From Polaribacter sp. IC073 (GTDB lineage Bacteria; Bacteroidota; Bacteroidia; Flavobacteriales; Flavobacteriaceae), in assembly GCF_007997075.1 (NCBI RefSeq), contig NZ_VORS01000005.1:124001-188000 (forward strand): 64,000 nucleotides of DNA, in the 5' to 3' direction. Under the pieces are notes generated by a model that saw only the letters and a program-made list of their open reading frames with translations, was not told the origin of the DNA and did no database searches. Position 1 is the first letter of the stretch. Each line of letters begins with the position of its first letter. The position numbers and the translations under genes are program-made. Below, piece by piece: positions 1 to 64,000 of the stretch.

Positions 1-11
1 GTGATGAATAG

Positions 12-43
12 ATTGAACTAGAGTTTTAGAATAACTACCTTTG
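12..43 (+). promoter_or_regulatory. Bacteroidota-type promoter of the pseudouridine synthase gene
   Basis: ATTG at 12-15, a 20-bp spacer and TACCTTTG at 36-43 match the -33/-7 pattern TTTG-N19..21-TAnnTTTG of Bacteroidota sigma-A promoters. Transcription would start near position 48-50, leaving a leader of only about 10 bases before the ATG at 58. Confidence 0.6.
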
Positions 44-57
44 CAAAAATTTTTATA

Positions 58-933
58 ATGAATTCAAATAATAAATCGTCGAGAGGACGACAAGAAGGTA
101 AGAAAAGTACTCCTCTAAGTAGAAAAAGTGGTCCTGCAAGTAAAAAGAGCACTCCGTTAAGTAGAAAGAGTCCTAAGAAAACTTTTACCAAAATTAAAGA
201 AACTCCAAAATCTGATGAATCATCAGGGATTCGCTTAAACAAATATATTGCCAATTCAGGGATGTGTTCTAGACGTGAAGCAGATACATACATTGAGCAT
301 GGTAGTGTAGAGGTGAACGGAAACTTGGTAACAGAAATGGGGTACAAAGTACAACCTAATGATGTTGTTCGTTTTGACGGAACAAGTATTACGCCAGAAC
401 AAAAGAAATATATTTTATTAAATAAGCCTAAAAATTACATTACTACTATGGACGATGATCGTGGTAGAAAAACAGTAATGGAATTGATTTCTAATGCGTC
501 TAAGGAAAGAATTTATCCTGTTGGCCGTTTAGACAGAAATACTACTGGTTTGTTGATGTTTACAAATGATGGAGATTTAGCTAAAAAGTTAACCCACCCA
601 AAACACAACGTTCGTAAATTATACCACGCTTCTTTAGATAAAAAACTAGAGTTAAAAGACTTAGAAAAATTACGTGGAGAAGTAATTATTGAAGGGAAGA
701 AAGTATTTATAGATGCTATTTCTTATGTAGACGGACAACCAAAATCTGAAGTAGGAATCGAAATTCATTCTGGTAGAAACAGAATTGTGCGTAAGATTTT
801 TGAACACGTTGGTTACAAAGTAAATAAATTAGATAGAGTAATTTTTGCAGAATTAACGAAGAAAAATTTACCAAGAGGTAGATGGAGAGAGTTAACGAAT
901 CAAGAAGTAAGTAATCTTCAAATGTTGAAGTAA
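58..933 (+). CDS. Pseudouridine synthase, RsuA/RluB/RluE/RluF family
   Basis: Converts a specific uridine in ribosomal RNA to pseudouridine in the cytoplasm; the sequence does not decide which position. Residues 1-57 are a basic Ser/Lys/Pro-rich extension containing a repeated STPLSRKS segment (18-24 and 31-38). An S4 RNA-binding domain covers about 58-105 (IRLNKYIANSGMCSRREAD). The catalytic domain follows, with the nucleophile Asp159 in GRLDRNTTGLL. The basic tail probably binds rRNA nonspecifically (inference). It is a single gene with its own promoter and ends at a strong hairpin, convergent with the hut operon. The ATG at 58 is the only start close behind the promoter. Confidence 0.9.
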   Translation: MNSNNKSSRGRQEGKKSTPLSRKSGPASKKSTPLSRKSPKKTFTKIKETPKSDESSGIRLNKYIANSGMCSRREADTYIEHGSVEVNGNLVTEMGYKVQPNDVVRFDGTSITPEQKKYILLNKPKNYITTMDDDRGRKTVMELISNASKERIYPVGRLDRNTTGLLMFTNDGDLAKKLTHPKHNVRKLYHASLDKKLELKDLEKLRGEVIIEGKKVFIDAISYVDGQPKSEVGIEIHSGRNRIVRKIFEHVGYKVNKLDRVIFAELTKKNLPRGRWRELTNQEVSNLQMLK

Positions 934-955
934 TTCTATACAATTAAAAATATTT

Positions 956-989
956 AAAACCTTTTAGAAGTTAAATTCTAAAAGGTTTT
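956..989. terminator. Bidirectional rho-independent terminator
   Basis: A 14-bp perfect stem, 956-969 (AAAACCTTTTAGAA) and 976-989 (TTCTAAAAGGTTTT), with a 6-base loop. The flanking A and T runs allow it to act on both strands. It fits the end of the pseudouridine synthase gene and lies downstream of the convergent hut operon. Confidence 0.8.
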
Positions 990-1120
990 ATTAGGTGTTT
1001 TAATTTGATAAAAGAAGTCTTTAAAGTTGTATTTATGTCTGTTCGAGGGCAGTTGAGAACATCTTAATAATCAATATTTTCTTTAATAGATTAAGAGGTT
1101 ATTTGAAATTTCATTCCATT

Positions 1121-2086
1121 TTATGCATTTAAAACAATAAAATCTACCAATCTCGCCGCTAAACTAGCTGTGTGATCATCAATATCTAAATCTGGATTTA
1201 ACTCTGCGATATCACAAGAAATTACTTTTTTACTTTGGAATAAAAACGTTAAAACTTGATAGACAAAATTTGGCGTAAAACCAAGTGGAGAAGGCGCACT
1301 AACCCCAGGAGCAAAAGCTGATGAAAATCCGTCTAAATCGATCGTAATGTATACATAATCTACTTTTTCGATAAATGTATTTAGTTTACTTTTTAAGGCT
1401 GAACTGAAAGTTTCACAATCAAAACTTGAAACATAAGAAACATTGTTTTTTGCTGCGATTTCAAATAATTCTTTCGTGTTCGATTGTTGCTGAATTCCGA
1501 TTGCAAAATAACTAGCATTTTTATTTTCGGTTAATATCTGATTGAATGGTGTGCCTGAATTTGGATGTGTTTCAACTGTTCTTAAATCGAAATGTGCATC
1601 AAGATTTATAATTCCTATCTTGTTTTTTGTTGATGATTTTAGAGCGTCTTTAATTCCGTTAAAGTTGGCGTACCCAATATCATGTCCGCCACCAATTGCA
1701 ATTGGTAAAATACTATTCGTAATTAACTTACTAATGGTTTTAGAAAGTGCTTTCTGGCAATCTTCTAAATGATTATCAAGACAGATTACATCACCATAAT
1801 CTGTAATCTTTTTGTCCTCAAAATGAATTGGAAGTTTCCCTAATTTATTTCGTACGCTTTTTGGACCTTTTCTAGCGCCAATTCTACCCTGATTTCTTTG
1901 AACCCCTTCATCACAAACGTAGCCAACGATACCAATATTTGTAGAATTATTAATTTCAAAGTCTTCAATATGAGAAACCATTATTTCTTGATGCCAATAT
2001 TGATTTCTAAGCGTAGAAGTTCTACCAGAATAATTATTTTTATTTCCTGCTTTATAATCGACTTTTAAATCCTTAAAAAACTCCAT
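1121..2086 (-). CDS. hutG: Formimidoylglutamase HutG (arginase/ureohydrolase family)
   Basis: Last step of histidine degradation: hydrolyses N-formimidoyl-L-glutamate to glutamate and formamide. The 321-residue protein has the ureohydrolase metal motifs: GGGHDIG (132-138, with His135), NLDAHFDLR (Asp163, His165, Asp167) and DLDGFSSAFAPG near 251-262, which supply the dinuclear metal site (Mn by family knowledge). It is the last gene of hutH-hutU-hutI-hutG and starts 2 bases after hutI ends. Arginase or agmatinase would show the same motifs, but the operon context selects HutG. ATG start at 2086. Confidence 0.93.
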   Translation of the reverse strand: MEFFKDLKVDYKAGNKNNYSGRTSTLRNQYWHQEIMVSHIEDFEINNSTNIGIVGYVCDEGVQRNQGRIGARKGPKSVRNKLGKLPIHFEDKKITDYGDVICLDNHLEDCQKALSKTISKLITNSILPIAIGGGHDIGYANFNGIKDALKSSTKNKIGIINLDAHFDLRTVETHPNSGTPFNQILTENKNASYFAIGIQQQSNTKELFEIAAKNNVSYVSSFDCETFSSALKSKLNTFIEKVDYVYITIDLDGFSSAFAPGVSAPSPLGFTPNFVYQVLTFLFQSKKVISCDIAELNPDLDIDDHTASLAARLVDFIVLNA

Positions 2087-2088
2087 TT

Positions 2089-3330
2089 TTATGATTTTTT
2101 AATTTCTGTCCCTTTTAAAAAAACGCTATCAATTTGATGATTTCCAAAAGAATAAGGAATAAAATTGTACGAATTAATTTTCTTAGTTAAAATTAAATTT
2201 GCAATTTTTCCTTTGGTAATTGAACCGACTTTATCTAGTGAATTCATTGCATAAGCCCCGTTAATTGTCGCTGCATTTATCGCTTCTTCTGGGGTCATTT
2301 TCATTTTAATACAAGCAGTAGCAACTACAAAATTCATGTTTCCAGAAGGCGTAGAACCAGGATTGTAATCGGTTGCTAAAGCCAATGGCAAACCAGCGTC
2401 TATCATTTTTCTGGCAGGGGTAAACGGAATGCTTAAAAAATAAGAACAGCTTGGTAATGCTACTGGCATTGTCTTGGTGTTTTTTAAAACCTCTATATCT
2501 TCTGTTCTCATTTCCTCTAAATGGTCTACAGATAATACACTATTTTTAACTCCGGCTTCAATTCCGCCAATGGTAGTAAACTGATTTACATGAATTTTAC
2601 CAACCAGACCATGTTTTTTTCCAGCTTTTAAAATTCTGTTAGTATCATCAACCGAAAAATAACCTGTCTCACAGAAAATATCTATAAAATCTGCTAAGTT
2701 TTCTTTCTGAATTGTAGGCAGAATATCTTCAATTAACATTTGTAGATACCCACTTTTGTTATTTTTATATTCCGCAGGAACTGCATGAGCGCCTAAAAAC
2801 GTAGCCTTTATTTCTACTGGATAATTTTCTTTTAATTTTCTAATAACACGAAGCATTTTAAGCTCTGCATCTTTTGTTAAACCGTAACCAGATTTCATCT
2901 CTACAGCACCTGTTCCTAATTGAATAATTTCTTCTAGACGAACTTTACTTTGGTTGTATAAATCTTCTTGGGATGTTTGCTGAAGTTTTTTAGCAGAATT
3001 TAAAATTCCACCGCCATTATTTGCAATTTCGGCATAAGATAAACCATTAATTCTATCTACAAACTCATCTTCTCTGTTGCCTGCATATACTAAATGCGTA
3101 TGAGAGTCACACCAAGAGGGTAAAATCATTCTATCTTTCGCATCAATGGTTTTAACATTGGTTTTAGGGCAATTTTCCATCAAGCCAAAATCTGCAATCA
3201 ACCCATTTTCAACTAATAGAAAGGCATTTTTAATAGTTGGTAAGATGTTCATTTCTTTACCAGCAAGAAAATCTACAGAATTCTCTCTAACCTGAATCAA
3301 TTCTTTGATATTTATAAAAAGTACATTCAT
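2089..3330 (-). CDS. hutI: Imidazolonepropionase HutI
   Basis: Third step of histidine degradation: hydrolyses 4-imidazolone-5-propionate to N-formimidoyl-glutamate. The 413-residue amidohydrolase has the metal ligands His77 and His79 in SHTHLVYAGNRE, further metal and substrate positions in GAHAVPAEYK and HVNQFT, and the substrate-pocket segment DYNPGSTPSGN. Full family length. Its first base overlaps the last base of hutU and its stop lies 2 bases before hutG, so the genes are translationally close and surely co-transcribed. Confidence 0.95.
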   Translation of the reverse strand: MNVLFINIKELIQVRENSVDFLAGKEMNILPTIKNAFLLVENGLIADFGLMENCPKTNVKTIDAKDRMILPSWCDSHTHLVYAGNREDEFVDRINGLSYAEIANNGGGILNSAKKLQQTSQEDLYNQSKVRLEEIIQLGTGAVEMKSGYGLTKDAELKMLRVIRKLKENYPVEIKATFLGAHAVPAEYKNNKSGYLQMLIEDILPTIQKENLADFIDIFCETGYFSVDDTNRILKAGKKHGLVGKIHVNQFTTIGGIEAGVKNSVLSVDHLEEMRTEDIEVLKNTKTMPVALPSCSYFLSIPFTPARKMIDAGLPLALATDYNPGSTPSGNMNFVVATACIKMKMTPEEAINAATINGAYAMNSLDKVGSITKGKIANLILTKKINSYNFIPYSFGNHQIDSVFLKGTEIKKS

Positions 3331-5327
3331 TAAAATAAATCTTTTAAGAGGTTTTCTTCCACTAAATTAGGCAAAGTAACTTTTAAATTGGGTGTTCTTT
3401 TCATTTCTCTTTTAATAGCGAAAATAGCTTCATCATTTCTTGCCCAACTTCTTCTAGCGATTCCGTTATTCACATCATAAAAAAGCATGTTTTTTAACTT
3501 CTCTTCTGCTTCTTTTGTACCGTCTAATAACATTCCGAAGCCACCATTCATTACTTCTCCCCAGCCAACGCCACCGCCATTATGTATAGAAACCCAAGTT
3601 GCGCCTCTAAAACTGTCTCCAATTACATTGTGTATTGCCATGTCTGCAGTAAATTTACTTCCGTCATAAATGTTAGAAGTTTCTCTAAAAGGAGAATCTG
3701 TACCACTAACATCATGATGGTCTCTACCCAAAATAACTGCGCCAATTTCTCCTTTTGCAATGGCATTATTAAAAGCTTCTGCAATTTTTATACGCCCTTC
3801 TGCATCTGCATATAAAATTCTTGCTTGAGAACCAACCACCATTTTATTAGATTTTGCATTTTTTATCCAAGTGATATTGTCTTGCATTTGCAATTGAATT
3901 TCCTTTGGCGAATTCTCCATTAATTCTTGTAGAACAGTTGCAGCAATGGTATCTGTTTTATCTAGATCTTCAGAATTTCCAGAAGCACAAACCCATCTAA
4001 AAGGACCGAAACCATAATCGAAACACATAGGACCTAAAATATCTTGCACATAAGAAGCATATTTAAAATCGATGTTATTTTCTGCCATTACAGCTGCACC
4101 AGCTCTAGAGGCTTCTAGTAAAAATGCATTTCCGTAGTCAAAAAAGTACGTTCCTTTTTTTGTGTGATTATTAATGGACTTTGCATGTCTTCTTAAAGAT
4201 GCTTGTACTTTTTCTTTAAATAATTCTGGGTTTTCTCTTATTAAAATATTGGACTCCTCGTAAGAAATATCAGCAGGATAATAACCACCCGTCCAAGGAA
4301 TATGAAGCGAAGTTTGGTCTGAACCAATATGAATAAAAATATTTTCTTCGTCAAATTTCTCCCAAACATCGATAATATTTCCAATGAAAGCAATAGAAAC
4401 GACTTCGCTATTTTTTTGAGCTTCTAAAGTTCTTTCAACAAGAATATCTATATCATCAATTAAAACATCTACCCAACCTTGTTCATGTCTTTTTGTAGCT
4501 GCTTTTCTATTTACTTCTGCGCAAATTGTTATACAACCAGCAATGTTTCCTGCTTTTGGCTGTGCACCACTCATGCCGCCTAAACCTGCTGTTAAAAATA
4601 TTTTTCCACTCGGATTTTCTTCTTTCTTTAATATTTTTCGAAAAGCATTCATTACTGTAATTGTGGTTCCATGTACAATTCCTTGCGGACCAATATACAT
4701 AAATGAACCAGCTGTCATTTGTCCGTATTGCGTAACTCCCAAAGCATTAAATTTTTCCCAATCATTGGGTTTTGAATAATTAGGAATCATCAATCCGTTT
4801 GTAACCACAACTCTAGGAGCATTTTTAGAGGAGGGAAATAAGCCCATTGGATGACCAGAGTACAAATGCAATGTTTGCTCTTCGGTCATAATTGCTAAAT
4901 ACTGCATCACCAAAAGATATTGCGCCCAATTCTGAAAAACGGCCCCATTACCTCCATAGGTAATTAGTTCTTCTGGATGTTGTGCAACATCCGGATTCAA
5001 ATTATTATGAATCATCAACATTATGGCCGCAGCCTGTTGTGTTTTTGCAGGATATTCTGTAATTGCTCTTGCAAATATTTTATAATCTGGTTTGAATCGA
5101 TACATATAAATTCTGCCAAACTCTTTTAATTCATTCGCAAATTCAGTTGCTAATTCTTTGTGCCATTCTTTAGAGAAATAACGTAATGCATTTTTAATTG
5201 CTAGCTGTTTTTCTTCCACAGATAAAATATCTTTCCTTTTCGGAGCTCTATTTGCATCTTTCGGATAGTCTTTTTTAGCAGGTAAAATTTCAGGAATTCC
5301 TTGTAAAATATGTTCTTTAAATGTCAT
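3330..5327 (-). CDS. hutU: Urocanate hydratase HutU (long Bacteroidota form)
   Basis: Second step: hydrates urocanate to 4-imidazolone-5-propionate using NAD+ as a tightly bound electrophile. At 665 residues it is about 100 longer than the classical bacterial urocanase (about 555); from memory this longer form is usual in Bacteroidota and some eukaryotes. Recognisable segments are TYGGNGAVFQNWAQYLL, YSGHPMGLFPS, YIGPQGIVHGTT, the glycine-rich TAGLGGMSGAQPKA and the C-terminal IHNGGGVGWGEVMNGGFG. It starts 2 bases after hutH stops. No frame disruption is seen. Confidence 0.95.
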   Translation of the reverse strand: MTFKEHILQGIPEILPAKKDYPKDANRAPKRKDILSVEEKQLAIKNALRYFSKEWHKELATEFANELKEFGRIYMYRFKPDYKIFARAITEYPAKTQQAAAIMLMIHNNLNPDVAQHPEELITYGGNGAVFQNWAQYLLVMQYLAIMTEEQTLHLYSGHPMGLFPSSKNAPRVVVTNGLMIPNYSKPNDWEKFNALGVTQYGQMTAGSFMYIGPQGIVHGTTITVMNAFRKILKKEENPSGKIFLTAGLGGMSGAQPKAGNIAGCITICAEVNRKAATKRHEQGWVDVLIDDIDILVERTLEAQKNSEVVSIAFIGNIIDVWEKFDEENIFIHIGSDQTSLHIPWTGGYYPADISYEESNILIRENPELFKEKVQASLRRHAKSINNHTKKGTYFFDYGNAFLLEASRAGAAVMAENNIDFKYASYVQDILGPMCFDYGFGPFRWVCASGNSEDLDKTDTIAATVLQELMENSPKEIQLQMQDNITWIKNAKSNKMVVGSQARILYADAEGRIKIAEAFNNAIAKGEIGAVILGRDHHDVSGTDSPFRETSNIYDGSKFTADMAIHNVIGDSFRGATWVSIHNGGGVGWGEVMNGGFGMLLDGTKEAEEKLKNMLFYDVNNGIARRSWARNDEAIFAIKREMKRTPNLKVTLPNLVEENLLKDLF

Positions 5328-5329
5328 GT

Positions 5330-6826
5330 TTAGTTATATTTTACAATTAATTCTTTGTTTTTTACTAATTGAATCATATTGTAGATGTCATCTTTTAAAA
5401 GTCTATCTTCTTCTAATTTATCAACTTTTTCTCTAATAATTGAATGATTTTTTTCGATGATTTCAGAAAATGTATTTGGTCTTCTAAATTCCATGGCTTG
5501 TGCTGCGTACATCAATTCAATTGCTAATATTTTTTCTAGATTTCCTAAAATTTGATTGAATTGTCGCCCAGAAATACTTCCCATAGAAACATGATCTTCT
5601 TGCCCTAGAGAAGTAGGAATGCTGTCTGCAGAAGGAGGGAAGCATAACGATTTATTTTCGGTTACTAATGCTGCTGTTGTGTATTGCGGAATCATAAAAC
5701 CAGAATTTAAACCACCACTTTTAGTTAATAACCTTGGTAAACCATACTTACCTTCTAGTAATAAATAACAGCGTCTGTCTGCGATGTTTCCTAACTCTGA
5801 AGCTGCAATAGAGCAGTAATCTAGTGCCATAGCCAAAGGTTGTCCGTGGAAATTTCCACCAGAAATAGCTTCTGTTTCACTTAGTACAATCGGGTTGTCT
5901 GTGACCGAATTCATTTCTATTTCAGCTAATTCTAATAAATGATAAAACGCATTTCTAGAAGCGCCGTGAACTTGCGGAATACAACGCATAGAATACGGAT
6001 CTTGAACACGCTCACAATCTTCATGCGAAGTAATATTTTGAGAATTTTTAAATATATTTCGCATTCTCTCTGCAACTTTTATACTTCCTTTAAACGGTCT
6101 TATTTGATGTAATTCTTCTCTAAAAGGAGATGAACTTCCTTTATAACCTTCAATACTCATAGCGCCAGAAATATCTGCTAAATCCAATAAATAATCCATT
6201 TTTAGAAGTCCGGTGATGGTATGCGCTAAAATAAATTGCGTTCCGTTTATTAAGCCCAAACCTTCCTTTGCATGCAATTCTAAAGGTTTTAAATTGTGTT
6301 TTTCTAAAACTTCTTTAGCGGGAGTAATTTTATTATTTATCCAAAAATCTCCTTCACCAATTAAAGGTAAAAATAAATGAGAAAGGGGTGCTAAATCTCC
6401 TGATGCACCTACAGAACCTTGCTCTGGGACGGTTGGTAATAAATTGTTTTCTATAAAGTAAAGAATGCGTTCAATTAATTTTAAGCGAACACCAGAAAAA
6501 CCCTGACAAAGTGCATGTACTTTGCAAATCATCATAATTTTAGACAATTCTTTATCAATATTACTACCAACGCCAACCGCATGTGTAATTAGTAAGTTTG
6601 TTTGCAATTGATTTGTTTCTTCAGGTGAAATTTGAACATCGCACAAAGGACCAAAACCAGTATTTATTCCATAAACGGCTTTATTTTGCTTGGTAATTGT
6701 GTCTACTTTTTTTCTACAAGCAATTATTTTTTCTTTCGCTTCAGTATCAATTATGGCTTTTAAATTACCATTTGCTATTTCTTTTATTTTGTGCAGTGTA
6801 AGTTGATCTATTCCGTAATTAAACAT
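5330..6826 (-). CDS. hutH: Histidine ammonia-lyase HutH
   Basis: First step of histidine catabolism: non-oxidative deamination of L-histidine to trans-urocanate. The Ala141-Ser142-Gly143 triad in GSVGASGDLAPLSH forms the MIO cofactor autocatalytically, and Tyr52 in YGINTGFG is the catalytic-loop tyrosine. The segment ISGGNFHGQPLAMALDY is also typical. Length 498 is normal. It is the promoter-proximal gene of the hut operon, divergent from a LysR regulator 84 bp away. A possible -7 element TAACTTTG lies on the minus strand at 6860-6853. Tyrosine ammonia-lyases share the fold, but the surrounding hut genes settle the call. Confidence 0.96.
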   Translation of the reverse strand: MFNYGIDQLTLHKIKEIANGNLKAIIDTEAKEKIIACRKKVDTITKQNKAVYGINTGFGPLCDVQISPEETNQLQTNLLITHAVGVGSNIDKELSKIMMICKVHALCQGFSGVRLKLIERILYFIENNLLPTVPEQGSVGASGDLAPLSHLFLPLIGEGDFWINNKITPAKEVLEKHNLKPLELHAKEGLGLINGTQFILAHTITGLLKMDYLLDLADISGAMSIEGYKGSSSPFREELHQIRPFKGSIKVAERMRNIFKNSQNITSHEDCERVQDPYSMRCIPQVHGASRNAFYHLLELAEIEMNSVTDNPIVLSETEAISGGNFHGQPLAMALDYCSIAASELGNIADRRCYLLLEGKYGLPRLLTKSGGLNSGFMIPQYTTAALVTENKSLCFPPSADSIPTSLGQEDHVSMGSISGRQFNQILGNLEKILAIELMYAAQAMEFRRPNTFSEIIEKNHSIIREKVDKLEEDRLLKDDIYNMIQLVKNKELIVKYN

Positions 6827-6840
6827 TGTTTTTTATATTA

Positions 6841-6872
6841 ATTGAGTCTTAACAAAGTTATCATTACTTTTG
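6841..6872 (+). promoter_or_regulatory. Promoter of the LysR gene in the hut divergent region
   Basis: ATTG at 6841-6844, a 20-bp spacer and TACTTTTG at 6865-6872 match the Bacteroidota promoter. On the opposite strand TAACTTTG (6860-6853) is a candidate -7 box for hutH, so the two promoters overlap back to back. An inverted repeat of ATTATT and AATAAT arms at 6889-6902 between this promoter and the LysR start is a candidate operator (weak inference). Confidence 0.6.
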
Positions 6873-6910
6873 ATGCTTTTTAATACCGATTATTGTAATA
6901 ATTAATAACT

Positions 6911-7789
6911 ATGAGTTATCAAATAGAATTAAGACACATTCGCTATTTTTTAGCAGTTGCAGAAGAGTTACATTTTAGAAAAGCAGCTGAGAAGTTATTT
7001 ATTTCTCAACCAGGATTAAGTAGGCAAATTAAATTGTTCGAAGAAGAATTAGGGGTTATTTTATTTGAAAGGCATAACAGAAAGGTTGTTTTAACTAAAG
7101 TTGGTGCGTATTTAAAAGTTGAATTTACATTGCAATTAAAAACACTTTCTCATACGTTAGACAATGCAAAATTATTACATGATGGTAAAAAGGGAGAATT
7201 GAATATAGGCTATGTAGGTTCTGCAATGCAAGAGGTGATTCCTAATTTATTATTGAGGTTCGAGAAAAATCATCCTGATATACTATTTAATTTAAAAGAA
7301 ATTGACAATCAGAAACAAATAGAAGATTTACTATCTTTTTCTTCGGATATTGGGTTTGTGCGTTTAGAAAGAGTTCCTAGGGCTTTAGAGATAAAATCAA
7401 TTTTAAAAGAGAATTTTTGCTTAGTATTGCCTAAAAATCATCGTATAAATGAAAGTAATTTTAAAATGTTAACACAATTTAAAGAAGAATCATTTATTCT
7501 TTTTGATGCAACATATAGTGCTTCTTATCATGAAAAAGTAATGCAAATTTTTGATGATTGTGGTTTTGCACCTTTAATATCACATAACACCATACATTCT
7601 AGCTCTATTTTTAAGTTGGTAGAAAATAATTTCGGAATTTCTATTGTGCCAAAATCATTAGCACAAAAAGGAGGACATCAAATTAAATTTATTGAGTTAG
7701 ATATGATTCCGCAGAAAACAACACTTTCTGTAATTTGGAATAAAAAGAATACAAACCCTATTCTAAATGACGTTTTAGCGCTTTTATAA
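6911..7789 (+). CDS. LysR family transcriptional regulator, probable hut regulator
   Basis: DNA-binding regulator with an N-terminal winged helix-turn-helix at about residues 5-64 (LRHIRYFLAVAEELHFRKAA, then ISQPGLSRQIKLFEEELG) and a two-lobed periplasmic-binding-like effector domain from about 90 to 292. Length 292 is normal for the family. It is transcribed divergently from hutH, the usual arrangement for a LysR protein controlling the neighbouring operon, so histidine or urocanate is the likely inducer (inference). CynR/CatR-like relatives with unrelated ligands look the same at this level. Confidence 0.85.
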   Translation: MSYQIELRHIRYFLAVAEELHFRKAAEKLFISQPGLSRQIKLFEEELGVILFERHNRKVVLTKVGAYLKVEFTLQLKTLSHTLDNAKLLHDGKKGELNIGYVGSAMQEVIPNLLLRFEKNHPDILFNLKEIDNQKQIEDLLSFSSDIGFVRLERVPRALEIKSILKENFCLVLPKNHRINESNFKMLTQFKEESFILFDATYSASYHEKVMQIFDDCGFAPLISHNTIHSSSIFKLVENNFGISIVPKSLAQKGGHQIKFIELDMIPQKTTLSVIWNKKNTNPILNDVLALL

Positions 7790-8359
7790 CTGCTACCAAA
7801 AATAGAAATTAAAAATTTTAAGATTGCAGTGCGTCTTCCGGTACTATAATTACCATTCAATATTGGTTTTTATGCAAATAATTAATTACATAGTATGTAA
7901 ATCTTTACCAACCTTCTTTTTTGTGTCTTTATAAAACACTTTTAGTAAAGTAATTGAGAGGATAAGCGAGTAATTCGGTTTGTATTTAACGTTTTAAAGA
8001 TAAAGTTAGAAAAAAGTAAAAATCTACAAAGTATATTTCCTAACTATGGTAAAAATAGCTTTAAGCGGTTTAGAAAGCCAATTTACTGATGTGACAATTA
8101 GTAAAAATATTTATTATTATTTACCCTCATTTTATTTGTAGAATGTGGATATTTGGACTTAGAGAAGGATTTAAAAAGTTCGACCAGAATTTTAGAGACC
8201 GTTTTTGATGCAGAAGGAGACAAGGTTTTTAAAGGTAGTCCTATTATCGCTCAAAATTTTAACGAAGTTGAATACTAAAAAACAGGGTTAAAAATAATTG
8301 ATATATTTAAAAAATATTTTTAAGTACTTATAAAATATTAATAACAAAACCGACTGTAC
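7790..8359. other. Gene-poor stretch with decayed coding remnants
   Basis: No intact gene is seen in these 570 bp. Two short adjacent frames look like the broken end of one gene: 8046-8141 (32 codons, ends YYYLPSFYL) and an overlapping second frame closing at 8278 (ends SPIIAQNFNEVEY). They are joined at a TTATTATTATT tract where a frameshift is plausible. The family is not identifiable. The AT-rich bases at 8280-8350 precede the GH88 gene. Confidence 0.4.
8046..8278 (+). pseudogene. Possible frameshifted 3' remnant of an unknown gene
   Basis: Frame one opens at the ATG at 8046 and stops at 8139-8141. The reading continues one frame over through VECGYLDLEKDLKSS to a TAA at 8276-8278. Composition and codon use resemble real coding sequence, with no stop for 50 codons in the second frame, and no start is available for that second half. 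It lies just upstream of the GH88 gene in the same orientation, so it may be the tail of a former polysaccharide-utilisation gene (inference). Confidence 0.35.
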
Positions 8360-9562
8360 ATGAAATTTATTAAAACGCTCATAGCCATTTTTACTTTAGT
8401 TATTTTATTTTCTTGTGAACCTATTGCTAAAGAAAACAAAATAGATGTGGCTCAAATCTTGGAGAAGGCAGAAAAACAAACAGCCCTTTTGCTAAAATCT
8501 TCTGAGACAGCAGGTAGAATTCCACGAACTGTAACGGCAGAAGGAAATATGCATTGGACGAACAAAAATTTTGATTGGACCGAAGGTTTTTTCCCGGGTA
8601 CCTGTTGGTATTTATTTGAGCATACTAATGATACAATATGGAAAAATGCCGCAGATAAATATCAAAATAAATTTGAAGGCCATAAAAACAGAACAGACAA
8701 TCACGATTTGGGGTTTGTGTTTAATAGTTCGTATGGCAATGGATATAGACTGACAAAAAATGAAGCTTTTAAAGACGTAATGCTTACCGCTAGCAATTCT
8801 TTGATAACACGTTTTAACCCTGCGGTAGGTTGTATACAAAGCTGGGACGTAGAATATGGTTGGCAATCAAAAAGAAATTGGCAGTTTCCGGTTATTATCG
8901 ATAATATGATGAATCTCGAATTGCTTTTTGAAGTATCGGAATTAACTGGAGATACTACATATAAAGATATTGCTATTTCACATGCTAATACGACCATGAA
9001 AAATCATTTTAGAGAAGATTATAGCAGTTACCATGTTGTAGATTATGATTTGATTACAGGAGAGGTTAGAGCTAAGCAAACTGCTCAAGGTTTTGCGGAT
9101 AATAGCTCTTGGGCACGCGGACAAGCCTGGGCAGTATATGGCTATACGGTTTGTTACCGCTATACCAAAGATGTAAAATATCTTGAGTTAGCAGAACATA
9201 TAGCAAACTACATAATTAATTATAAAGAGACTCCGAAGGATGGCATTCCGTATTGGGATTATAATGCCCAAAATATTCCAAATGAGCCTAGAGACGCTTC
9301 TGCAGCAGCCATTACGGTGTCTGCTTTAATCGAATTAAATGAATATTCTAAACAGGATTACCAAAATAGTATAGATAAAATTTTAAGTTCACTTGCTTCT
9401 AAAGAGTATACAGCAGAACTAGGAACCAACCACAATTTTATTTTAAAACACAGTGTAGGAAGTATTCCCCACAATAATGAAATAGATGTGCCTTTAAATT
9501 ATGCCGATTATTATTATGTTGAAGCTTTACTGCGTTACAAATCATTCTTATCTAAAAATTAA
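8360..9562 (+). CDS. Unsaturated glucuronyl hydrolase, GH88 family, lipoprotein
   Basis: Removes the 4,5-unsaturated uronic acid left at the non-reducing end of oligosaccharides by polysaccharide lyases (ulvan, heparin, hyaluronan, xanthan or rhamnogalacturonan products; the substrate is not decidable here). A lipoprotein signal peptide (MKFIKTLIAI, then lipobox LFSC with Cys19) predicts a periplasmic or outer-membrane anchor. An alpha6/alpha6-barrel follows. The candidate catalytic Asp is Asp116 in NHDLGF, with a second essential Asp in the DNMMNLELLF segment and the conserved FADNSSWARGQAWAVYGY further on. Length 400 is normal. It is isolated, with no SusC/SusD, lyase or sulfatase beside it, and broken sequence upstream. 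Confidence 0.88.
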   Translation: MKFIKTLIAIFTLVILFSCEPIAKENKIDVAQILEKAEKQTALLLKSSETAGRIPRTVTAEGNMHWTNKNFDWTEGFFPGTCWYLFEHTNDTIWKNAADKYQNKFEGHKNRTDNHDLGFVFNSSYGNGYRLTKNEAFKDVMLTASNSLITRFNPAVGCIQSWDVEYGWQSKRNWQFPVIIDNMMNLELLFEVSELTGDTTYKDIAISHANTTMKNHFREDYSSYHVVDYDLITGEVRAKQTAQGFADNSSWARGQAWAVYGYTVCYRYTKDVKYLELAEHIANYIINYKETPKDGIPYWDYNAQNIPNEPRDASAAAITVSALIELNEYSKQDYQNSIDKILSSLASKEYTAELGTNHNFILKHSVGSIPHNNEIDVPLNYADYYYVEALLRYKSFLSKN

Positions 9563-9991
9563 GTAACTAAAAAAAGAGGAACTAACACGTTCAGATTTGT
9601 GTACTTTAAACCAATTGCTATCTAAAACAGTTTTATCACTAAAACGATTAGAGCTAATTAGGAGCACTAAATACAATAACCAAACTAGGTAAGGTATATT
9701 TAAGCTTCATTTATTTTATTTTTAAAATGATTTTAAATGTGATGTCATTTCTCGTAGGTATTTAATACCATTACTATTAGTAGTTTTAAGCAAGTATTGA
9801 AGGTTTTATTCCGAATATATTTCATTGTAAGACCCTCTCTGTGCTTGATTTATTTTTATTAAATTGAATTTTCATGACGATTATAAATATAGATTTCTTC
9901 TTTTTTAGACTTACAAATATTTGTGCATAATTTAAAAAATCTCACAACTTTTGGACTTGATCTGTAATTTGGAAGAAAGTTAATAAACCAA

Positions 9992-10105
9992 ATGAAAGAA
10001 CATTTTGGTAAACAGTCACACCAACTTATTACAGCACAAGAATTTTCTGAGTATAGTGGTATTAATGAAGAGGTTGTAGAAGAATATCTTATGAAAGTTT
10101 CTTAA
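9992..10105 (+). CDS. Small hypothetical ORF (37 residues)
   Basis: ATG at 9992, TAA at 10103-10105. The peptide begins MKEHFGKQSH, is hydrophilic and acidic toward the end (GINEEVVEEYLMKVS), and has no signal or membrane segment. The middle (ITAQEFSEYSGINEEVVEEY) could form a small helix-turn-helix or be the N-terminal remnant of a larger protein. Not recognised. It may be chance or a relic. Confidence 0.25.
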   Translation: MKEHFGKQSHQLITAQEFSEYSGINEEVVEEYLMKVS

Positions 10106-10151
10106 GGAAGTAAATGTTTTTTATTAGCACCCTATTTAGCTCCCTAAAAAT

Positions 10152-10187
10152 AAAAAACCCTATAAACATTACGTTTAAAGGGTTTTT
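10152..10187 (-). terminator. Terminator of tRNA-Phe
   Basis: Inverted repeat AAAAACCCTATAAAC / GTTTAAAGGGTTTTT with a 5-base loop and an oligo-U end when read on the minus strand, starting 4 bases past the tRNA 3' end. Confidence 0.7.
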
Positions 10188-10190
10188 AAG

Positions 10191-10263
10191 TGGTACCTCC
10201 AGGAATCGAACCAGGGACACAAGGATTTTCAGTCCTTTGCTCTACCAACTGAGCTAAGGTACC
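10191..10263 (-). tRNA. tRNA-Phe (GAA)
   Basis: Reading the minus strand, a 7-bp acceptor stem GGTACCT / AGGTACC closes a complete 73-base cloverleaf. The D-arm is AGCTCAGTTGGTAGAGC. The anticodon arm is AAGGA-CTGAAAA-TCCTT with anticodon GAA. The T-arm contains GGTTCGAATCC. Discriminator A is followed by CT, so the CCA end is not encoded. It is a single isolated tRNA transcribed convergently to the upstream genes. Confidence 0.96.
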
Positions 10264-10326
10264 ATTGCCTTAGCGGCTGCAAATATACAATGTTTTTTGA
10301 CATATGCTAAATAAAAATGAAAAAAA

Positions 10327-10358
10327 TGTGATTTTTTTTTAAAAATTATCTAAATTTG
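10327..10358 (+). promoter_or_regulatory. Promoter of coaX
   Basis: TGTG at 10327-10330, a 20-bp spacer and TAAATTTG at 10351-10358 fit the Bacteroidota promoter. The ATG is at 10363, only 4 bases past the -7 box, so the transcript is predicted to be leaderless or nearly so. Confidence 0.55.
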
Positions 10359-10362
10359 ATGC

Positions 10363-11091
10363 ATGAATTTAGTTGTTGATATAGGGAACACAAGAGTTAA
10401 GTCTGCTGTTTTTGAGGAAGATAAACTCGTGGAGTTGTATGTTTTTGATAAGAGAAAAATAATTTCAGAAATTAAAAGAATTGTAAAGAAAAATATTATT
10501 TCTAAGGGAATTATTTCAAATGTGGCATCCATTTCAGAAAAAAGGATGGCTCAGTTGAAACAAATAGTAGATTTTCAAGTAATTTCTGCAACTTCTAAAG
10601 TTCCTTTTGTTAATTTGTATAAAACCCCAAAAACTTTAGGAGTAGATAGAATTGCATTAGTAGCTGCTGCCGTAAAACAATTCCCTAGTAAAAATGTTTT
10701 AATTATAGATGCAGGAACTTGTATTACTTTCGATTTTGTAAATAGTGAAGCAGCGTATTTAGGAGGCGCAATTTCACCAGGAATAAAAATGCGTTACAAG
10801 GCTTTAAATAAGTTTACTGCAAATTTACCGCTGATAGAAAGTTTAGAATTGAATGATTTTATCGGAAAAAATACAGAAGAGAGTATTATTTCGGGAGTTT
10901 TAAACGGCGTACAAAATGAGATAAGTGGCGTAATAGAAAGCTATAACGAGAAATATTCGGATTTAACAGTCGTTTTAACAGGAGGAGACATAAATTTCTT
11001 GTCAAAACAATTAAAAAGTAGCATATTTGCCACTCAAAATTTTCTCCTTCAAGGATTAAATGAAATATTGAAACTTAACGGACACAAATGA
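10363..11091 (+). CDS. coaX: Type III pantothenate kinase CoaX
   Basis: Phosphorylates pantothenate to 4'-phosphopantothenate, the first step of coenzyme A synthesis, in the cytoplasm. ASKHA-fold signatures are the P-loop-like DIGNTRVK (residues 6-13), GVDRIALVAA in the middle and IIDAGTCITFDF with the catalytic-site Asp. A GGAISPG motif and a C-terminal TGGD follow. Length 242 is normal. Its last four bases (ATGA) overlap the start of the outer-membrane protein gene, so the two are coupled. Confidence 0.95.
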   Translation: MNLVVDIGNTRVKSAVFEEDKLVELYVFDKRKIISEIKRIVKKNIISKGIISNVASISEKRMAQLKQIVDFQVISATSKVPFVNLYKTPKTLGVDRIALVAAAVKQFPSKNVLIIDAGTCITFDFVNSEAAYLGGAISPGIKMRYKALNKFTANLPLIESLELNDFIGKNTEESIISGVLNGVQNEISGVIESYNEKYSDLTVVLTGGDINFLSKQLKSSIFATQNFLLQGLNEILKLNGHK

Positions 11092-12386
11092 TTAGAAAGA
11101 TTTTAATAGTTTTTTTACTAATAACATCATCAACTTTATTAGCGCAAAGAACAAGTTCTTCTCCGTATTCTTTTTTTGGAATAGGAGAACAATATACTCC
11201 CCGAACGGTTGAAAACACGTCAATGGGCGGGATAGGAGTTGCCTTTAACCATTACAAATACTTAAATTTCACCAATCCTGCAGCAAATGCTTTTTTAAGA
11301 CAAACAACATATTCTTTAGGAATCTTAAATAATGATTTAACTTTAAAAACGGCAGATTCAAAACAAAGTTCTACTTCTACAAGTTTAAACTACATCGCTT
11401 TAGGTTTTCCTATTGGTGATAAAGCTGGCTTTTCTTTTGGGTTACAACCTTTATCTTCTGTTGGATATTCGCTGACAAATAATAAATTTGATACTAATAA
11501 CGATTTAACTGCAATTACTTTATATGCAGGTGAAGGCGGTGTAAATAGAATTTATGGTAGTTTCGGAATGAAAGTTTCAAAACAGTTTGCAGTAGGTATT
11601 GAAGCAGATTATAGTTTTGGTAATATAGAAAATAGCATAACAAATCAAAGAGCAAATGTTAGTTTGGCTACCAGATATAAAGAAAAAAGTATAATTAGGG
11701 GAGGTTCTATTACTTTAGGTACTCAATATCAGAAAGTTTTAAAAGATAAGTTGTATTTAAATGCTGGTGCTACTGTTAAATTTGGAAACGATTTAGAAAC
11801 CACTGGTGATGAATACTTATATTCGTTAACATTAACTGGTGCGGGTAATGAAATTCCTAGAGACACTATTTCTACAACAGCAATTTCAGGGAAATATAAG
11901 TTACCTCTAAAATCTATTGTAGGTGTTGGTATTGGTAAATACGATAAATGGCATGTAGGTGTTGAATTTCAAAATCAAGATGCCCTCCAACCAGAAGGTT
12001 TTATAAATAATACAAACGCTTCATTTAATTATGAAAAATCAAATAGAATTTCTTTAGGTGGATTTTATCTACCGAAAATAAATTCAATTTCTAGCTACTG
12101 GGATAGAGTTACTTATAGAGCTGGTTTGCGATATGAAAATGTAGGTTTAGCGATAGATGGCTCTGGAAATGGTACGAATTTTACTTCTATAAACGATTTT
12201 GGCATGTCTTTTGGTTTAGGTTTACCATTGAAACAATTATCTAATGTTAATTTAGGTTTTGAATATGGACAAAGAGGTACAACTTCTAACAACTTAATTC
12301 AAGAAAACTATTTTAACTTTAGGCTCAGTTTCTCTTTAACAGCTTCTGGTGCGCAGAGTTGGTTTCAAAAAAGAAAAATAGATTAA
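11088..12386 (+). CDS. Putative outer-membrane beta-barrel protein
   Basis: Signal peptide MIRKILIVFLLITSSTLLAQ (cleavage after AQ), then alternating amphipathic strands ending in an aromatic-rich segment (NYFNFRLSFSLT), as in beta-barrels. Opening SSPYSFFGIGEQ and TSMGGIGVAF and the phrase NFTNPAANAF recall PorV/FadL-like Bacteroidota outer-membrane proteins. No specific function can be assigned. It overlaps coaX by 4 bases and is followed 17 bases later by a TPR protein; all lie on the plus strand toward lptC, suggesting an envelope-biogenesis operon. Confidence 0.7.
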   Translation: MIRKILIVFLLITSSTLLAQRTSSSPYSFFGIGEQYTPRTVENTSMGGIGVAFNHYKYLNFTNPAANAFLRQTTYSLGILNNDLTLKTADSKQSSTSTSLNYIALGFPIGDKAGFSFGLQPLSSVGYSLTNNKFDTNNDLTAITLYAGEGGVNRIYGSFGMKVSKQFAVGIEADYSFGNIENSITNQRANVSLATRYKEKSIIRGGSITLGTQYQKVLKDKLYLNAGATVKFGNDLETTGDEYLYSLTLTGAGNEIPRDTISTTAISGKYKLPLKSIVGVGIGKYDKWHVGVEFQNQDALQPEGFINNTNASFNYEKSNRISLGGFYLPKINSISSYWDRVTYRAGLRYENVGLAIDGSGNGTNFTSINDFGMSFGLGLPLKQLSNVNLGFEYGQRGTTSNNLIQENYFNFRLSFSLTASGAQSWFQKRKID

Positions 12387-12403
12387 CTTATAAAACTATT
12401 AAA

Positions 12404-13735
12404 ATGAAAAAAATTACGTTCTTATTAGCTGTAACGCTATTTATATCAACACTAGAAACAAATGCTCAAGATGCAAATAGAGAGTGTACCATTAAGTACA
12501 ATCTATTTAAGGGAGATTTTCAATCTAAGAAATATGATGATGCTTATACAAATTGGATTTATTTATTAGACAACTATAAAGATTTATCTGTAAATATTTA
12601 TAAATTAGGCTCTACTTTAGCTGAAGATGTTAGAAAAGATCCTGCTTTGGCAAAAAGAGTTTACGAACAGAGATTACAATTCTTTCCAGATGTTAACCCT
12701 GCAAAAGTACATAGTGATTATGGTACGTACCTGTTCGAGAATAAATTAGCTTCAGATGATGTTATCTTTTCAATCTTAGAAAAGGGATATAGTATAGACC
12801 CAACTAAAATGGGAGTTAAAAATTTATACATCTATTTTCAAGGAGTAACAGATAGAAATAAAGACACAAACCCACAAAAGGTTTTTGATACGTATGATGA
12901 TGTTTTAGAAAACGTAAATAAAAAATTAGAAAACTATGCTAAAAAATTAGTTCCTTTAAACGATTCAACTAAAGTTTTAGATAAAAGAGATAAAAAATAC
13001 AAACACGCATATACAGTAAATTCTAAAGCTTTGGGTACTGTTGAAGGTGGTTTAGATAATATTATTTCTGAAATTGCAACTTGTGAACGTTTAGTTCCTT
13101 TGTATGAAAGAGATTTTGAAGCGAATAAATCGGATGCAGTTTGGTTAAAAAGAGCAGTTTCTAGAATGTTTAATAAAGGATGTCAAGCAGATCCTTTATT
13201 CGAAAAATTAGTAAGAGCTTATGCAGAAGCTTCACCATCACCAGAAGCATATTCTTTCTTAGCAAATGTTTTAGAAGATAATGGCGATTCTGCTGGTGCA
13301 AATGAGATGAGAGAAAAGTCTTTTGACTTAGAAACAGATCCTTTAAAGAAAGCGAAGTATAAATTAAAGTTTGCACAAGCAGCTAAAGATAGAGGTCAAT
13401 TTAGTAAAGCTAGAAGTTTAGCTAGAGAAGCTATAAAATTTAATCCTAACTCTGGTAGAGCATACTTATTTATTGCTACTTTATACCAGTCTAGTGTTAA
13501 TAACTGTGGAGAGAACTTATTCGAAAAAAGAATGGTATATGTTGCTGCCTTAAACATGGCGCAAAGAGCTGCATCTGTAGACCCTAGTATTTCTTCTAGA
13601 GCTAGAAAATACATTAATATATACAGTCAGAATGTACCAAGTCAAAAAGATATATTTAATGCTACAGCTACTCCAGGAGGGAAATTCACAATTAAATGTT
13701 GGATTGGGGAAACTGTAAGAATACCAAAAAAATAG
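12404..13735 (+). CDS. Secreted or periplasmic TPR-repeat protein
   Basis: Signal peptide MKKITFLLAVTLF...NAQ predicts export. The rest is helical with tetratricopeptide-like units, clearest at about residues 290-390 (PSPEAYSFLANVLEDNGDSA, KARSLAREAIKFNPNSGRAY, AALNMAQRAASVDPS). Such scaffolds bind partner proteins; here the partner is unknown. An upstream in-frame ATG at 12359 would add 15 basic residues before the signal peptide and lies inside the previous gene, so the ATG at 12404 is preferred. It has 443 residues and is followed at once by lptC. Confidence 0.75.
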   Translation: MKKITFLLAVTLFISTLETNAQDANRECTIKYNLFKGDFQSKKYDDAYTNWIYLLDNYKDLSVNIYKLGSTLAEDVRKDPALAKRVYEQRLQFFPDVNPAKVHSDYGTYLFENKLASDDVIFSILEKGYSIDPTKMGVKNLYIYFQGVTDRNKDTNPQKVFDTYDDVLENVNKKLENYAKKLVPLNDSTKVLDKRDKKYKHAYTVNSKALGTVEGGLDNIISEIATCERLVPLYERDFEANKSDAVWLKRAVSRMFNKGCQADPLFEKLVRAYAEASPSPEAYSFLANVLEDNGDSAGANEMREKSFDLETDPLKKAKYKLKFAQAAKDRGQFSKARSLAREAIKFNPNSGRAYLFIATLYQSSVNNCGENLFEKRMVYVAALNMAQRAASVDPSISSRARKYINIYSQNVPSQKDIFNATATPGGKFTIKCWIGETVRIPKK

Positions 13736-13738
13736 TTT

Positions 13739-14302
13739 TTGAAAAACTATAAACAAATACAAACGAAAAGCATTGCTGTAATTTATTTTACAGTAATGCT
13801 TTTTTCTTGCTCTAATAGTACAGAAGAAGTTCGGAATTTTTTAGAGGAAAAAAACTTGCCAATTGGAAAAGCAAAAGAGGCATATCATGTGTATAAAGAT
13901 TCAGGAAGAATTACCTCTAAGTTAATTACACCTTTACTTTTAGATTTTAGCAATCGAAAAAACCATCCTTATAATGAATTTCCTAAAGGAATAAAAATTA
14001 TAAATTTCGAGAATAATGGTAAAGATTCTGTAACTATTGTTGGTAATTATGCCTTATCTTATGCAAAAACAGAAATATCAGAAATTAAAGGAAATGTTGT
14101 TATTACAAATCATACAGACAAATCTAGATTAGAAACAGAACAATTGTTTTGGGATCAAAAGACAAAGTACTTTGTCTCTGAAAAAGCATTTACCTTGTAT
14201 AAAGTAAACGATACAATAACAGGCGTTGGCTTTGAATGTAAAGAAGACTTAAGCAAACATTTAGCAAAAAAAACAACAGGAATAATAGAAACAAAAGAAT
14301 AA
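13739..14302 (+). CDS. lptC: LPS export protein LptC (lipoprotein-like)
   Basis: Part of the Lpt bridge that moves lipopolysaccharide from the inner to the outer membrane. It begins with TTG three bases after the TPR gene stops; no upstream ATG is available, and the next ATG would remove most of the signal. The N-terminal hydrophobic segment ends in VMLFSC, a lipobox. The body has the LptC-like alternating beta-strands (GIKIINFENNGKDSVTIVGN, KGNVVITNHTDKSRLETEQL, FWDQKTKYFVSEKAFTL). Length 187 is typical. Its place before a CNNM-type gene is conserved in flavobacteria from memory. Confidence 0.85.
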   Translation: MKNYKQIQTKSIAVIYFTVMLFSCSNSTEEVRNFLEEKNLPIGKAKEAYHVYKDSGRITSKLITPLLLDFSNRKNHPYNEFPKGIKIINFENNGKDSVTIVGNYALSYAKTEISEIKGNVVITNHTDKSRLETEQLFWDQKTKYFVSEKAFTLYKVNDTITGVGFECKEDLSKHLAKKTTGIIETKE

Positions 14303-14306
14303 AATT

Positions 14307-14507
14307 ATGAATAAACTTTGGAAATTTTTTCAATATGGATATTTAATGGTAGCATTTATTTGCTTGGTTGAAGGCATTGTTCGATGGAATATCGATAGAA
14401 GTAGGTCTTATTTATTCTTAGGTTTTGCAATTTTAATTACCTTAGTCTTTTTCTTGAAAAGACATTTTAGAAAAAAAGTTGTAAAAAGAAATAACCAAAA
14501 CAAATAG
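14307..14507 (+). CDS. Small conserved-type membrane protein (66 residues)
   Basis: Two predicted membrane helices, about residues 10-24 (YGYLMVAFICLVEGIV) and 34-50 (SYLFLGFAILITLVFFL), then a strongly basic tail (KRHFRKKVVKRNNQNK) predicted cytoplasmic. It lies 4 bases after lptC and 15 before the CorC-type gene, so it is surely co-transcribed. No named family is recognised. The position suggests a minor envelope role, which is inference only. Confidence 0.6.
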   Translation: MNKLWKFFQYGYLMVAFICLVEGIVRWNIDRSRSYLFLGFAILITLVFFLKRHFRKKVVKRNNQNK

Positions 14508-14522
14508 TTTATAAATTTCTGA

Positions 14523-15788
14523 ATGGAAATTGAGCTTATTATTATACTCTTATCAATTATACTTTCCGCTTTTTTTTCGGGAATGGAAATTGCATTTGTT
14601 TCTGCAAACAAATTACACATAGAATTAGAAAAGAAGAGAGAGGGTTTTATTCCTAAAATTCTAAATAAAATTACCCAAAAATCTTCAAAATTTATTACCA
14701 CCATGTTGGTTGGTAATAATATTTCTTTAGTAATCTATAGTTACTATATGGGAGGGTTTCTAATAAGAATTTTACCAATAGAAGGCTATAATGAGTTTTC
14801 TGTATTATTATTACAAACTATAATTTCTACAATTGTAATTCTTGTAACAGCAGAGTTTCTACCCAAAGCAATTTTTAGAATTTATGCCAATGAAGTGCTA
14901 AAGATATTTGCAGTACCCGCCTATTTTTTTTATGTATTGTTTCACTTTTTCTCTGAGTTTATCACTTTAATTTCAGATTTCTTTTTACGTGTTTTCTTTA
15001 AAACGAATGCAGATGAACAGCAAGTAGAATTCAGTAAAGAAGAGTTAGGTAATTATATTTCAGAACAGTTAGAAACGGGGAATGATGACGAAGAAATGGA
15101 TTCTGAAATTCAGATTTTTCAAAATGCATTAGATTTTCATAACGTAAAAGCAAGGGAGGTAATGGTTCCTAGAACCGAAATTATTGCAGTAGAAATTCAT
15201 GAAAAAATAACCAATTTAAAAAATATTTTTATCGAAACAGGTCTTTCTAAAGTATTGGTTTATAAAACTTCTATGGATGATGTGATAGGATATATAAATG
15301 CTTTTGAACTTTTTAAGGCTCCTAAAACTATAAAATCAATTTTACTTCCTGTAGAAATTGTGCCAGAATCTATGATGATTAATGATATTCTAAATATCTT
15401 AATGAAAAAACGTAAGAGTGTTGCCGTTGTTGTAGATGAATATGGTGGTACTTCTGGAATGATTACCGTAGAAGATATTGTAGAAGAACTCTTTGGTGAA
15501 ATTGAAGATGAACACGATTCTCAAGTATTTTTAGAAGAAAGAATAAATGAGACTACATTCAATTTTTCTGCAAGGTTAGAAGTAGATTATTTGAATGAAG
15601 AATATGGTTTAAGTATCCCTAAATCTGAAGCTTATGAAACTCTAGGAGGTTTTATTATTGAGCATACAGAAAATATACCAGAAGAGAATGAAGTAGTAGA
15701 TTTAGAAGGTTTTGAAATACGAATTCTAAATACCAGTGGCGCCAAAATAGACGCTGTTTGTTTAAAAATTATTGATTCAGAAGATTAG
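14523..15788 (+). CDS. CNNM/HlyC/CorC family membrane protein with CBS pair
   Basis: Three to four N-terminal membrane helices of the DUF21/CNNM domain (residues about 1-150, starting with a FFSGMEIAFVSANKL segment) are followed by a cytoplasmic CBS pair at about 205-330 (VMVPRTEI and the second repeat with VDEYGGTSGMITVEDIVEEL). A C-terminal CorC_HlyC domain ends near 415. The family is linked to divalent-cation (Mg or Co) efflux, although older annotations say hemolysin. Length 421 is normal. Start at the first ATG (14523). Confidence 0.88.
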   Translation: MEIELIIILLSIILSAFFSGMEIAFVSANKLHIELEKKREGFIPKILNKITQKSSKFITTMLVGNNISLVIYSYYMGGFLIRILPIEGYNEFSVLLLQTIISTIVILVTAEFLPKAIFRIYANEVLKIFAVPAYFFYVLFHFFSEFITLISDFFLRVFFKTNADEQQVEFSKEELGNYISEQLETGNDDEEMDSEIQIFQNALDFHNVKAREVMVPRTEIIAVEIHEKITNLKNIFIETGLSKVLVYKTSMDDVIGYINAFELFKAPKTIKSILLPVEIVPESMMINDILNILMKKRKSVAVVVDEYGGTSGMITVEDIVEELFGEIEDEHDSQVFLEERINETTFNFSARLEVDYLNEEYGLSIPKSEAYETLGGFIIEHTENIPEENEVVDLEGFEIRILNTSGAKIDAVCLKIIDSED

Positions 15789-15911
15789 ACAGTTAAATTT
15801 CTTTATTTTTCTAAAGAACCTCCAATCAACTTCCTATTTATTTAATTTAAAATGGGTTGCAATATTAAATCCCAAATCGTATATTCGCCCACTGAAAATA
15901 AAATAAAACGT

Positions 15912-18035
15912 ATGGCAATTTTATCAAAAATTAGAGAACGCTCAATGTTCTTAATAATTATAATTGGTTTAGCACTTTTTGCTTTTGTATTAGACCCATC
16001 TACATTAGGTGATTTCTTTAGTTCAAGTAAGGTAAATGAAGTTGGTGAAGTAAACGGAGAAACTATTTCTACGCAAGAGTTTGCAAAAGCGATAGATTTA
16101 TATAAGCAACAAGCAGGAAGTAGAGTTTCTGAAATGCAAGCAGCAAACGCTGTTTGGGATAATATTGTAAGAAAAAAAATCTATAAAAATCAATTAGAGG
16201 AAGCAGGAATTACTGTTGGTGAACAAGATGTTTGGAACGAAGTAATAAATGCGCCATCTGTTAATAGCAACCCTCAGTTTCTTAATGAAGCAGGTTTATT
16301 TGATGAAGGAAAATTCAAGACTTTTTTAGCAGATACTAAAGAAGGAAACCCAGAAATGTGGTCTGCTTGGTCTAACTATATGAATCAAATTAAAGAGAAT
16401 GCAGAAACAAATACTTATAATAAGTTAGTTACTGCAGGTTTAGGTGCTTCTTTAAAAGAAGGAGAAACTGAATATTTAATTGAAAACACAAAATTAAGCG
16501 GTCAGTTTGTTTACGTACCATACACAAGTATAGCAGATAGTTTAGTTCAAATTAAAAAATCTGAAGTTGCAACTTATATAAAAGACAACGAAAGTCAATT
16601 TAGAGTAGATGCTACTAGAGATATTTCTTATGTTAGATTTGATATCACAGCGACTCCCGAAGATGAAGACGCAATTAAACAAAATGTAGCAAAATTAATT
16701 GAGAATTCTTTAGATAGAAATAACGATTCTAGAGTCGGTCTTAAAAACACCACAGATTACAAACAATTTTTAGCAGAAAATAACTCTGATATTAATTTAG
16801 ATTTAGGCTATAAATACAATGCGTCTATAAACCAAACTGTAGCAAATAAAATTTTTAACGGAAATGAAGGAGATGTTTTTGGACCTTATAAAGACCAAGG
16901 TTTCTTTAAAATTTCTAAAATTACCGAAGTTACTAAAATGCCAGACTCTGTAAAAGCGAGCCACATTTTAATTCCTTTTATTGGTTCTCAAAGTGCTGCT
17001 CAAGATGTAACAAGAACAAAAGAACAGGCAGAACAATTAGCAGATAGTTTGCTTACAGTTGTTAAAAGACGTGGAAGTAAATTTGCAGATTTAGCAAAAG
17101 ACTTTTCTTCAGACAAAGGTTCTGGCGCAAAAGGCGGAGATTTAGATTGGTTTAATTACAATAGAATGACACCTGCTTTTAGAGATTATACTTTTTCAAA
17201 CAAAAAGGGCTCTTTAGGTGTTGTAGAAACTCCTTTTGGTTACCATGTTATTAGTGTAGACGATACAAAAAACAATCAAAAAGTTTTAAAATTAGCAACC
17301 TTTGCAAGAAAAATTGTTCCTTCCGAAGCGACAGAAAATGAGTTCTTTCAGAAAGCAGAACAGTTTGCCTTAGCAATTTCAAAAACTACAGATTACAGTG
17401 CGTTGGCAAAAGAAAATAATTACACTTTAAGACCAGCAGTTGGTTTAAAAGTTTTAGATGAAAATGTTCCTGGTTTAGGAAACCAAAGACAAATTGTTTC
17501 TTGGGCTTTTAAAGGAGATTCAGACAAAGGAAGTTTTAATCGTTTCGATTTAGAAGGAAGCTATGTTGTTGCGGTTGTAACTGCAAAATCTAAAAAAGGT
17601 TTAATGTCTGTTGAAAAAGCAATTAATAGGGTAAGACCAATTTTATTAAATGAAAAGAAAGCCGTTTTAATTTCTGATAAATTAAAAGGAAGTTCTTTAC
17701 AAGAAATTGCTAAAGCGAACAATACTACAGTTAGTACAGCAAGTAATATAAATTTAAAAAGCTCTTCTTTATCTGGTGTGGGTACAGAGCCTAAAGTTGT
17801 AGGTGCTATGTATGGTGCAGAATTAGATAAATTGTATACTAACGTAGAGGGTAATAGAGGTGTGTTTTCATTTATTTTAAATAAAAGAGAATTACCAACA
17901 GCATTACCAAACTATGAAGCAAATAGAAAGAAAATTGCAGAATCAAGAAAAAGAATGACTTTCAAGATTTATGAAGCAATTAAGAAATCTTCTGACATAG
18001 AGGATAACAGATCAAACATGTACGTTTCTAACTAA
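15912..18035 (+). CDS. Peptidyl-prolyl isomerase, PpiD/SurA type periplasmic chaperone
   Basis: Inner-membrane-anchored foldase for outer-membrane and secreted proteins. MAILSKIRERSMFLIIIIGL gives a single N-terminal membrane anchor; a SurA-like N-domain follows, then a parvulin domain at about residues 340-450 (VKASHILIPF, GGDLDWFNYNRMTPAF, TPFGYHVISV), and a large C-terminal domain. The start is set at the ATG at 15912: the upstream in-frame ATG at 15852 adds 20 residues with no family resemblance, whereas MAILSKIRERS begins like PpiD homologues. The gene ends at a strong hairpin. Confidence 0.88.
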   Translation: MAILSKIRERSMFLIIIIGLALFAFVLDPSTLGDFFSSSKVNEVGEVNGETISTQEFAKAIDLYKQQAGSRVSEMQAANAVWDNIVRKKIYKNQLEEAGITVGEQDVWNEVINAPSVNSNPQFLNEAGLFDEGKFKTFLADTKEGNPEMWSAWSNYMNQIKENAETNTYNKLVTAGLGASLKEGETEYLIENTKLSGQFVYVPYTSIADSLVQIKKSEVATYIKDNESQFRVDATRDISYVRFDITATPEDEDAIKQNVAKLIENSLDRNNDSRVGLKNTTDYKQFLAENNSDINLDLGYKYNASINQTVANKIFNGNEGDVFGPYKDQGFFKISKITEVTKMPDSVKASHILIPFIGSQSAAQDVTRTKEQAEQLADSLLTVVKRRGSKFADLAKDFSSDKGSGAKGGDLDWFNYNRMTPAFRDYTFSNKKGSLGVVETPFGYHVISVDDTKNNQKVLKLATFARKIVPSEATENEFFQKAEQFALAISKTTDYSALAKENNYTLRPAVGLKVLDENVPGLGNQRQIVSWAFKGDSDKGSFNRFDLEGSYVVAVVTAKSKKGLMSVEKAINRVRPILLNEKKAVLISDKLKGSSLQEIAKANNTTVSTASNINLKSSSLSGVGTEPKVVGAMYGAELDKLYTNVEGNRGVFSFILNKRELPTALPNYEANRKKIAESRKRMTFKIYEAIKKSSDIEDNRSNMYVSN

Positions 18036-18057
18036 GAAACTTTAAGATATAATGTAG

Positions 18058-18091
18058 GAATCCGTTCAATTAACTTTGAACGGATTTTTTT
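18058..18091 (+). terminator. Terminator of the PpiD/SurA-like gene
   Basis: Stem AATCCGTTCAA / TTGAACGGATT around a 6-base loop, followed by a run of T. Confidence 0.8.
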
Positions 18092-18160
18092 ATGCCTCAG
18101 TTTTAGCAACTTCTAAGAAGTTATTTAATGGCTCTTTTGGTAAGTTATTAATTTAGTTTA

Positions 18161-18278
18161 TAGCAATTATAGCTATGATTGAACCTTTCGTTCAGCTTAA
18201 TACAGGTCAATTGTTTAAGCCCTTTTTATCTAGTTTTATGAGGGGTAAAAGCGAGTAGTGAAAGTAGAAAATAGTTTT
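18161..18278 (+). repeat. Interspersed repeat family 1, copy A (degenerate)
   Basis: Contains ATGATTGAAC and GTAAAAGCGAGTAGTGAAAG, then TAGAAAATAGTTTT, matching the order of blocks in copy B at 28486-28580 and more distantly copies C and D. It is the most diverged of the four. Confidence 0.55.
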
Positions 18279-18286
18279 AAATAAAA

Positions 18287-18316
18287 AAAACCTTCTTGAT
18301 TGCTCAAAAAGGTTTT
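18287..18316 (-). terminator. Terminator of rho
   Basis: On the minus strand AAAACCTT-TTGA / TCAA-AAGGTTTT forms a hairpin followed by an eight-base U run (the A tract at 18283-18290). Confidence 0.7.
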
Positions 18317-18347
18317 CTTATTTTATGTTCTAAAATATTGATACTTC

Positions 18348-20066
18348 TTATCCGTTCATTGAGATTAAGAATTCATCATTATTTTTAGAGAGTTTAATTC
18401 GATCGTTAATAAATTCCATTGCTTCTATAGGATTCATATCTGCTAAGTATTTACGTAAAACCCACATTCTTTGCACTGTTTTCGCATCTAATAATAAATC
18501 GTCTCTTCTTGTAGAAGATTTAATTAAGTCGATTGCTGGGTAAATTCTTCTGTTAGAAATATTTCTATCTAATTGAAGCTCCATGTTTCCTGTTCCTTTA
18601 AATTCTTCGAAGATAACCTCGTCCATTTTAGAACCAGTTTCTGTAAGTGCAGTTGCAATAATGGTTAAAGAACCACCATTTTCTATATTTCTTGCAGCAC
18701 CAAAGAAACGTTTTGGCTTGTGTAAAGCATTTGCATCGATACCACCAGAAAGTATTTTTCCTGATGCTGGTGCAACGGTATTATAAGCTCTAGCCAAACG
18801 TGTAATTGAATCTAAAAGAATAACAACATCGTGCCCGCATTCTACTAGACGTTTTGCTTTTTCTAAAACAATATTGGCCACTTTTACGTGTTTGTCTGCA
18901 GGTTCATCAAAAGTTGAAGCAACAACTTCTCCACGAACATTACGTTTCATGTCTGTAACTTCTTCCGGTCGTTCGTCTATCAATAAAACAATTTGATACA
19001 CTTCTGGATGGTTTGCTGCAATCGCATTCGCCACATCCTTTAACAACATGGTTTTACCAGTTTTAGGTTGTGCTACAATCATACCACGTTGCCCTTTTCC
19101 TAATGGAGAAAACAAATCGATAATTCTGGTTGATAAAGAACTTCCTTTTTCTGCTAAATTGAATTTTTCTTGAGGAAATAATGGTGTTAAGTGTTCAAAA
19201 GAAACGCGATCTCTAACAATATTAGGATTCAATCCGTTAATTTTTGATACTCTAATTAAAGGAAAATATTTCTCACCTTCTTTAGGCGGACGAACATTTC
19301 CTCTCACAGTATCTCCTGTCTTTAAACCAAATAATTTAATTTGAGATTGAGAAACATAAATATCATCTGGTGATGATAAGTAATTATAGTCTGAAGAACG
19401 TAAGAAACCATACCCATCTGGCATCATTTCTAAAACACCTTCACTTTCTATAATTCCGTCAAATTCAAAATCAGGATCTCTGTATCTATTCGTAGATTTA
19501 TTTCCGTTACTTCTACTATTGTTAACTTTCTCTCTGCTTTGGTTTTTATTCTTCTGCGGAGGATTGTTTCTGTTTTGTAGAGGCTTGTTCGGTGGATTGG
19601 CAGGTTTTTGTTCTTGCTTTTCCTCCTTTTGCTTAGAAACTACAACTTCTTTCTTGTCCTCTGTTTTTGCCGGCTTTTTTACAGGCGGTTTTCTTTGAGG
19701 TCTAGGGTTTGGTTTCGGTCTTTCTGTAACAGGAGCATCCGCTGTTTTTTCAACAGGAGAAGTTTCTGTAACTACCTCTGTGCTTTCTACAGTCTGTGTT
19801 TTCTCTAAAGTTGGTGTACTTTCTGCTGTTTGAGCCTTTTTAACAACACGTTTTCGTTTAGGTTTTTCTGTTTTTTCAACTTCTTTTTCTTCTTTTTTAG
19901 GAGTTGCAGCTGCTTTTGCTTTTAAGGGGTTTGCAGCTTGTGTGTCTAAAATTTGATATACTAAATCTAATTTTTTTAATTGACTAGTTTTGGTAAGACC
20001 AATAGATTTGGCAATAGCCTGTAATTCAGCAAGAGTTTTTGCTTTTAGTTCTGAGATTTCGAACAT
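18348..20066 (-). CDS. rho: Transcription termination factor Rho, with long charged insert
   Basis: Hexameric RNA-dependent ATPase that ends transcription. Residues 1-48 are the Rho N-terminal helix bundle ([18 protein letters not shown]). Residues about 50-200 are a low-complexity Lys/Pro/Glu/Asn-rich insert. The RNA-binding OB fold follows ([20 protein letters not shown]). The ATPase domain has a P-loop written AQPKTGKT, where many Rho proteins have APPKAGKT, Walker [17 protein letters not shown] and the Q/R-loop [15 protein letters not shown]. Length 572 reflects the insert; Bacteroides Rho has a comparable disordered region reported to drive phase separation. It is monocistronic with its own leader and terminator. 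Confidence 0.96.
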
Positions 20067-20092
20067 TCTAATATTGTTAAGTTTAAAGTATG

Positions 20093-20192
20093 AATCTTAT
20101 CTTTTTGTAAGATTTGTATGTTTTTTTGAATATTGCTATTAAGTATAGTTCTACAAAACAGCTTTTTGTGCGGTTATTATGTAACAAATATA
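20093..20192 (-). promoter_or_regulatory. Candidate rho promoter and leader hairpin
   Basis: On the minus strand TATATTTG (20192-20185) is a -7 match, although I see no clear -33 box. It would give a leader of about 110 bases containing a small hairpin (AATCTTA at 20093-20099 with TAAGATT at 20108-20114). Rho genes are often self-attenuated through their leader; that role here is inference. Confidence 0.35.
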
Positions 20193-20215
20193 TATAAAAT
20201 TTATTTAGTTGACGG

Positions 20216-20247
20216 TTTTCTTTTTAAAAAATAATATGCTACTTTTG
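20216..20247 (+). promoter_or_regulatory. Promoter of the DUF4293 gene
   Basis: TTTT at 20216-20219, a 20-bp spacer and TACTTTTG at 20240-20247; the ATG is at 20266. Confidence 0.5.
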
Positions 20248-20265
20248 TAGTATTAGAAATTACAA

Positions 20266-20697
20266 ATGATTCAAAGAATACAATCGGTATATTTATTATT
20301 AGCTTCTCTTATTTCTGGAGTTTTAATTTTTGTTTTTAATTTGTGGGAATCTATAGGAAAAGATATTTTTGCCATAGATTTGTTAAAGAGTGAGTCTTAC
20401 CTTTTAAAGGTGATTCCTGTTTTATTTTTAGTATCGGCAATTTTTGCTTTTGTAGCAATTTTTATTTTCAAAAATAGAAAGTTACAATTTGTAGTAGGTC
20501 GTTTAACAATTTTGATAAACCTTATTTTATTAGGATTATTGATTTATGTATCTCTAACGTTACCTGGAGAAGCTTCTGTTTCGGAGAAAGGTATTGGGAT
20601 GTTTATACCAATTTTGGCTATTTTGCTTGTTGTTTTGGCAAATAAAGCTATTAAAAAGGATGAAGATCTTGTAAAATCTGTAGATAGATTGCGATAA
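20266..20697 (+). CDS. DUF4293 family membrane protein
   Basis: The protein has 143 residues and four predicted membrane helices (about 6-24, 43-65, 77-96 and 109-126), with both ends probably cytoplasmic. The opening MIQRIQSVYLLLASLIS is the signature start of this Bacteroidota-only family of unknown function, which in flavobacteria is commonly found next to rho, as here. It is single, with its own promoter and a strong terminator. Confidence 0.85.
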   Translation: MIQRIQSVYLLLASLISGVLIFVFNLWESIGKDIFAIDLLKSESYLLKVIPVLFLVSAIFAFVAIFIFKNRKLQFVVGRLTILINLILLGLLIYVSLTLPGEASVSEKGIGMFIPILAILLVVLANKAIKKDEDLVKSVDRLR

Positions 20698-20729
20698 AAC
20701 TAACATCTTAGTATATTTAGTGCGAAAAG

Positions 20730-20757
20730 AAACCGAGATTTATTCTCGGTTTTTTTA
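20730..20757 (+). terminator. Terminator of the DUF4293 gene
   Basis: Hairpin AAACCGAG / CTCGGTTT with a 7-base loop, followed by seven T. Confidence 0.85.
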
Positions 20758-20880
20758 TTTTACATCCTTAAATAAGATTTTTAATATTTTTTAAAAAAAA
20801 AATTACTTTTTTTATAACTCCAAAAGGGTTTAAAATAGGGTTTTTTAAAAAACTAATAATCAGTTATTTAAGGTGTTCGG

Positions 20881-20947
20881 TATCCCTGAATTCAGGGATA
20901 CGTATCCCTGAATTCAGGGATGCTAAAAACATACTGTTTTCAGGGAT
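20881..20947. promoter_or_regulatory. Triple palindromic operator upstream of the response-regulator gene
   Basis: TATCCCTGAATTCAGGGATA at 20881-20900 is a perfect 20-bp palindrome. It recurs at 20903-20922 with one end mismatch, and the two copies joined through CG make a perfect 40-bp palindrome at 20882-20921. A third, degenerate site (CTGTTTTCAGGGAT, 20934-20947) touches the -33 box. Centres lie at 20890.5, 20912.5 and 20938.5, spacings of 22 and 26 bp. This is the layout of a multi-dimer operator controlling the promoter at 20946-20977. Confidence 0.75.
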
Positions 20948-20977
20948 TGTACAGTCTAATAATCTAGTTTAAATTTG
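20946..20977 (+). promoter_or_regulatory. Promoter of the response-regulator gene
   Basis: ATTG at 20946-20949, a 20-bp spacer and TAAATTTG at 20970-20977, ATG at 20989. The -33 box overlaps the third operator site. Confidence 0.7.
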
Positions 20978-20988
20978 TAGAGTAAACA

Positions 20989-21654
20989 ATGAGAAAAAAA
21001 ATATACGTTCACGTAGCTGATGACCACAAAATTTTAATTGAAGGTATCATCGCTGTAATAAATACTGATGAAGATATTGAGATAAGAGATTTCTCTTTAA
21101 CCGGACAAGAAGTAATTGATTGGTTTAAAAAAAAGGAGAACAAAGCAGATGTTTTAATATTAGACATCACCATGCCAGTTTTAGATGGTTTTGAAGTTTT
21201 AAAATATTTTTACGAGAAAAGAATAAATCAAAAAGTAATTGTTTTATCTAGTTATGATGATGTGAAGATTGTTCAAGAAGTTTTAAGATTAGGAGCTAGT
21301 GGTTACATCTCTAAAAACAATGCAGGAGAGCACATTATCAAAGCAATTAAAGCAGTTGCAAATGGAGAACAGTATTTTAGTAATGACATTCAAGATGAGT
21401 TGTTAAAAGGTATCTCTGGGCAGAGAGCAAGAAAAGGAGATATGCCAGAAGACTTTTTGTTTGAGTCTTTAACAGAGCGAGAGAAAGATGTCTTACGGTT
21501 TGTAACAAAAGAATTAAGTACAGGTGAGATCGCAGATAAAATGAATATAAGCCATCATACCGTAGAATCATATAGAAAAAAATTATTAAAAAAATTAAAT
21601 GTAAAAAATTCAGTAGGATTAGCAATGTATGCAGTAAAGTTTAAGTTAGTATAA
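20989..21654 (+). CDS. NarL/FixJ-type response regulator (REC plus LuxR HTH)
   Basis: Cytoplasmic DNA-binding response regulator of 221 residues. The receiver domain (about 5-125) has the acidic pair Asp11-Asp12, the phospho-acceptor Asp59 in VLILDITMP, and Lys109 in GYISKN. A GerE/LuxR helix-turn-helix lies at about 155-215 (LTEREKDVLRFVTKELSTGE, then IADKMNISHHTVESYRKKLL). The histidine kinase two genes downstream is the obvious partner. It sits directly behind a triple palindromic operator and may regulate itself (inference), since dimeric LuxR-type regulators bind palindromes near 20 bp. Confidence 0.93.
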   Translation: MRKKIYVHVADDHKILIEGIIAVINTDEDIEIRDFSLTGQEVIDWFKKKENKADVLILDITMPVLDGFEVLKYFYEKRINQKVIVLSSYDDVKIVQEVLRLGASGYISKNNAGEHIIKAIKAVANGEQYFSNDIQDELLKGISGQRARKGDMPEDFLFESLTEREKDVLRFVTKELSTGEIADKMNISHHTVESYRKKLLKKLNVKNSVGLAMYAVKFKLV

Positions 21655-21813
21655 CCTATCCCTTATTTAAGTTTTAGATTTAAAATATCTATCCCCTAAA
21701 AAACTTAAATGCATTCCCCCAAATATTAGTACTAGATATTTGTATACATTGTTTCTCTTACATATTAATCCCCTAATCAACTATTTTGAAACCTCAATAA
21801 ACCCTATTTTATT

Positions 21814-22524
21814 ATGAAAATCATCAAATTATTATCTTTCGTTATTGTGTCTGCATTTATGTTTTCTTCATGTTCTAGTAATGAGAATTTACTTCCTGAA
21901 GCAGAAACAACAAATTCGTTAAAATCATATAAAGTAAAAAGAGATGCTTCTGGTGCGTATTCAATTGATTTTGATTTAGAAAATAATGTAAAATCAGAAA
22001 TCGTTAAAAATCACGATACAAATACAAATGAATTTCATTTGTTTAAATCAGATTATACTACCAGTAAAAAACAATCTGAAGAATTATTAATTAATGGTAA
22101 TAAATTAAGTATTGGTTTTATAGATACTAGAACAGATAGAAATTCTAATATAACCATTGAAGATGATAACACTTCTTTAGCAAAAACAAGTGATATAAAT
22201 CCAAGAATGTTATCAGAATATAGCATTTCTAGTAATGAGGATGGATCATATAACTTAGACTTTAAAGTGAAGAATAAAGTAAGTGTAGATTTTATTTATA
22301 ATGAAGAAATGAGTACTTATGAGATTCATTTGGAAGAAGGGAAGTCAGGAGAGACAAATTTTTCTAGAAACCTGACTAAGATAGCTGGTTTAACATTGAA
22401 AATTGATTTTGTAAACCATACAATTGATAATAGCAATGCTAAAGGCTATTCTTTTAAAGAAACAACACCTAGAAGAAAGCCTAGAATTGCTGTTGATAAT
22501 GGTGAAAGTGGGGAAAATTTATAA
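21814..22524 (+). CDS. Lipoprotein with a duplicated domain, between response regulator and kinase
   Basis: Signal peptide with lipobox FSSC (Cys20) in MKIIKLLSFVIVSAFMFSSC. Two tandem copies of one domain follow: copy 1 at about residues 37-108 (YKVKRDASGAYSIDFDLENN ... LLINGNKLSIGFIDTRTD) and copy 2 at about 129-212 (YSISSNEDGSYNLDFKVKNK ... IAGLTLKIDFVNHTID). Each has a Y-x-V/I-x-x-x-x-x-G-x-Y-x-x-D-F opening and an N-K/T-L-x-I-x-F ending. No family is recognised. It lies between the response regulator and the histidine kinase and could be a sensing partner or the main output of the system (inference). Confidence 0.6.
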   Translation: MKIIKLLSFVIVSAFMFSSCSSNENLLPEAETTNSLKSYKVKRDASGAYSIDFDLENNVKSEIVKNHDTNTNEFHLFKSDYTTSKKQSEELLINGNKLSIGFIDTRTDRNSNITIEDDNTSLAKTSDINPRMLSEYSISSNEDGSYNLDFKVKNKVSVDFIYNEEMSTYEIHLEEGKSGETNFSRNLTKIAGLTLKIDFVNHTIDNSNAKGYSFKETTPRRKPRIAVDNGESGENL

Positions 22525-22542
22525 TTTCTAATAAAAATATAT

Positions 22543-24339
22543 TTGAAAAAGAGAATTCAAACACTATTTTGCATATTTTATATTTCTTTTAATATCTACC
22601 AATTAAAAGCTGCCCCCAATAATAGATATGGTACTGAAGAGGTTTCAACTAGTGAAACTTCTTCAGTATTTCTATTTAAAATAGATTCTGTTTTTATCAG
22701 AAAATATAATAAGGTTTTAAAAAAGTATAAAGAAGAAAGTTACATAGAAGCATTGCGGGATGCGTTAAAAATTTATGATGAATCTAAAAGTCATGCTAAT
22801 AAGGACAACATTTATAAAATTACTTCACTTATTGCAGATATCTATGATAAAGCAAATAATCATGAAAGAGCATTAGACTATTATAAAGAGTCTTTATTAG
22901 TTCTAAACAGCAAAATATATTTAGACAATCTAAGCAATGATTACTCATTAAAAAATATAGCAAAAACCTATTTAAGAATAGGTAGTACATTTCAAAGACT
23001 TATGAAAAGGGATAGTGCTAAGTATTATTTTGAGAAAATTGATAGCTTAGCAAGTGTCAATGACGAAATAATAATATATAAAGCTGCTTCCTACACTAAT
23101 TTAGCTGGAATATATGAATTAGACTCGTTATTTGATAAGGCTATTGTATATGCTGAAAAAGCAATTATTCTTCATAAAATAACAAATAATAAAATAAGTG
23201 AAGCTAAAGCAACCGTGAACTTGGGAAATATCTATTTATCTATTAATAATTTTTTAAAGTCTAAAGAGACATATTTAAAAGGTATTGAACTGATAAAAAA
23301 TGATAATAAACAAACTGCCGTAAGGCTAAAAGCAGACCTATATTACAACTTAGCTTGGGCAATGCGTAACTTAAAAGAATATGAAGCTTATGACAACCTC
23401 GAGCTTTCTTATGAAATTGAAGATGGCATAAGAGACAAGGAAGTAAGAAGAATGGTTGAGGAGGTTACAGCAAATTTTGATGTAGAAGGCGTGAAAAAAG
23501 AGGAGGAAAATAAAAGGTTGCGACAAAATGAAATTTTCTGGAAATTTGCAATTGCAGCTGCAATTATAATCATAACGTTGCTTTACTGGTTGAGTTTAAA
23601 TAGATTGAAACAAAAAAATTTAGGACTAAAATTATCTCAAACCCAGTTATTACAAAATCAGAATATAGAAAAACTTAAATCTGAATCTCAAACAAGAATT
23701 TTAAATGCAACGATAGATGGTAAGGAATCTGAGCGAAAAGAAATTGCAGAAACACTTCATGATAGTGTAAGTGCATTATTATCTTCTGCGAATCTTCATT
23801 TAATTGCAACTAAATCTCAGTTTAAAGGAAATGTTCCAATAGAAATAGATAAAACTCAAAGCATTATTGCAGAAGCCTCTCTAAAAATTAGAGATCTATC
23901 TCACACACTGGTTTCTGCGGTATTACTAAAATTCGGATTGAACTTTGCGCTAAAAGATATGGCTTCTAAGTACTCTAATTCTGCTTTATATGTTGATACC
24001 GATATTTCTGACATAAGAAGGTACCATCAAAATTTTGAAATAAAAATATACAATATTATTCAAGAATTTGTAAATAATATATTAAAACACAGTAAAGCAA
24101 AAAATGCTATTATAAAACTTTATGAGAAAAATAATAGCATTTATTTTAAAATTTCTGATGATGGTATTGGATTTGACAAAACAGAGATCTCTAATAAAGA
24201 TGGTTTAGGATTAAATCAAATTGATGCTAGAATACAAATGATGCACGGTAAGTTTTTAATAGAATCTAACCTTGGGAAAGGAACCGTTGTCTCAGTAGAA
24301 TTACCAATTGTAGAAAAAGGAGTGATTAACCACGGGTAG
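22543..24339 (+). CDS. TPR-sensor histidine kinase (HisKA_3 type)
   Basis: Starts with TTG 19 bases after the lipoprotein gene; no ATG is available before the signal peptide (MKKRIQTLFCIFYISFNIYQ). Residues about 60-290 form periplasmic TPR-like helices (YIEALRDALKIYDESK, HERALDYYKESLLVLN, KATVNLGNIYLSINN). One membrane helix lies at 333-353. A coiled segment follows. The dimerisation/phosphorylation helix carries His406 in ERKEIAETLHDSVSALLSS. The HATPase has N-box IIQEFVNNILKHSKA, ISDDGIGFD and GLGLNQIDAR. It phosphorylates a NarL-type regulator, most likely the one at 20989. Its last 14 bases overlap the convergent phosphoesterase gene. Confidence 0.9.
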   Translation: MKKRIQTLFCIFYISFNIYQLKAAPNNRYGTEEVSTSETSSVFLFKIDSVFIRKYNKVLKKYKEESYIEALRDALKIYDESKSHANKDNIYKITSLIADIYDKANNHERALDYYKESLLVLNSKIYLDNLSNDYSLKNIAKTYLRIGSTFQRLMKRDSAKYYFEKIDSLASVNDEIIIYKAASYTNLAGIYELDSLFDKAIVYAEKAIILHKITNNKISEAKATVNLGNIYLSINNFLKSKETYLKGIELIKNDNKQTAVRLKADLYYNLAWAMRNLKEYEAYDNLELSYEIEDGIRDKEVRRMVEEVTANFDVEGVKKEEENKRLRQNEIFWKFAIAAAIIIITLLYWLSLNRLKQKNLGLKLSQTQLLQNQNIEKLKSESQTRILNATIDGKESERKEIAETLHDSVSALLSSANLHLIATKSQFKGNVPIEIDKTQSIIAEASLKIRDLSHTLVSAVLLKFGLNFALKDMASKYSNSALYVDTDISDIRRYHQNFEIKIYNIIQEFVNNILKHSKAKNAIIKLYEKNNSIYFKISDDGIGFDKTEISNKDGLGLNQIDARIQMMHGKFLIESNLGKGTVVSVELPIVEKGVINHG

Positions 24340-24823
24340 CTAATTCTATGATTTCTAAATTTTTAATTTCTCCGTTTTCTAATTGAAATCTTAGCATGGT
24401 TCTAATTTTGTGAAAACCATGGTTTCCCGCAGCACCTGGGTTTAAGTGTAATAAGTTTAATTTCTTGTCATATTGTACTTTTAATATATGAGAATGACCA
24501 GAAATAAAAACTTTAGGTGGATTTTCTTTAATTTCTTCTTTAATTCGTCTGTAGTAATTATTAGGATAACCACCAATATGCGTCATCCAAACAGTTACAT
24601 TTTCAACTTCAAATTTTAAATCTAAAGGAAATTCTGCTCTTGCATCTTGATCATCAATATTACCATAAACCGCACGCAAGGGCTTAAGTTTTTTAATAGT
24701 ATCGGTAACATCTAAGTTGCCAATATCGCCTACATGCCAAACTTCATCTGCTTGCTTTACAAACTTTAAAATTTGTGCATCTATAAAACTATGTGTGTCC
24801 GATAATAATAGTATTTTCTTCAT
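24326..24823 (-). CDS. Metallophosphoesterase, YfcE/MJ0936 family
   Basis: Calcineurin-like phosphodiesterase of 165 residues acting in the cytoplasm on an unknown phosphodiester. Metal ligands are visible: Asp9 and His11 in LLLSDTHSF, GDIGNLD, YGNIDDQ, and the C-terminal GHSH followed by HLNPGA. The ATG at 24823 (MKKILLLSDTHSF) is chosen; the longer frame to 24916 adds 31 residues unlike the family. It overlaps the 3' end of the convergent kinase gene. Confidence 0.88.
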   Translation of the reverse strand: MKKILLLSDTHSFIDAQILKFVKQADEVWHVGDIGNLDVTDTIKKLKPLRAVYGNIDDQDARAEFPLDLKFEVENVTVWMTHIGGYPNNYYRRIKEEIKENPPKVFISGHSHILKVQYDKKLNLLHLNPGAAGNHGFHKIRTMLRFQLENGEIKNLEIIELATRG

Positions 24824-24921
24824 TAAAAAGGAGTAGGAAAAGTTTAACGTCTCTTCCAGTTTCAAAAATACTAATAACAAAATAAATTCCGTAATTTTAC
24901 GGTCTACAAAAAACAATTTTC

Positions 24922-25647
24922 TTGAGATATTTTATAGAACTTTCTTATAACGGAAAAAAGTATCATGGTTGGCAAATTCAGCCAGATGTTATCTCTGTAC
25001 AAGAAGAATTAAATAATGCTGTAAGTACAATTCTACAAGAAAAAATAGCCGTTGTTGGGGCAGGAAGAACAGATACAGGGGTTCATGCATCACAAATGTT
25101 TGCGCATTTTAATGTAGAAAAACTCATTCATGGAGATATAGTTCATAAACTGAACTCAATTTTACCAAATGACATTACTGTATACAACGTGTTTTTAGTA
25201 GAGGAAGAAAAGCACGCAAGATTTAATGCAGAAAGTAGAAGTTATGAGTACAGAATCTGGTTGGGAAGAAATCCGTTTTTGTTAGATTTTTCATGGCAAA
25301 TTCATTCACAGGAATTAGATGTTTCTAAAATGAATGAAGCAGCAAGTATATTGTTGGAGTATGAAGATTTTGAAACATTTTCTAAAGTAAAAACAGATGT
25401 ATATACTTTTAATTGTGATGTAACTGCAGCTTTTTGGGTACAAGAAGGTAATTTATTAACCTTTCATATTTCAGCAAATAGATTTCTAAGAAATATGGTA
25501 AGAGCCATAGTTGGTACTTTGGTAGATGTTGGTTTAAACAGAATCTCAATAGAAGCGTTTAGAAAAATTATAGAAAGTAAAAACAGAAGTAACGCAGGCT
25601 TATCTGTACCCGCAAAAGGATTATTTTTAACACAAATAAAATATTAA
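24922..25647 (+). CDS. truA: tRNA pseudouridine(38-40) synthase TruA
   Basis: Makes pseudouridine at positions 38-40 of the anticodon arm of many tRNAs. The catalytic Asp51 lies in GAGRTDTGVHA, with NGKKYHGWQIQ at the N-terminus and NRFLRNMVRAIVGTLVDVG near the C-terminus. Length 241 is normal. The start is TTG at 24922, which gives the family opening MRYFIELSYNG. The next gene, an ABC exporter, starts 3 bases after its stop. Confidence 0.95.
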   Translation: MRYFIELSYNGKKYHGWQIQPDVISVQEELNNAVSTILQEKIAVVGAGRTDTGVHASQMFAHFNVEKLIHGDIVHKLNSILPNDITVYNVFLVEEEKHARFNAESRSYEYRIWLGRNPFLLDFSWQIHSQELDVSKMNEAASILLEYEDFETFSKVKTDVYTFNCDVTAAFWVQEGNLLTFHISANRFLRNMVRAIVGTLVDVGLNRISIEAFRKIIESKNRSNAGLSVPAKGLFLTQIKY

Positions 25648-25650
25648 GTT

Positions 25651-27417
25651 TTGGCAAATAAAACAGGAAATGCTTTTGATATGGGTATCTTTTTAAGACT
25701 TATGAGTTTTGCAAAGAGATATAAACGTAACTTTATTATTGCTTCTAGTGCTACCATTCTTTTGGCTGGTGTTGCTTTGTTAACGCCTATTATTCTTAAA
25801 GACGCCGTAGATTTATACATTACAAATAAAGATTCTAAAGGATTAGTAAACAGTGTTTTATTAATGTTTGGTGTTTTAATGCTAGAAGTACTTTTAAGGT
25901 TTACCTTTATTTATTATGCCAATTGGGTAGGACAACATGTTATTAGAGATATTAGAGCAAAGATTTTTAGACATATTCTTCAATTTAGAATGTCTTACTT
26001 CGACAAGAATTCTGTAGGTAGATTAGTCACTAGAGTTGTGTCTGATATTGAAACAATTGCCGCTTTTTTTAGCAGTGGTGTTTTTACAATTGTAAGTGAT
26101 GTTTTACAAATGTTTGCTGTTATTATTGTGATGTTTTTTATCAATTGGAAGCTAGCACTTATTGCAATTGCAGTTTTACCAATTTTATTATATGCAACAA
26201 AAGTTTTTCAAAAAGCAATAAAAGCTACTTTTCAAGAAGTTAGAAATCAGGTAGCCAATTTAAACGGATTTGTGCAAGAAAGAGTTACAGGAATGAAAAT
26301 TGTTCAACTCTTTAATCGAGAGAAAATTGAATATGATAACTTTAAGAATATCAACAATAAACACAAAATAGCCTACATAAAAACCATTTGGTATTTTTCT
26401 ATTTTCTTTCCTATTGCAGAAATTTTATCATCTATTGGTATCGGTTTAATTGTTTGGTTTGGGAGTAAGCAAGTAATTGGTGGCGCAGTTCCAGGACCCG
26501 GTACGGTTATGGCTTTTGTACAAATGGCACAAATGTTATTTAGACCTTTAAGGCAAATTGCAGATAAATTTAACCAACTTCAAATGGGAATTGTTTCTGG
26601 AGAACGAGTTTTTAATATTATTGATACAGAAAGTTCGATTTCTAAAAACGGAACAATTGAAGCAAAAAACCTACGAGGAAGTATCAATTTTAAAGATGTA
26701 AGGTTTAGTTATATTAAAGGGGAAGAAGTCTTAAAAGGAATAAATTTAGATGTTAAAAGCGGACAAACAGTTGCTATTGTTGGTGCAACTGGCGCAGGAA
26801 AATCAACCATAATTAACTTGTTAAATCGTTTTTATGAAATTGATAGTGGTGTTATTTGTGTAGATGATATCGCTATAGACACCTATAAGTTAGAAAGCTT
26901 AAGAGATCAAGTTGCTGTTGTTTTACAGGATGTTTTTCTGTTTTCAGATTCAATATTTAACAACATAACTTTAAAAAATGATACCATTTCTATGGAAGAA
27001 GTAGAAAAAGCAGCAAAACAAATAGGAATTCATGATTTTATTATGACACTTCCTGGAGGTTATGATTATAACGTAAAAGAAAGAGGCGCAATGCTTTCTT
27101 CTGGGCAAAGACAATTAATTGCATTTTTAAGAGCTTATGTAAGTAAACCAAGTATTTTAATTTTAGACGAAGCAACTTCTTCTGTAGATGCACATGCAGA
27201 AAAAATGATACAATATGCTACGGAAACCATTACAAAAGATAGAACCTCAATTGTAATTGCGCATAGATTAGCAACCATTAAGCAAGCCGATAAAATTATT
27301 GTAATGGATAAAGGTTTAATTGTTGAAGAAGGAACACACTCCGAATTATTAGAAAAGAAAAATGGCTACTATAAGAATTTGTATGACAAGCAGTTTAGTT
27401 TAGATGTTGCTTCTTAA
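25651..27417 (+). CDS. ABC exporter, fused membrane and ATPase domains
   Basis: Type IV (MsbA/MdlB-like) half transporter of 588 residues that works as a dimer. Six membrane helices span about 28-305, including the RLVTRVVSDIETIAAFF intracellular-loop segment. The ATPase domain at about 340-580 has Walker A VGATGAGKST, signature LSSGQRQLIAFLRAY, Walker B ILILDEATSSVD and the switch IVIAHRLAT. The substrate is unknown; lipid or drug export is the family norm. Start TTG at 25651, three bases after truA, so the two are likely co-transcribed. Confidence 0.9.
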   Translation: MANKTGNAFDMGIFLRLMSFAKRYKRNFIIASSATILLAGVALLTPIILKDAVDLYITNKDSKGLVNSVLLMFGVLMLEVLLRFTFIYYANWVGQHVIRDIRAKIFRHILQFRMSYFDKNSVGRLVTRVVSDIETIAAFFSSGVFTIVSDVLQMFAVIIVMFFINWKLALIAIAVLPILLYATKVFQKAIKATFQEVRNQVANLNGFVQERVTGMKIVQLFNREKIEYDNFKNINNKHKIAYIKTIWYFSIFFPIAEILSSIGIGLIVWFGSKQVIGGAVPGPGTVMAFVQMAQMLFRPLRQIADKFNQLQMGIVSGERVFNIIDTESSISKNGTIEAKNLRGSINFKDVRFSYIKGEEVLKGINLDVKSGQTVAIVGATGAGKSTIINLLNRFYEIDSGVICVDDIAIDTYKLESLRDQVAVVLQDVFLFSDSIFNNITLKNDTISMEEVEKAAKQIGIHDFIMTLPGGYDYNVKERGAMLSSGQRQLIAFLRAYVSKPSILILDEATSSVDAHAEKMIQYATETITKDRTSIVIAHRLATIKQADKIIVMDKGLIVEEGTHSELLEKKNGYYKNLYDKQFSLDVAS

Positions 27418-27434
27418 AATAGTTTGAGAAGACA

Positions 27435-28211
27435 TTACATTAAGTCTTTTTTAAGCTTTTCATTTAGGTCTTCAAAGTCTTTGTACAATTCAAAACCACC
27501 ATCTTTAATATAAGAAATTTCGCCAGTTTCTTCTGAAACTAAGATACAAACTGCATCTGTTTTTTCAGAAACACCAATAGCAGCTCTATGTCTTAGGCCA
27601 AACCTTGCAGGAATTTTTGTACTATCAGAAACCGGTAAAATAACTCTTGTAGCCACAATATAATTGTCTCTAATAATTAAAGCACCATCATGAAGCGGAC
27701 TATTTTTATAAAAAATACTTTGTAGTAATGCTTGGTTTAGAACTGCATTCATTTTATCGCCCGTATTTATCAGAAAATCTAAAGTATTTGTTCTTTCAAT
27801 AACAATTAAAGCACCCGTTTTAGTTTTAGACATTTTTTGGCAAGCTTCTATAACTGTTTCGGTGTCAACTTCAGAACTTATTTCTGTCTGTAAGAATTTT
27901 AACTGTTTTAAAAAACTTCGTTTATTGGTAAAGTTTGTAGTACCAATCATTAACAAGAACTTTCTTATTTCTTGTTGAAAAACAATAATTAGTGCAATAA
28001 CACCACCAGAAAGCAGGTAACCTAAAATACCGCTCAGCATTTCCATTTTTAAGGCTTGTGTAATTTTCCAGATTAGAAAAATAAACGCAATTCCAATTAC
28101 AATATTAATGGCTACAGTACCTTTTAAAAGTTTGTAAATATAATAGAGTAGTGTTGCCACCAATAAAATATCTAAGATATCTAGTAAAGAAAATTCAATA
28201 AAATCGAACAT
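27435..28211 (-). CDS. cdaA: Diadenylate cyclase CdaA
   Basis: Makes the second messenger cyclic di-AMP from two ATP. Three N-terminal membrane helices (about 10-28, 33-52 and 60-80) precede a coiled segment, and the DAC domain carries the essential DGA (residues 175-177, in LHDGALIIRDN) and RHR (207-209, in GLRHRAAIG). Length 258 is typical. In Bacteroidota it usually lies beside folP, as here, although a 416-bp repeat-filled gap separates the two. ATG start. Confidence 0.94.
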   Translation of the reverse strand: MFDFIEFSLLDILDILLVATLLYYIYKLLKGTVAINIVIGIAFIFLIWKITQALKMEMLSGILGYLLSGGVIALIIVFQQEIRKFLLMIGTTNFTNKRSFLKQLKFLQTEISSEVDTETVIEACQKMSKTKTGALIVIERTNTLDFLINTGDKMNAVLNQALLQSIFYKNSPLHDGALIIRDNYIVATRVILPVSDSTKIPARFGLRHRAAIGVSEKTDAVCILVSEETGEISYIKDGGFELYKDFEDLNEKLKKDLM

Positions 28212-28321
28212 AGAAAATAGACGGATTTTAGGCTAAAATACTAATAAATAATTAGGAGAACTGTATCAATTATTTATTTCTACGTCAGATACTAAAAGTG
28301 GGTATCTATTGTGGATTAGTT

Positions 28322-28428
28322 TTATTTTTTTCCGAAAATTATTGTGGCTGTTGTTTGATTGTTAAAGTCTTCTAACAAACTAACATAGTTCTGAAGCTGT
28401 AATTGTTTTGATGAATATGAGATTTCTT
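28322..28428 (-). pseudogene. Possible C-terminal gene relic
   Basis: On the minus strand a frame without a start codon reads ISYSSKQLQLQNYVSLLEDF, then NNQTTATIIFGKK and TAA at 28324-28322. The composition is protein-like, but it is preceded in frame by a stop. The family is not recognised, and chance cannot be excluded. Confidence 0.3.
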
Positions 28429-28485
28429 AATCGCTAAAAAGTGTTTGCTTCCAAATGATACGCTGCTTTTAATTAATAAAATTAG

Positions 28486-28580
28486 TAAGCAAACAAGTTT
28501 AGCCCTGATTGAACGGTTTGTTTGAGCTCTTTTTAGGATAAAAAAAGCGAGTAGTGAAAGCAGGAAGTAGCTTCTAAGAA
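28486..28580 (+). repeat. Interspersed repeat family 1, copy B
   Basis: Blocks in order: AGCAAACAAGTTTAGCCCTG, ATTGAACGG, GCTCTTTTTAGG, AAAGCGAGTAGTGAAAGCAG, GAAGTAGCTTCTAAG. It shares TTTAGCCCTGATTG and GCAGGAARTAGCTTCTAA with copy C. Confidence 0.75.
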
Positions 28581-28599
28581 AAGTGCTTTTAACTGTCTA

Positions 28600-28626
28600 G
28601 AGATTACTTCGTACCTCACAATGACG
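28600..28626 (-). repeat. Palindromic repeat family 2, half copy
   Basis: GAGATTACTTCGTACCTCAC, then AATGACG, is the reverse complement of the segment at 30681-30708 with a few changes. It ends 1 base before the folP stop. Confidence 0.6.
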
Positions 28627-28627
28627 T

Positions 28628-29449
28628 TTATTTAATCTGATTTACAATTTTTACAGCTTCTACCGCTTCTTTTACATCGTGCACGCGTAAAACATTTGCA
28701 CCATTTAAAAGCGCTATTGTATTTGCAGAAGTGGTGGCATTTAAGGCTTCTTGGGCAGAAATATCTAAGGTTTTGTACAACATAGATTTACGAGAAATTC
28801 CTGCTAAAATGGGTGCTTCTAAACTTTTAAAAAGTTCTAAATTCTTCAAAATTTCAAAATTATGAGCGTTGGTTTTTCCAAATCCGAAACCAACATCTAT
28901 AATAACATCATTGAGTTTAAGTTGATGTAATTTGTGAATTTCTGCTGCAAAAAAGGAAATAATTTCTTGGGTTATATCTGCATAAACCGGATTTTTCTGC
29001 ATGTTTTGTGGCGTGCCTAACATGTGCATTAAAATATATGGAACTTGCAAATGTGCAACAGTTTCAAACATCTTCTCGTCCATTTTTCCGCCAGAAATAT
29101 CGTTTATAATTGCAGCACCCGCATCTATGGTTTCTTGTGCTATTCTACTTCTAAAAGTATCTACAGAAATGATGATCTCAGGAAAATTTTGTATCAATAA
29201 ATTGATGACAGGTACAATTCGTTGCAATTCTTCTTCTTCGGAAATATGTTTTGCGCCAGGTCTCGAAGAATACGCGCCAACATCTATAAAAGTTGCACCA
29301 TCTAAAATCATTTTTTCAACCTGATTTAAAATGCCAGCTTCGTTTTTATATTTTCCACCATCAAAAAAAGAATCTGGGGTAATATTTAAGATTCCCATTA
29401 CTTTTGGTGATGCTAAATCTACTAAAGTACCTTTGCAATTTATGGTCAT
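28628..29449 (-). CDS. folP: Dihydropteroate synthase FolP
   Basis: Condenses 6-hydroxymethyl-dihydropterin diphosphate with p-aminobenzoate in folate synthesis; it is the sulfonamide target. TIM-barrel signatures are VMGILNITPDSFFDGG (residues about 17-32), IDVGAYSSRPGA, SVDTFRS, IINDISGG, DVGFGFGKT and AGISRKSM. Length 273 is normal. The LOG-family gene starts just upstream on the same strand, 1 base before the folP ATG, so they are co-transcribed. Confidence 0.96.
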   Translation of the reverse strand: MTINCKGTLVDLASPKVMGILNITPDSFFDGGKYKNEAGILNQVEKMILDGATFIDVGAYSSRPGAKHISEEEELQRIVPVINLLIQNFPEIIISVDTFRSRIAQETIDAGAAIINDISGGKMDEKMFETVAHLQVPYILMHMLGTPQNMQKNPVYADITQEIISFFAAEIHKLHQLKLNDVIIDVGFGFGKTNAHNFEILKNLELFKSLEAPILAGISRKSMLYKTLDISAQEALNATTSANTIALLNGANVLRVHDVKEAVEAVKIVNQIK

Positions 29450-29450
29450 T

Positions 29451-30032
29451 TTAACGAACTACTTTATGAATTACATGACTAATTTGTGGTGCTTTGTAGT
29501 CATTCATTTTTTGCATTAAATCTTCAACGGAAGTGCCAACAATTAGCATGTCTCTATTGGCTTGTTTTAAAAAACCTTCGGACACCATTTTGTCTAATTG
29601 TACTAAAACTCCATCGAAAAATCCACTTACATTTAAAATTCCAATTGGTTTTTGCTCAATATGCAATTGCCCTAAAGTAAGTGCTTCAAACAATTCATCG
29701 AGCGTACCAAATCCCCCAGGAAGTGTAACATAACCATCAACTAATTTGCTTATAATTACTTTGCGTTCACTCATTTTTTTGCAAACAATCATTTCTTCAA
29801 CAGCTGCATGCACAACTTCTTCTTTCTCCAGTAACTTCGGAATCACCCCAATCACTTCGCCATTATGAGCTAAAATTGTGTCGGCAATAGCACCCATCAT
29901 TCCAATTTTTCCTCCACCATACACCAAACCAATTTTGTGATGCGCAAAATGATTTCCTAATGCTACGGCAGCTTCTTTGTATATTGGATTGAAGCCTAAA
30001 CTAGCTCCGCAAAAAACAGCAATTCTTTTCAA
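29451..30032 (-). CDS. LOG family protein (cytokinin riboside 5'-monophosphate phosphoribohydrolase type)
   Basis: Rossmann-fold nucleotide-sugar hydrolase of 193 residues acting on nucleoside 5'-monophosphates; the true substrate in bacteria is often unclear. Diagnostic motifs are VYGGGKIGMMGAIAD and LPGGFGTLDELFEALTLGQL, the PGGxGTxxE signature. The start is TTG at 30032, giving MKRIAVFCGASLG, the usual opening. It is the first gene of the LOG-folP pair. Confidence 0.9.
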   Translation of the reverse strand: MKRIAVFCGASLGFNPIYKEAAVALGNHFAHHKIGLVYGGGKIGMMGAIADTILAHNGEVIGVIPKLLEKEEVVHAAVEEMIVCKKMSERKVIISKLVDGYVTLPGGFGTLDELFEALTLGQLHIEQKPIGILNVSGFFDGVLVQLDKMVSEGFLKQANRDMLIVGTSVEDLMQKMNDYKAPQISHVIHKVVR

Positions 30033-30120
30033 TTTATAGGTTTTAAAATTCTTTCACAAAAATAAATGAAAAGCATACAGGATTTAGTATTTTTGAGCAA
30101 ATACTTTTTAACAAGAGAAA

Positions 30121-30657
30121 ATGCAAGATACCTCGAAACAATACGATGCTGTAATTGAAGAATGTAGAAGTTTATTTATAAAGAAAATGTCTGATTATGG
30201 TTCTGCATGGCGTATTTTACGTTTACCATCGCTAACAGATCAAATTTTTATAAAAGCACAAAGAATTAGACAGTTGCAAGAAAATGAGGTAAGAAAGGTG
30301 GATGAAGGTGAAAAATCTGAATTTATTGGAATTATTAATTATTCTATTATGGCGTTAATTCAGTTAGAAAATGGCGTTGTAGAAAACCCAGATTTAAACA
30401 CAGAACAAGCAACCATTTTGTATGACAGACACAGTAAGGTTACCAAAGAATTAATGCTAAATAAAAATCATGATTATGGTGAAGCTTGGCGTGAAATGCG
30501 TGTTTCTAGTTTAACCGATTTAATTCTTCAAAAATTATTGCGCGTAAAACAAATTGAAGATAATAAAGGAAAAACATTGGTTTCTGAAGGAATTGATGCG
30601 AATTACCAAGACATGATTAATTATGCTGTTTTTGCGATGATTCATTTAGATAGTTAA
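30121..30657 (+). CDS. DUF1599 (nucleotide-modification-associated domain 1) protein
   Basis: The 178-residue protein is built from two copies of the same unit: copy 1 (about 7-85: CRSLFIKKMSDYGSAWRILR ... SLTDQIFIKAQRIRQL ... IINYSIMAL) and copy 2 (about 100-176: LMLNKNHDYGEAWREMRVSS ... LTDLILQKLLRVKQIED ... MINYAVFAM). Each has a D-Y-G-x-A-W-R core. The biochemical role is unknown; Pfam links the domain to nucleotide modification. It is divergent from LOG-folP, an arrangement common in flavobacteria from memory. Confidence 0.85.
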   Translation: MQDTSKQYDAVIEECRSLFIKKMSDYGSAWRILRLPSLTDQIFIKAQRIRQLQENEVRKVDEGEKSEFIGIINYSIMALIQLENGVVENPDLNTEQATILYDRHSKVTKELMLNKNHDYGEAWREMRVSSLTDLILQKLLRVKQIEDNKGKTLVSEGIDANYQDMINYAVFAMIHLDS

Positions 30658-30680
30658 AAAGTTTCAAAGGAACAAGGTTG

Positions 30681-30708
30681 CGGTTATTGCGAGGAACGAA
30701 GCAATCTC
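30681..30708 (+). repeat. Palindromic repeat family 2, half copy
   Basis: CGGTTATTGCGAGGAACGAA followed by GCAATCTC. It is complementary to the half copy at 28600-28626 and matches the left arm at 39910. Confidence 0.6.
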
Positions 30709-30770
30709 TTTATAAAAAGGAACAAATTTATATTGAGAAATTTTTAAAGAAAAGTTATACATTATAAGAT

Positions 30771-31733
30771 ATGAAAATATTAGTACAAATCTCAAGAATA
30801 TTAGTTGGAGCCTTATTTATTTTTTCAGGCTTTGTAAAGTTGGTAGATCCAATAGGTTCTCAATACAAGTTTCAAGAATATTTTTCTGAATCGGTTTTAA
30901 ATATGGAGTTTTTAATTCCGTATGCATTACCATTTGCAATTGTTTTAATTGTAGCAGAAATATTATTGGGAGTCATGATTTTAATTGGTTACAAACCAAA
31001 ATTTACAGTTTGGAGTTTGTTAATTATAACCTTAATCTTCTTATTCTTAACTTGGTATTCTGCTTTTTATAATAAAGTAACAGACTGTGGTTGTTTTGGG
31101 GATGCTATTAAATTAACACCTTGGGAAACTTTTTATAAAAACGTAATTTTAATCGTATTAATTATTCTTTTACTGATAAAAGGAGCACTCATAAAACCAA
31201 TTTTTAAAGGGACAACCCCTAAATTAATTACCTTTTTATCATTGGCAGCTTTTTTATTTATTGTACAACATGTATTAACACATTTGCCAATTATAGATTT
31301 TAGAGCTTACGCAATTGGTAAGAATTTACAAGAAGGAATGGAGTATCCTGCAGATGGTTCTATACCGCCAGTGCACGATTTTATGTTAGAGGATGCGCAA
31401 CAAGACTTAACACCAGTTTTATTGGAAAAGGAAAAAGTAATGTTGGTAATTATCTACAATTTAGATAAATCTGACACAAAAGGATTTCCGGCAATTAAAG
31501 AAGTTTCTAAGAAAGCAATCGAAAAGGGCTACACTGTTTACGGTGTTTCTGCATCTTTTTCGGATGATTTAATGATCGCTAAAGAAAAGTATAATTTACC
31601 TTTTGAGTTTTTATTCTGTGATGAAACAACTCTAAAAACAATGATTAGAGCAAACCCTGGAGTTATGATTTTAGATAAGGGAACCGTTATGCAAAAGAAA
31701 AATTGGACAGACGTAGAAGACTTAGAATTGTAA
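30771..31733 (+). CDS. BT_3928-type DoxX/MauE-like membrane protein with thioredoxin-like C-terminus
   Basis: Four membrane helices in residues 1-135 form a DoxX-like unit (ISRILVGALFIFSGFVKLVD at the start), with a conserved TDCGCFGDAIKLTPWETFYKN loop segment carrying a Cys-x-Cys. A further helix lies near 150-165, then a soluble thioredoxin/peroxiredoxin-like domain at about 200-320 (VMLVIIYNLDKSDTKGFPAI) without a CxxC active site. A redox or electron-transfer role is plausible, but no reaction is known. Length 320 is typical of the Bacteroidota family. Confidence 0.8.
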   Translation: MKILVQISRILVGALFIFSGFVKLVDPIGSQYKFQEYFSESVLNMEFLIPYALPFAIVLIVAEILLGVMILIGYKPKFTVWSLLIITLIFLFLTWYSAFYNKVTDCGCFGDAIKLTPWETFYKNVILIVLIILLLIKGALIKPIFKGTTPKLITFLSLAAFLFIVQHVLTHLPIIDFRAYAIGKNLQEGMEYPADGSIPPVHDFMLEDAQQDLTPVLLEKEKVMLVIIYNLDKSDTKGFPAIKEVSKKAIEKGYTVYGVSASFSDDLMIAKEKYNLPFEFLFCDETTLKTMIRANPGVMILDKGTVMQKKNWTDVEDLEL

Positions 31734-31759
31734 AATAATACAATTTCAATCCTTAAGGA

Positions 31760-33061
31760 CTAATTCTTATTGCGTAGATTTTCTATTTCAGTAAGTGTTC
31801 GTCCTTTTTCGTTTTTATAAAAGATGTGTTCAGAGCTTCCTATAATTTGAGCGGAGTAAATACCAGAATGTCCAGAAAATAAATAGGCAGTGGTACACGC
31901 TAAAGCAATAAAAACACCAGATTCTATTCCGAATAATTCAATGCCCATAATGGTACATGCAATTGGTGTATTTGTTGCACCTGCAAAGACAGCTACAAAT
32001 CCCATTCCTGCTAACAAAGGCATAGGCAAAGGAATAAACCAGATTAAAACGTTTCCTAGAGTTGCACCAATAAAGAATAAAGGCGTTACTTCTCCTCCTT
32101 TAAATCCGGCACCTAAAGTGAAGGATGTTAATAATAGTTTTAAGAAAAAATCATAAGAATTTAGATCGACATTAAAAGCATTTACAATAGTCGGTACCCC
32201 TAAACCAATATACTTTGTAGTTCCCATAAAGTAGACTGTAGCAGCGATAACAACACCCCCAATTACAGGACGAAGTGGAGGGTAAGGAATGTATTTCTTA
32301 AATAAACTTCCCCAAAAGTGTGTAGATTTTGAAAATAACATACTCACCAATCCGAAAATAATACCTGCTAATAAAGCCCACAAAACAGTTACTGGCGTTA
32401 CTTCTGCAACTGTTGAAATTGTGTAATGAGTATGATGAGCTATTTGCCAAACTTCACAAAAATAATTTGCAAAAATGGCGGCTAAAAAACTTGGTAAAAT
32501 AGCATCGAATTTAATTCTTCCAATCACCATTACTTCCAATGCAAAAATGGCACCTGCCAAAGGAGTTCCAAAAACAGAGGAGAAACCAGCACTTATACCT
32601 GCTATTAATATAATTTTTCTATCTAATTTAGAAAGCTTGAATACTTTAGTAAACTGATCTGCAATAGCACCGCCAATTTGTACTGCAGTTCCTTCTCGAC
32701 CCGCAGAACCACCAAATAAATGGGTTAGAATAGTTCCTAAAAAGACCAAAGGAGCCATTTTAAAAGGAATTACTTTTTTAGGAGAATGATATTCCTCTAG
32801 CAATAAGTTGTTTCCTTTTACAACACTTTCGCCATAATAATGATAAGACAAACCGATTACTAAACCCGCAATTGGTAACAAGGCAATAATCCAGGTATTT
32901 GCTTCTCTATAATTTGTTGCCCATTCTAAAGACCATAAAAAAACGGCAGAAACACTACCTGTAAAAAAACCTATTAATAAAGTGATAAAAGTCCATTTTA
33001 ATAGAAAAAGCAAAGAATAGCTTTGTTGAAAAGAAAGAAATAATTTTTTAATTTTATTCAT
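31760..33061 (-). CDS. CLC-family anion transporter, possibly the fluoride (CLC-F) type
   Basis: Polytopic membrane protein of 433 residues with the CLC repeat architecture. The anion-filter motifs differ from chloride CLCs: where GSGIP is expected it has KGNNLLLEE (about 77-85), and the gating-glutamate motif reads GREGTAVQIGG instead of GREGP. Both changes recall the fluoride/proton antiporter branch, as I remember it. The glutamate itself is kept. No fluoride riboswitch is visible in 33062-33245. A -7-like TATTTTTG lies on the minus strand at 33144-33137. Chloride transport is not excluded. Confidence 0.75.
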   Translation of the reverse strand: MNKIKKLFLSFQQSYSLLFLLKWTFITLLIGFFTGSVSAVFLWSLEWATNYREANTWIIALLPIAGLVIGLSYHYYGESVVKGNNLLLEEYHSPKKVIPFKMAPLVFLGTILTHLFGGSAGREGTAVQIGGAIADQFTKVFKLSKLDRKIILIAGISAGFSSVFGTPLAGAIFALEVMVIGRIKFDAILPSFLAAIFANYFCEVWQIAHHTHYTISTVAEVTPVTVLWALLAGIIFGLVSMLFSKSTHFWGSLFKKYIPYPPLRPVIGGVVIAATVYFMGTTKYIGLGVPTIVNAFNVDLNSYDFFLKLLLTSFTLGAGFKGGEVTPLFFIGATLGNVLIWFIPLPMPLLAGMGFVAVFAGATNTPIACTIMGIELFGIESGVFIALACTTAYLFSGHSGIYSAQIIGSSEHIFYKNEKGRTLTEIENLRNKN

Positions 33062-33200
33062 ATATTTTATATCCTTTTACGGAAAATAAATTTGTCTGAT
33101 AAAACAATTAAGGAGTATATAACCTGCTTTATTTGGCAAAAATAAACAATTAATAACTAAGAGAATATTTATATTTAAGGTTCCTTTTTTAAACAAAGAT

Positions 33201-33229
33201 TTTGCTGTTTCATATTTTATTGTAACTTG
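33201..33229 (+). promoter_or_regulatory. Promoter of the crotonase gene
   Basis: TTTG at 33201-33204, an 18-bp spacer and TAACTTG at 33223-33229, ATG at 33246. Confidence 0.5.
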
Positions 33230-33245
33230 TTTAAAAATCAATAAA

Positions 33246-33947
33246 ATGAACGAATTTGTTAGCTATACATCAGAAGAAAATTACGTAATAATTACGATTA
33301 ATAACGGTAAGGCAAATGCAATTTCACATGAAGTTGTAGCGGGTTTAAATGCAAGTTTAGACAAAGCTGAACAAGAAAATAAAGTAGTTGTTTTAACAGG
33401 TAAAGCGGGCATTTTTTCTGGAGGATTTGATTTAAAAGTAATGACAAAATCTCCTGAGGCTGCAAAAGAACTAGTCACAAAAGGGTCTAAACTATCCTTA
33501 AGAATGTTATCTTTTCCGCAACCAATTATAATAGCATGTTCTGGTCATGCAATTGCAAAAGGAGCGTTTTTACTACTTTCTGCAGATTATAGAATTGGTG
33601 TAGAAGGCGATTTTAAAATCGGTTTAAATGAAGTGATGATTGGTATGACAATGCACCATGCAGGAATTGCTATTGCAAAGGCACGCTTGTCTGAAGTGTA
33701 TTTGAATAGAAGTGTAAATAATGCAGAGATTTACAGCTCTAAACAAGCAATTACTGCTGGTTTTCTAGATATTATTGTACCAGAAGATCATTTATTGCCA
33801 ACTGCAATTAAGGTGGCAGAAATGTCTTCTAAACTGAATAAAAAAGCACATGCAGAAACGAAGCTAAGAGTAAGAAAACAGCATTTACAAGATTTAGAAA
33901 ATGCGATTGCATTGGATTTAAAAGGAGATATTGCTATCAATTCATAA
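33246..33947 (+). CDS. Enoyl-CoA hydratase/isomerase (crotonase) family protein
   Basis: Single-domain crotonase of 233 residues. The oxyanion-hole segments are GIFSGGFDLKVM (about 56-67) and CSGHAIAKGAFLLLSADYRI (about 96-115). The usual catalytic Glu pair region reads LNEVMIGMTMHH, with one acidic residue kept, so a hydratase reaction is possible but not certain. The protein is shorter than the usual 255-260 residues. It is monocistronic with its own promoter; the pathway partner is unknown. Confidence 0.85.
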   Translation: MNEFVSYTSEENYVIITINNGKANAISHEVVAGLNASLDKAEQENKVVVLTGKAGIFSGGFDLKVMTKSPEAAKELVTKGSKLSLRMLSFPQPIIIACSGHAIAKGAFLLLSADYRIGVEGDFKIGLNEVMIGMTMHHAGIAIAKARLSEVYLNRSVNNAEIYSSKQAITAGFLDIIVPEDHLLPTAIKVAEMSSKLNKKAHAETKLRVRKQHLQDLENAIALDLKGDIAINS

Positions 33948-33984
33948 GAATATTTCTATTATTTTAATAGTTATGATAAAAAAA

Positions 33985-34021
33985 CGAACCTCAAAGGCTT
34001 TTTAAAACCCGTGAGGTCTGT
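33985..34021. repeat. Imperfect palindrome with ACCTCA/TGAGGT arms
   Basis: ACCTCA-AAGG and CCCG-TGAGGT arms around CTTTTTAAAA. It can fold as a hairpin after the crotonase gene and resembles palindromes I recall between genes in other Bacteroidota. It may serve as a terminator. Confidence 0.5.
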
Positions 34022-34142
34022 TTTGGTTTAAATTCAGGTTGCTATCCTGAATGAAAAATGGACAGTAATTTTATAATTAAGACTTTTTATAAGATTTCTA
34101 AATCACTCAAAAAAATAGTTCACTTCTATAAAGATATAGAGT

Positions 34143-34232
34143 TAGCAAACAATTCTAGCCCTGATTGTAGTGACATCCTTTTTTATTTTTCATAAAAAAG
34201 ATACAACGAAAAGCAGGAAATAGCTTCTAAAA
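34143..34232 (+). repeat. Interspersed repeat family 1, copy C
   Basis: Blocks: TAGCAAACAATTCTAGCCCT, GATTGTAGTGACATCCTTTT, a hairpin with ATCCTTTTTT and AAAAAAGAT arms, ACAACGAAAAGCAGGAAATA, GCTTCTAAAA. It abuts the stop of the DUF1684 gene at 34233. Confidence 0.8.
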
Positions 34233-34847
34233 CTAATATTTCTTAAAAACTTTAACTCCGGCTTTAATTTCTATGTCTAAATGATTTTTTCTAGGCGTTA
34301 ATGGGCAAGAATATTTGTCGTTATAAGCGCAATACGGGTTGTAGGTATTGTTGAAATTTAATTCGAGGGTGTTTTCTTTGCTGATATCTGTTAAAATCAG
34401 GTCCATATAGCGCCCGCCACCATAAGATTCGTTGGCAGAAGTGTTGTCTGTAAAGGGTAAAAAGAGGTAATCTTTGTATTCTTCTTCAATTAAATCATCT
34501 TGACTTTGGTAAATTGTAAGTTCACGATTTTCTCCTTTTAAGGTAAAGTTTAATTTCCCAAATTCTTTGTACAATGGCTTCCTGTCTGTGGTGGTTGCCA
34601 TTTTAAAAGTTGGTGCATTTTCTGTTCTAATTAATTTTGCAGTAACAATAAAAGTGGAATCTATAGGAAAGAAATCTAAGCCTTTAAAATTTTTTAAATC
34701 TTTCTTTTTTAAGGGTGATTTTGTAGCGTCTTTATAACTGGCATTTAGTTTTTGTTGGTATGCAGTTTCTCCCATTAAAGCTCTTTTTCCTTGTGAATTG
34801 CATGAAATAAGTATTAATAAAGAGAAGAATAGTATTATTTTTTTCAT
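34233..34847 (-). CDS. DUF1684 family lipoprotein
   Basis: The 204-residue protein has signal peptide and lipobox MKKIILFFSLLILISC (Cys16). The DUF1684 body is recognised by PFTDNTSANESYGGGRYMDL (about 131-150) and NTYNPYCAYNDKYSCPLTP (about 166-184), the two conserved blocks. The function is unknown. It is a single gene, with copy C of the interspersed repeat directly at its 3' end in place of a simple terminator. Confidence 0.88.
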   Translation of the reverse strand: MKKIILFFSLLILISCNSQGKRALMGETAYQQKLNASYKDATKSPLKKKDLKNFKGLDFFPIDSTFIVTAKLIRTENAPTFKMATTTDRKPLYKEFGKLNFTLKGENRELTIYQSQDDLIEEEYKDYLFLPFTDNTSANESYGGGRYMDLILTDISKENTLELNFNNTYNPYCAYNDKYSCPLTPRKNHLDIEIKAGVKVFKKY

Positions 34848-34951
34848 AAGAAAAGATTGAATTTTTAAATTTCAAAAATACAACATTCAATTATTTAAAA
34901 GAGGTATTCTGATCTTAAAAACGAGCGGGAGCTAGTTTCGATTTTTAACAA

Positions 34952-34986
34952 AAAAAAGCATCAAGAATTAACTTGATGCTTTTTTA
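34952..34986 (-). terminator. Terminator of ilvE
   Basis: AAAAAGCATCAAG / CTTGATGCTTTTT hairpin with a loop of about 6 bases, U-rich in both directions. It sits 20 bases past the ilvE stop. Confidence 0.85.
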
Positions 34987-35005
34987 TATTTTATAAAAAG
35001 TAGTT

Positions 35006-36061
35006 TTATAATTTCATTCTCCAACCATAAGGGTCTTCAGATTTATTAGTCTGAATATCTGTAATTGTTTTCTTTAATAAGGCAGCAAAAGGTTTTTCTA
35101 ATTCTGGTAAATCGTAATCTTTTTCTTGGTAACCAAAACCAGAAATTGGAGAAATTACAGCAGCTGTTCCGGTACCAAACATTTCTTTTAAACTACCAGA
35201 TTGCGCAGCAGCAATAACTTCTGAAACAGAAATTTTTCTTACTTCTACATTAATTTTTAAATCTTCTGCAATCTTAATGATGCTTTTACGCGTAATTCCA
35301 TCTAAAATTCTATCGTTAGTTGGGCTCGTAATTAAGGTATCATTAATTCTGATAAAAATATTCATCGCACCAGCTTCTTCAATATACTCATGTGTATTGT
35401 CATCTGTCCAGATTACTTGATTGTAACCTTTTTCAATCGCTAATTGTGTAGGGTAAAACTGAGCAGCATAATTACCACCAGCTTTTGCAAAACCAACACC
35501 GCCATTTGCAGCACGTGCATATTTTTCTTCAATTAAAACTTTTACTTTACCAGCAAAATAAGCACCAGAAGGAGCAGTACAAATCATAAATTTATACTCA
35601 TTTGCAGGCGATGCATGAAAACCATTACCAGAAGCAAACATAAAAGGTCTTATGTATAAAGAGCTTCCTTCCTTTGTAGGAATCCAAGCGTCATCAACTT
35701 TTAATAATTGCTTTAAACCATTCATGAAAATATCTTCAGGAATTTGAGGAATTACCAAACGCTCTGCAGATTTATTTAAACGTTTACAATTGTCTAAAGG
35801 TCTAAACAATAAAGTGCTTCCTTCAGCATCTTTGTATGCTTTCATTCCTTCGAAAATTGATTGTCCGTAATGAAAAATCTTCGCAGAAGGATCTAAAGAG
35901 ATGGGAGCAAAAGGCTCAATAATTGGGTCTTGCCATTTTCCGTCTTTATAAGTACATGTAAGCATGTGATCAGAAAAAACAGTACCAAAAGGTAAGTTAT
36001 TAAAGTCTACAGTATCTATTTTAGATTTCTCTATATGTTTGATTTCTATGTTAGAATTCAT
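35006..36061 (-). CDS. ilvE: Branched-chain amino acid aminotransferase IlvE
   Basis: PLP enzyme interconverting leucine, isoleucine and valine with their 2-keto acids, using glutamate/2-oxoglutarate. Fold-type IV motifs are FHYGQSIFEGMKAYKD near the N-terminus, the PLP-lysine segment NGGVGFAKAGGNYAAQ (family motif GxxKxxGNYA), IEEAGAMNIF, TNDRILDGITRKSII and EMFGTGTAAVISPI. The ATG at 36061 (MNSNIEIKHIE) is chosen because the longer frame to 36088 would begin upstream of the expected transcript start behind the -7 box at 36093-36086. Length 351-352 is normal. Confidence 0.95.
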   Translation of the reverse strand: MNSNIEIKHIEKSKIDTVDFNNLPFGTVFSDHMLTCTYKDGKWQDPIIEPFAPISLDPSAKIFHYGQSIFEGMKAYKDAEGSTLLFRPLDNCKRLNKSAERLVIPQIPEDIFMNGLKQLLKVDDAWIPTKEGSSLYIRPFMFASGNGFHASPANEYKFMICTAPSGAYFAGKVKVLIEEKYARAANGGVGFAKAGGNYAAQFYPTQLAIEKGYNQVIWTDDNTHEYIEEAGAMNIFIRINDTLITSPTNDRILDGITRKSIIKIAEDLKINVEVRKISVSEVIAAAQSGSLKEMFGTGTAAVISPISGFGYQEKDYDLPELEKPFAALLKKTITDIQTNKSEDPYGWRMKL

Positions 36062-36085
36062 AATTTTTTTGATTAATTTTCGGTA

Positions 36086-36093
36086 CAAATGTA
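36086..36093 (-). promoter_or_regulatory. -7 box of ilvE
   Basis: TACATTTG read on the minus strand, 25 bases before the ATG; no good -33 box is seen. Confidence 0.4.
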
Positions 36094-36182
36094 AGGAATT
36101 TATTCATTTGATAGAATATTAAAAAAGGTGGTTTGATGTTAAAATTCTTATATTTGTAAGTAAGTTATTAAAAATAGAAGAT

Positions 36183-36692
36183 ATGAAATTAGTTGTTAAG
36201 TTTTGTGCAGTTGCACTATTGGTTTTTACAGCATGTAAAGATGGGCAGAAAGAAAGTACAGAAGTAGCAGCTCCCGCGCAAGAGTTGGCGTATGCTTCTT
36301 ATGGAGATAAAATATCTGACGAGAAAGCAATGACTTCTAAAGAGATGTTGAAAAAGTTTGAAAATATGAATATAGGTGATACTCTAAACGTGAAATTTGC
36401 ATCTGAAATTAAAGAAGTTTGTAGCAAAAAAGGATGTTGGATGAAATTACCTTTGTCAGAAGAAACAGAAACAATGGTTCGTTTTAAAGATTACGGATTT
36501 TTTATGCCCTTAGACGCTAACGGAAAAGAAGTAATTGTTGCCGGAAAAGCGTTTGTGCAAATTACTTCTGTACAAGATTTGCAGCACTATGCAGAAGATG
36601 CAGGGAAAAGTAAAGAAGAAATAGCAAAAATAACAGCACCTAAAAAAGAGTTTGCTTTTGAAGCAAATGGCGTTTTATTAAAAGAGAGATAA
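36183..36692 (+). CDS. DUF4920 family lipoprotein
   Basis: 169 residues with signal peptide and lipobox FTAC (Cys18). The DUF4920 core has CSKKGCWMKLPL (about 80-91), whose two cysteines could bind a metal or form a disulfide, and VRFKDYGFFMPLDANGKEVI. The function is unknown. A TATATTTG -7 box at 36149-36156 precedes the ATG. In flavobacteria it commonly sits near ilvE and mnmD, as here (from memory). Confidence 0.88.
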   Translation: MKLVVKFCAVALLVFTACKDGQKESTEVAAPAQELAYASYGDKISDEKAMTSKEMLKKFENMNIGDTLNVKFASEIKEVCSKKGCWMKLPLSEETETMVRFKDYGFFMPLDANGKEVIVAGKAFVQITSVQDLQHYAEDAGKSKEEIAKITAPKKEFAFEANGVLLKER

Positions 36693-36830
36693 GACGATTG
36701 TTCTTTAGAATTATTCGGATATAAAATAGGTATTGATTTTAAGCAACAAACGTGGTTTCGAAAGCAACTAGCTAATTAGGTGCAAATAAAATTAATATAA
36801 AGTGTATTAATAAATAAAAACGTTGCGAGT

Positions 36831-37511
36831 TTGAAAAGAGAAATTTTAATTACTTCAGATGGTTCTACAACCATTCATTTACCAGATTGGAACGAGCAAT
36901 ACCACTCAAAACATGGTGCGATTCAAGAAGCATATCATGTTTTTTTACGTGCTGGTTTTGATAAAGTTATAGTAAATAACAAGAGTGTTTCTATTTTAGA
37001 GATTGGTTTTGGTACCGGTTTAAATGCATTTATTACGTTTTTAGAAGCAGCAAAAAATGCCATTAAAATTAATTATGTTGGGGTAGAAGCGTATCCTATT
37101 TCTTCGGAAGAAGTTTTAAAACTGAATTACGTTAAAGAATTAAAAGCCACAAAAGAGCAAGTTATTTTCGATGAAATGCATGCGATTTCTTGGGAAGAAA
37201 AACAGGTTATCTCAGAACGGTTTCAACTCACAAAAAGGAAACAATTTTTTCAAGATATTTCAGACAAAAATGCTTTTGACTTAATTTATTTTGATGCATT
37301 TGGAGCTCAGAATCAACCCGAATTATGGACAGAAGATATCTTTTTAAAAATGTATAATGCCATTAAAGAAAACGGAGTCTTAGTCACATACTCAGCAAAA
37401 GGCAGCGTTAGAAGAGCGATGCAAGCGGTAGGTTTTTCTGTAGAACGAATTCCTGGGCCTCCAGGAAAAAGAGAAATGTTAAGAGCAACAAAACAAGTAA
37501 ATAAAAAATAA
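36831..37511 (+). CDS. mnmD: tRNA 5-aminomethyl-2-thiouridine methyltransferase MnmD
   Basis: SAM-dependent methyltransferase completing the mnm5s2U34 modification in tRNA anticodons; it equals the N-terminal half of E. coli MnmC without the oxidase half. Signatures are SKHGAIQEAYHVFL, the SAM-binding ILEIGFGTGLNAF, DLIYFDAFGAQNQPELWT and the C-terminal GPPGKREMLRATK. The start is TTG at 36831, giving MKREILITSDGSTTIHLPDW. Length 226 is normal for the stand-alone form. Confidence 0.92.
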   Translation: MKREILITSDGSTTIHLPDWNEQYHSKHGAIQEAYHVFLRAGFDKVIVNNKSVSILEIGFGTGLNAFITFLEAAKNAIKINYVGVEAYPISSEEVLKLNYVKELKATKEQVIFDEMHAISWEEKQVISERFQLTKRKQFFQDISDKNAFDLIYFDAFGAQNQPELWTEDIFLKMYNAIKENGVLVTYSAKGSVRRAMQAVGFSVERIPGPPGKREMLRATKQVNKK

Positions 37512-37518
37512 TTTTTAC

Positions 37519-37650
37519 ATGGAGTTTAAAAGAAAATTTGGAAGAAAGAAGGAGTCGAAACCTACAAAAGGATTATTTTTAATACTATTATTAGTGATTG
37601 CAATAATCCTTTGGTTTAAAATGGATGCTATTTTAGATGCCTTGTTTTAG
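37519..37650 (+). CDS. Small single-pass membrane protein (43 residues)
   Basis: ATG at 37519, eight bases after the mnmD stop, TAG at 37648-37650. The sequence starts with a basic segment (MEFKRKFGRKKESKPTKG), then a hydrophobic helix LFLILLLVIAIILWF (19-33) and a short tail MDAILDALF. By the positive-inside rule the N-terminus is cytoplasmic. Close spacing and good composition support a real gene. The stop codon lies inside the edge of interspersed-repeat copy D. No family is recognised. Confidence 0.6.
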   Translation: MEFKRKFGRKKESKPTKGLFLILLLVIAIILWFKMDAILDALF

Positions 37651-37734
37651 AAGCCATCTCCAGCTTTTCATTATATCTTTTTTTGAGAAAAACAAAAAAA
37701 GGATGCCATTTCAATGTGGGCTATAATTGTTTAC
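37645..37734 (-). repeat. Interspersed repeat family 1, copy D (reverse orientation)
   Basis: Read on the minus strand: AACAATTATAGCCCACATTG, AAATGGCATCCTTTTTTTG, a hairpin loop, AAAAAAAGATATAATGAAAA, GCTGGAGATGGCTTCTAAAA. The block order is as in copy C, and the inner hairpin arms are conserved. Confidence 0.8.
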
Positions 37735-37749
37735 CAACTTTTAGAAAAT

Positions 37750-38940
37750 CTATTTTTTAAAAGTTCTTCCTTTCCAATTGTATTCAGAAAAAAGAGATTT
37801 AAAAACAATAAAAACGCTAAAAAAAGGATATAAAATACTACTAAAAAGATATCCTTTTACAAATGCGTTTTTATGATTGTAAAAACGCATTGTTGGTATA
37901 AATAAGAATAAATCGATTGTTATTTTAAAGAATAATGGAGAAAGAATTACGAGTATATTGTCTGATAAAAATACACTAAGAAGTACACTTACATTTATTA
38001 GAAAAACTAAAAGACCTATTAATTTTACTTTATTAGATTTGAATCTACTCGTTTTAGAAGCCCAACGAACTCTTTGGTTTATGAGGTCAGGAATTGTTTT
38101 CACAGGAGACGTAACAACAATTGCATCTTTAGACTTCAAGAACAGAACTCTTTGTTTATCTGCTTCTATAAACTTTTCAAAAAGAAAAATATCGTCTCCA
38201 CTTGCAATGGTGTTATTTCCAATAAATCCGTTTAGTTGTAAGAACGCTTCTTTTTTGTAAGCTAAATTTGCACCATTGCATAAAAAAGGAAAATTGATAC
38301 CAAAACCACCAATGGTAGTTCCTTGTAAACTCATAAAATCTAATAATTGAAATTGTTCTAAAGAAGTATTATTTACGATATAGTTTACAGGAGCAACAAC
38401 CATTTCTGGGCTATTTTTCTGAATGAAAGCATCTAAAGTTGAAAGCCATTTTTTTGGTAACATACAATCTGCATCTGTGGTAACAATCCAGTTATTTTTA
38501 GCAATGGCAACAGCTGTTGAAATTGCATCTTTTTTTGGTGAGTTTGAGGTTCTATTATTACTAATTAAACGAATGATAGTTTGAGTGATTTCGCCATTTT
38601 TAGAAATTATATCGAGAACTTGTTTGGGGTCTGAGCTTTCTCTTTGCTTCTTGTTCGAAATGACAGCCTTAAATTTTTCGATGAGTTCAGCAGAACCATC
38701 CGAAGAAGCATCATCTACAAAAATAAATGTGACCAATTCTTTCGGATATTCTAAAGCTAGAATAGAATTTAACAAACGAGGTAGATTTTCTACTTCATTC
38801 CGAAACGGTATAACTACAGAGAAACTTGTTTTAGGAATTTTGTTTTTAGGTTTAAATTCATCCATCCTTAGAAAGCCAATTGCTAAAGAAATGATTAGAA
38901 TTGTGTAAGCTGAAAACAGAAAAATAAGTATCCAAATCAT
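37750..38940 (-). CDS. Family 2 glycosyltransferase with a repeat-derived insertion
   Basis: Membrane-associated GT2 of 396 residues: N-terminal helix (about 3-24), GT-A domain with SVVIPFRNE (41-49) and FIFVDDASSDGSAE (72-85), acceptor-metal motif TTDADC, GGFGINFPFLCNGANLAYKK, GDDIFLFEKF and the QRVRW motif, then about three C-terminal helices. Its start overlaps the stop of the next gene by 4 bases. Residues about 92-121 (AVISNKKQRESSDPKQVLDI, then ISKNGEITQT) interrupt the region between FVDDAS and the SPKKDAI segment. They are encoded by a sequence that looks like an intergenic flavobacterial palindrome. Acceptor and sugar are unknown. Confidence 0.85.
   Translation of the reverse strand: MIWILIFLFSAYTILIISLAIGFLRMDEFKPKNKIPKTSFSVVIPFRNEVENLPRLLNSILALEYPKELVTFIFVDDASSDGSAELIEKFKAVISNKKQRESSDPKQVLDIISKNGEITQTIIRLISNNRTSNSPKKDAISTAVAIAKNNWIVTTDADCMLPKKWLSTLDAFIQKNSPEMVVAPVNYIVNNTSLEQFQLLDFMSLQGTTIGGFGINFPFLCNGANLAYKKEAFLQLNGFIGNNTIASGDDIFLFEKFIEADKQRVLFLKSKDAIVVTSPVKTIPDLINQRVRWASKTSRFKSNKVKLIGLLVFLINVSVLLSVFLSDNILVILSPLFFKITIDLFLFIPTMRFYNHKNAFVKGYLFSSILYPFFSVFIVFKSLFSEYNWKGRTFKK
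38578..38667 (-). repeat. Palindromic repeat inserted in frame in the glycosyltransferase gene
   Basis: The 90-bp segment contains (plus strand) TTTGAGTGATTTCGCC, GAAATTATATCGAGAACTTG and TTGTTCGAAATGACA, with an internal ATTTC/GAAAT hairpin. These blocks match dispersed intergenic repeats I recall from flavobacteria (GTTCGAGTGATTT ... AAATTGTATCGAGAACTT; TTCGAAATGACA). The length is a multiple of three, so the reading frame is kept. Confidence 0.6.
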
Positions 38941-39896
38941 GTGGTCTGTTTGGTTTTAAAAGTAAGCACAAAATAGCTCCCGAAACTAGCAGGAAGCACA
39001 AAATTTAAAATCCACATAAGTGTTGTAATACTTAGAACTGTAAGTGCATCAATCTTAAAAAAACTGAAAATAAAAATAGCAACTGTTCCTTTTAAAATAG
39101 CGTCAAATATAGATAACATTGGTATGAAAGAGCTAATGAGATATGTGCTACTAATTGCTGTAAATGCATTGATGTAAGAAATATCTACGTTAAAAATTAG
39201 CAATAAACAATAAAATTGATGTGAGAAAACCAAGTATTTTAAAAAGGATAAAAAGGCGACTTTAAAATGTTGTTTGCTGCTCAACTTTACGGTGTAACTT
39301 TTAAATAAGTTCTTTCTACTGAGTAAAGTTTTCCAAAGAAAAAGGAAAACCAAAAGAGCTGCGAACCCAATAAGAATCCAATTAAAAATTTTACTAAAAT
39401 TCAAGTCAACGTTTTGCTTGTTCACAAAATAAAGCAATCCTAAAACACCAAAAAAAAGTGTTGCTAAAAGTTGATAAAGATTTCCAATTAAATTCAAACT
39501 TAAAATTTGTTTTCGAAAAGGCTTTTCAAAATAGAGTGCTTTTGCTCCATATTCGCCAATTCTATTAGGTGTAATTAAAGAAGTTGTTAAAGAGGCCAAA
39601 CTTTGTATTGCCGCAGATTTTTTAGTTATTTTAATGCAGAACGATGCTAGTGTTTTCCATTTTAGAATTTCTAAAAACCAATTTAAAAAACTTAAAGCAA
39701 ACAAAAAAAGAAGATTTTTAATCGAAAAAACGTCATTTTTAATCAAATTTTGATAGAAAAGATCAAAACTTAATTGATTATTGGTGGTTAGTTTGAGCCA
39801 AATAAAGTATCCACAACCAAATACAATACTTAGTTTTATGAGCAACCAAAAGAATTGTTTAGATTTGTCTGTTAGCGAATAATTCATTGTTTGCAA
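38937..39896 (-). CDS. Lysylphosphatidylglycerol synthase-like flippase domain (UPF0104) membrane protein
   Basis: The 319-residue protein has about eight membrane helices. Conserved family segments are ALSFLNWFLEILKWKTLASF (about 67-86), SLTTSLITPNRIGEYGAKAL (about 102-121, with the NRxGE motif) and ISSTYLISSFIPMLSIFDAI. This is the membrane domain found in MprF and in stand-alone form; a lipid or glycolipid translocation role is inferred. It is coupled to the GT2 gene by a 4-base overlap, suggesting the two act on one glycolipid. A second start, MNYSLTD three residues in, is possible. Confidence 0.82.
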   Translation of the reverse strand: MQTMNYSLTDKSKQFFWLLIKLSIVFGCGYFIWLKLTTNNQLSFDLFYQNLIKNDVFSIKNLLFLFALSFLNWFLEILKWKTLASFCIKITKKSAAIQSLASLTTSLITPNRIGEYGAKALYFEKPFRKQILSLNLIGNLYQLLATLFFGVLGLLYFVNKQNVDLNFSKIFNWILIGFAALLVFLFLWKTLLSRKNLFKSYTVKLSSKQHFKVAFLSFLKYLVFSHQFYCLLLIFNVDISYINAFTAISSTYLISSFIPMLSIFDAILKGTVAIFIFSFFKIDALTVLSITTLMWILNFVLPASFGSYFVLTFKTKQTT

Positions 39897-39909
39897 AGTA
39901 ACAAATAAT

Positions 39910-39977
39910 CGTCATTACAAGGATGAATTATAAAGTAATCTCTTTCTAAAAGATTGCTTTCTTTCGTTCGAAATGAC
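39910..39977. repeat. Palindromic repeat family 2, full imperfect copy
   Basis: Left arm CGTCATTACAAGGATGAA ... AGTAATCTC, centre TTTCTAAAA, right arm AGATTGCTTTCTTTCGTTCG then AAATGAC. The left arm matches 30681-30708, and the whole can fold into a long hairpin. Its right edge runs into the annotated beginning of ruvC. Confidence 0.65.
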
Positions 39978-39990
39978 CTACAAATGTATT

Positions 39991-40545
39991 GTGAAGACAG
40001 AAAAAATTATTTTAGGAATTGATCCAGGAACCACAATTATGGGTTTCGGACTCATAAAAGTGATAGGTAAAAAGATGGAGTTTATTCAAATGAATGAATT
40101 AATGTTGAAGAAATACGACGATCATTATTTGAAGTTGAAATTAATTTTCGAGCGAACGATCGAATTAATAGATACGTATAATCCAGATGAAATTGCCATT
40201 GAAGCGCCGTTTTTTGGTAAGAATGTACAATCGATGTTAAAGTTAGGTAGAGCACAAGGTGTTGCCATGGCTGCAGGTTTGTCTCGTGAAATACCGATTA
40301 CAGAATACTTGCCAAAGAAAATAAAAATGGCAGTTACAGGAAACGGAAGTGCCAGTAAAGAGCAAGTTGCTTTGATGTTAAAATCGCTATTAAATTTAAA
40401 AACATTGCCTAAAAATTTAGATGCAACAGATGGTTTGGCAGCAGCAGTTTGTCACTTTTATAATTCAGGGAAAGTTGTTGGTGGAAAAAATTATACAGGT
40501 TGGGCGAGTTTTGTGAAACAGAATGAAAAGCGAGTTAAAAAATAA
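39991..40545 (+). CDS. ruvC: Crossover junction endodeoxyribonuclease RuvC
   Basis: Resolves Holliday junctions with RuvAB by paired nicks. RNase H-like catalytic acids are visible: Asp in LGIDPGTTIMGFG, Glu in IAIEAPFFGKNVQSMLKLGR, and the C-terminal DATDGLAAAVCHF. The GTG at 39991 gives (M)KTEKIILGIDPGTT, which matches homologues; the ATG at 39973 adds six residues but lies inside the end of a palindromic repeat (TTCGAAATGACC). About 184 residues, normal length. Confidence 0.93.
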   Translation: MKTEKIILGIDPGTTIMGFGLIKVIGKKMEFIQMNELMLKKYDDHYLKLKLIFERTIELIDTYNPDEIAIEAPFFGKNVQSMLKLGRAQGVAMAAGLSREIPITEYLPKKIKMAVTGNGSASKEQVALMLKSLLNLKTLPKNLDATDGLAAAVCHFYNSGKVVGGKNYTGWASFVKQNEKRVKK

Positions 40546-40549
40546 AAAT

Positions 40550-40574
40550 TAGTTTTTAGTAGCAGTAGCAGTTT
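40550..40574 (+). repeat. Left imperfect inverted repeat of the four-helix-bundle cassette
   Basis: TAGTTTTTAGTAGCAGTAGC, then AGTT, 5 bases after the ruvC stop. Its reverse complement (AACTGCTACTG ... AAAAACTA) matches the right element at 40974-40998. Confidence 0.5.
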
Positions 40575-40600
40575 TGGATTTTATAAATAAATTAATTGAT

Positions 40601-40966
40601 ATGAGTTTTACAGATTTATTAGCTTTTAAAAAATCGTTTTCCTTGGCAATGAAAATTTATGAAATATCTAAATCTTTTCCCAAGGAAGAGAAATATTCTT
40701 TAACAGATCAAATTAGAAGATCCTCTAGAAGTGTTTCTGCAAATATTTCTGAAGCATATAGAAAAAGACAATATCCCAAACATTTTTGTAGTAAATTAAG
40801 TGATTCTGATGCAGAGAATTCTGAAACCTTAACGTGGTTAATGTTTGCTTTAAAATGTAATTATATAAATAGCGTTTTATTTGATAGTTTATCTGCAGAA
40901 AATTTAGAGGTTGGAAAACTGATTAACTATATGATTAATAATTCAAGTAAATTTGGTGTCAAGTAG
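40601..40966 (+). CDS. Four-helix-bundle protein (S23 / 23S-rRNA intervening-sequence family)
   Basis: The 121-residue all-helical protein opens FTDLLAFKKSFSLAMKIYEI and has LTDQIRRSSRSVSANISEAY and the AENSETLTWLMFA-type third helix, the hallmarks of the TIGR02436/S23 family. The fold is shared with Avd of diversity-generating retroelements; members occur in rRNA intervening sequences and alone, and their role is unknown, probably nucleic-acid binding (basic helix 2). The ATG at 40601 is preferred over TTG at 40574, which lies in the flanking repeat. Inverted repeats bracket the gene between ruvC and hemW. Confidence 0.88.
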   Translation: MSFTDLLAFKKSFSLAMKIYEISKSFPKEEKYSLTDQIRRSSRSVSANISEAYRKRQYPKHFCSKLSDSDAENSETLTWLMFALKCNYINSVLFDSLSAENLEVGKLINYMINNSSKFGVK

Positions 40967-40973
40967 ATCTGCC

Positions 40974-40998
40974 AACTGATACTGAAAACTGAAAACTA
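40974..40998 (-). repeat. Right imperfect inverted repeat of the four-helix-bundle cassette
   Basis: AACTGATACTGAAAACTGAA, then AACTA, 7 bases after the gene stop and 4 bases before the hemW ATG. Confidence 0.5.
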
Positions 40999-41002
40999 TT
41001 TT

Positions 41003-42136
41003 ATGTCCGGAATATACATTCACATACCCTTTTGCAAGCAAGCATGTTTTTATTGCGACTTTCATTTTTCTACTTCATTGAAGAAAAAAGAAGACATGAT
41101 TTCATCTTTAATTAAAGAAATTGAAATTAGGAAAAACGAGTTAGGAGAAACAATTATAGAAACTATTTATTTTGGGGGAGGAACACCTTCTGTTTTAAAT
41201 ACTGAAGAAATTCAGGAATTGATAAATGCGGTGTATGCAAATTTTAAAGTTGCAGAAAATCCAGAAATTACATTAGAAGCAAATCCTGATGATTTATCTG
41301 AAGAAAAAATAATTGCACTTTCTAAATCACCAATTAATAGATTAAGTATCGGAATTCAGTCTTTTTTTGAGAAAGATTTAAAATTGATGAATCGTGCTCA
41401 TAATTCTGATGAGGCAAAAAAATCGTTGTCTTTGGCGACTCAGTATTTTAAAAATATTTCTGTAGATTTAATCTACGGCGTTCCAGATTGTACCAACAAA
41501 GAATGGCGAGAAAATATACAAAAGGCACTTAGTTTTGGCATTCCGCATATTTCTAGCTACGCATTAACGGTAGAGCCAAAAACGGCTTTAGAAACCTTAA
41601 TTGCGAAAGGGAAAATTAAAAATGTAGATGAAGAAAAAGCACAAGCGCAATTTTACATTTTAATTGAAGAATTAGACAAGGCTGGTTTTATACATTATGA
41701 ATTGTCTAACTTTGGAAAAGATAATTTTTTTAGTAAAAATAATTCTTCTTATTGGTTGGGAAAATCTTATTTAGGAATCGGACCTTCTGCGCATTCTTTC
41801 GATGGAAAACAGCGTAGTTGGAATGTGAGAAACAATCCTAAATATATAAAATCTATTCAAGAAAATAAATTACCAATAGAGAGAGAAACGCTTTCTGTTA
41901 CCGATAGATATAATGAATATGTTATGACGGGTTTAAGAACCATTTGGGGCGTTTCAATATCAATAATTGAAAATAATTTTGGTACTAAGTATGCAAGCTA
42001 CTTAGAAAAGCAATCAGAAAAATATATTAAAGAAGAATTATTGTATCTTGATAACAGTGTTTTAAAAACCACAAAAAAAGGAAAGTTTTTAGCAGATGGA
42101 ATTGCATCCGATTTATTTATGTTGAATGAGGCTTAA
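41003..42136 (+). CDS. hemW: HemW-like radical SAM protein (heme chaperone)
   Basis: Radical SAM protein of 377 residues with a 4Fe-4S cluster at Cys11, Cys15 and Cys18 (IPFCKQACFYCDF). It has YFGGGTPSVL, TLEANPDDLS, INRLSIGIQSF, DLIYGVPDCTNKEWRENI and SYALTVEPKTAL, and a HemN C-terminal domain (TGLRTIWGVS). It lacks the extra N-terminal cysteine region of true coproporphyrinogen oxidase HemN, so HemW, a heme-binding chaperone, is the better name. ATG start. Confidence 0.92.
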   Translation: MSGIYIHIPFCKQACFYCDFHFSTSLKKKEDMISSLIKEIEIRKNELGETIIETIYFGGGTPSVLNTEEIQELINAVYANFKVAENPEITLEANPDDLSEEKIIALSKSPINRLSIGIQSFFEKDLKLMNRAHNSDEAKKSLSLATQYFKNISVDLIYGVPDCTNKEWRENIQKALSFGIPHISSYALTVEPKTALETLIAKGKIKNVDEEKAQAQFYILIEELDKAGFIHYELSNFGKDNFFSKNNSSYWLGKSYLGIGPSAHSFDGKQRSWNVRNNPKYIKSIQENKLPIERETLSVTDRYNEYVMTGLRTIWGVSISIIENNFGTKYASYLEKQSEKYIKEELLYLDNSVLKTTKKGKFLADGIASDLFMLNEA

Positions 42137-42159
42137 CTCCTTCGTTTTCTTTTAAATTA

Positions 42160-42191
42160 TTTGAATATAGTTTACTTAAAACTTATATTTG
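42160..42191 (+). promoter_or_regulatory. Textbook promoter of the cyclase gene
   Basis: TTTG at 42160-42163, exactly 20 bp, TATATTTG at 42184-42191. It places the transcript start near 42197 and rules out the TTG at 42189 as the gene start. Confidence 0.75.
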
Positions 42192-42230
42192 GATTTATTA
42201 TTCACAAAAATTAGCAACAATTTAGCGCAT

Positions 42231-42980
42231 ATGAAAGCAACTATAGAGTATAATTCTAGAAAAATAGAAGTAAATATATCTAATCCCATAGATATTTCAA
42301 TTCCTATAGATGTATCTAAAACAAATGTAAATGCTTGGTATTTAGAAGAACCAACAATTTTTCCTGTAGATTTTGATGGGGAAAAAGCATTGGTTTCAGA
42401 AGGTGCGGTGGTTAATTTTAATAACATTCATTTTAATCCACATTCTCATGTTACACATACAGAATGTGTTGGGCATATTACCAAAAAAGTACACTCTGTA
42501 AATCAAAATTTAAAATTTTATATTTTTCTCGCAGAGGTAGTTACAGTTGCGCCAGAAAGTAGAGGAGAAGATTTTGTGATTTCAGAAAAACAATTAAAAA
42601 CAGCTTTAAAGAATAAAAAAAGAGATGCAGTCGTAATTAGAACGATACCAAATTTAACAGATAAAAAAAGGATGCAATACTCGCATACAAATCCGCCTTA
42701 TTTATTAGAAGAAGCTGCAATTTATTTGCGCGAAAAAGGAATAAAACATTTATTGATAGATTTGCCTTCTGTAGATAAAGAAAAAGACGAAGGCAAATTA
42801 TTAGCACACAATGCTTTTTGGAACACCGCAGGAGAAATAAGAATGAACGCTACCATTACAGAGTTTATCTATGTACCAAATGATGTTGAAGATGGAGAGT
42901 ATTTGTTAAACTTAATGATTGCGCCTTTTGAAAATGATGCAACACCTAGCAAGCCTATTTTATATAAAATTATAAAGTAA
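42231..42980 (+). CDS. Cyclase/kynurenine formamidase-like metal hydrolase
   Basis: Cyclase-superfamily protein of 249 residues. The metal-binding motif appears as FNPHSHVTHTECVGHI (about 79-94), where the family has HxGTHxDxPxH; here the histidines are kept but spacing differs and the Asp is replaced by Glu/Cys. DAVVIRTIPN and LLIDLPSVDKEKDEG correspond to later family segments. The substrate is unknown. The start at ATG 42231 follows a clear promoter. It is separate from the hydrolase that follows 4 bases later, although probably co-transcribed. Confidence 0.78.
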   Translation: MKATIEYNSRKIEVNISNPIDISIPIDVSKTNVNAWYLEEPTIFPVDFDGEKALVSEGAVVNFNNIHFNPHSHVTHTECVGHITKKVHSVNQNLKFYIFLAEVVTVAPESRGEDFVISEKQLKTALKNKKRDAVVIRTIPNLTDKKRMQYSHTNPPYLLEEAAIYLREKGIKHLLIDLPSVDKEKDEGKLLAHNAFWNTAGEIRMNATITEFIYVPNDVEDGEYLLNLMIAPFENDATPSKPILYKIIK

Positions 42981-42984
42981 GTTT

Positions 42985-43926
42985 ATGAAGAAAATCTTCA
43001 CTAGAAAAAGATTTTTCTTCGGAAGCATCATCGTTTTATTGGTTCTTATTTACAATGGTTCTTATGCAGATATTTCTGAAGAAGAGTTAAAAGGATCGTA
43101 TGCAAATGAAAATTCCAGATTTGTTGAAGTTGATGGAATGTAAGTGCATTACAGAGATGAAGGAAAAGGGTTTCCAATCGTTTTAATTCACGGTACTGCA
43201 GCTTCTTTGCATACTTGGAATGATTGGACGAAAGAGCTATCAAAAAACTACAGAGTTATTCGATTGGATTTGCCAGCTTTTGGATTGACTGGTCCAAATA
43301 ATAATGCTGATTATTCTATTGAAAACTATACTAATTTTCTACATCAATTTTTAAGGAAAATGAAGGTTGATAAGTTTCATTTAGTAGGCAATTCTTTGGG
43401 AGGAAATATCGCTTGGAATTATGCGGCAGAATACCCTTCTAAAATAAAAAAACTCATTTTAATAGCTGCAAGCGGCTTGCCAACAAATAAACCACAACCA
43501 GCAATCTTTAAAATGGCAAAGACACCTATTTTAAATTCGTTGTTTTTGTATGTAACACCTAAGTTTATCATCAGAAAAAATATAGAACAAGTATATGCTG
43601 ATAAAACAAAAGTTTCCGATGCTTTAATTACGCGGTATCATGAAATGTCTTTAAGAGCCGGAAATAGAAAAGCATTTATAGATAGAGCAAAAACGGATTT
43701 TAAACTAGGTGAAAATGAAAATTTGGCCAAGTTGAAAAGTGTAAAAACACCCACTTTATTAATTTGGGGAGCAAAAGATATTTGGATTCCCTTAGGAAAT
43801 GGAAAACGAATGGACAGCATTTTACAAAACTCTAAATTAGTTGTTTTAGAAAATTCTGGTCATGTTCCTATGGAAGAAAATCCTGAAGAGAGTTTACAAG
43901 TATTTAAAGTTTTTCTGAATGAATAA
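42985..43926 (+). pseudogene. Alpha/beta hydrolase interrupted by an in-frame stop
   Basis: ATG at 42985 opens a normal N-terminus: a membrane anchor (FFFGSIIVLLVLIYNGSYAD), then NSRFVEVDGM. Codon 53 is TAA (43141-43143), and the frame continues without change as VHYRDEGKGFPIVLIHGTAA to 43926. Family members read VDGMxVHYRDEG here, so one base change from a Gln or Lys codon explains the break. The C-terminal part keeps the oxyanion HGTAAS, nucleophile Ser in VGNSLGGNIAWNYA, the acid in LIWGAKDIW and His in NSGHVPMEE. A GTG immediately after the stop (43144) could restart translation of a 260-residue soluble form. Confidence 0.75.
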
Positions 43927-44007
43927 ATTAGAGAATACAACCTTTTCGCTATTTTCTATTTAAAATAATCCTTTTATATTTGTGTTTAAATTGGTGAATT
44001 TCGTGTC

Positions 44008-44988
44008 TTAAAACCACTTCTTACGCTTAAAATACCAAACAGAAAGAATACTAATTAGCACCATAATTCCTAATAAAATAAAATAACCATTCTCAGACTT
44101 TAATTCAGGAATGTTTTCAAAATTCATTCCATAAATTCCAGCCAAGAAAGTTAACGGAATAAAGATAACAGACAAGATTGTTAAGGTTTTCATCACTTCA
44201 TTTAAACGATGCCCTTGTATACTGAATATTAAATTTATTTTACTTTCTAACTCTTGCAATTCAAAATCGATGTTAGAAATTAAATTATTAGTTTGCTCTT
44301 TTAATTCACTAAAATACTTAACGTTAAAACCATCAATTTCCATTTTTTCTAGCTTAACAACGGTGTCTCTTAGACTCATTGTTGCTTTCTTAAAATTAAA
44401 CAATTCTTGCTTTCTTTTTTCTACCAAAGAAGTAAATTCTGGTGTTGGTTTTATATTGCCAGAGCTTAATTGATCTGAACTTAGTTCTGCATTTTCTTGA
44501 TAGGTATTTTGGTAATTATCTACAATAGATTCTAGTAATAGGAATAATAAATAATCGGCTTTTTTCTTTCTAACAATTCCTTTATTTCCTTCTAAACGCT
44601 CGCGAATCCAATTAAAATAATCTCCTTTTTTTTCTTGAATAGACCATAAAAAATCTTTAGAAACAATAAAAACCATTTGTTCAGAATCTAACTTCCGGCT
44701 TTCAGTAATTAAAACACGCGTGGTAATAAATAATAAATTATTTAATATAATTACTTTATTATGATGCTCTTCATCACTTAATAATTTAATTAAAAAATCA
44801 TCTAATTTATTCTGATAAATTACTTTTTTATATTCACTTTGATACTTTATTCCGTAAGTATTTAGCCACTCTATGTTATTTGTTCCTTGAGATAAATGTA
44901 TCTCAGAAATTGCAGAAAAATTAGTTTTCTCGTAAGTTTTAGCAGAATAATTAATTATGGATGTGTTGTCTAGAAATTCATTTTCCAT
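44008..44988 (-). CDS. corA: Magnesium/cobalt transporter CorA
   Basis: Pentameric Mg2+ channel of the 2-TM-GxN type. A long cytoplasmic alpha/beta and helical domain (1-265) precedes two membrane helices (about 268-287 and 299-318) with the selectivity motif YGMNFENIPEL after TM1 and a basic C-terminal tail (WYFKRKKWF). The preceding helix contains SIQGHRLNEVMKTLTILSVI. Length 326 is normal. It is a single gene; no Mg-sensing leader was recognised upstream. Confidence 0.93.
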   Translation of the reverse strand: MENEFLDNTSIINYSAKTYEKTNFSAISEIHLSQGTNNIEWLNTYGIKYQSEYKKVIYQNKLDDFLIKLLSDEEHHNKVIILNNLLFITTRVLITESRKLDSEQMVFIVSKDFLWSIQEKKGDYFNWIRERLEGNKGIVRKKKADYLLFLLLESIVDNYQNTYQENAELSSDQLSSGNIKPTPEFTSLVEKRKQELFNFKKATMSLRDTVVKLEKMEIDGFNVKYFSELKEQTNNLISNIDFELQELESKINLIFSIQGHRLNEVMKTLTILSVIFIPLTFLAGIYGMNFENIPELKSENGYFILLGIMVLISILSVWYFKRKKWF

Positions 44989-45066
44989 CGTAAAAAATAA
45001 TTGTAAATTTGATAGTTAAAGATACTTTTAAAATAATAAAAAAGGTGCTTTTAAATTGAAGAGTTT

Positions 45067-45435
45067 ATGCATATAGAACAATTAAGAGATTTTTGTATTG
45101 CAAAAAAAGGAGTTACAGAGCATTTTCCTTTCGATGAGGTAACTTTAGTTTTTAAAGTGATGGGGAAAATATTTGTGCTTACAAGTTTGAATAATTGGGA
45201 AAGAGGGGAGGAGAAAATTAATTTAAAATGCGATCCTAATAGGGCCGTAGAATTACGAGGGCAATACGAAGGGATTAATCCTGGTTGGCACATGAATAAA
45301 AAACTTTGGAATACAGTAACAATTAATTCGAGTGATGTTTCAGATAACTTGGTAAAAGAGTTAGTAGTGCATTCTTATGATTTGGTGGTTAGAGGATTGA
45401 CAAAAAAAGTACAAGCAGAATTAAATAATTTGTAG
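45067..45435 (+). CDS. MmcQ/YjbR family protein
   Basis: Small 122-residue protein of the MmcQ/YjbR (DUF419) fold, a CyaY-like DNA-binding-type domain without an established role. Recognised by MHIEQLRDFCIAKKGVTEHF, PFDEVTLVFKVMGKIFVL, and NPGWHMNKKLWNTVTINSSD, which is the family's GYHMNKKHWN core. A possible -7 box TAAATTTG lies at 45004-45011. It ends one base before the 5-FCL gene, so they form an operon. Confidence 0.88.
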   Translation: MHIEQLRDFCIAKKGVTEHFPFDEVTLVFKVMGKIFVLTSLNNWERGEEKINLKCDPNRAVELRGQYEGINPGWHMNKKLWNTVTINSSDVSDNLVKELVVHSYDLVVRGLTKKVQAELNNL

Positions 45436-45436
45436 T

Positions 45437-45985
45437 ATGAAAAAGAAAGAACTTAGAGAAACTTACAAACAAAAAAGGAAAGATTTATCTCTAGGTAAAA
45501 TAGAGAAGCTACAAGAAAAAATCTACCAACAAATTTATAGTTTAGATATTTCTGAAGTTAAAAACGTGCATTTATTTCTATCGATGAAAAAGTTTAAGGA
45601 GATAGATACAAAACCGCTAATTAATTATTTTAGAAGTAAAAAAAAACGAATTGTAGTAAGCAAATGTAATTTTGAAGACAATTCTTTGTCACATTTTTAT
45701 TTTGATGAAAACACTGTTTTAGAATTGAATAAATTCGGAGTTCCAGAGCCTGTAAATGCTGAAGAAGTTGCAGAAAACGAACTCGATATTATTTTTGTTC
45801 CGATGTTAATTTCTGATGAAAAAAAATACAGAGTTGGATACGGAAAAGGGTATTATGATCGTTTTTTATCAAAATGTAGAAAAGACGCGAAAATGATTGG
45901 TTTAAATTTTTTTGAACCTATTTTAAAAATAGAAGATATCAACGAGTTTGATATTGCTTTAGATGAAGTAATCTATCCTAAATAA
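45437..45985 (+). CDS. 5-formyltetrahydrofolate cyclo-ligase
   Basis: ATP-dependent conversion of 5-formyl-THF to 5,10-methenyl-THF, recycling an otherwise inert folate. The 182-residue protein has N-terminal basic KKKELRETYKQKRKDLS, HLFLSMKKFKEIDTKPLI, and the phosphate/substrate loop YRVGYGKGYYDRFL. ATG at 45437, one base after the MmcQ gene. Confidence 0.93.
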   Translation: MKKKELRETYKQKRKDLSLGKIEKLQEKIYQQIYSLDISEVKNVHLFLSMKKFKEIDTKPLINYFRSKKKRIVVSKCNFEDNSLSHFYFDENTVLELNKFGVPEPVNAEEVAENELDIIFVPMLISDEKKYRVGYGKGYYDRFLSKCRKDAKMIGLNFFEPILKIEDINEFDIALDEVIYPK

Positions 45986-45987
45986 AC

Positions 45988-46018
45988 TTTAAATCGCCTT
46001 TTATTCTTTGTAAATTTG
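45988..46018 (+). promoter_or_regulatory. Candidate promoter of adenine deaminase gene
   Basis: TTTA at 45988-45991, a 19-bp spacer and TAAATTTG at 46011-46018, 18 bases before the ATG at 46037. Confidence 0.45.
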
Positions 46019-46036
46019 TGATAAATAATTTTGAAA

Positions 46037-47659
46037 ATGATTGTACAAGGAAATATTGTTGACATACAAAACAAACGAATTTTTAAAGGTGAAGTGGAAG
46101 TTAAAAACGGCAAAATTTTTGATATTCGAGAAGTAGATCATAATCAAGAAAATTTTATTTTACCAGGCTTTATCGATGCGCATATTCACATAGAAAGTTC
46201 TATGTTGGTCCCTTCCGAATTTGCAAAAATTGCCTTAATTCATGGTACCGTTGCAACAGTTTCAGATCCGCATGAAATTGCCAATGTTTTAGGCATAAAA
46301 GGAGTCGATTTTATGATTGAAAACGGAAAGAAAGTTCCGTTAAAATTTAATTTTGGCGCTCCGAGTTGTGTTCCTGCAACTTCTTTTGAGAGTGCTGGTG
46401 CAATTATAGATGCTGAGGATATTAAATTGATGATGGAAAATCCTGATATTAAATATCTTGCAGAAATGATGAATTATCCTGGCGTTTTATTTGATGATGC
46501 CGAAGTTTTAGCGAAAATTCAGCATGCAAAAAATAACAACAAGCCAATTGACGGTCACGCTCCAGGTTTAAGAGGAGAAGATGCAACAAAATATATTTCT
46601 GCCGGAATTTCTACAGATCATGAATGTTTTACCTATGATGAAGCTTTAGAGAAGCTTCAAAAAGGAATGAAGGTAATTATTAGAGAGGGTTCTGCTGCAA
46701 AAAACTTCGAAGCTCTAATTAATTTATTGCCAGAACATTTTGAAGATATGATGTTTTGTTCTGATGACAAGCATCCAGATGATTTGTTGTTGGGGCACAT
46801 CAATCAGTTGTGTGAAAGAGCAATAGCAAAAGGAATAGATGTTTTTAAAGTACTACAAGTAGCTTGTGTAAACCCTGTTAAACATTATAATTTAGATGTT
46901 GGTTTGCTAAATAAAGGGGATGATGCAGATTTTATTTTGGTTGATAATCTAAAAGAATTCAACGTTTTAGAAACGTATATAAATGGGGAAATGGTTGCTA
47001 AAAACGGAGAAAGTTTTGTAAAATCCATTCCTTTTGAAGTCTTGAACAATTTTAATACGGATACAAAGAAAGTTGAAGATTTTAGATTTGAGTCGTCATC
47101 AGAAAAAATCAGAGTTATAGAGGCTTTAGATGGTGAATTAGTTACGAATCAAATGGAAGCAGATGCTTTAATTGTAGATGGTAATTTAGTATCTAATATT
47201 TCTACAGATGTTTTAAAAATGACGGTTGTAAATCGGTATAAAAATGAGGTACCGGCAATTGCATTCATCAAAAATTTTGGATTAAAAGAAGGTGCAATTG
47301 CAAGTTCTGTTGGGCACGATTCTCATAATATTATTGCTGTTGGGGTTTCTGATGAGGCAATTTGTAAGGCAGTGAACTTCATAATCGAAAATAGCGGAGG
47401 AATTTGTGCGGTAAATTCATCCGAAGAAAAAATAGTTTCTTTGCCAGTTGCAGGAATTATGTCTGATTTATCTGCAGAAGAAATAGGAAAGGCGTATGCT
47501 GAATTAGATACAATGGCGAAGCAAATGGGAAGTGAACTAAGAGCTCCTTATATGAGTTTGTCTTTTATGGCGTTGTTGGTTATTCCTTCTTTAAAATTAT
47601 CTGACAAAGGGTTGTTTGATGGAAATACGTTTAAATTTACTTCGTTAGAAATTAATTAA
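46037..47659 (+). CDS. ade: Adenine deaminase
   Basis: Deaminates adenine to hypoxanthine for purine salvage. It is an amidohydrolase of 540 residues with the metal motif [49 protein letters not shown], a [11 protein letters not shown] metal Asp, and the C-terminal Ade domain with [14 protein letters not shown] and [22 protein letters not shown] at 46037 gives [11 protein letters not shown]; a TTG two codons upstream is less likely. Confidence 0.95.
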
Positions 47660-47703
47660 AATCACATTTTTATTCTATAGGAAATAGCAATTAGAAGTAC
47701 TCT

Positions 47704-48390
47704 TTAGTTACAGGCGTCCCAAATAATGTCCTTTGGTGTAGGTGCTGTAACTGCTATTTCTTCTTTAGAAACAGGATGAATAAATTTTATCTTTCTAGCA
47801 TGCAAACTAATACTTCCATCTTTGTTAGAACGAGGAAAACCGTATTTTAAATCGCCTTTAATAGCGCTTCCAATATGAGATAATTGTGTTCTAATTTGAT
47901 GATGCCTACCCGTTTCTAAGTCAATTTCTATCAAAAAATAATTTTCTAATTTTTTAATAACATTGTAATGTAGAATTGCGTTTTTACTGCCTTCAATTTC
48001 TTTTTTGTAGACAAAGGACTTGTTCTTTTTAGTGTCTTTCTTTAAGAAATTAGTTAAAGTATCTGCGGTTTTCTTTGGTGCACTTTTTACAAGCGCCCAA
48101 TAGGTTTTATTGATGGTTTTATCGCGCAGCATTTTATTTAAACGCTCTAACGCTTTAGAGGTTCTAGCAAAAATGACAATACCAGAAGTTGGTCTGTCTA
48201 ATCTGTGAACGGTTCCAATAAAAACATTTCCGGGTTTGTTGTACTTCTCTTTTACGTACTCTTTAATTACATCACTTAAAGGTTTGTCTCCCGTTTTATC
48301 ACCTTGGGTAATATCACCAGCTCTTTTGTTTACAATAATTATATGATTGTCTTCAAATAAAACTTGTAAATTCTCTTTAGTAGATTGCAT
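47704..48390 (-). CDS. RluA-family pseudouridine synthase
   Basis: The 228-residue enzyme of the RluA family lacks an S4 domain. The catalytic Asp is in VHRLDRPTSGIVIFART, preceded by VLFEDNHIIIVNKRAGDITQ and followed by ETGRHHQIRTQLSHIGSAIKGD. It targets rRNA or tRNA; which uridine is not decidable. It is co-directional with engB and a hydrolase upstream (30-base gap), convergent with ade. Confidence 0.92.
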   Translation of the reverse strand: MQSTKENLQVLFEDNHIIIVNKRAGDITQGDKTGDKPLSDVIKEYVKEKYNKPGNVFIGTVHRLDRPTSGIVIFARTSKALERLNKMLRDKTINKTYWALVKSAPKKTADTLTNFLKKDTKKNKSFVYKKEIEGSKNAILHYNVIKKLENYFLIEIDLETGRHHQIRTQLSHIGSAIKGDLKYGFPRSNKDGSISLHARKIKFIHPVSKEEIAVTAPTPKDIIWDACN

Positions 48391-48420
48391 TATAGGTTGC
48401 TTAAAAAGTAAAGTGATTTG

Positions 48421-49032
48421 TTATTTAAAATCTTTGGCAACATCTTCATTTACACCATCAAGAAAAGTTAAAAATTCTTCTCTACCCAAACGAGAAGCAG
48501 AAGAAGTTAAAAATGATGTAGGTAATGTTTCCCAATGTAGTAATAATTTCTTTTTATAAGAAGTTATTTGCTTGTTTAGCTTAGAGCTTCCTAATTTGTC
48601 TGCTTTTGTAAAAACAATGCAAAACGGAATTTGATTTTCACCCAAAAACTGCATGAAATCTAAATCTATTTTTTGAGGATCGTGTCTAGAATCTATCAAA
48701 ACAAAAGTACAAACCAGTTGTTCTCTTTCTTTGAAATAATTTTCTATAAAATACTGAAATATTACTCTTTTCTTTTTAGAAACAGAAGCATAACCATATC
48801 CTGGTAAATCTACTAAAAACCACTCATCATTTATTTTAAAATGATTTATAAGTTGAGTTTTTCCTGGCTTTCCAGATATTTTAGCCAAATCCTTGCGCTC
48901 CATTAACATATTAATCAATGAAGATTTACCAACATTAGAGCGTCCAATAAAAGCGTATTCTGGTATTCTATCTTTTGGTGCATTGATAACATTACTGTTA
49001 CTCATTACAAATTCTGCAGACTTAATTTTCAT
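48421..49032 (-). CDS. engB: Ribosome biogenesis GTPase EngB (YsxC/YihA)
   Basis: Essential GTPase for large-subunit assembly. G-motifs: G1 GRSNVGKSSLIN, G2 region SGKPGKTQLIN, G3 LVDLPGYGYASV, G4 FTKADKL. The ATG at 49032 (MKIKSAEFVMSNSN) is preferred because the longer frame to 49077 runs back into the preceding hydrolase gene. About 203 residues, normal. Confidence 0.95.
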   Translation of the reverse strand: MKIKSAEFVMSNSNVINAPKDRIPEYAFIGRSNVGKSSLINMLMERKDLAKISGKPGKTQLINHFKINDEWFLVDLPGYGYASVSKKKRVIFQYFIENYFKEREQLVCTFVLIDSRHDPQKIDLDFMQFLGENQIPFCIVFTKADKLGSSKLNKQITSYKKKLLLHWETLPTSFLTSSASRLGREEFLTFLDGVNEDVAKDFK

Positions 49033-49036
49033 TCTA

Positions 49037-49804
49037 TTATAGGTTTCTTTCGATAAGCCATTTATGAAGAATTGCATTGAACTCTTCTGGTCTTTCCATC
49101 ATTGCAGCATGCCCGCATTTGTCAATCCAAAATAAATCTGAATCTGGTAAAATTTTATGAAAATCTTCAGCTACTTCTGGCGGAGTTACAATGTCTTGTT
49201 TTCCCCAAATTAAGCATGTAGGTTGTTTCATTTCTGGTAAATCATTAGCCATATTATGTCTAATAGCGCTTTTTGCAATTGCTAAAGTTCGTATTACAGA
49301 ACTTCTATCATTCACAATTTTAAAAACATCATCTACCATTTCTTTTGTTCCTATCGCTGGATCATAAAAAACACCTTTTGTTTTCTCTTTAATATATTCA
49401 TAGTTTCCCCTTTTAGGAAAACTATCTCCCATTGCTTTTTCATATAAACCAGAACTTCCTGTTAAAACAAGCGCTCTAACCTTTTCTTGGTAATGTTTAG
49501 TGAAGTATAAACCAATGTGGCCTCCTAAAGAATTTCCTAATAAAATAGCATTATCTATTTTTTTTAACTCCATAAACTCTTTTAAAAAACTAGCTAAATT
49601 CTTAACATTTGTTTTTATAAGTGGAAGTGAGTATAAGGGTAGTTCAGGAATTAAAACTTTATAACCATTGTTTGAAAAATGGTTAAACGTGGCGCCAAAA
49701 TTACTTAAAGCCCCCATTAATCCATGTAAAACAATAATAGCAGGTCCTTCTCCTGCTTCTGCATATGTAAATTTCCCTTCGGTTTTTAACTGGTCAGTCA
49801 TCAT
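49037..49804 (-). CDS. Alpha/beta-fold hydrolase
   Basis: Serine hydrolase of 255 residues. The oxyanion segment is VLHGLMGALSNFG, the nucleophile Ser lies in LLGNSLGGHIGLYF, the acid in LIWGKQDIVTPPEVA, and the catalytic His in DKCGHAAMMERPEEF. No signal peptide, so cytoplasmic. The substrate is unknown. It is followed 4 bases later by engB, a pairing usual in flavobacteria (memory). Starts with two adjacent ATG codons; either could be used. Confidence 0.88.
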   Translation of the reverse strand: MMTDQLKTEGKFTYAEAGEGPAIIVLHGLMGALSNFGATFNHFSNNGYKVLIPELPLYSLPLIKTNVKNLASFLKEFMELKKIDNAILLGNSLGGHIGLYFTKHYQEKVRALVLTGSSGLYEKAMGDSFPKRGNYEYIKEKTKGVFYDPAIGTKEMVDDVFKIVNDRSSVIRTLAIAKSAIRHNMANDLPEMKQPTCLIWGKQDIVTPPEVAEDFHKILPDSDLFWIDKCGHAAMMERPEEFNAILHKWLIERNL

Positions 49805-49939
49805 TCAATTCGTTTTACTTGAGCGCAAATGTAATTCTTTTTTATAACATAAATATCGTTTTGGTAAATCACTCTGTTTCAAATTTTAAGAAAAAAGTGT
49901 TACTCTTTTTAGTCAAAAAACTGATTATTTATTAACAAT

Positions 49940-49969
49940 GTGGTAAAAAGTGGTAAAAAGTGGTAAAAA
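49940..49969 (+). promoter_or_regulatory. Three tandem 10-bp MraZ-box-like repeats
   Basis: GTGGTAAAAA is repeated three times without gap (49940-49949, 49950-49959, 49960-49969), directly before the -7 box TATTTTTG (49975-49982) and 39 bp before mraZ. MraZ in other bacteria binds several TGGGN units at a 10-bp pitch upstream of its own gene, so this is the expected autoregulatory site, with GTGGT in place of GTGGG. Confidence 0.8.
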
Positions 49970-49974
49970 TTATA

Positions 49975-49982
49975 TATTTTTG
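49975..49982 (+). promoter_or_regulatory. -7 box of the dcw promoter
   Basis: TATTTTTG fits TAnnTTTG. The -33 position falls inside the GTGGTAAAAA repeats, where no TTTG exists, so MraZ would cover this site. Confidence 0.55.
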
Positions 49983-50008
49983 ATATCTATTAAAACACGT
50001 TTTTATTT

Positions 50009-50476
50009 GTGATAAATCTAATTGGTACATACGAATGTAGGGCAGATGCTAAAGGTAGAGTGATGTTCGCGTCGGCTCTAAAGAGGCAATTGCAACCAGC
50101 TATAAACGAAGGGTTTGTAGTGAAAAGGGCTGTTTTTCAGCCTTGTTTGGAGTTGTATTCGATGGAAGGATGGAATTTAATGATGAATAAATTAAATAAA
50201 CTAAACAAGTTTGTTAAAAAGAATAATGATTTTATTAGAAGGTTTACAGCAGGTGTAAAGATAGTTGAATTTGATGCTGCTGGTAGAATTTTAATTCCAA
50301 AAGATTTATGTGATTTTGCAGGAATTAAAAAACAAGTTGTTTTGTCGTCAGCAGTAGATATTATAGAAATCTGGGACAAAGACAATTATGAAAAAGCAAT
50401 AGATGACGCTGCTTTAGATTTTGCAGATTTGGCTGAAGAAGTAATGGGAAATACAGAATTCGATGAAATATCATAG
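50009..50476 (+). CDS. mraZ: Transcriptional regulator MraZ
   Basis: DNA-binding regulator of the dcw cluster and its own promoter. Two SpoVT/AbrB-like MraZ repeats: residues about 5-50 (GTYECRADAKGRVMFASALK) and about 80-125 (FDAAGRILIPKDLCDFAGIK). Starts with GTG at 50009, giving MINLIGTYECRADAKGR. Length 155 is normal. It overlaps rsmH by 14 bases. Confidence 0.95.
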   Translation: MINLIGTYECRADAKGRVMFASALKRQLQPAINEGFVVKRAVFQPCLELYSMEGWNLMMNKLNKLNKFVKKNNDFIRRFTAGVKIVEFDAAGRILIPKDLCDFAGIKKQVVLSSAVDIIEIWDKDNYEKAIDDAALDFADLAEEVMGNTEFDEIS

Positions 50477-51362
50477 TCCGGTTTTATTAAAAGAAAGTGT
50501 AGATGCATTGGCTATTAAAGCAGATGGCATTTATGTAGACGTTACGTTTGGTGGAGGAGGTCATTCAAAAGAAATTTTGAGTAGGCTTGGTGAAAACGGA
50601 AGGTTATTTGGTTTTGATCAAGACCCAGATGCTTTGGCAAATGTAATTGACGATGCGCGTTTTACTTTAATTCCAGAGAATTTTAGATACATCTCAAGAT
50701 TTTTAAGATTTCACGGCGTTAAAAAGGTAGACGGTGTTTTGGCAGATTTAGGTGTTTCTTCTCATCAATTTGATGAAGCAGAAAGAGGTTTCTCTATCCG
50801 TTTTGATGGCAATTTAGATATGAGAATGAATCAGAAATCTAAAATATCTGCAAAGCAAATTATCGGTAGTTATTCCGAAGAGAAGTTAGCAGAAATTTTG
50901 TTTTTGTACGGAGAGTTAAGAAACTCTAGAAACATAGCAAAAACAATTGTAGAAAAAAGACAAGAAGAAAAAATTGAAACTAGTTTTCAGTTAAGAGAAG
51001 TTTTGCAGAAGTATTTGCCAAATGCAAAAGAACATAAAATTTTAGCTCAGATATTTCAGGCGATTAGAATTGAGGTAAATGAAGAGTTAGATGTTTTAAA
51101 AGAATTTTTAGAACAAATGCCAAATTTATTAAAAGAGGAAGGGAGATTGAGTGTGATTTCATATCATTCTTTAGAGGATAGGTTGGTGAAGAGATTTATA
51201 AGAATGGGGATGTTTAATGGCGAGCCAGAGAAAGATGTTTTTGGGAATATAGATGTTCCTATGCAGAAAGTTGGGAAGCTGATAATACCTAATCAAGAAG
51301 AAATTAGTGTAAATAATAGAGCTCGCAGTGCTAAATTAAGAATCGCAACTTTAAAAAAGTAA
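50463..51362 (+). CDS. rsmH: 16S rRNA (cytosine1402-N4)-methyltransferase RsmH
   Basis: SAM-dependent methylation of C1402 in the decoding site. Signatures: YHSPVLLKESVDAL at the start, VDVTFGGGGHSKEIL (SAM loop), GVLADLGVSSHQFDEAERGF and VISYHSLEDRLVKRFIR. The 299 residues are the usual length. It overlaps mraZ and ends one base before ftsL. Confidence 0.97.
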   Translation: MKYHSPVLLKESVDALAIKADGIYVDVTFGGGGHSKEILSRLGENGRLFGFDQDPDALANVIDDARFTLIPENFRYISRFLRFHGVKKVDGVLADLGVSSHQFDEAERGFSIRFDGNLDMRMNQKSKISAKQIIGSYSEEKLAEILFLYGELRNSRNIAKTIVEKRQEEKIETSFQLREVLQKYLPNAKEHKILAQIFQAIRIEVNEELDVLKEFLEQMPNLLKEEGRLSVISYHSLEDRLVKRFIRMGMFNGEPEKDVFGNIDVPMQKVGKLIIPNQEEISVNNRARSAKLRIATLKK

Positions 51363-51363
51363 G

Positions 51364-51693
51364 ATGTCTAAAATTAAAAAAAGTGTATATGGTTTTCTAA
51401 GAGGAAGTTTCCTTACAGATGAATCTGCTTTTAAAAATTGGCGCATTATCATCTTCATAGTTGGGTTGCTTTTAATAATGATTTCAAGTTCACATAAGGC
51501 AGACATTAAAGTAATAAAAATATCTGAATTAAATAAATTAAAAAGAGAATTACGAGCAGAATACGTAGATACTGGTACTATTTTAATGAGAATGAAAATG
51601 GAGTCTAGTGTTAGAAAAAAAGCAAAAGATAGAGGGTTAATGCCTTCTAAAACCCCACCAAAGAAAATAAAAGTAACTTATAAAAACGATTAA
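51364..51693 (+). CDS. ftsL: FtsL-like cell-division protein
   Basis: Bitopic protein of 109 residues: short cytoplasmic N-terminus, a membrane helix at about 28-42 (IIIFIVGLLLIMISSSH) and a periplasmic coiled-coil (SELNKLKRELRAEY). Assigned by size, topology and its place between rsmH and ftsI. FtsL proteins are poorly conserved, and Bacteroidota versions are often annotated by the S-adenosyl-methyltransferase neighbour name. Acts with FtsQ/FtsB to activate septal synthesis. Confidence 0.85.
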   Translation: MSKIKKSVYGFLRGSFLTDESAFKNWRIIIFIVGLLLIMISSSHKADIKVIKISELNKLKRELRAEYVDTGTILMRMKMESSVRKKAKDRGLMPSKTPPKKIKVTYKND

Positions 51694-51695
51694 AA

Positions 51696-53711
51696 TTGGC
51701 AACTCACAAAAAAAGCATCCTTACTAAATTCTACTTGGTAGCTGCTTTTATGACTTTGTTTTTGTTGGCTATTATTTTTAGAGTTATCAATCTTCAATAT
51801 GTTCAAGGAGATGAATATAGAAAACTAGCAACAGAACTTACCATAAGACAAGATACTATCTACGCAAACAAAGGAAACGTGTATGCTGCAGATGGTAATC
51901 TGTTAGCAACCTCGATGTCAAAATTCAATATTTTTATGGATTTAGTTACGGTAGATGGTGAGGTTTTTGAAGAAAATATTGTTGGTTTATCTAAAGAACT
52001 TTCTACGATGTTGGGGCATTCTTCTAGCTATTATCAGAAAAGGTTAAGAAGTGCTAAAAATAAAAAAAGACGGTATTTTTTAATTGCAAGAAATATAGGG
52101 TACACAGATTACCTAAAGATGAAGAAATTTCCGATTTTTAAATTGGGCGTTTATAAAGGTGGTTTTATTGCAAAGCATAGAACAGAACGTGCGCATCCGA
52201 TAGGTAAAATAGCAGAGCGAACTATTGGTTATGACGACTTTAGAGGAGAAGCAGGAATTGAAGGTGCTTTTGCAGATTATATGCAAGGTGAAAATGGGTT
52301 AAGGTGGGAGCAAAAAATTGCTAAAAATCAATGGAAACCAATTTCAGATTTTAATGAAAAAGAGCCCATTGATGGTCATGATATTATTACAACGATTGAT
52401 GTAAATATTCAAGACATTACACATCATGCATTGTTAAGAACGTTAGAGTCTTTTGAGGCAGAGCATGGTTGTGCTGTGGTTATGGAAACTGCAACAGGAG
52501 AAATTAAGGCAATTTCTAATTTAGGAAGAACAAGTAAAGGAAAGTATTACGAAAAAAGAAATTATGCGGTTTGGGAAAGTCATGAGCCTGGTTCTACTTT
52601 TAAGTTAGCGAGTTTAATGGCGGCATTAGATGATAAAATGATAGATACATCTACGGTTGTAGATACAGAGAAAGGTAGAATTTACATTCATGGCTCTAAG
52701 GTAGAAGATTCTCATAGAGGTGGGTATGGTAAAATATCTGCAGCGAGAGTTTTTGAAGTTTCCTCTAATGTTGGTATTGTAAAGATTATTAAAAAGCATT
52801 ACGATCATCAGCCAGAAAAATTTATTGAGAAATTAGAGAAATACGGATTCACAAAACCAATTGGTTTTCAGATTAAAGGTGAAGGGATGCCTGTTGTACC
52901 AAAACCTTCGGATAAAAGATGGAATAAAATTTCTTTAGAATGGATGTCTTGGGGCTACGGAATTTCTGTGACTCCTATGCAGACCTTAATGTTTTATAAT
53001 GCCGTTGCTAATAACGGAGTGATGGTGAAACCTCGTTTTATTAGAGAGTTAAGAAGACAGGATAAAACGGAAAAAGTTTTTGAAACAGTTGTTTTGAATC
53101 CGAAAATTGCTTCTAATGAAACTTTAAGTAAGATTCGAAAAGTAATGGAAAACGTAGTTGTTAAAGGAACCGGAAGAAATATTTATTCTCCAAATTTTTC
53201 TATGGCAGGAAAAACAGGAACTGCTAAAAAGTACCTTCCAAAACATATTGATGAAAACGGAAAAACAGTTTCGGCTGGGTATTCTAATAAGCATTACGTG
53301 GCGTCGTTTGCAGGTTTTTTTCCTGCACAGAACCCTAAATACTCGTGTATTGTAGTAATTCATGATCCGAAAAAGGAAAAAGGATATTATGGTGCAACGG
53401 TTGCAGGGCCTGTCTTTAAAGAAATTGCTCAAAAAATTTATACAACAACACCTGTAGACAATCAGTCTGTAGACGATAAAGTAGATTTTGAGGACATTGA
53501 AAAAGAATACTTAAAATACGATGATAATATAGGGAAGAGTTATACTGAAATTCCGAATGTAAAAGGAATGTCTGGTATGGATGCGATGTCTTTATTAGAA
53601 AACATTGGTTTAAAAGTAAAAGTTTCTGGAGTTGGTAAAGTAGAACATCAATCTCTAAAAAAAGGAGAAAAATTAATAAAAGGAAATACAATCACCTTAA
53701 AATTATCATAG
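51696..53711 (+). CDS. ftsI: Septal peptidoglycan transpeptidase FtsI (PBP3) with PASTA domain
   Basis: Class B penicillin-binding protein of 671 residues. Membrane anchor at about 12-32, pedestal domain (RQDTIYANKGNVYAADGNLL), and transpeptidase domain with the active-site Ser300 in GSTFK, VSSNVGI and AGKTGTAKK. A single C-terminal PASTA domain (about 610-671, IPNVKGMSGMDAMSLLENIG) is retained, as commonly in Bacteroidota. Starts with TTG at 51696 two bases after ftsL. Confidence 0.95.
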   Translation: MATHKKSILTKFYLVAAFMTLFLLAIIFRVINLQYVQGDEYRKLATELTIRQDTIYANKGNVYAADGNLLATSMSKFNIFMDLVTVDGEVFEENIVGLSKELSTMLGHSSSYYQKRLRSAKNKKRRYFLIARNIGYTDYLKMKKFPIFKLGVYKGGFIAKHRTERAHPIGKIAERTIGYDDFRGEAGIEGAFADYMQGENGLRWEQKIAKNQWKPISDFNEKEPIDGHDIITTIDVNIQDITHHALLRTLESFEAEHGCAVVMETATGEIKAISNLGRTSKGKYYEKRNYAVWESHEPGSTFKLASLMAALDDKMIDTSTVVDTEKGRIYIHGSKVEDSHRGGYGKISAARVFEVSSNVGIVKIIKKHYDHQPEKFIEKLEKYGFTKPIGFQIKGEGMPVVPKPSDKRWNKISLEWMSWGYGISVTPMQTLMFYNAVANNGVMVKPRFIRELRRQDKTEKVFETVVLNPKIASNETLSKIRKVMENVVVKGTGRNIYSPNFSMAGKTGTAKKYLPKHIDENGKTVSAGYSNKHYVASFAGFFPAQNPKYSCIVVIHDPKKEKGYYGATVAGPVFKEIAQKIYTTTPVDNQSVDDKVDFEDIEKEYLKYDDNIGKSYTEIPNVKGMSGMDAMSLLENIGLKVKVSGVGKVEHQSLKKGEKLIKGNTITLKLS

Positions 53712-53712
53712 G

Positions 53713-55176
53713 CTGAAAAATTTAAAAGACATATTATATAAGGTTTCAATAAATCAAGTTTTTGGTAGTACAGATATTGCTATAAAAAATCTTGTTTTCG
53801 ATTCTCGGAAAGTTGAAAATAAAGATGTTTTTTTCGCTCAAAAAGGAGTTTCTGTAGACGGTCATTTATACATAGATAAAGCAATCACTTTGGGTGCCAT
53901 TGTTATTATTTGTGAAGATTTTCCGGCTGATAAAAAGGAAGGAATTACATATGTTCAAGTGAAGGATGTAAATGTTGCTTTGGCAATTATGGCGTCAAAT
54001 TTTTATGACAATCCTTCTTCTAAGATTCCATTGGTTGGTGTAACTGGTACAAATGGAAAGACTACAATTGCATCCCTTTTATATCAATTATTTAAAAAAG
54101 CAGGATATAAAGTTGGGTTGTTGTCAACGGTTAAAGTTTTGGTTGATGAAACGGAGTTTAAAGCAACACACACAACGCCAGATTCTGTAACAATTAACTG
54201 GTATTTAGACAAAATGATTGATGCTGGTGTAGACTATTGTTTTATGGAAGTGAGTTCTCACGGAATTCATCAAAAAAGAACGGAAGGCTTAACTTTTACT
54301 GGTGGAATTTTCACCAATCTTTCTCATGATCATTTAGATTACCATGATACGTTTGCGGAATATAGAAATGTGAAAAAATATTTTTTTGATTCTTTGCCAA
54401 AATCGGCATTTGCATTAACAAACATCGATGATAAAAATGGCAACTTTATGTTGCAAAACACCAAGGCTAAAAAGAAAACCTACGCTTTAAAAACGTTGGC
54501 AGATTTTAAAGTTAAGATTTTAGAAAAACAATTATCTGGAACTTTAATTGCTGTGGACGGAACTGAAGTTTGGGCCAAGTTAATAGGGGTTTTTAACATT
54601 TATAATTTAACTGCAATTATTGCAACTGCAGAATTATTAGGTTTAGAAAAACTAGAAGTTTTAACAATTGTTAGTGCGTTAGAAAGTGTTAGTGGGCGTT
54701 TTGAATATGTAGTTTCAAATGACGGAGTAACCGCAATTGTAGATTATGCACATACACCAGATGCCTTAAAAAATGTACTAGAAACCATCAATGACATTAG
54801 AACTGGTAACGAAAAAGTAATTACGGTTGTTGGTTGCGGAGGTGATAGAGATCAAACAAAAAGACCAAAAATGGCGCACATTGCTTCTCAGTTAAGTAAT
54901 CAGGCAATATTTACGTCAGACAATCCAAGAACAGAGAATCCACAAACCATTTTAGATGAAATGGAAGTTGGGGTTTCACCAGAAAACTATAAAAAAACAT
55001 TGACAGTTTTAGAAAGAAGACAAGCAATTAAAACAGCGTGTAAATTTTCTGAAGCTGGTGACATTATACTTATTGCCGGAAAAGGACATGAGGATTATCA
55101 AGAAATAAATGGAGTTCGTGCTCATTTTGATGATTTAGAAGAAGTGAAAAATTGTTTCAACCAACTAAAAAACTAG
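53713..55176 (+). CDS. murE: UDP-MurNAc-tripeptide synthetase MurE, probable CTG start
   Basis: Adds the third stem-peptide residue. The ATP loop is [22 protein letters not shown] and [11 protein letters not shown] follow. The motif DNPR in [10 protein letters not shown] is the mark of meso-diaminopimelate-specific enzymes. The only ATG/GTG/TTG start in frame (TTG 53890) would cut off 59 residues including the conserved [19 protein letters not shown]. The frame is open back to CTG at 53713, one base after the ftsI stop, which reads (M)[17 protein letters not shown], just where homologues begin, and gives the normal 487 residues. Confidence 0.9.
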
Positions 55177-55181
55177 TAAGC

Positions 55182-56408
55182 ATGCTGTATTATTTATTTC
55201 AATATTTAGAAAGCCACTTTAGCATCCCAGGAGCCGGTGTGTTTCAGTTTATAACATTTAGAGCTGCAGCGGCTTTTATATTATCATTATTAATATCAGC
55301 AATATATGGTAAAAGAATTATCAACTTTTTACAAAAACAACAAGTTGGTGAGTCTGTTAGAGATTTAGGTTTAGAGGGGCAGATTCAGAAGGCGGGTACG
55401 CCAACAATGGGTGGAATTATTATTATTCTAGCCACTTTAATACCGGTACTTTTATTAGCGAAGTTAGATAATATTTATGTAATTATTTTAATAATTACTA
55501 CTGTTTGGATGGGGTTAATCGGTTTTCTAGATGATTATATTAAAGTATTTAAAAAAGACAAAGCAGGTTTAAAGGGAAGATTTAAAGTTCTAGGGCAAGT
55601 TGGTTTAGGAATTATTGTTGGTTCTATGCTTTACTTTCATGATGATGTTACTATAAAAGAACAATTGCCCATTGAGCAACAAATTGTACAAGATAACGGA
55701 AGAACAAAAGTTTTTGGTGAAGCGCATAAATCTACCAAAACTACGGTTCCTTTCTTTAAAAATAACGAATTAGATTATTCAAAAGCATTTAGTTTTTTGG
55801 GTGATGATTATGAAAAATATGGATGGATTGTTTTCATCTTTATCGTTGTTTTTATCGTTACAGGAATTTCAAACGGAGCAAATTTAACAGACGGAATCGA
55901 TGGTTTAGCCGCAGGTTCATCTGCAATTATAGTAATAACACTCGCTGTTTTTGCGTGGGTTTCTGGGAATATTATTTTCGCAGATTATTTAGATGTTATG
56001 TACATTCCTAACTCTGGAGAAATGACTGTTTTTATACTTGCTTTTGCAGGTGCTTTGATTGGGTTTCTTTGGTATAACACGTATCCTGCTCAGGTTTTTA
56101 TGGGAGATACAGGGAGTTTAACAATTGGAGGAATTATAGCGGTTATTGCAATTGCTATTAGAAAAGAATTGTTACTGCCAATTTTAGCAGGAATTTTTGT
56201 AATCGAAAATTTGTCTGTAATCATGCAAGTTTCTTGGTTTAAATACACAAAAAAGAAATTCGGAGAAGGAAGAAGAATTTTTAGAATGGCTCCATTACAT
56301 CATCATTACCAAAAAATAAGTTACCACGAAAGTAAAATTGTAGTCCGTTTTTGGATTGTAGGAATTCTTTTAGCAGTACTAACAATTGTTACTTTAAAAT
56401 TAAGATAA
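55182..56408 (+). CDS. mraY: Phospho-MurNAc-pentapeptide transferase MraY
   Basis: Integral membrane enzyme making lipid I from undecaprenyl phosphate. It has about ten helices and the signature motifs [64 protein letters not shown] and MAPLHHHY. A loop of about 60 residues after the FLDDYIK block ([20 protein letters not shown] onward) makes it longer than E. coli MraY, a Bacteroidota feature as I recall. Start set at ATG 55182 ([10 protein letters not shown]), five bases after murE; the frame to 55152 overlaps murE. Confidence 0.95.
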
Positions 56409-56409
56409 T

Positions 56410-57744
56410 TTGAAAAGGTTAGTCATACTTGGTGGAGGAGAAAGTGGTGTTGGTACCGCGATTTTAGGAAAACAAAAAGGATATGATGTTTTTGTTTCAG
56501 ATAGCGGAGAAATATCAACAAAATATAAAGAAGTTCTTTTAAATAATGAAATAGATTTTGAGGAAAAAAATCATACAGAAAGCAAAATTTTAAATGCCGA
56601 TGTAGTGATGAAAAGTCCTGGAATTCCTGAGACCGTTCCTTTAATTTTAAAATTGAAAGAAAAAGGAATACAAGTAATTTCTGAAATTGAGTTCACAGCC
56701 AAATACACAAATGCAAATATTATAGGAATTACGGGTTCAAACGGAAAAACTACCACTACGTTATTAGTGCATCATATTTTAAAAGGTGCAGGTTTAAATG
56801 TAGGTATTGCAGGAAATATTGGCGATAGCTTTGCACAACAAGTAGCGCAAGAATCGTATGATAATTATGTGTTAGAATTAAGTAGTTTTCAGTTAGACGG
56901 AATTGAGGATTTTAACAGCCATATTGCCATTTTAACAAACATTACGCCAGACCATTTAGACAGATATGCGTATGATTTTGATAAATATATTGACTCGAAA
57001 TTTAGAATTACAAAAAACCAAAAAGAAACCGATTACCTCATTTACGATGCAGATGATGCGGCAATTAGTAATTGGTTACAAAAGAATAAAACAAAAGCAA
57101 AATTAGTACCATTTTCTATAGAAAAAGAATTAGCATATGGCGCTTTTTTGAAAAATAATAATATTACAATAAATATAAATAAAGACACTTTTAATATGCC
57201 TACATCAGCTTTAACAGTAAAGGGGAAACATAACGTTAAAAACGCAATGGCGGCTACGATGGCTGCGCAATTATTAAATGCTAGAAAGCAGGCAATAAAA
57301 GAAAGTTTAGAAGATTTTGAAGGAGTAGAACACCGTTTAGAAAATGTTGGTAAAGTGGAAGGTGTAGAATATATTAACGATTCTAAAGCAACAAATATAA
57401 ACGCTACTTTCTATGCTTTAGAGTGTATGGAAAAACAAACAGTTTGGATTGTTGGTGGCGTAGATAAAGGAAATGATTACAATGATTTATTGCCTTTGGT
57501 TAGAGAAAAAGTAAAAGCTATTGTTTGTTTAGGTATAGATAATGAGAAAATAAAAAACATGTTTAGCAACGTGGTAGATATTGTGGTAGAAACAGCAGGA
57601 GCAGAGGAAGCCGTTAAAGTTGCGCATAAATTAGCAGAATCTGGTGATGCCGTTTTATTATCGCCCGCATGTGCAAGTTTTGATTTATTTGAGAATTATG
57701 AAGATAGAGGGCGTCAATTTAAAGACGCAGTAAGAGATTTGTAA
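56410..57744 (+). CDS. murD: UDP-MurNAc-L-alanine:D-glutamate ligase MurD
   Basis: Adds D-glutamate in the cytoplasmic peptidoglycan pathway. N-terminal VILGGGESGVGTAILGK, ATP loop GITGSNGKTTTTLL, LELSSFQLDGIE, the carbamylated-Lys region and C-terminal SPACASFDLFENYEDRGRQF, a strong MurD tag. Starts with TTG at 56410, one base after mraY. 444 residues. Confidence 0.96.
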   Translation: MKRLVILGGGESGVGTAILGKQKGYDVFVSDSGEISTKYKEVLLNNEIDFEEKNHTESKILNADVVMKSPGIPETVPLILKLKEKGIQVISEIEFTAKYTNANIIGITGSNGKTTTTLLVHHILKGAGLNVGIAGNIGDSFAQQVAQESYDNYVLELSSFQLDGIEDFNSHIAILTNITPDHLDRYAYDFDKYIDSKFRITKNQKETDYLIYDADDAAISNWLQKNKTKAKLVPFSIEKELAYGAFLKNNNITININKDTFNMPTSALTVKGKHNVKNAMAATMAAQLLNARKQAIKESLEDFEGVEHRLENVGKVEGVEYINDSKATNINATFYALECMEKQTVWIVGGVDKGNDYNDLLPLVREKVKAIVCLGIDNEKIKNMFSNVVDIVVETAGAEEAVKVAHKLAESGDAVLLSPACASFDLFENYEDRGRQFKDAVRDL

Positions 57745-57819
57745 AAAATAAAATACCATTTTATAATTATAAATAAATACATTAATAAAGCAATAACCTA
57801 AAGATTTAAAGAAGTAATA

Positions 57820-59010
57820 ATGAAAACTATTTTGCAACATATAAAAGGAGATAAAACCATTTGGGCAATTGTTGCTGCATTGGCAATATTTTCATTCATG
57901 CCAGTGTACAGCGCAAGTACAAATTTGGTGTATGTTGTTGGTTCTGGTTCTACTTTTGGGTATTTGATAAAACATGCCGTTTTATTAATTATGGGTTTTG
58001 CAATTATTTATGGAGTTCATAAAATACCCTATAGATATTTTTCTGGTGGTTCTGTTTTAATGTTGCCAGTGGTAATTATTCTGTTAATTTTTACTTTAGC
58101 AAAAGGAACTACAATTGGTGGCGCAAATGCGAGCCGATGGATTCATATTCCGTTTGTTGGTATCGGTTTTCAAACATCTACATTGGCTGGTTTGGTTTTA
58201 ATGGTTTTTGTAGCTAGATATTTGGCTAGAAATAAAGAAAAAGTAATAAAGTTTAAAGAAAGTTTACTACAACTGTGGTTGCCAGTAAGTGTAGTTTTAA
58301 TATTGATTTTACCAGCAAATTTTTCTACAACCGCTATTATTTTTACAATGATTTTAGTCATGGTTTTTATTGGTGGTTATCCTTTAAAATACATTGGTTT
58401 TATTTTAGGAGCAGGTATCATAGCATTGTCTTTCTTTATATTGGTTGTAAAAGCTTTTCCAGATGCAATGCCAAATAGAATTCAAACATGGGAAAACAGA
58501 ATAGAAAGTTTTTCTGGAGAAGGAGGTAAAGAAGCCTACCAAGTAGAAAAAGCAAAAATAGCCATTGTAACAGGTGGTACTTTAGGAGTTGGTCCTGGTA
58601 AAAGTGTTCAAAAGAACTTTTTACCACAATCATCATCAGATTTTATTTATGCAATTATTGTGGAGGAATATGGTCTTTTTGGAGGGATAGTAATTGTGCT
58701 TATCTATTTTTTATTACTGTTTAGAATATTTGTTGTTTTGAAAAAAACGACCACAATTTTCGGAACATTATTAGTGATTAGCGTTGGTTTACCTATTATT
58801 TTTCAGGCGATAATTAACATGTCTGTTGCCACCAACTTATTTCCTGTAACCGGACAAACATTGCCGTTAATAAGTAGTGGTGGTACTTCTATTTGGATGA
58901 CGTGTTTTGCACTAGGAATGATTCTAAGCGTAAGTGCATCGAAACAAGAAACAGAAGAAGATATTTTAGATGATAACCCTTTAGATATTTTGCATGAAAC
59001 ACTCGATTAA
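57820..59010 (+). CDS. ftsW: SEDS glycosyltransferase FtsW
   Basis: Polymerises septal glycan from lipid II together with FtsI. It has ten predicted helices, the SEDS motifs [52 protein letters not shown] with [17 protein letters not shown], and [16 protein letters not shown]. 396 residues. A 75-bp AT-rich gap before it is the largest within the upstream cluster but shows no clear promoter. Its last 17 bases overlap murG. Confidence 0.95.
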
Positions 59011-60088
59011 CATATTAATTTCTGGAGGAGGAACTGGCGGACATATTTATCCTGCAATTGCAATTGCAAATGAATTAAAGCTGCGTTTTCCTGAAGCAAG
59101 GTTCCTTTTTATTGGCGCAAAAGATAAAATGGAGATGGAAAAAGTGCCACAAGCAGGTTATGAAATTAAAGGATTGTGGATCTCTGGAATTCAAAGAAAG
59201 TTAACGAAAGAGAATTTGTCGTTTCCTTTTAAATTAATGAATAGTTTATGGAATGCATCCAAAATAATTAAAGAATTTAAGCCAGATATTGCCATTGGTA
59301 CAGGAGGTTTTGCGAGCGGACCAACATTAATTATGGCGGGTAGAAAGGGTATTCCTACCTTAATACAAGAACAGAATTCATACCCAGGAATTACCAATAA
59401 ATTACTAAGTAAAAAAGCAAAAAAGATTTGTGTTGCCTATGACAATTTAGAGCGTTTTTTTCCTTTAAATAAAATTATAAAAACAGGAAATCCTGTTCGA
59501 CAAGATTTGTTGTCTATCGACTCTAAAAGAGAAGAAGGGCAATGTTTTTTTAAGTTAGATAAAACAAAGAAAACTATTTTGGTTTTAGGCGGAAGTTTAG
59601 GAGCAAGAAAAATAAATCAATTGGTAGAAGATAATTTAGATTTCTTTAAGGATAAAGAAATTCAGGTTATTTGGCAATGTGGAAAATTCTATTTTGAAGC
59701 GTATCAAAAATATAATGAGTTAGCGCACATACAAGTCCATCAATTTATAAATAATATGGATTTTGTGTATGCTGCGGCAGATATAATTATTTCTAGAGCT
59801 GGTGCAAGTTCCGTATCAGAATTGTGTATTGTTGGGAAACCAGTTGTGTTTGTTCCTTCACCAAATGTGGCAGAAGATCATCAAACAAAAAATGCAAAGT
59901 CTGTGGTAGACAAACATGCAGCTTTAATGATAAAAGAAAGTGAATTAGATACATTTTCAAATGTTTTTGAAGCTTTGTTGAAGAATGTTGATAAGCAACA
60001 AAGTTTATCAGAAAATATGAAAGAATTAGCATTACCAAATGCAACAAAAGCGATTGTTGACGAAGTTGAAAAATTATTAAAAAAGTGA
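58994..60088 (+). CDS. murG: Lipid II synthase MurG
   Basis: Transfers GlcNAc from UDP-GlcNAc to lipid I at the inner face of the membrane. GT-B fold with [20 protein letters not shown] at the N-terminus, [39 protein letters not shown] and [11 protein letters not shown] with [14 protein letters not shown] for UDP-GlcNAc binding. 364 residues. Overlaps ftsW by 17 bases and murC by 4. Confidence 0.97.
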
Positions 60089-61437
60089 ATTTAAAAGAGA
60101 TACATAACGTTTATTTTGTCGGAATTGGTGGCATAGGAATGAGTGCAATTGCTCGTTACTTTGCTGCGAATGGAAAAAATGTGGCTGGTTATGATAAAAC
60201 ACCTTCTCAGATTACAATAGATTTAGAGAAACTAGGTGTAGAAATTCATTTTGAAGATGCTGTAAAGAATATTCCGAATTCATTTTTGAATACAAAAAAA
60301 ACGTTGGTGGTGTATACACCCGCTATTCCTAAGAATCATAGTGAATATAATTACTTTGTAGATACTAAATTTACGGTTTTAAAAAGGGCCGAAATTTTAG
60401 GAAAAATTACAGAGACTACATTTTGTTTGGCAGTTGCAGGAACGCACGGTAAAACAACAACGTCTTCTATTTTAGGTCATATTATGGCAGAAGTGAATGC
60501 TACGTCTTTCTTAGGTGGAATCGCAGAGAATTACAATTCGAACTTAATTTTAGGAGAAGATAAAATAAGCGTTGTAGAGGCAGATGAATTCGATCGTTCG
60601 TTTTTACAATTAAGTCCTAATATTGCGTGTGTAACCTCTATGGATGCAGATCATTTAGATATTTATAAAAATCCGGAAGCGTTAACAGCATCTTTCATCG
60701 AATTTTCTAATAAAGTTACCGATACACTAATTATAGCAAAAGGATTGCCTTTAAAAGGATTAACATATTCAATTGATGAAGTGTCAGATTATAAGGCTTT
60801 TAATCTTAAAATAGACAACGGAACTTATATTTTTGATGTGAAAACGCCTGCATCAGAAATAAAAAACATTACATTTCATTTACCAGGACAACACAATGTT
60901 ATGAATGCTTTGGCAGCTTTGGCAATGGCAGATGTGTATGGAATTTCGTTAGAAAAAATTAAAAATTATTTAGGAACTTTTAAAGGAGTAAAAAGAAGAT
61001 TCTCTTATAAAATAAAAACAGAAAACTTTGTACTAATTGATGATTATGCGCATCATCCAACAGAAATAAATGCAGTAGCAAATTCTGTGAGAGAAATGTA
61101 TCCTAATGAAAAAGTATTAGTTGTTTTTCAACCTCATTTATTTTCGAGAACGAGAGATTTTATTGATGATTTTGCAACCGCTTTAACAAAGTTTGATGAG
61201 GTTTTGTTATTAGATATTTATCCAGCGAGAGAAACTCCTATTTCAGGAGTCGATTCCAATTGGTTATTAAGTAAAATTGAAAATACGCAGAAAAAATTGT
61301 CTCAAAAAAAGAATTTAGTAAAAGATATTAAAAATTCTTCTGCAAAAGTGGTGGTTATGTTAGGCGCAGGAGATATTGGAGTAACAATAAGTGAGGTGGC
61401 TAAAGAACTCTTAAAGGAACAGAGATATGGCGGTTAA
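60085..61437 (+). CDS. murC: UDP-MurNAc:L-alanine ligase MurC
   Basis: Adds L-alanine to UDP-MurNAc, the first stem-peptide residue. [15 protein letters not shown] at the N-terminus, ATP loop [52 protein letters not shown] and [12 protein letters not shown]. 450 residues. Starts with GTG at 60085, overlapping murG by 4 bases; its end overlaps ftsQ by 11. Confidence 0.97.
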
Positions 61438-62152
61438 AAGAATCTTAAAATACTTGTTGTTTGTTGCTTTAATTGGGTTTATGAGCTTTTTATATAGTTT
61501 TACATCCGTTAGAAATAAACAAAAAAAAGTATCTAAAATTGAAGTAAAATTTGAAGAAGGAAACAATAATTTCTTGACACATGCGATGGTTAACAAATTG
61601 TTAATACAAAATGACACAACAGTTAAAAACCAAGCAAAATCTGTAATAGATTTATACGAATTAGAGAGTAACGTATCTAAAAACCCTTATGTTGAAAAAG
61701 TAGCCGTTTTTTTAACTATTGGAGGTGTGTTAAAATCTACCATAAAACAGCGTACGCCAATAGCAAGAATTATTTCTAGTAAAGATTCTTACTATATTGA
61801 TAAACAAGGTATAAACATCCCTTTGTCTGGCAATTATTCGGCAAGAGTATTGTTAGTTTCTGGTGTAAAAAATAAGGAAGATGTTCAGGTGATTTTGCCT
61901 TTATTATCAACCATTTTAGAAGATGATTTTTTGCATAAAGAAATCGTTGGAATTGTAAAATCAGACGTTGATGCGTATGAGTTTTCTGTAAGAAGTGGAG
62001 ATTATAAAATAGATTTCGGAAAATTAAGTGACATAGAAATGAAATTTAACAAGTTAAAAGCGTTTTACAATACAACGTATACAGATAAAACGATACAAGA
62101 ATATAAAACGATTACATTAAAATATCACAACCAAGTTGTGTGCACAAAATAA
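61427..62152 (+). CDS. ftsQ: Cell-division protein FtsQ
   Basis: Bitopic division protein of 241 residues: short basic cytoplasmic tail, membrane helix at about 7-24 (YLLFVALIGFMSFLYSF), POTRA-like domain from about 35 (KIEVKFEEGNNNFLTHAMVN) and an FtsQ/DivIB beta domain (TIKQRTPIARI, KDSYYIDKQGINIPLS). Assigned by topology, these motifs and its place between murC and ftsA. Links FtsL-containing complex to the divisome. Confidence 0.9.
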   Translation: MAVKRILKYLLFVALIGFMSFLYSFTSVRNKQKKVSKIEVKFEEGNNNFLTHAMVNKLLIQNDTTVKNQAKSVIDLYELESNVSKNPYVEKVAVFLTIGGVLKSTIKQRTPIARIISSKDSYYIDKQGINIPLSGNYSARVLLVSGVKNKEDVQVILPLLSTILEDDFLHKEIVGIVKSDVDAYEFSVRSGDYKIDFGKLSDIEMKFNKLKAFYNTTYTDKTIQEYKTITLKYHNQVVCTK

Positions 62153-62158
62153 ATCAAA

Positions 62159-63499
62159 ATGGAAAACAATAAAATAGCTGTTGGTTTAGATATTGGTACA
62201 ACCAAAATTGTTGCCATGATTGGTCGTAAAAACGAATATGACAAAATAGAAGTTGTTGGTATTGGTAAAGCGAAAAGTTTAGGCGTAAAACGTGGTGTTG
62301 TAAGTAATATAACCCAAACAATACAGTCCATACAGCAAGCAGTAGATGAAGCAGAAAGCGTTTCTGGCATTAAGATAGAAGATGTTGTAGTGGGCATTGC
62401 TGGTCAGCATATTAGAAGTTTACACCATTCAGATTATATCACTAGAAATGATCCAGAAGAAGTAATTAACGATACAGATATAGAGAATTTAGTAAACCAA
62501 GTTCATAAATTGGTGATGTTGCCAGGAGAAGAAATTATTCATGTGTTACCACAAGAATTTAAAGTAGATTCACAGGCAGACATTAAAGAACCAATTGGTA
62601 TGTATGGCGGACGTTTAGAAGCTAATTTTCATGTAGTTGTAGGGCAAGTATCTTCTATTAGAAATGTTGGTCGTTGTGTAAAAAGTGCAGGTTTAGAACT
62701 AAGTGATATTACTTTAGAACCTCTAGCATCTGCATCTGCAGTATTAAGTTTAGAAGAAAAAGAAGCCGGTGTTGCTTTAATTGATATCGGTGGCGGAACC
62801 ACAGATTTAGCCATTTTTAAAGATGGTATTATTAGACACACAGCAGTAATTCCGTTTGGCGGAGGTGTAATTACAGATGATATTAAAGAAGGCTGTTCTA
62901 TTATAGAAAAGCAGGCAGAATTATTGAAAATAAAGTTTGGTTCTGCGTGGCCTGGAGAAAATAAAGAAACAGAAATTGTCTCTATTCCTGGTTTAAGAGG
63001 AAGAGAGCCAAAGGAAATTACATTAAAGAATTTATCTAAAATTATACATGCAAGAGTACAAGAGATTATAGAGCATGTGTATTTAGAAATAAAAAATTAC
63101 GGACATGAGACTGCAAAAGGTAAATTAATTGCAGGAATTGTGCTCACAGGTGGTGGTGCTCAACTAAAACATTTGCGTCAGTTAGTGGAATATATTACGG
63201 GTATGGATGCTCGAATAGGTTTTCCTAATGAACATTTAGCAGGCGATTCAGATGATGTTTTATCTAGTCCTGCTTATGCCACCGCAGTTGGTTTGTTAAT
63301 GGAAGGTTTAAGTAAAGATTCTAAAGAAGAAGAAATTGTTGAAGAGGTTGTTGAAGAAACTACAATTCCTAAAGAACAGGAAATAGAAGAAGAAGCTTTA
63401 ATTCAAGAAGAAAAACCAAAACCAAAACCTAAAAAGAGAAGATCTTTTTTTGAAAAGTTTACAGAAAGTCTAAAAGATTTTTTAGACAACGCAGAGTAA
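62159..63499 (+). CDS. ftsA: Cell-division protein FtsA
   Basis: Actin-like membrane tether of FtsZ. ATP-binding blocks: VGLDIGTTKIVAMIG (phosphate 1), VALIDIGGGTTDLAIFKDG (phosphate 2), GIVLTGGGAQLKHL (adenosine). The 1C domain (VVGIAGQHIRSLHHSDYITR) is present. Residues about 385-430 form an acidic Glu-rich linker ending in Lys/Pro repeats, followed by an amphipathic helix RSFFEKFTESLKDFLDN as the membrane target. 446 residues. ATG six bases after ftsQ. Confidence 0.96.
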   Translation: MENNKIAVGLDIGTTKIVAMIGRKNEYDKIEVVGIGKAKSLGVKRGVVSNITQTIQSIQQAVDEAESVSGIKIEDVVVGIAGQHIRSLHHSDYITRNDPEEVINDTDIENLVNQVHKLVMLPGEEIIHVLPQEFKVDSQADIKEPIGMYGGRLEANFHVVVGQVSSIRNVGRCVKSAGLELSDITLEPLASASAVLSLEEKEAGVALIDIGGGTTDLAIFKDGIIRHTAVIPFGGGVITDDIKEGCSIIEKQAELLKIKFGSAWPGENKETEIVSIPGLRGREPKEITLKNLSKIIHARVQEIIEHVYLEIKNYGHETAKGKLIAGIVLTGGGAQLKHLRQLVEYITGMDARIGFPNEHLAGDSDDVLSSPAYATAVGLLMEGLSKDSKEEEIVEEVVEETTIPKEQEIEEEALIQEEKPKPKPKKRRSFFEKFTESLKDFLDNAE

Positions 63500-63586
63500 A
63501 AGGAGCATAGAATAAGTTGGTGATTTCTAACGAGGAGTTAGGGAGTAAAGAAAAAAAATAAAATATTAAAATAATAGAACGTTATT

Positions 63587-64000
63587 ATGAGCACAGAATT
63601 TGATAACATTTCATTTGACATGCCAAAAACACAATCGAACACCATAAAAGTTATTGGTGTTGGTGGTGGTGGAAGCAATGCAGTAAATCACATGTACACG
63701 CAACAAATTAGAGGTGTAGACTTCGTAATTTGTAATACAGATGCGCAAGCATTAGAGAATAGTCCTGTTCCTAATAAAATACAATTAGGAGCCAATTTAA
63801 CGTCTGGTTTAGGTGCAGGTGCAAATCCAGAAATAGGGGCACAAGCAGCAAAAGAAAGCATGCAAGAAATTCAGCAAATGTTAAATACCCAAACAAAAAT
63901 GGTATTTATCACTGCAGGAATGGGTGGAGGAACGGGTACAGGAGCAGCACCAATTATTGCAAAAATTGCAAAAGATATGGATGTGCTTACTGTGGGTATT
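63587..64000 (+). CDS. ftsZ: Cell-division GTPase FtsZ (5' part, runs off the window)
   Basis: Tubulin homologue forming the Z-ring. The first 138 codons are present: [17 protein letters not shown] (G-box 1), [30 protein letters not shown], and the tubulin signature [18 protein letters not shown] for GTP binding. ATG at 63587, 87 bases after ftsA; the gap is AT-rich and may carry a weak promoter. The 3' end lies beyond position 64000. Confidence 0.97.

Follow-up and report, generated by a model that had tools for sequence, protein, structure and literature searches.

What reads the palindromes that stand ahead of a two-component regulator gene in Polaribacter sp. IC073, and do they serve this gene alone? 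The sites lie at positions 20881-20977 of the window, the whole stretch of 64,000 nucleotides that was analysed. Operator site 1 (20881..20900, unstranded) is a perfect 20-bp palindrome (TATCCCTGAATTCAGGGATA), and operator site 2 (20903..20922, likewise unstranded), 22 bp from site 1, is the same palindrome with 1 mismatch. The sequence-only reading had taken the 20-mer to be repeated exactly; the palindrome at 20881-20900 is as described there, but the copy at 20903-20922 agrees in 19/20 positions, its last base being G. The 40-bp palindrome that the same reading had proposed is present, positions 20882-20921 being identical on both strands (read by eye). Because the linker between the sites is unsymmetrical at most other places, this 40-bp symmetry is incidental, and the conserved feature is two palindromes about 22 bp apart. 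Perfect 18-bp palindromes occurred in the whole window at centres 14168, 20890, 20901 and 20912 only; the 18-mer centred at 14168 is the sole further one, away from 20881-20922. In 100 shuffled versions of the window, the 20-mer had 0 matches when up to 3 mismatches were allowed. When the whole window was scanned for 18-mers 22 bp apart, the 20881-20922 pair scored 18/18 positions and the next best 14.

Downstream of the pair, a degenerate third site on the plus strand (TACTGTTTTCAGGGATTG, 20932..20949) lies 26 bp from site 2 and overlaps the -33 element of a promoter (20946..20977, plus strand), which consists of an ATTG -33 element at 20946-20949 and a -7 box, TAAATTTG, at 20970-20977. The promoter had been called well formed: TTG stands at 20947-20949 and the -7 box fits TAnnTTTG, the flavobacterial sigma-A -7 consensus as given in PMC9723704. 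Spacings near two helical turns had been proposed for all sites; this fits the 22 bp between sites 1 and 2, but the 26 bp to the third site amount to about 2.5 turns. The transcription start would lie near 20982, and relative to it the site centres fall near -91, -69 and -43. Such positions are typical for activators.

The operon behind this promoter encodes, in order, a response regulator (RR), a lipoprotein and a TPR histidine kinase. The RR (20989..21654, plus strand, 221 aa) is of the NarL type, with a receiver and a GerE domain; its Pfam matches (Response_reg 2.3e-20, GerE 2.9e-18) place it in NarL/FixJ. The recognition helix is S188-K198, and residue 190 is H in this genome. The 13 RR relatives from named genomes comprised 11 from Polaribacter, 1 from a Bacteroidia bacterium and the weakest (26% identity) from Chitinophagaceae. 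The lipoprotein (21814..22524, plus strand, 236 aa, lipobox Cys20) is predicted to form two similar beta-rich domains. It was matched (E 0.001) in 115/146 genus genomes, once in each apart from two genomes with two partial matches. Beyond the genus it was clear (E <1e-15) in only 4/299 family genomes scanned, a count that excludes the own genome and one genome of the same genus, which were also matched. Its structure model (mean pLDDT 78.7) gave no match to the PDB at E <=0.001. The kinase (22543..24339, plus strand; HisKA_3, HATPase_c) is the presumed partner of the RR, and the lipoprotein may signal envelope state to its TPR part.

The motif was also found elsewhere in the own genome, where it appears to mark a regulon that the sequence-only reading had missed. 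Tandem CCCTGAWWTCAGGG pairs with exact 22-bp spacing occupy 7 intergenic places: the RR operon, two predicted small RNA (sRNA) genes overlooked in the sequence-only reading, one S8 protease and three lipoprotein loci. The S8 protease carries a type 9 secretion tail, and the three lipoprotein loci are adjacent and have a common leader, one of them bearing a Tox-MPTase3 domain. The predicted sRNA genes, sRNA-A (C5 43775-43898, minus strand) and sRNA-B (C19 101602-101690, plus strand), have no long reading frame and end in a terminator-like hairpin. All 7 pairs are followed by a third site and then by a TAnnTTTG-like -7 box, so that the degenerate third site proposed from the window recurs next to the other tandem pairs. 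The 14-mer core with 2 mismatches gave 21 matches, against 1 on each strand for the reversed control. One partial copy of the motif stands at C48 168732, ahead of a small XRE regulator; two more lie at C19 538350 and 549033 and flank ORFs that, as named from their reading frames, are ABC (peptide-exporter-like), HlyD-like and small GG-leader-like (L009). Repeated lipoprotein genes with near-identical leaders and the same promoter were also observed in L007 (10409-18015, own C19), L035-L039 and L056-L059; some have metallopeptidase-toxin domains, and they resemble duplicated cassettes.

When up to 3 mismatches were allowed, 10/146 genus genomes, including the own genome, had the tandem pattern, as did 1/397 family genomes, which was the own genome; the reversed pattern had 0 matches in the 146 genus genomes. 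Orthologous promoters do in this sense lack the exact sequence, but in most of them the place is taken by another palindrome, one suited to the RR of that genome. Random dispersal was not seen, as 0/36 places in the ten genomes overlap an ATG ORF of at least 100 aa (the 36 are 39 oriented rows minus three that give the same place in the wrong orientation). The RR promoter was among the tandem-pattern places in 7/9 other genomes; in G431 and G409 the double palindrome of the RR promoter is centred on AGCT and falls outside the pattern.

This replacement of one palindrome by another was followed across the genus. RR genes were present in 99/102 loci and the 3 loci without one were dropped; 87 belong to genomes with G handles, and the 12 named-genome loci (L060-L071) were omitted from class counts because several are the same genomes as G-handle loci. 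A clean tandem pair was found in the RR promoter of 59/87 genomes, the other 28/87 being dropped for weak operator detection. Palindrome variants at the RR promoters include TCCCTGAATTCAGGGA, TCACTGTTTTCAGTGA, TCACGGTTTTCCGTGA, TCCCCATTTATAGGGA, TACGTATTTATACGTA, TACCCATAAATGGGTA and TTAGGGTTAACCCTAA, among others. The architecture is constant in the 59 genomes while the palindrome letters vary (TCCCTG, TCAC, TCCC[C/T], TACG, AGGG and others); both arms of both sites vary jointly, and the RR recognition helix varies along with them. After L136 was dropped because its helix was unaligned, 58 genomes remained in which residue 190 could be set against operator class. Histidine went with TCCCTG (10 genomes), asparagine with TCAC/TCAT (18), lysine with AGGG (18), arginine with TACG (2) or TACCC (1) and threonine with ACCCC (1); serine went with TCCC[C/T] in 7 genomes and, as the one exception, with TCCCTG in 1. 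In the K class (e.g. L117, L123, L135 and L161) the half-site is reversed (AGGGTTAACCCT) and the spacing is 20-21 bp, as if the RR dimer sat differently on the DNA. The notion that the third site is wholly blind to class had to be softened: it follows the class in L076, L104 and L118, and elsewhere not. Given this partial agreement with class and the offset of 2.5 turns, the proposed cooperative binding of three dimers is unproven.

When the 221 RR columns were ranked by their excess mutual information with the operator, residue 190 came 1st (2.72 nats of 4.67; the runner-up had 2.43); once the value was divided by column entropy it came only 12th, with clade markers ahead of it. It aligns with the lysine in EKTVKN of DosR in an alignment to solved structures, by position Lys179. 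PMC4082495 describes DosR Lys179 as one of three base-contacting residues. At the level of sequence, the covariation of the palindromes with the RR's own recognition helix strongly supports autoregulation by the encoded regulator, which the sequence-only reading had preferred. The palindromes might conversely be bound by some other regulator, e.g. the small XRE-type member of the regulon, and the RR be merely a target; a small XRE gene follows such sites in L054, in two S-class genomes and, at the partial copy, in the own genome. We consider this quite unlikely, since it is the RR recognition helix that covaries with class, with residue 190 at the top of the 221 columns, and since the RR promoter is the place occupied in most genomes (8/10 in the pattern, the other two with the AGCT centre).

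Shared ancestry has to be weighed against autoregulation too: clades might differ in residue and operator for unrelated reasons, and the association be a coincidence. There are few independent switches on the tree, and clade-marker columns of the receiver domain score high as well. The tree built from the receiver domain and the lipoprotein requires at least 8 class changes and at least 6 changes of residue 190. Well-supported branches show three separate gains of N with TCAC, 3/3 in step, although three origins are too few for a sign test to reach significance (p 0.25). Relatives in other genera bear on the same point. In 27 RR loci from other genera, including six fetched via the lipoprotein, a palindrome was present 45-95 bp before the ATG in 10, the interval having been picked after the output had been seen; in 17/27 there was no palindrome 45-95 bp before the ATG. 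The operators of S relatives were TCCC in 3/3, all from one genus, and those of N relatives TCAC in 5/7, TAAC in 1 and another, AT-rich sequence in 1. Altogether 8/10 were as predicted and none were crossed, and in the six lipoprotein-fetched loci the rule holds in the four with a readable palindrome. Given the three independent N/TCAC origins in step, this agreement in other genera, and the tracking by sRNA operators of their own genome even inside classes (p 0.004 to 0.048, below), an explanation by ancestry is very unlikely. Several of these other-genus relatives have a single palindrome plus a third site of the same sort, which suggests that Polaribacter may have gained the tandem arrangement later.

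Next, the sRNA genes were compared across the genus. The covariance models, built with promoter sequence excluded, used 5 rows for sRNA-A and 3 rows for sRNA-B. At E 0.001 they matched in 32/146 and 52/146 genomes respectively; many weaker matches are probably chance. Weak matches were excluded from the operator comparison, which used 24/30 sRNA-A and 21/30 sRNA-B loci; G425 and G536 have no RR operator, leaving n=23 and n=20, and rows in which the detector had taken the wrong stretch were retained. By reading, the pair upstream of the sRNA was of the genome's own class in 20/23 sRNA-A and 14/20 sRNA-B rows. A pair of another kind was recorded in 3/23 and 6/20 rows, most of which are detector errors or single sites, and the sRNA-B of G445 has no operator pair upstream. 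The sRNA-A operators differed from the RR operator of their own genome by 0.78/6 mismatches and from those of other genomes by 1.66 (n=23, permutation p 5e-5, kinship ignored); the values for sRNA-B were 1.60/6 and 2.36 (n=20, permutation p 5e-5, kinship ignored). The match also held within classes, again with kinship ignored, for sRNA-A (TCAC p 0.014, n=16; TCCCTG p 0.048, n=7) and sRNA-B (TCAC p 0.014, n=11; TCCCTG p 0.004, n=9). The architecture, its recoding, the covariation with the RR and the common class at most sRNA genes can all be read directly from the sequences.

Other classes were searched with their own patterns. The S-class pattern gave 11 places in three genomes: 3 RR promoters, 2 sRNA-A-like stretches, 2 XRE regulators, 1 secreted protein, 1 sRNA-B identified from its terminator, and 2 C-rich stretches that share the sRNA-B neighbourhood. 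With the R-class pattern, G402 had 2 places, G449 had 1, and G516, which itself carries a TACCC operator, had 0. The second of the G402 places is ahead of a lipoprotein that looks related to one from G445, a genome with H-class operators.

The recoding across distant loci also bears on two readings in which no regulator recognises the letters. The palindromes could be nucleic-acid structures (a cruciform, an RNA hairpin or an attenuator), and perfect inverted repeats that keep their symmetry while their letters change would suit such a role. However, the palindromes lie upstream of the -33 element and so outside the predicted transcript, within one genome their letters recur at distant loci and go with the RR helix, and the loop centre varies freely inside a genome; a purely structural role is extremely unlikely. 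A dispersed repeat family or cassette copied ahead of several genes, without regulatory role, would suit several copies in G000, G431 and G445, which precede lipoprotein genes with near-identical, duplicated-looking leaders. Against such copying, orientation, spacing and promoter distance are fixed at the RR and sRNA genes, the copies are intergenic only, and other genomes have a different class ahead of the same gene kinds, which makes it exceedingly improbable. The single-repeat and cassette readings were dropped on the orthologue and class tests, and binding by the RR is the reading that we carry forward.

The RNAs share a C-rich motif. The intergenic RNA between the RR and lipoprotein genes (21655..21813, plus strand) has repeated C-rich motifs, UCCCC(C/U)AA; at this position CCCC occurs in 84/87 genomes and GGGG in 0/87, and in the first 170 bases after the RR stop the mean number of CCCC was 2.98, compared to 0.24 in shuffles (87 genomes). 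A run of at least 4 C was present in 19/19 sRNA-B and 22/23 sRNA-A rows and GGGG in none. This motif stays constant while the operators change class, and it probably serves something besides the RR. The C-rich motifs of the RR-lipoprotein interval are strand-specific and recur in both sRNAs; the interval may act as a built-in sponge or be a third small RNA. The predicted fold of sRNA-B has a conserved stem and a loop with two C-rich runs, followed by the terminator; two-sided changes were seen in only 1/20 predicted pairs, because the stems hardly vary. In some genomes sRNA-A is multi-copy, e.g. with five copies on one strand in G433; this tandem array (C1 3024407-3025886) is reminiscent of other multi-copy regulatory sRNAs. 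Rfam 15 gave 0 matches at gathering score in L005, L006, L007, L009 and L010. Its sub-threshold matches in window positions 20701-22000 were mostly miRNA-like chance matches to hairpins, and were set aside.

A close parallel in working is the Gac/Rsm type of system. UvrY of BarA-UvrY is a NarL-type RR that reads an 18-bp inverted repeat before the sRNA genes CsrB/C, and few of its targets besides the sRNA genes matter, according to PMC4682653. Here inverted repeats lie upstream of predicted sRNAs, and the covariation suggests that the NarL-type RR may read them. However, the RR scores 129.6 bits on NF007018 (cut-off 280), outside the UvrY/SirA/GacA family, and its kinase is a TPR HisKA_3 protein. 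The RNAs are C-rich in contrast to the GGA of Gac/Rsm, with no conserved G-rich repeat in the alignments (counted as GGGG, not GGA), and the operator is a close tandem pair adjoining the promoter, with a strong autoregulatory site. By the tests made, the system resembles Gac/Rsm in working and is not a member. The Rcs phosphorelay is an envelope-linked system with the RcsF lipoprotein, the NarL-family RcsB and the sRNA RprA. A lipoprotein, a NarL-family regulator and predicted small RNAs likewise occur together here, envelope sensing being a guess. By contrast with Rcs, the RR scores 71.2 bits on the RcsB model (cut-off 235), the operon shows no phosphorelay parts, the kinase is again the TPR HisKA_3 protein and the lipoprotein has no PDB relative. 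LexA operators differ between bacterial phyla together with the whole SOS regulon; as with LexA, the operator of an orthologous regulator is recoded across a regulon, but here inside one genus and for a two-component response regulator. The DNA-binding domain has the GerE fold of DosR, NarL and LiaR, with residue 190 at the DosR base-contact lysine, but the operators differ from theirs and position 190 varies among H, N, S, R, K and T in the genus. Rfp18 is a Flavobacterium sRNA that acts on secreted proteases, as stated in PMC9723704; the likeness, a flavobacterial sRNA linked to secreted proteases, is one of description. The exact motif occurred in none of the open-licence PubMed Central papers searched, and no description of a Polaribacter small RNA with response regulator and promoter, of the regulon, or of such operator recoding was found among them.

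We consider it likely, with good confidence, that the palindromes are bound by the RR, which thereby switches on its own operon together with an sRNA regulon, and that switches of specificity led by residue 190 were followed by the targets. Direct binding, activation, phosphorylation, and the expression and function of the sRNAs are what we infer from the comparisons. RR dimers, phosphorylated presumably by the operon's own TPR kinase, would bind the two adjacent palindromes and, from sites 1 and 2 on the same DNA face, would activate the sigma-A promoter; the third site, which overlaps the -33 box with its right half, may assist the polymerase. The RR would thereby raise its own operon (RR, lipoprotein and kinase). 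Further regulon members would be the two small RNAs, with their exposed C-rich motifs, secreted proteases and lipoproteins that are specific to lineages and, in some genomes, the small XRE-type regulator. The half-site would be chosen largely by residue 190, H taking TCCCTG, N TCAC, S TCCC[C/T], R TACG/TACCC and K AGGG. This specificity would have switched several times within Polaribacter, with target promoters following. A more far-reaching version is tentative and, in our judgement, falls a little short of probable: a sensor-to-sRNA switch of the Bacteroidota, in which the TPR kinase, the lipoprotein and the RR drive sRNAs whose C-rich loops, with a counterpart in the RNA that follows the RR gene, titrate a C-rich-binding partner, and in which at least 6 changes of the DNA code, mainly via one residue, recoded the regulon each time and left a natural series of mutually insulated RR-operator pairs.

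The DNA code of a regulator is usually thought slow to change, as every target must change too. In Polaribacter, one orthologous two-component regulator has seemingly recoded its half-site repeatedly within one genus, with its operon, sRNAs and secreted-protein genes following. If true, this would provide a natural series for studying the recoding of a regulon, a specificity rule for GerE domains that turns on one residue, and an entry to small-RNA control in marine Bacteroidota.
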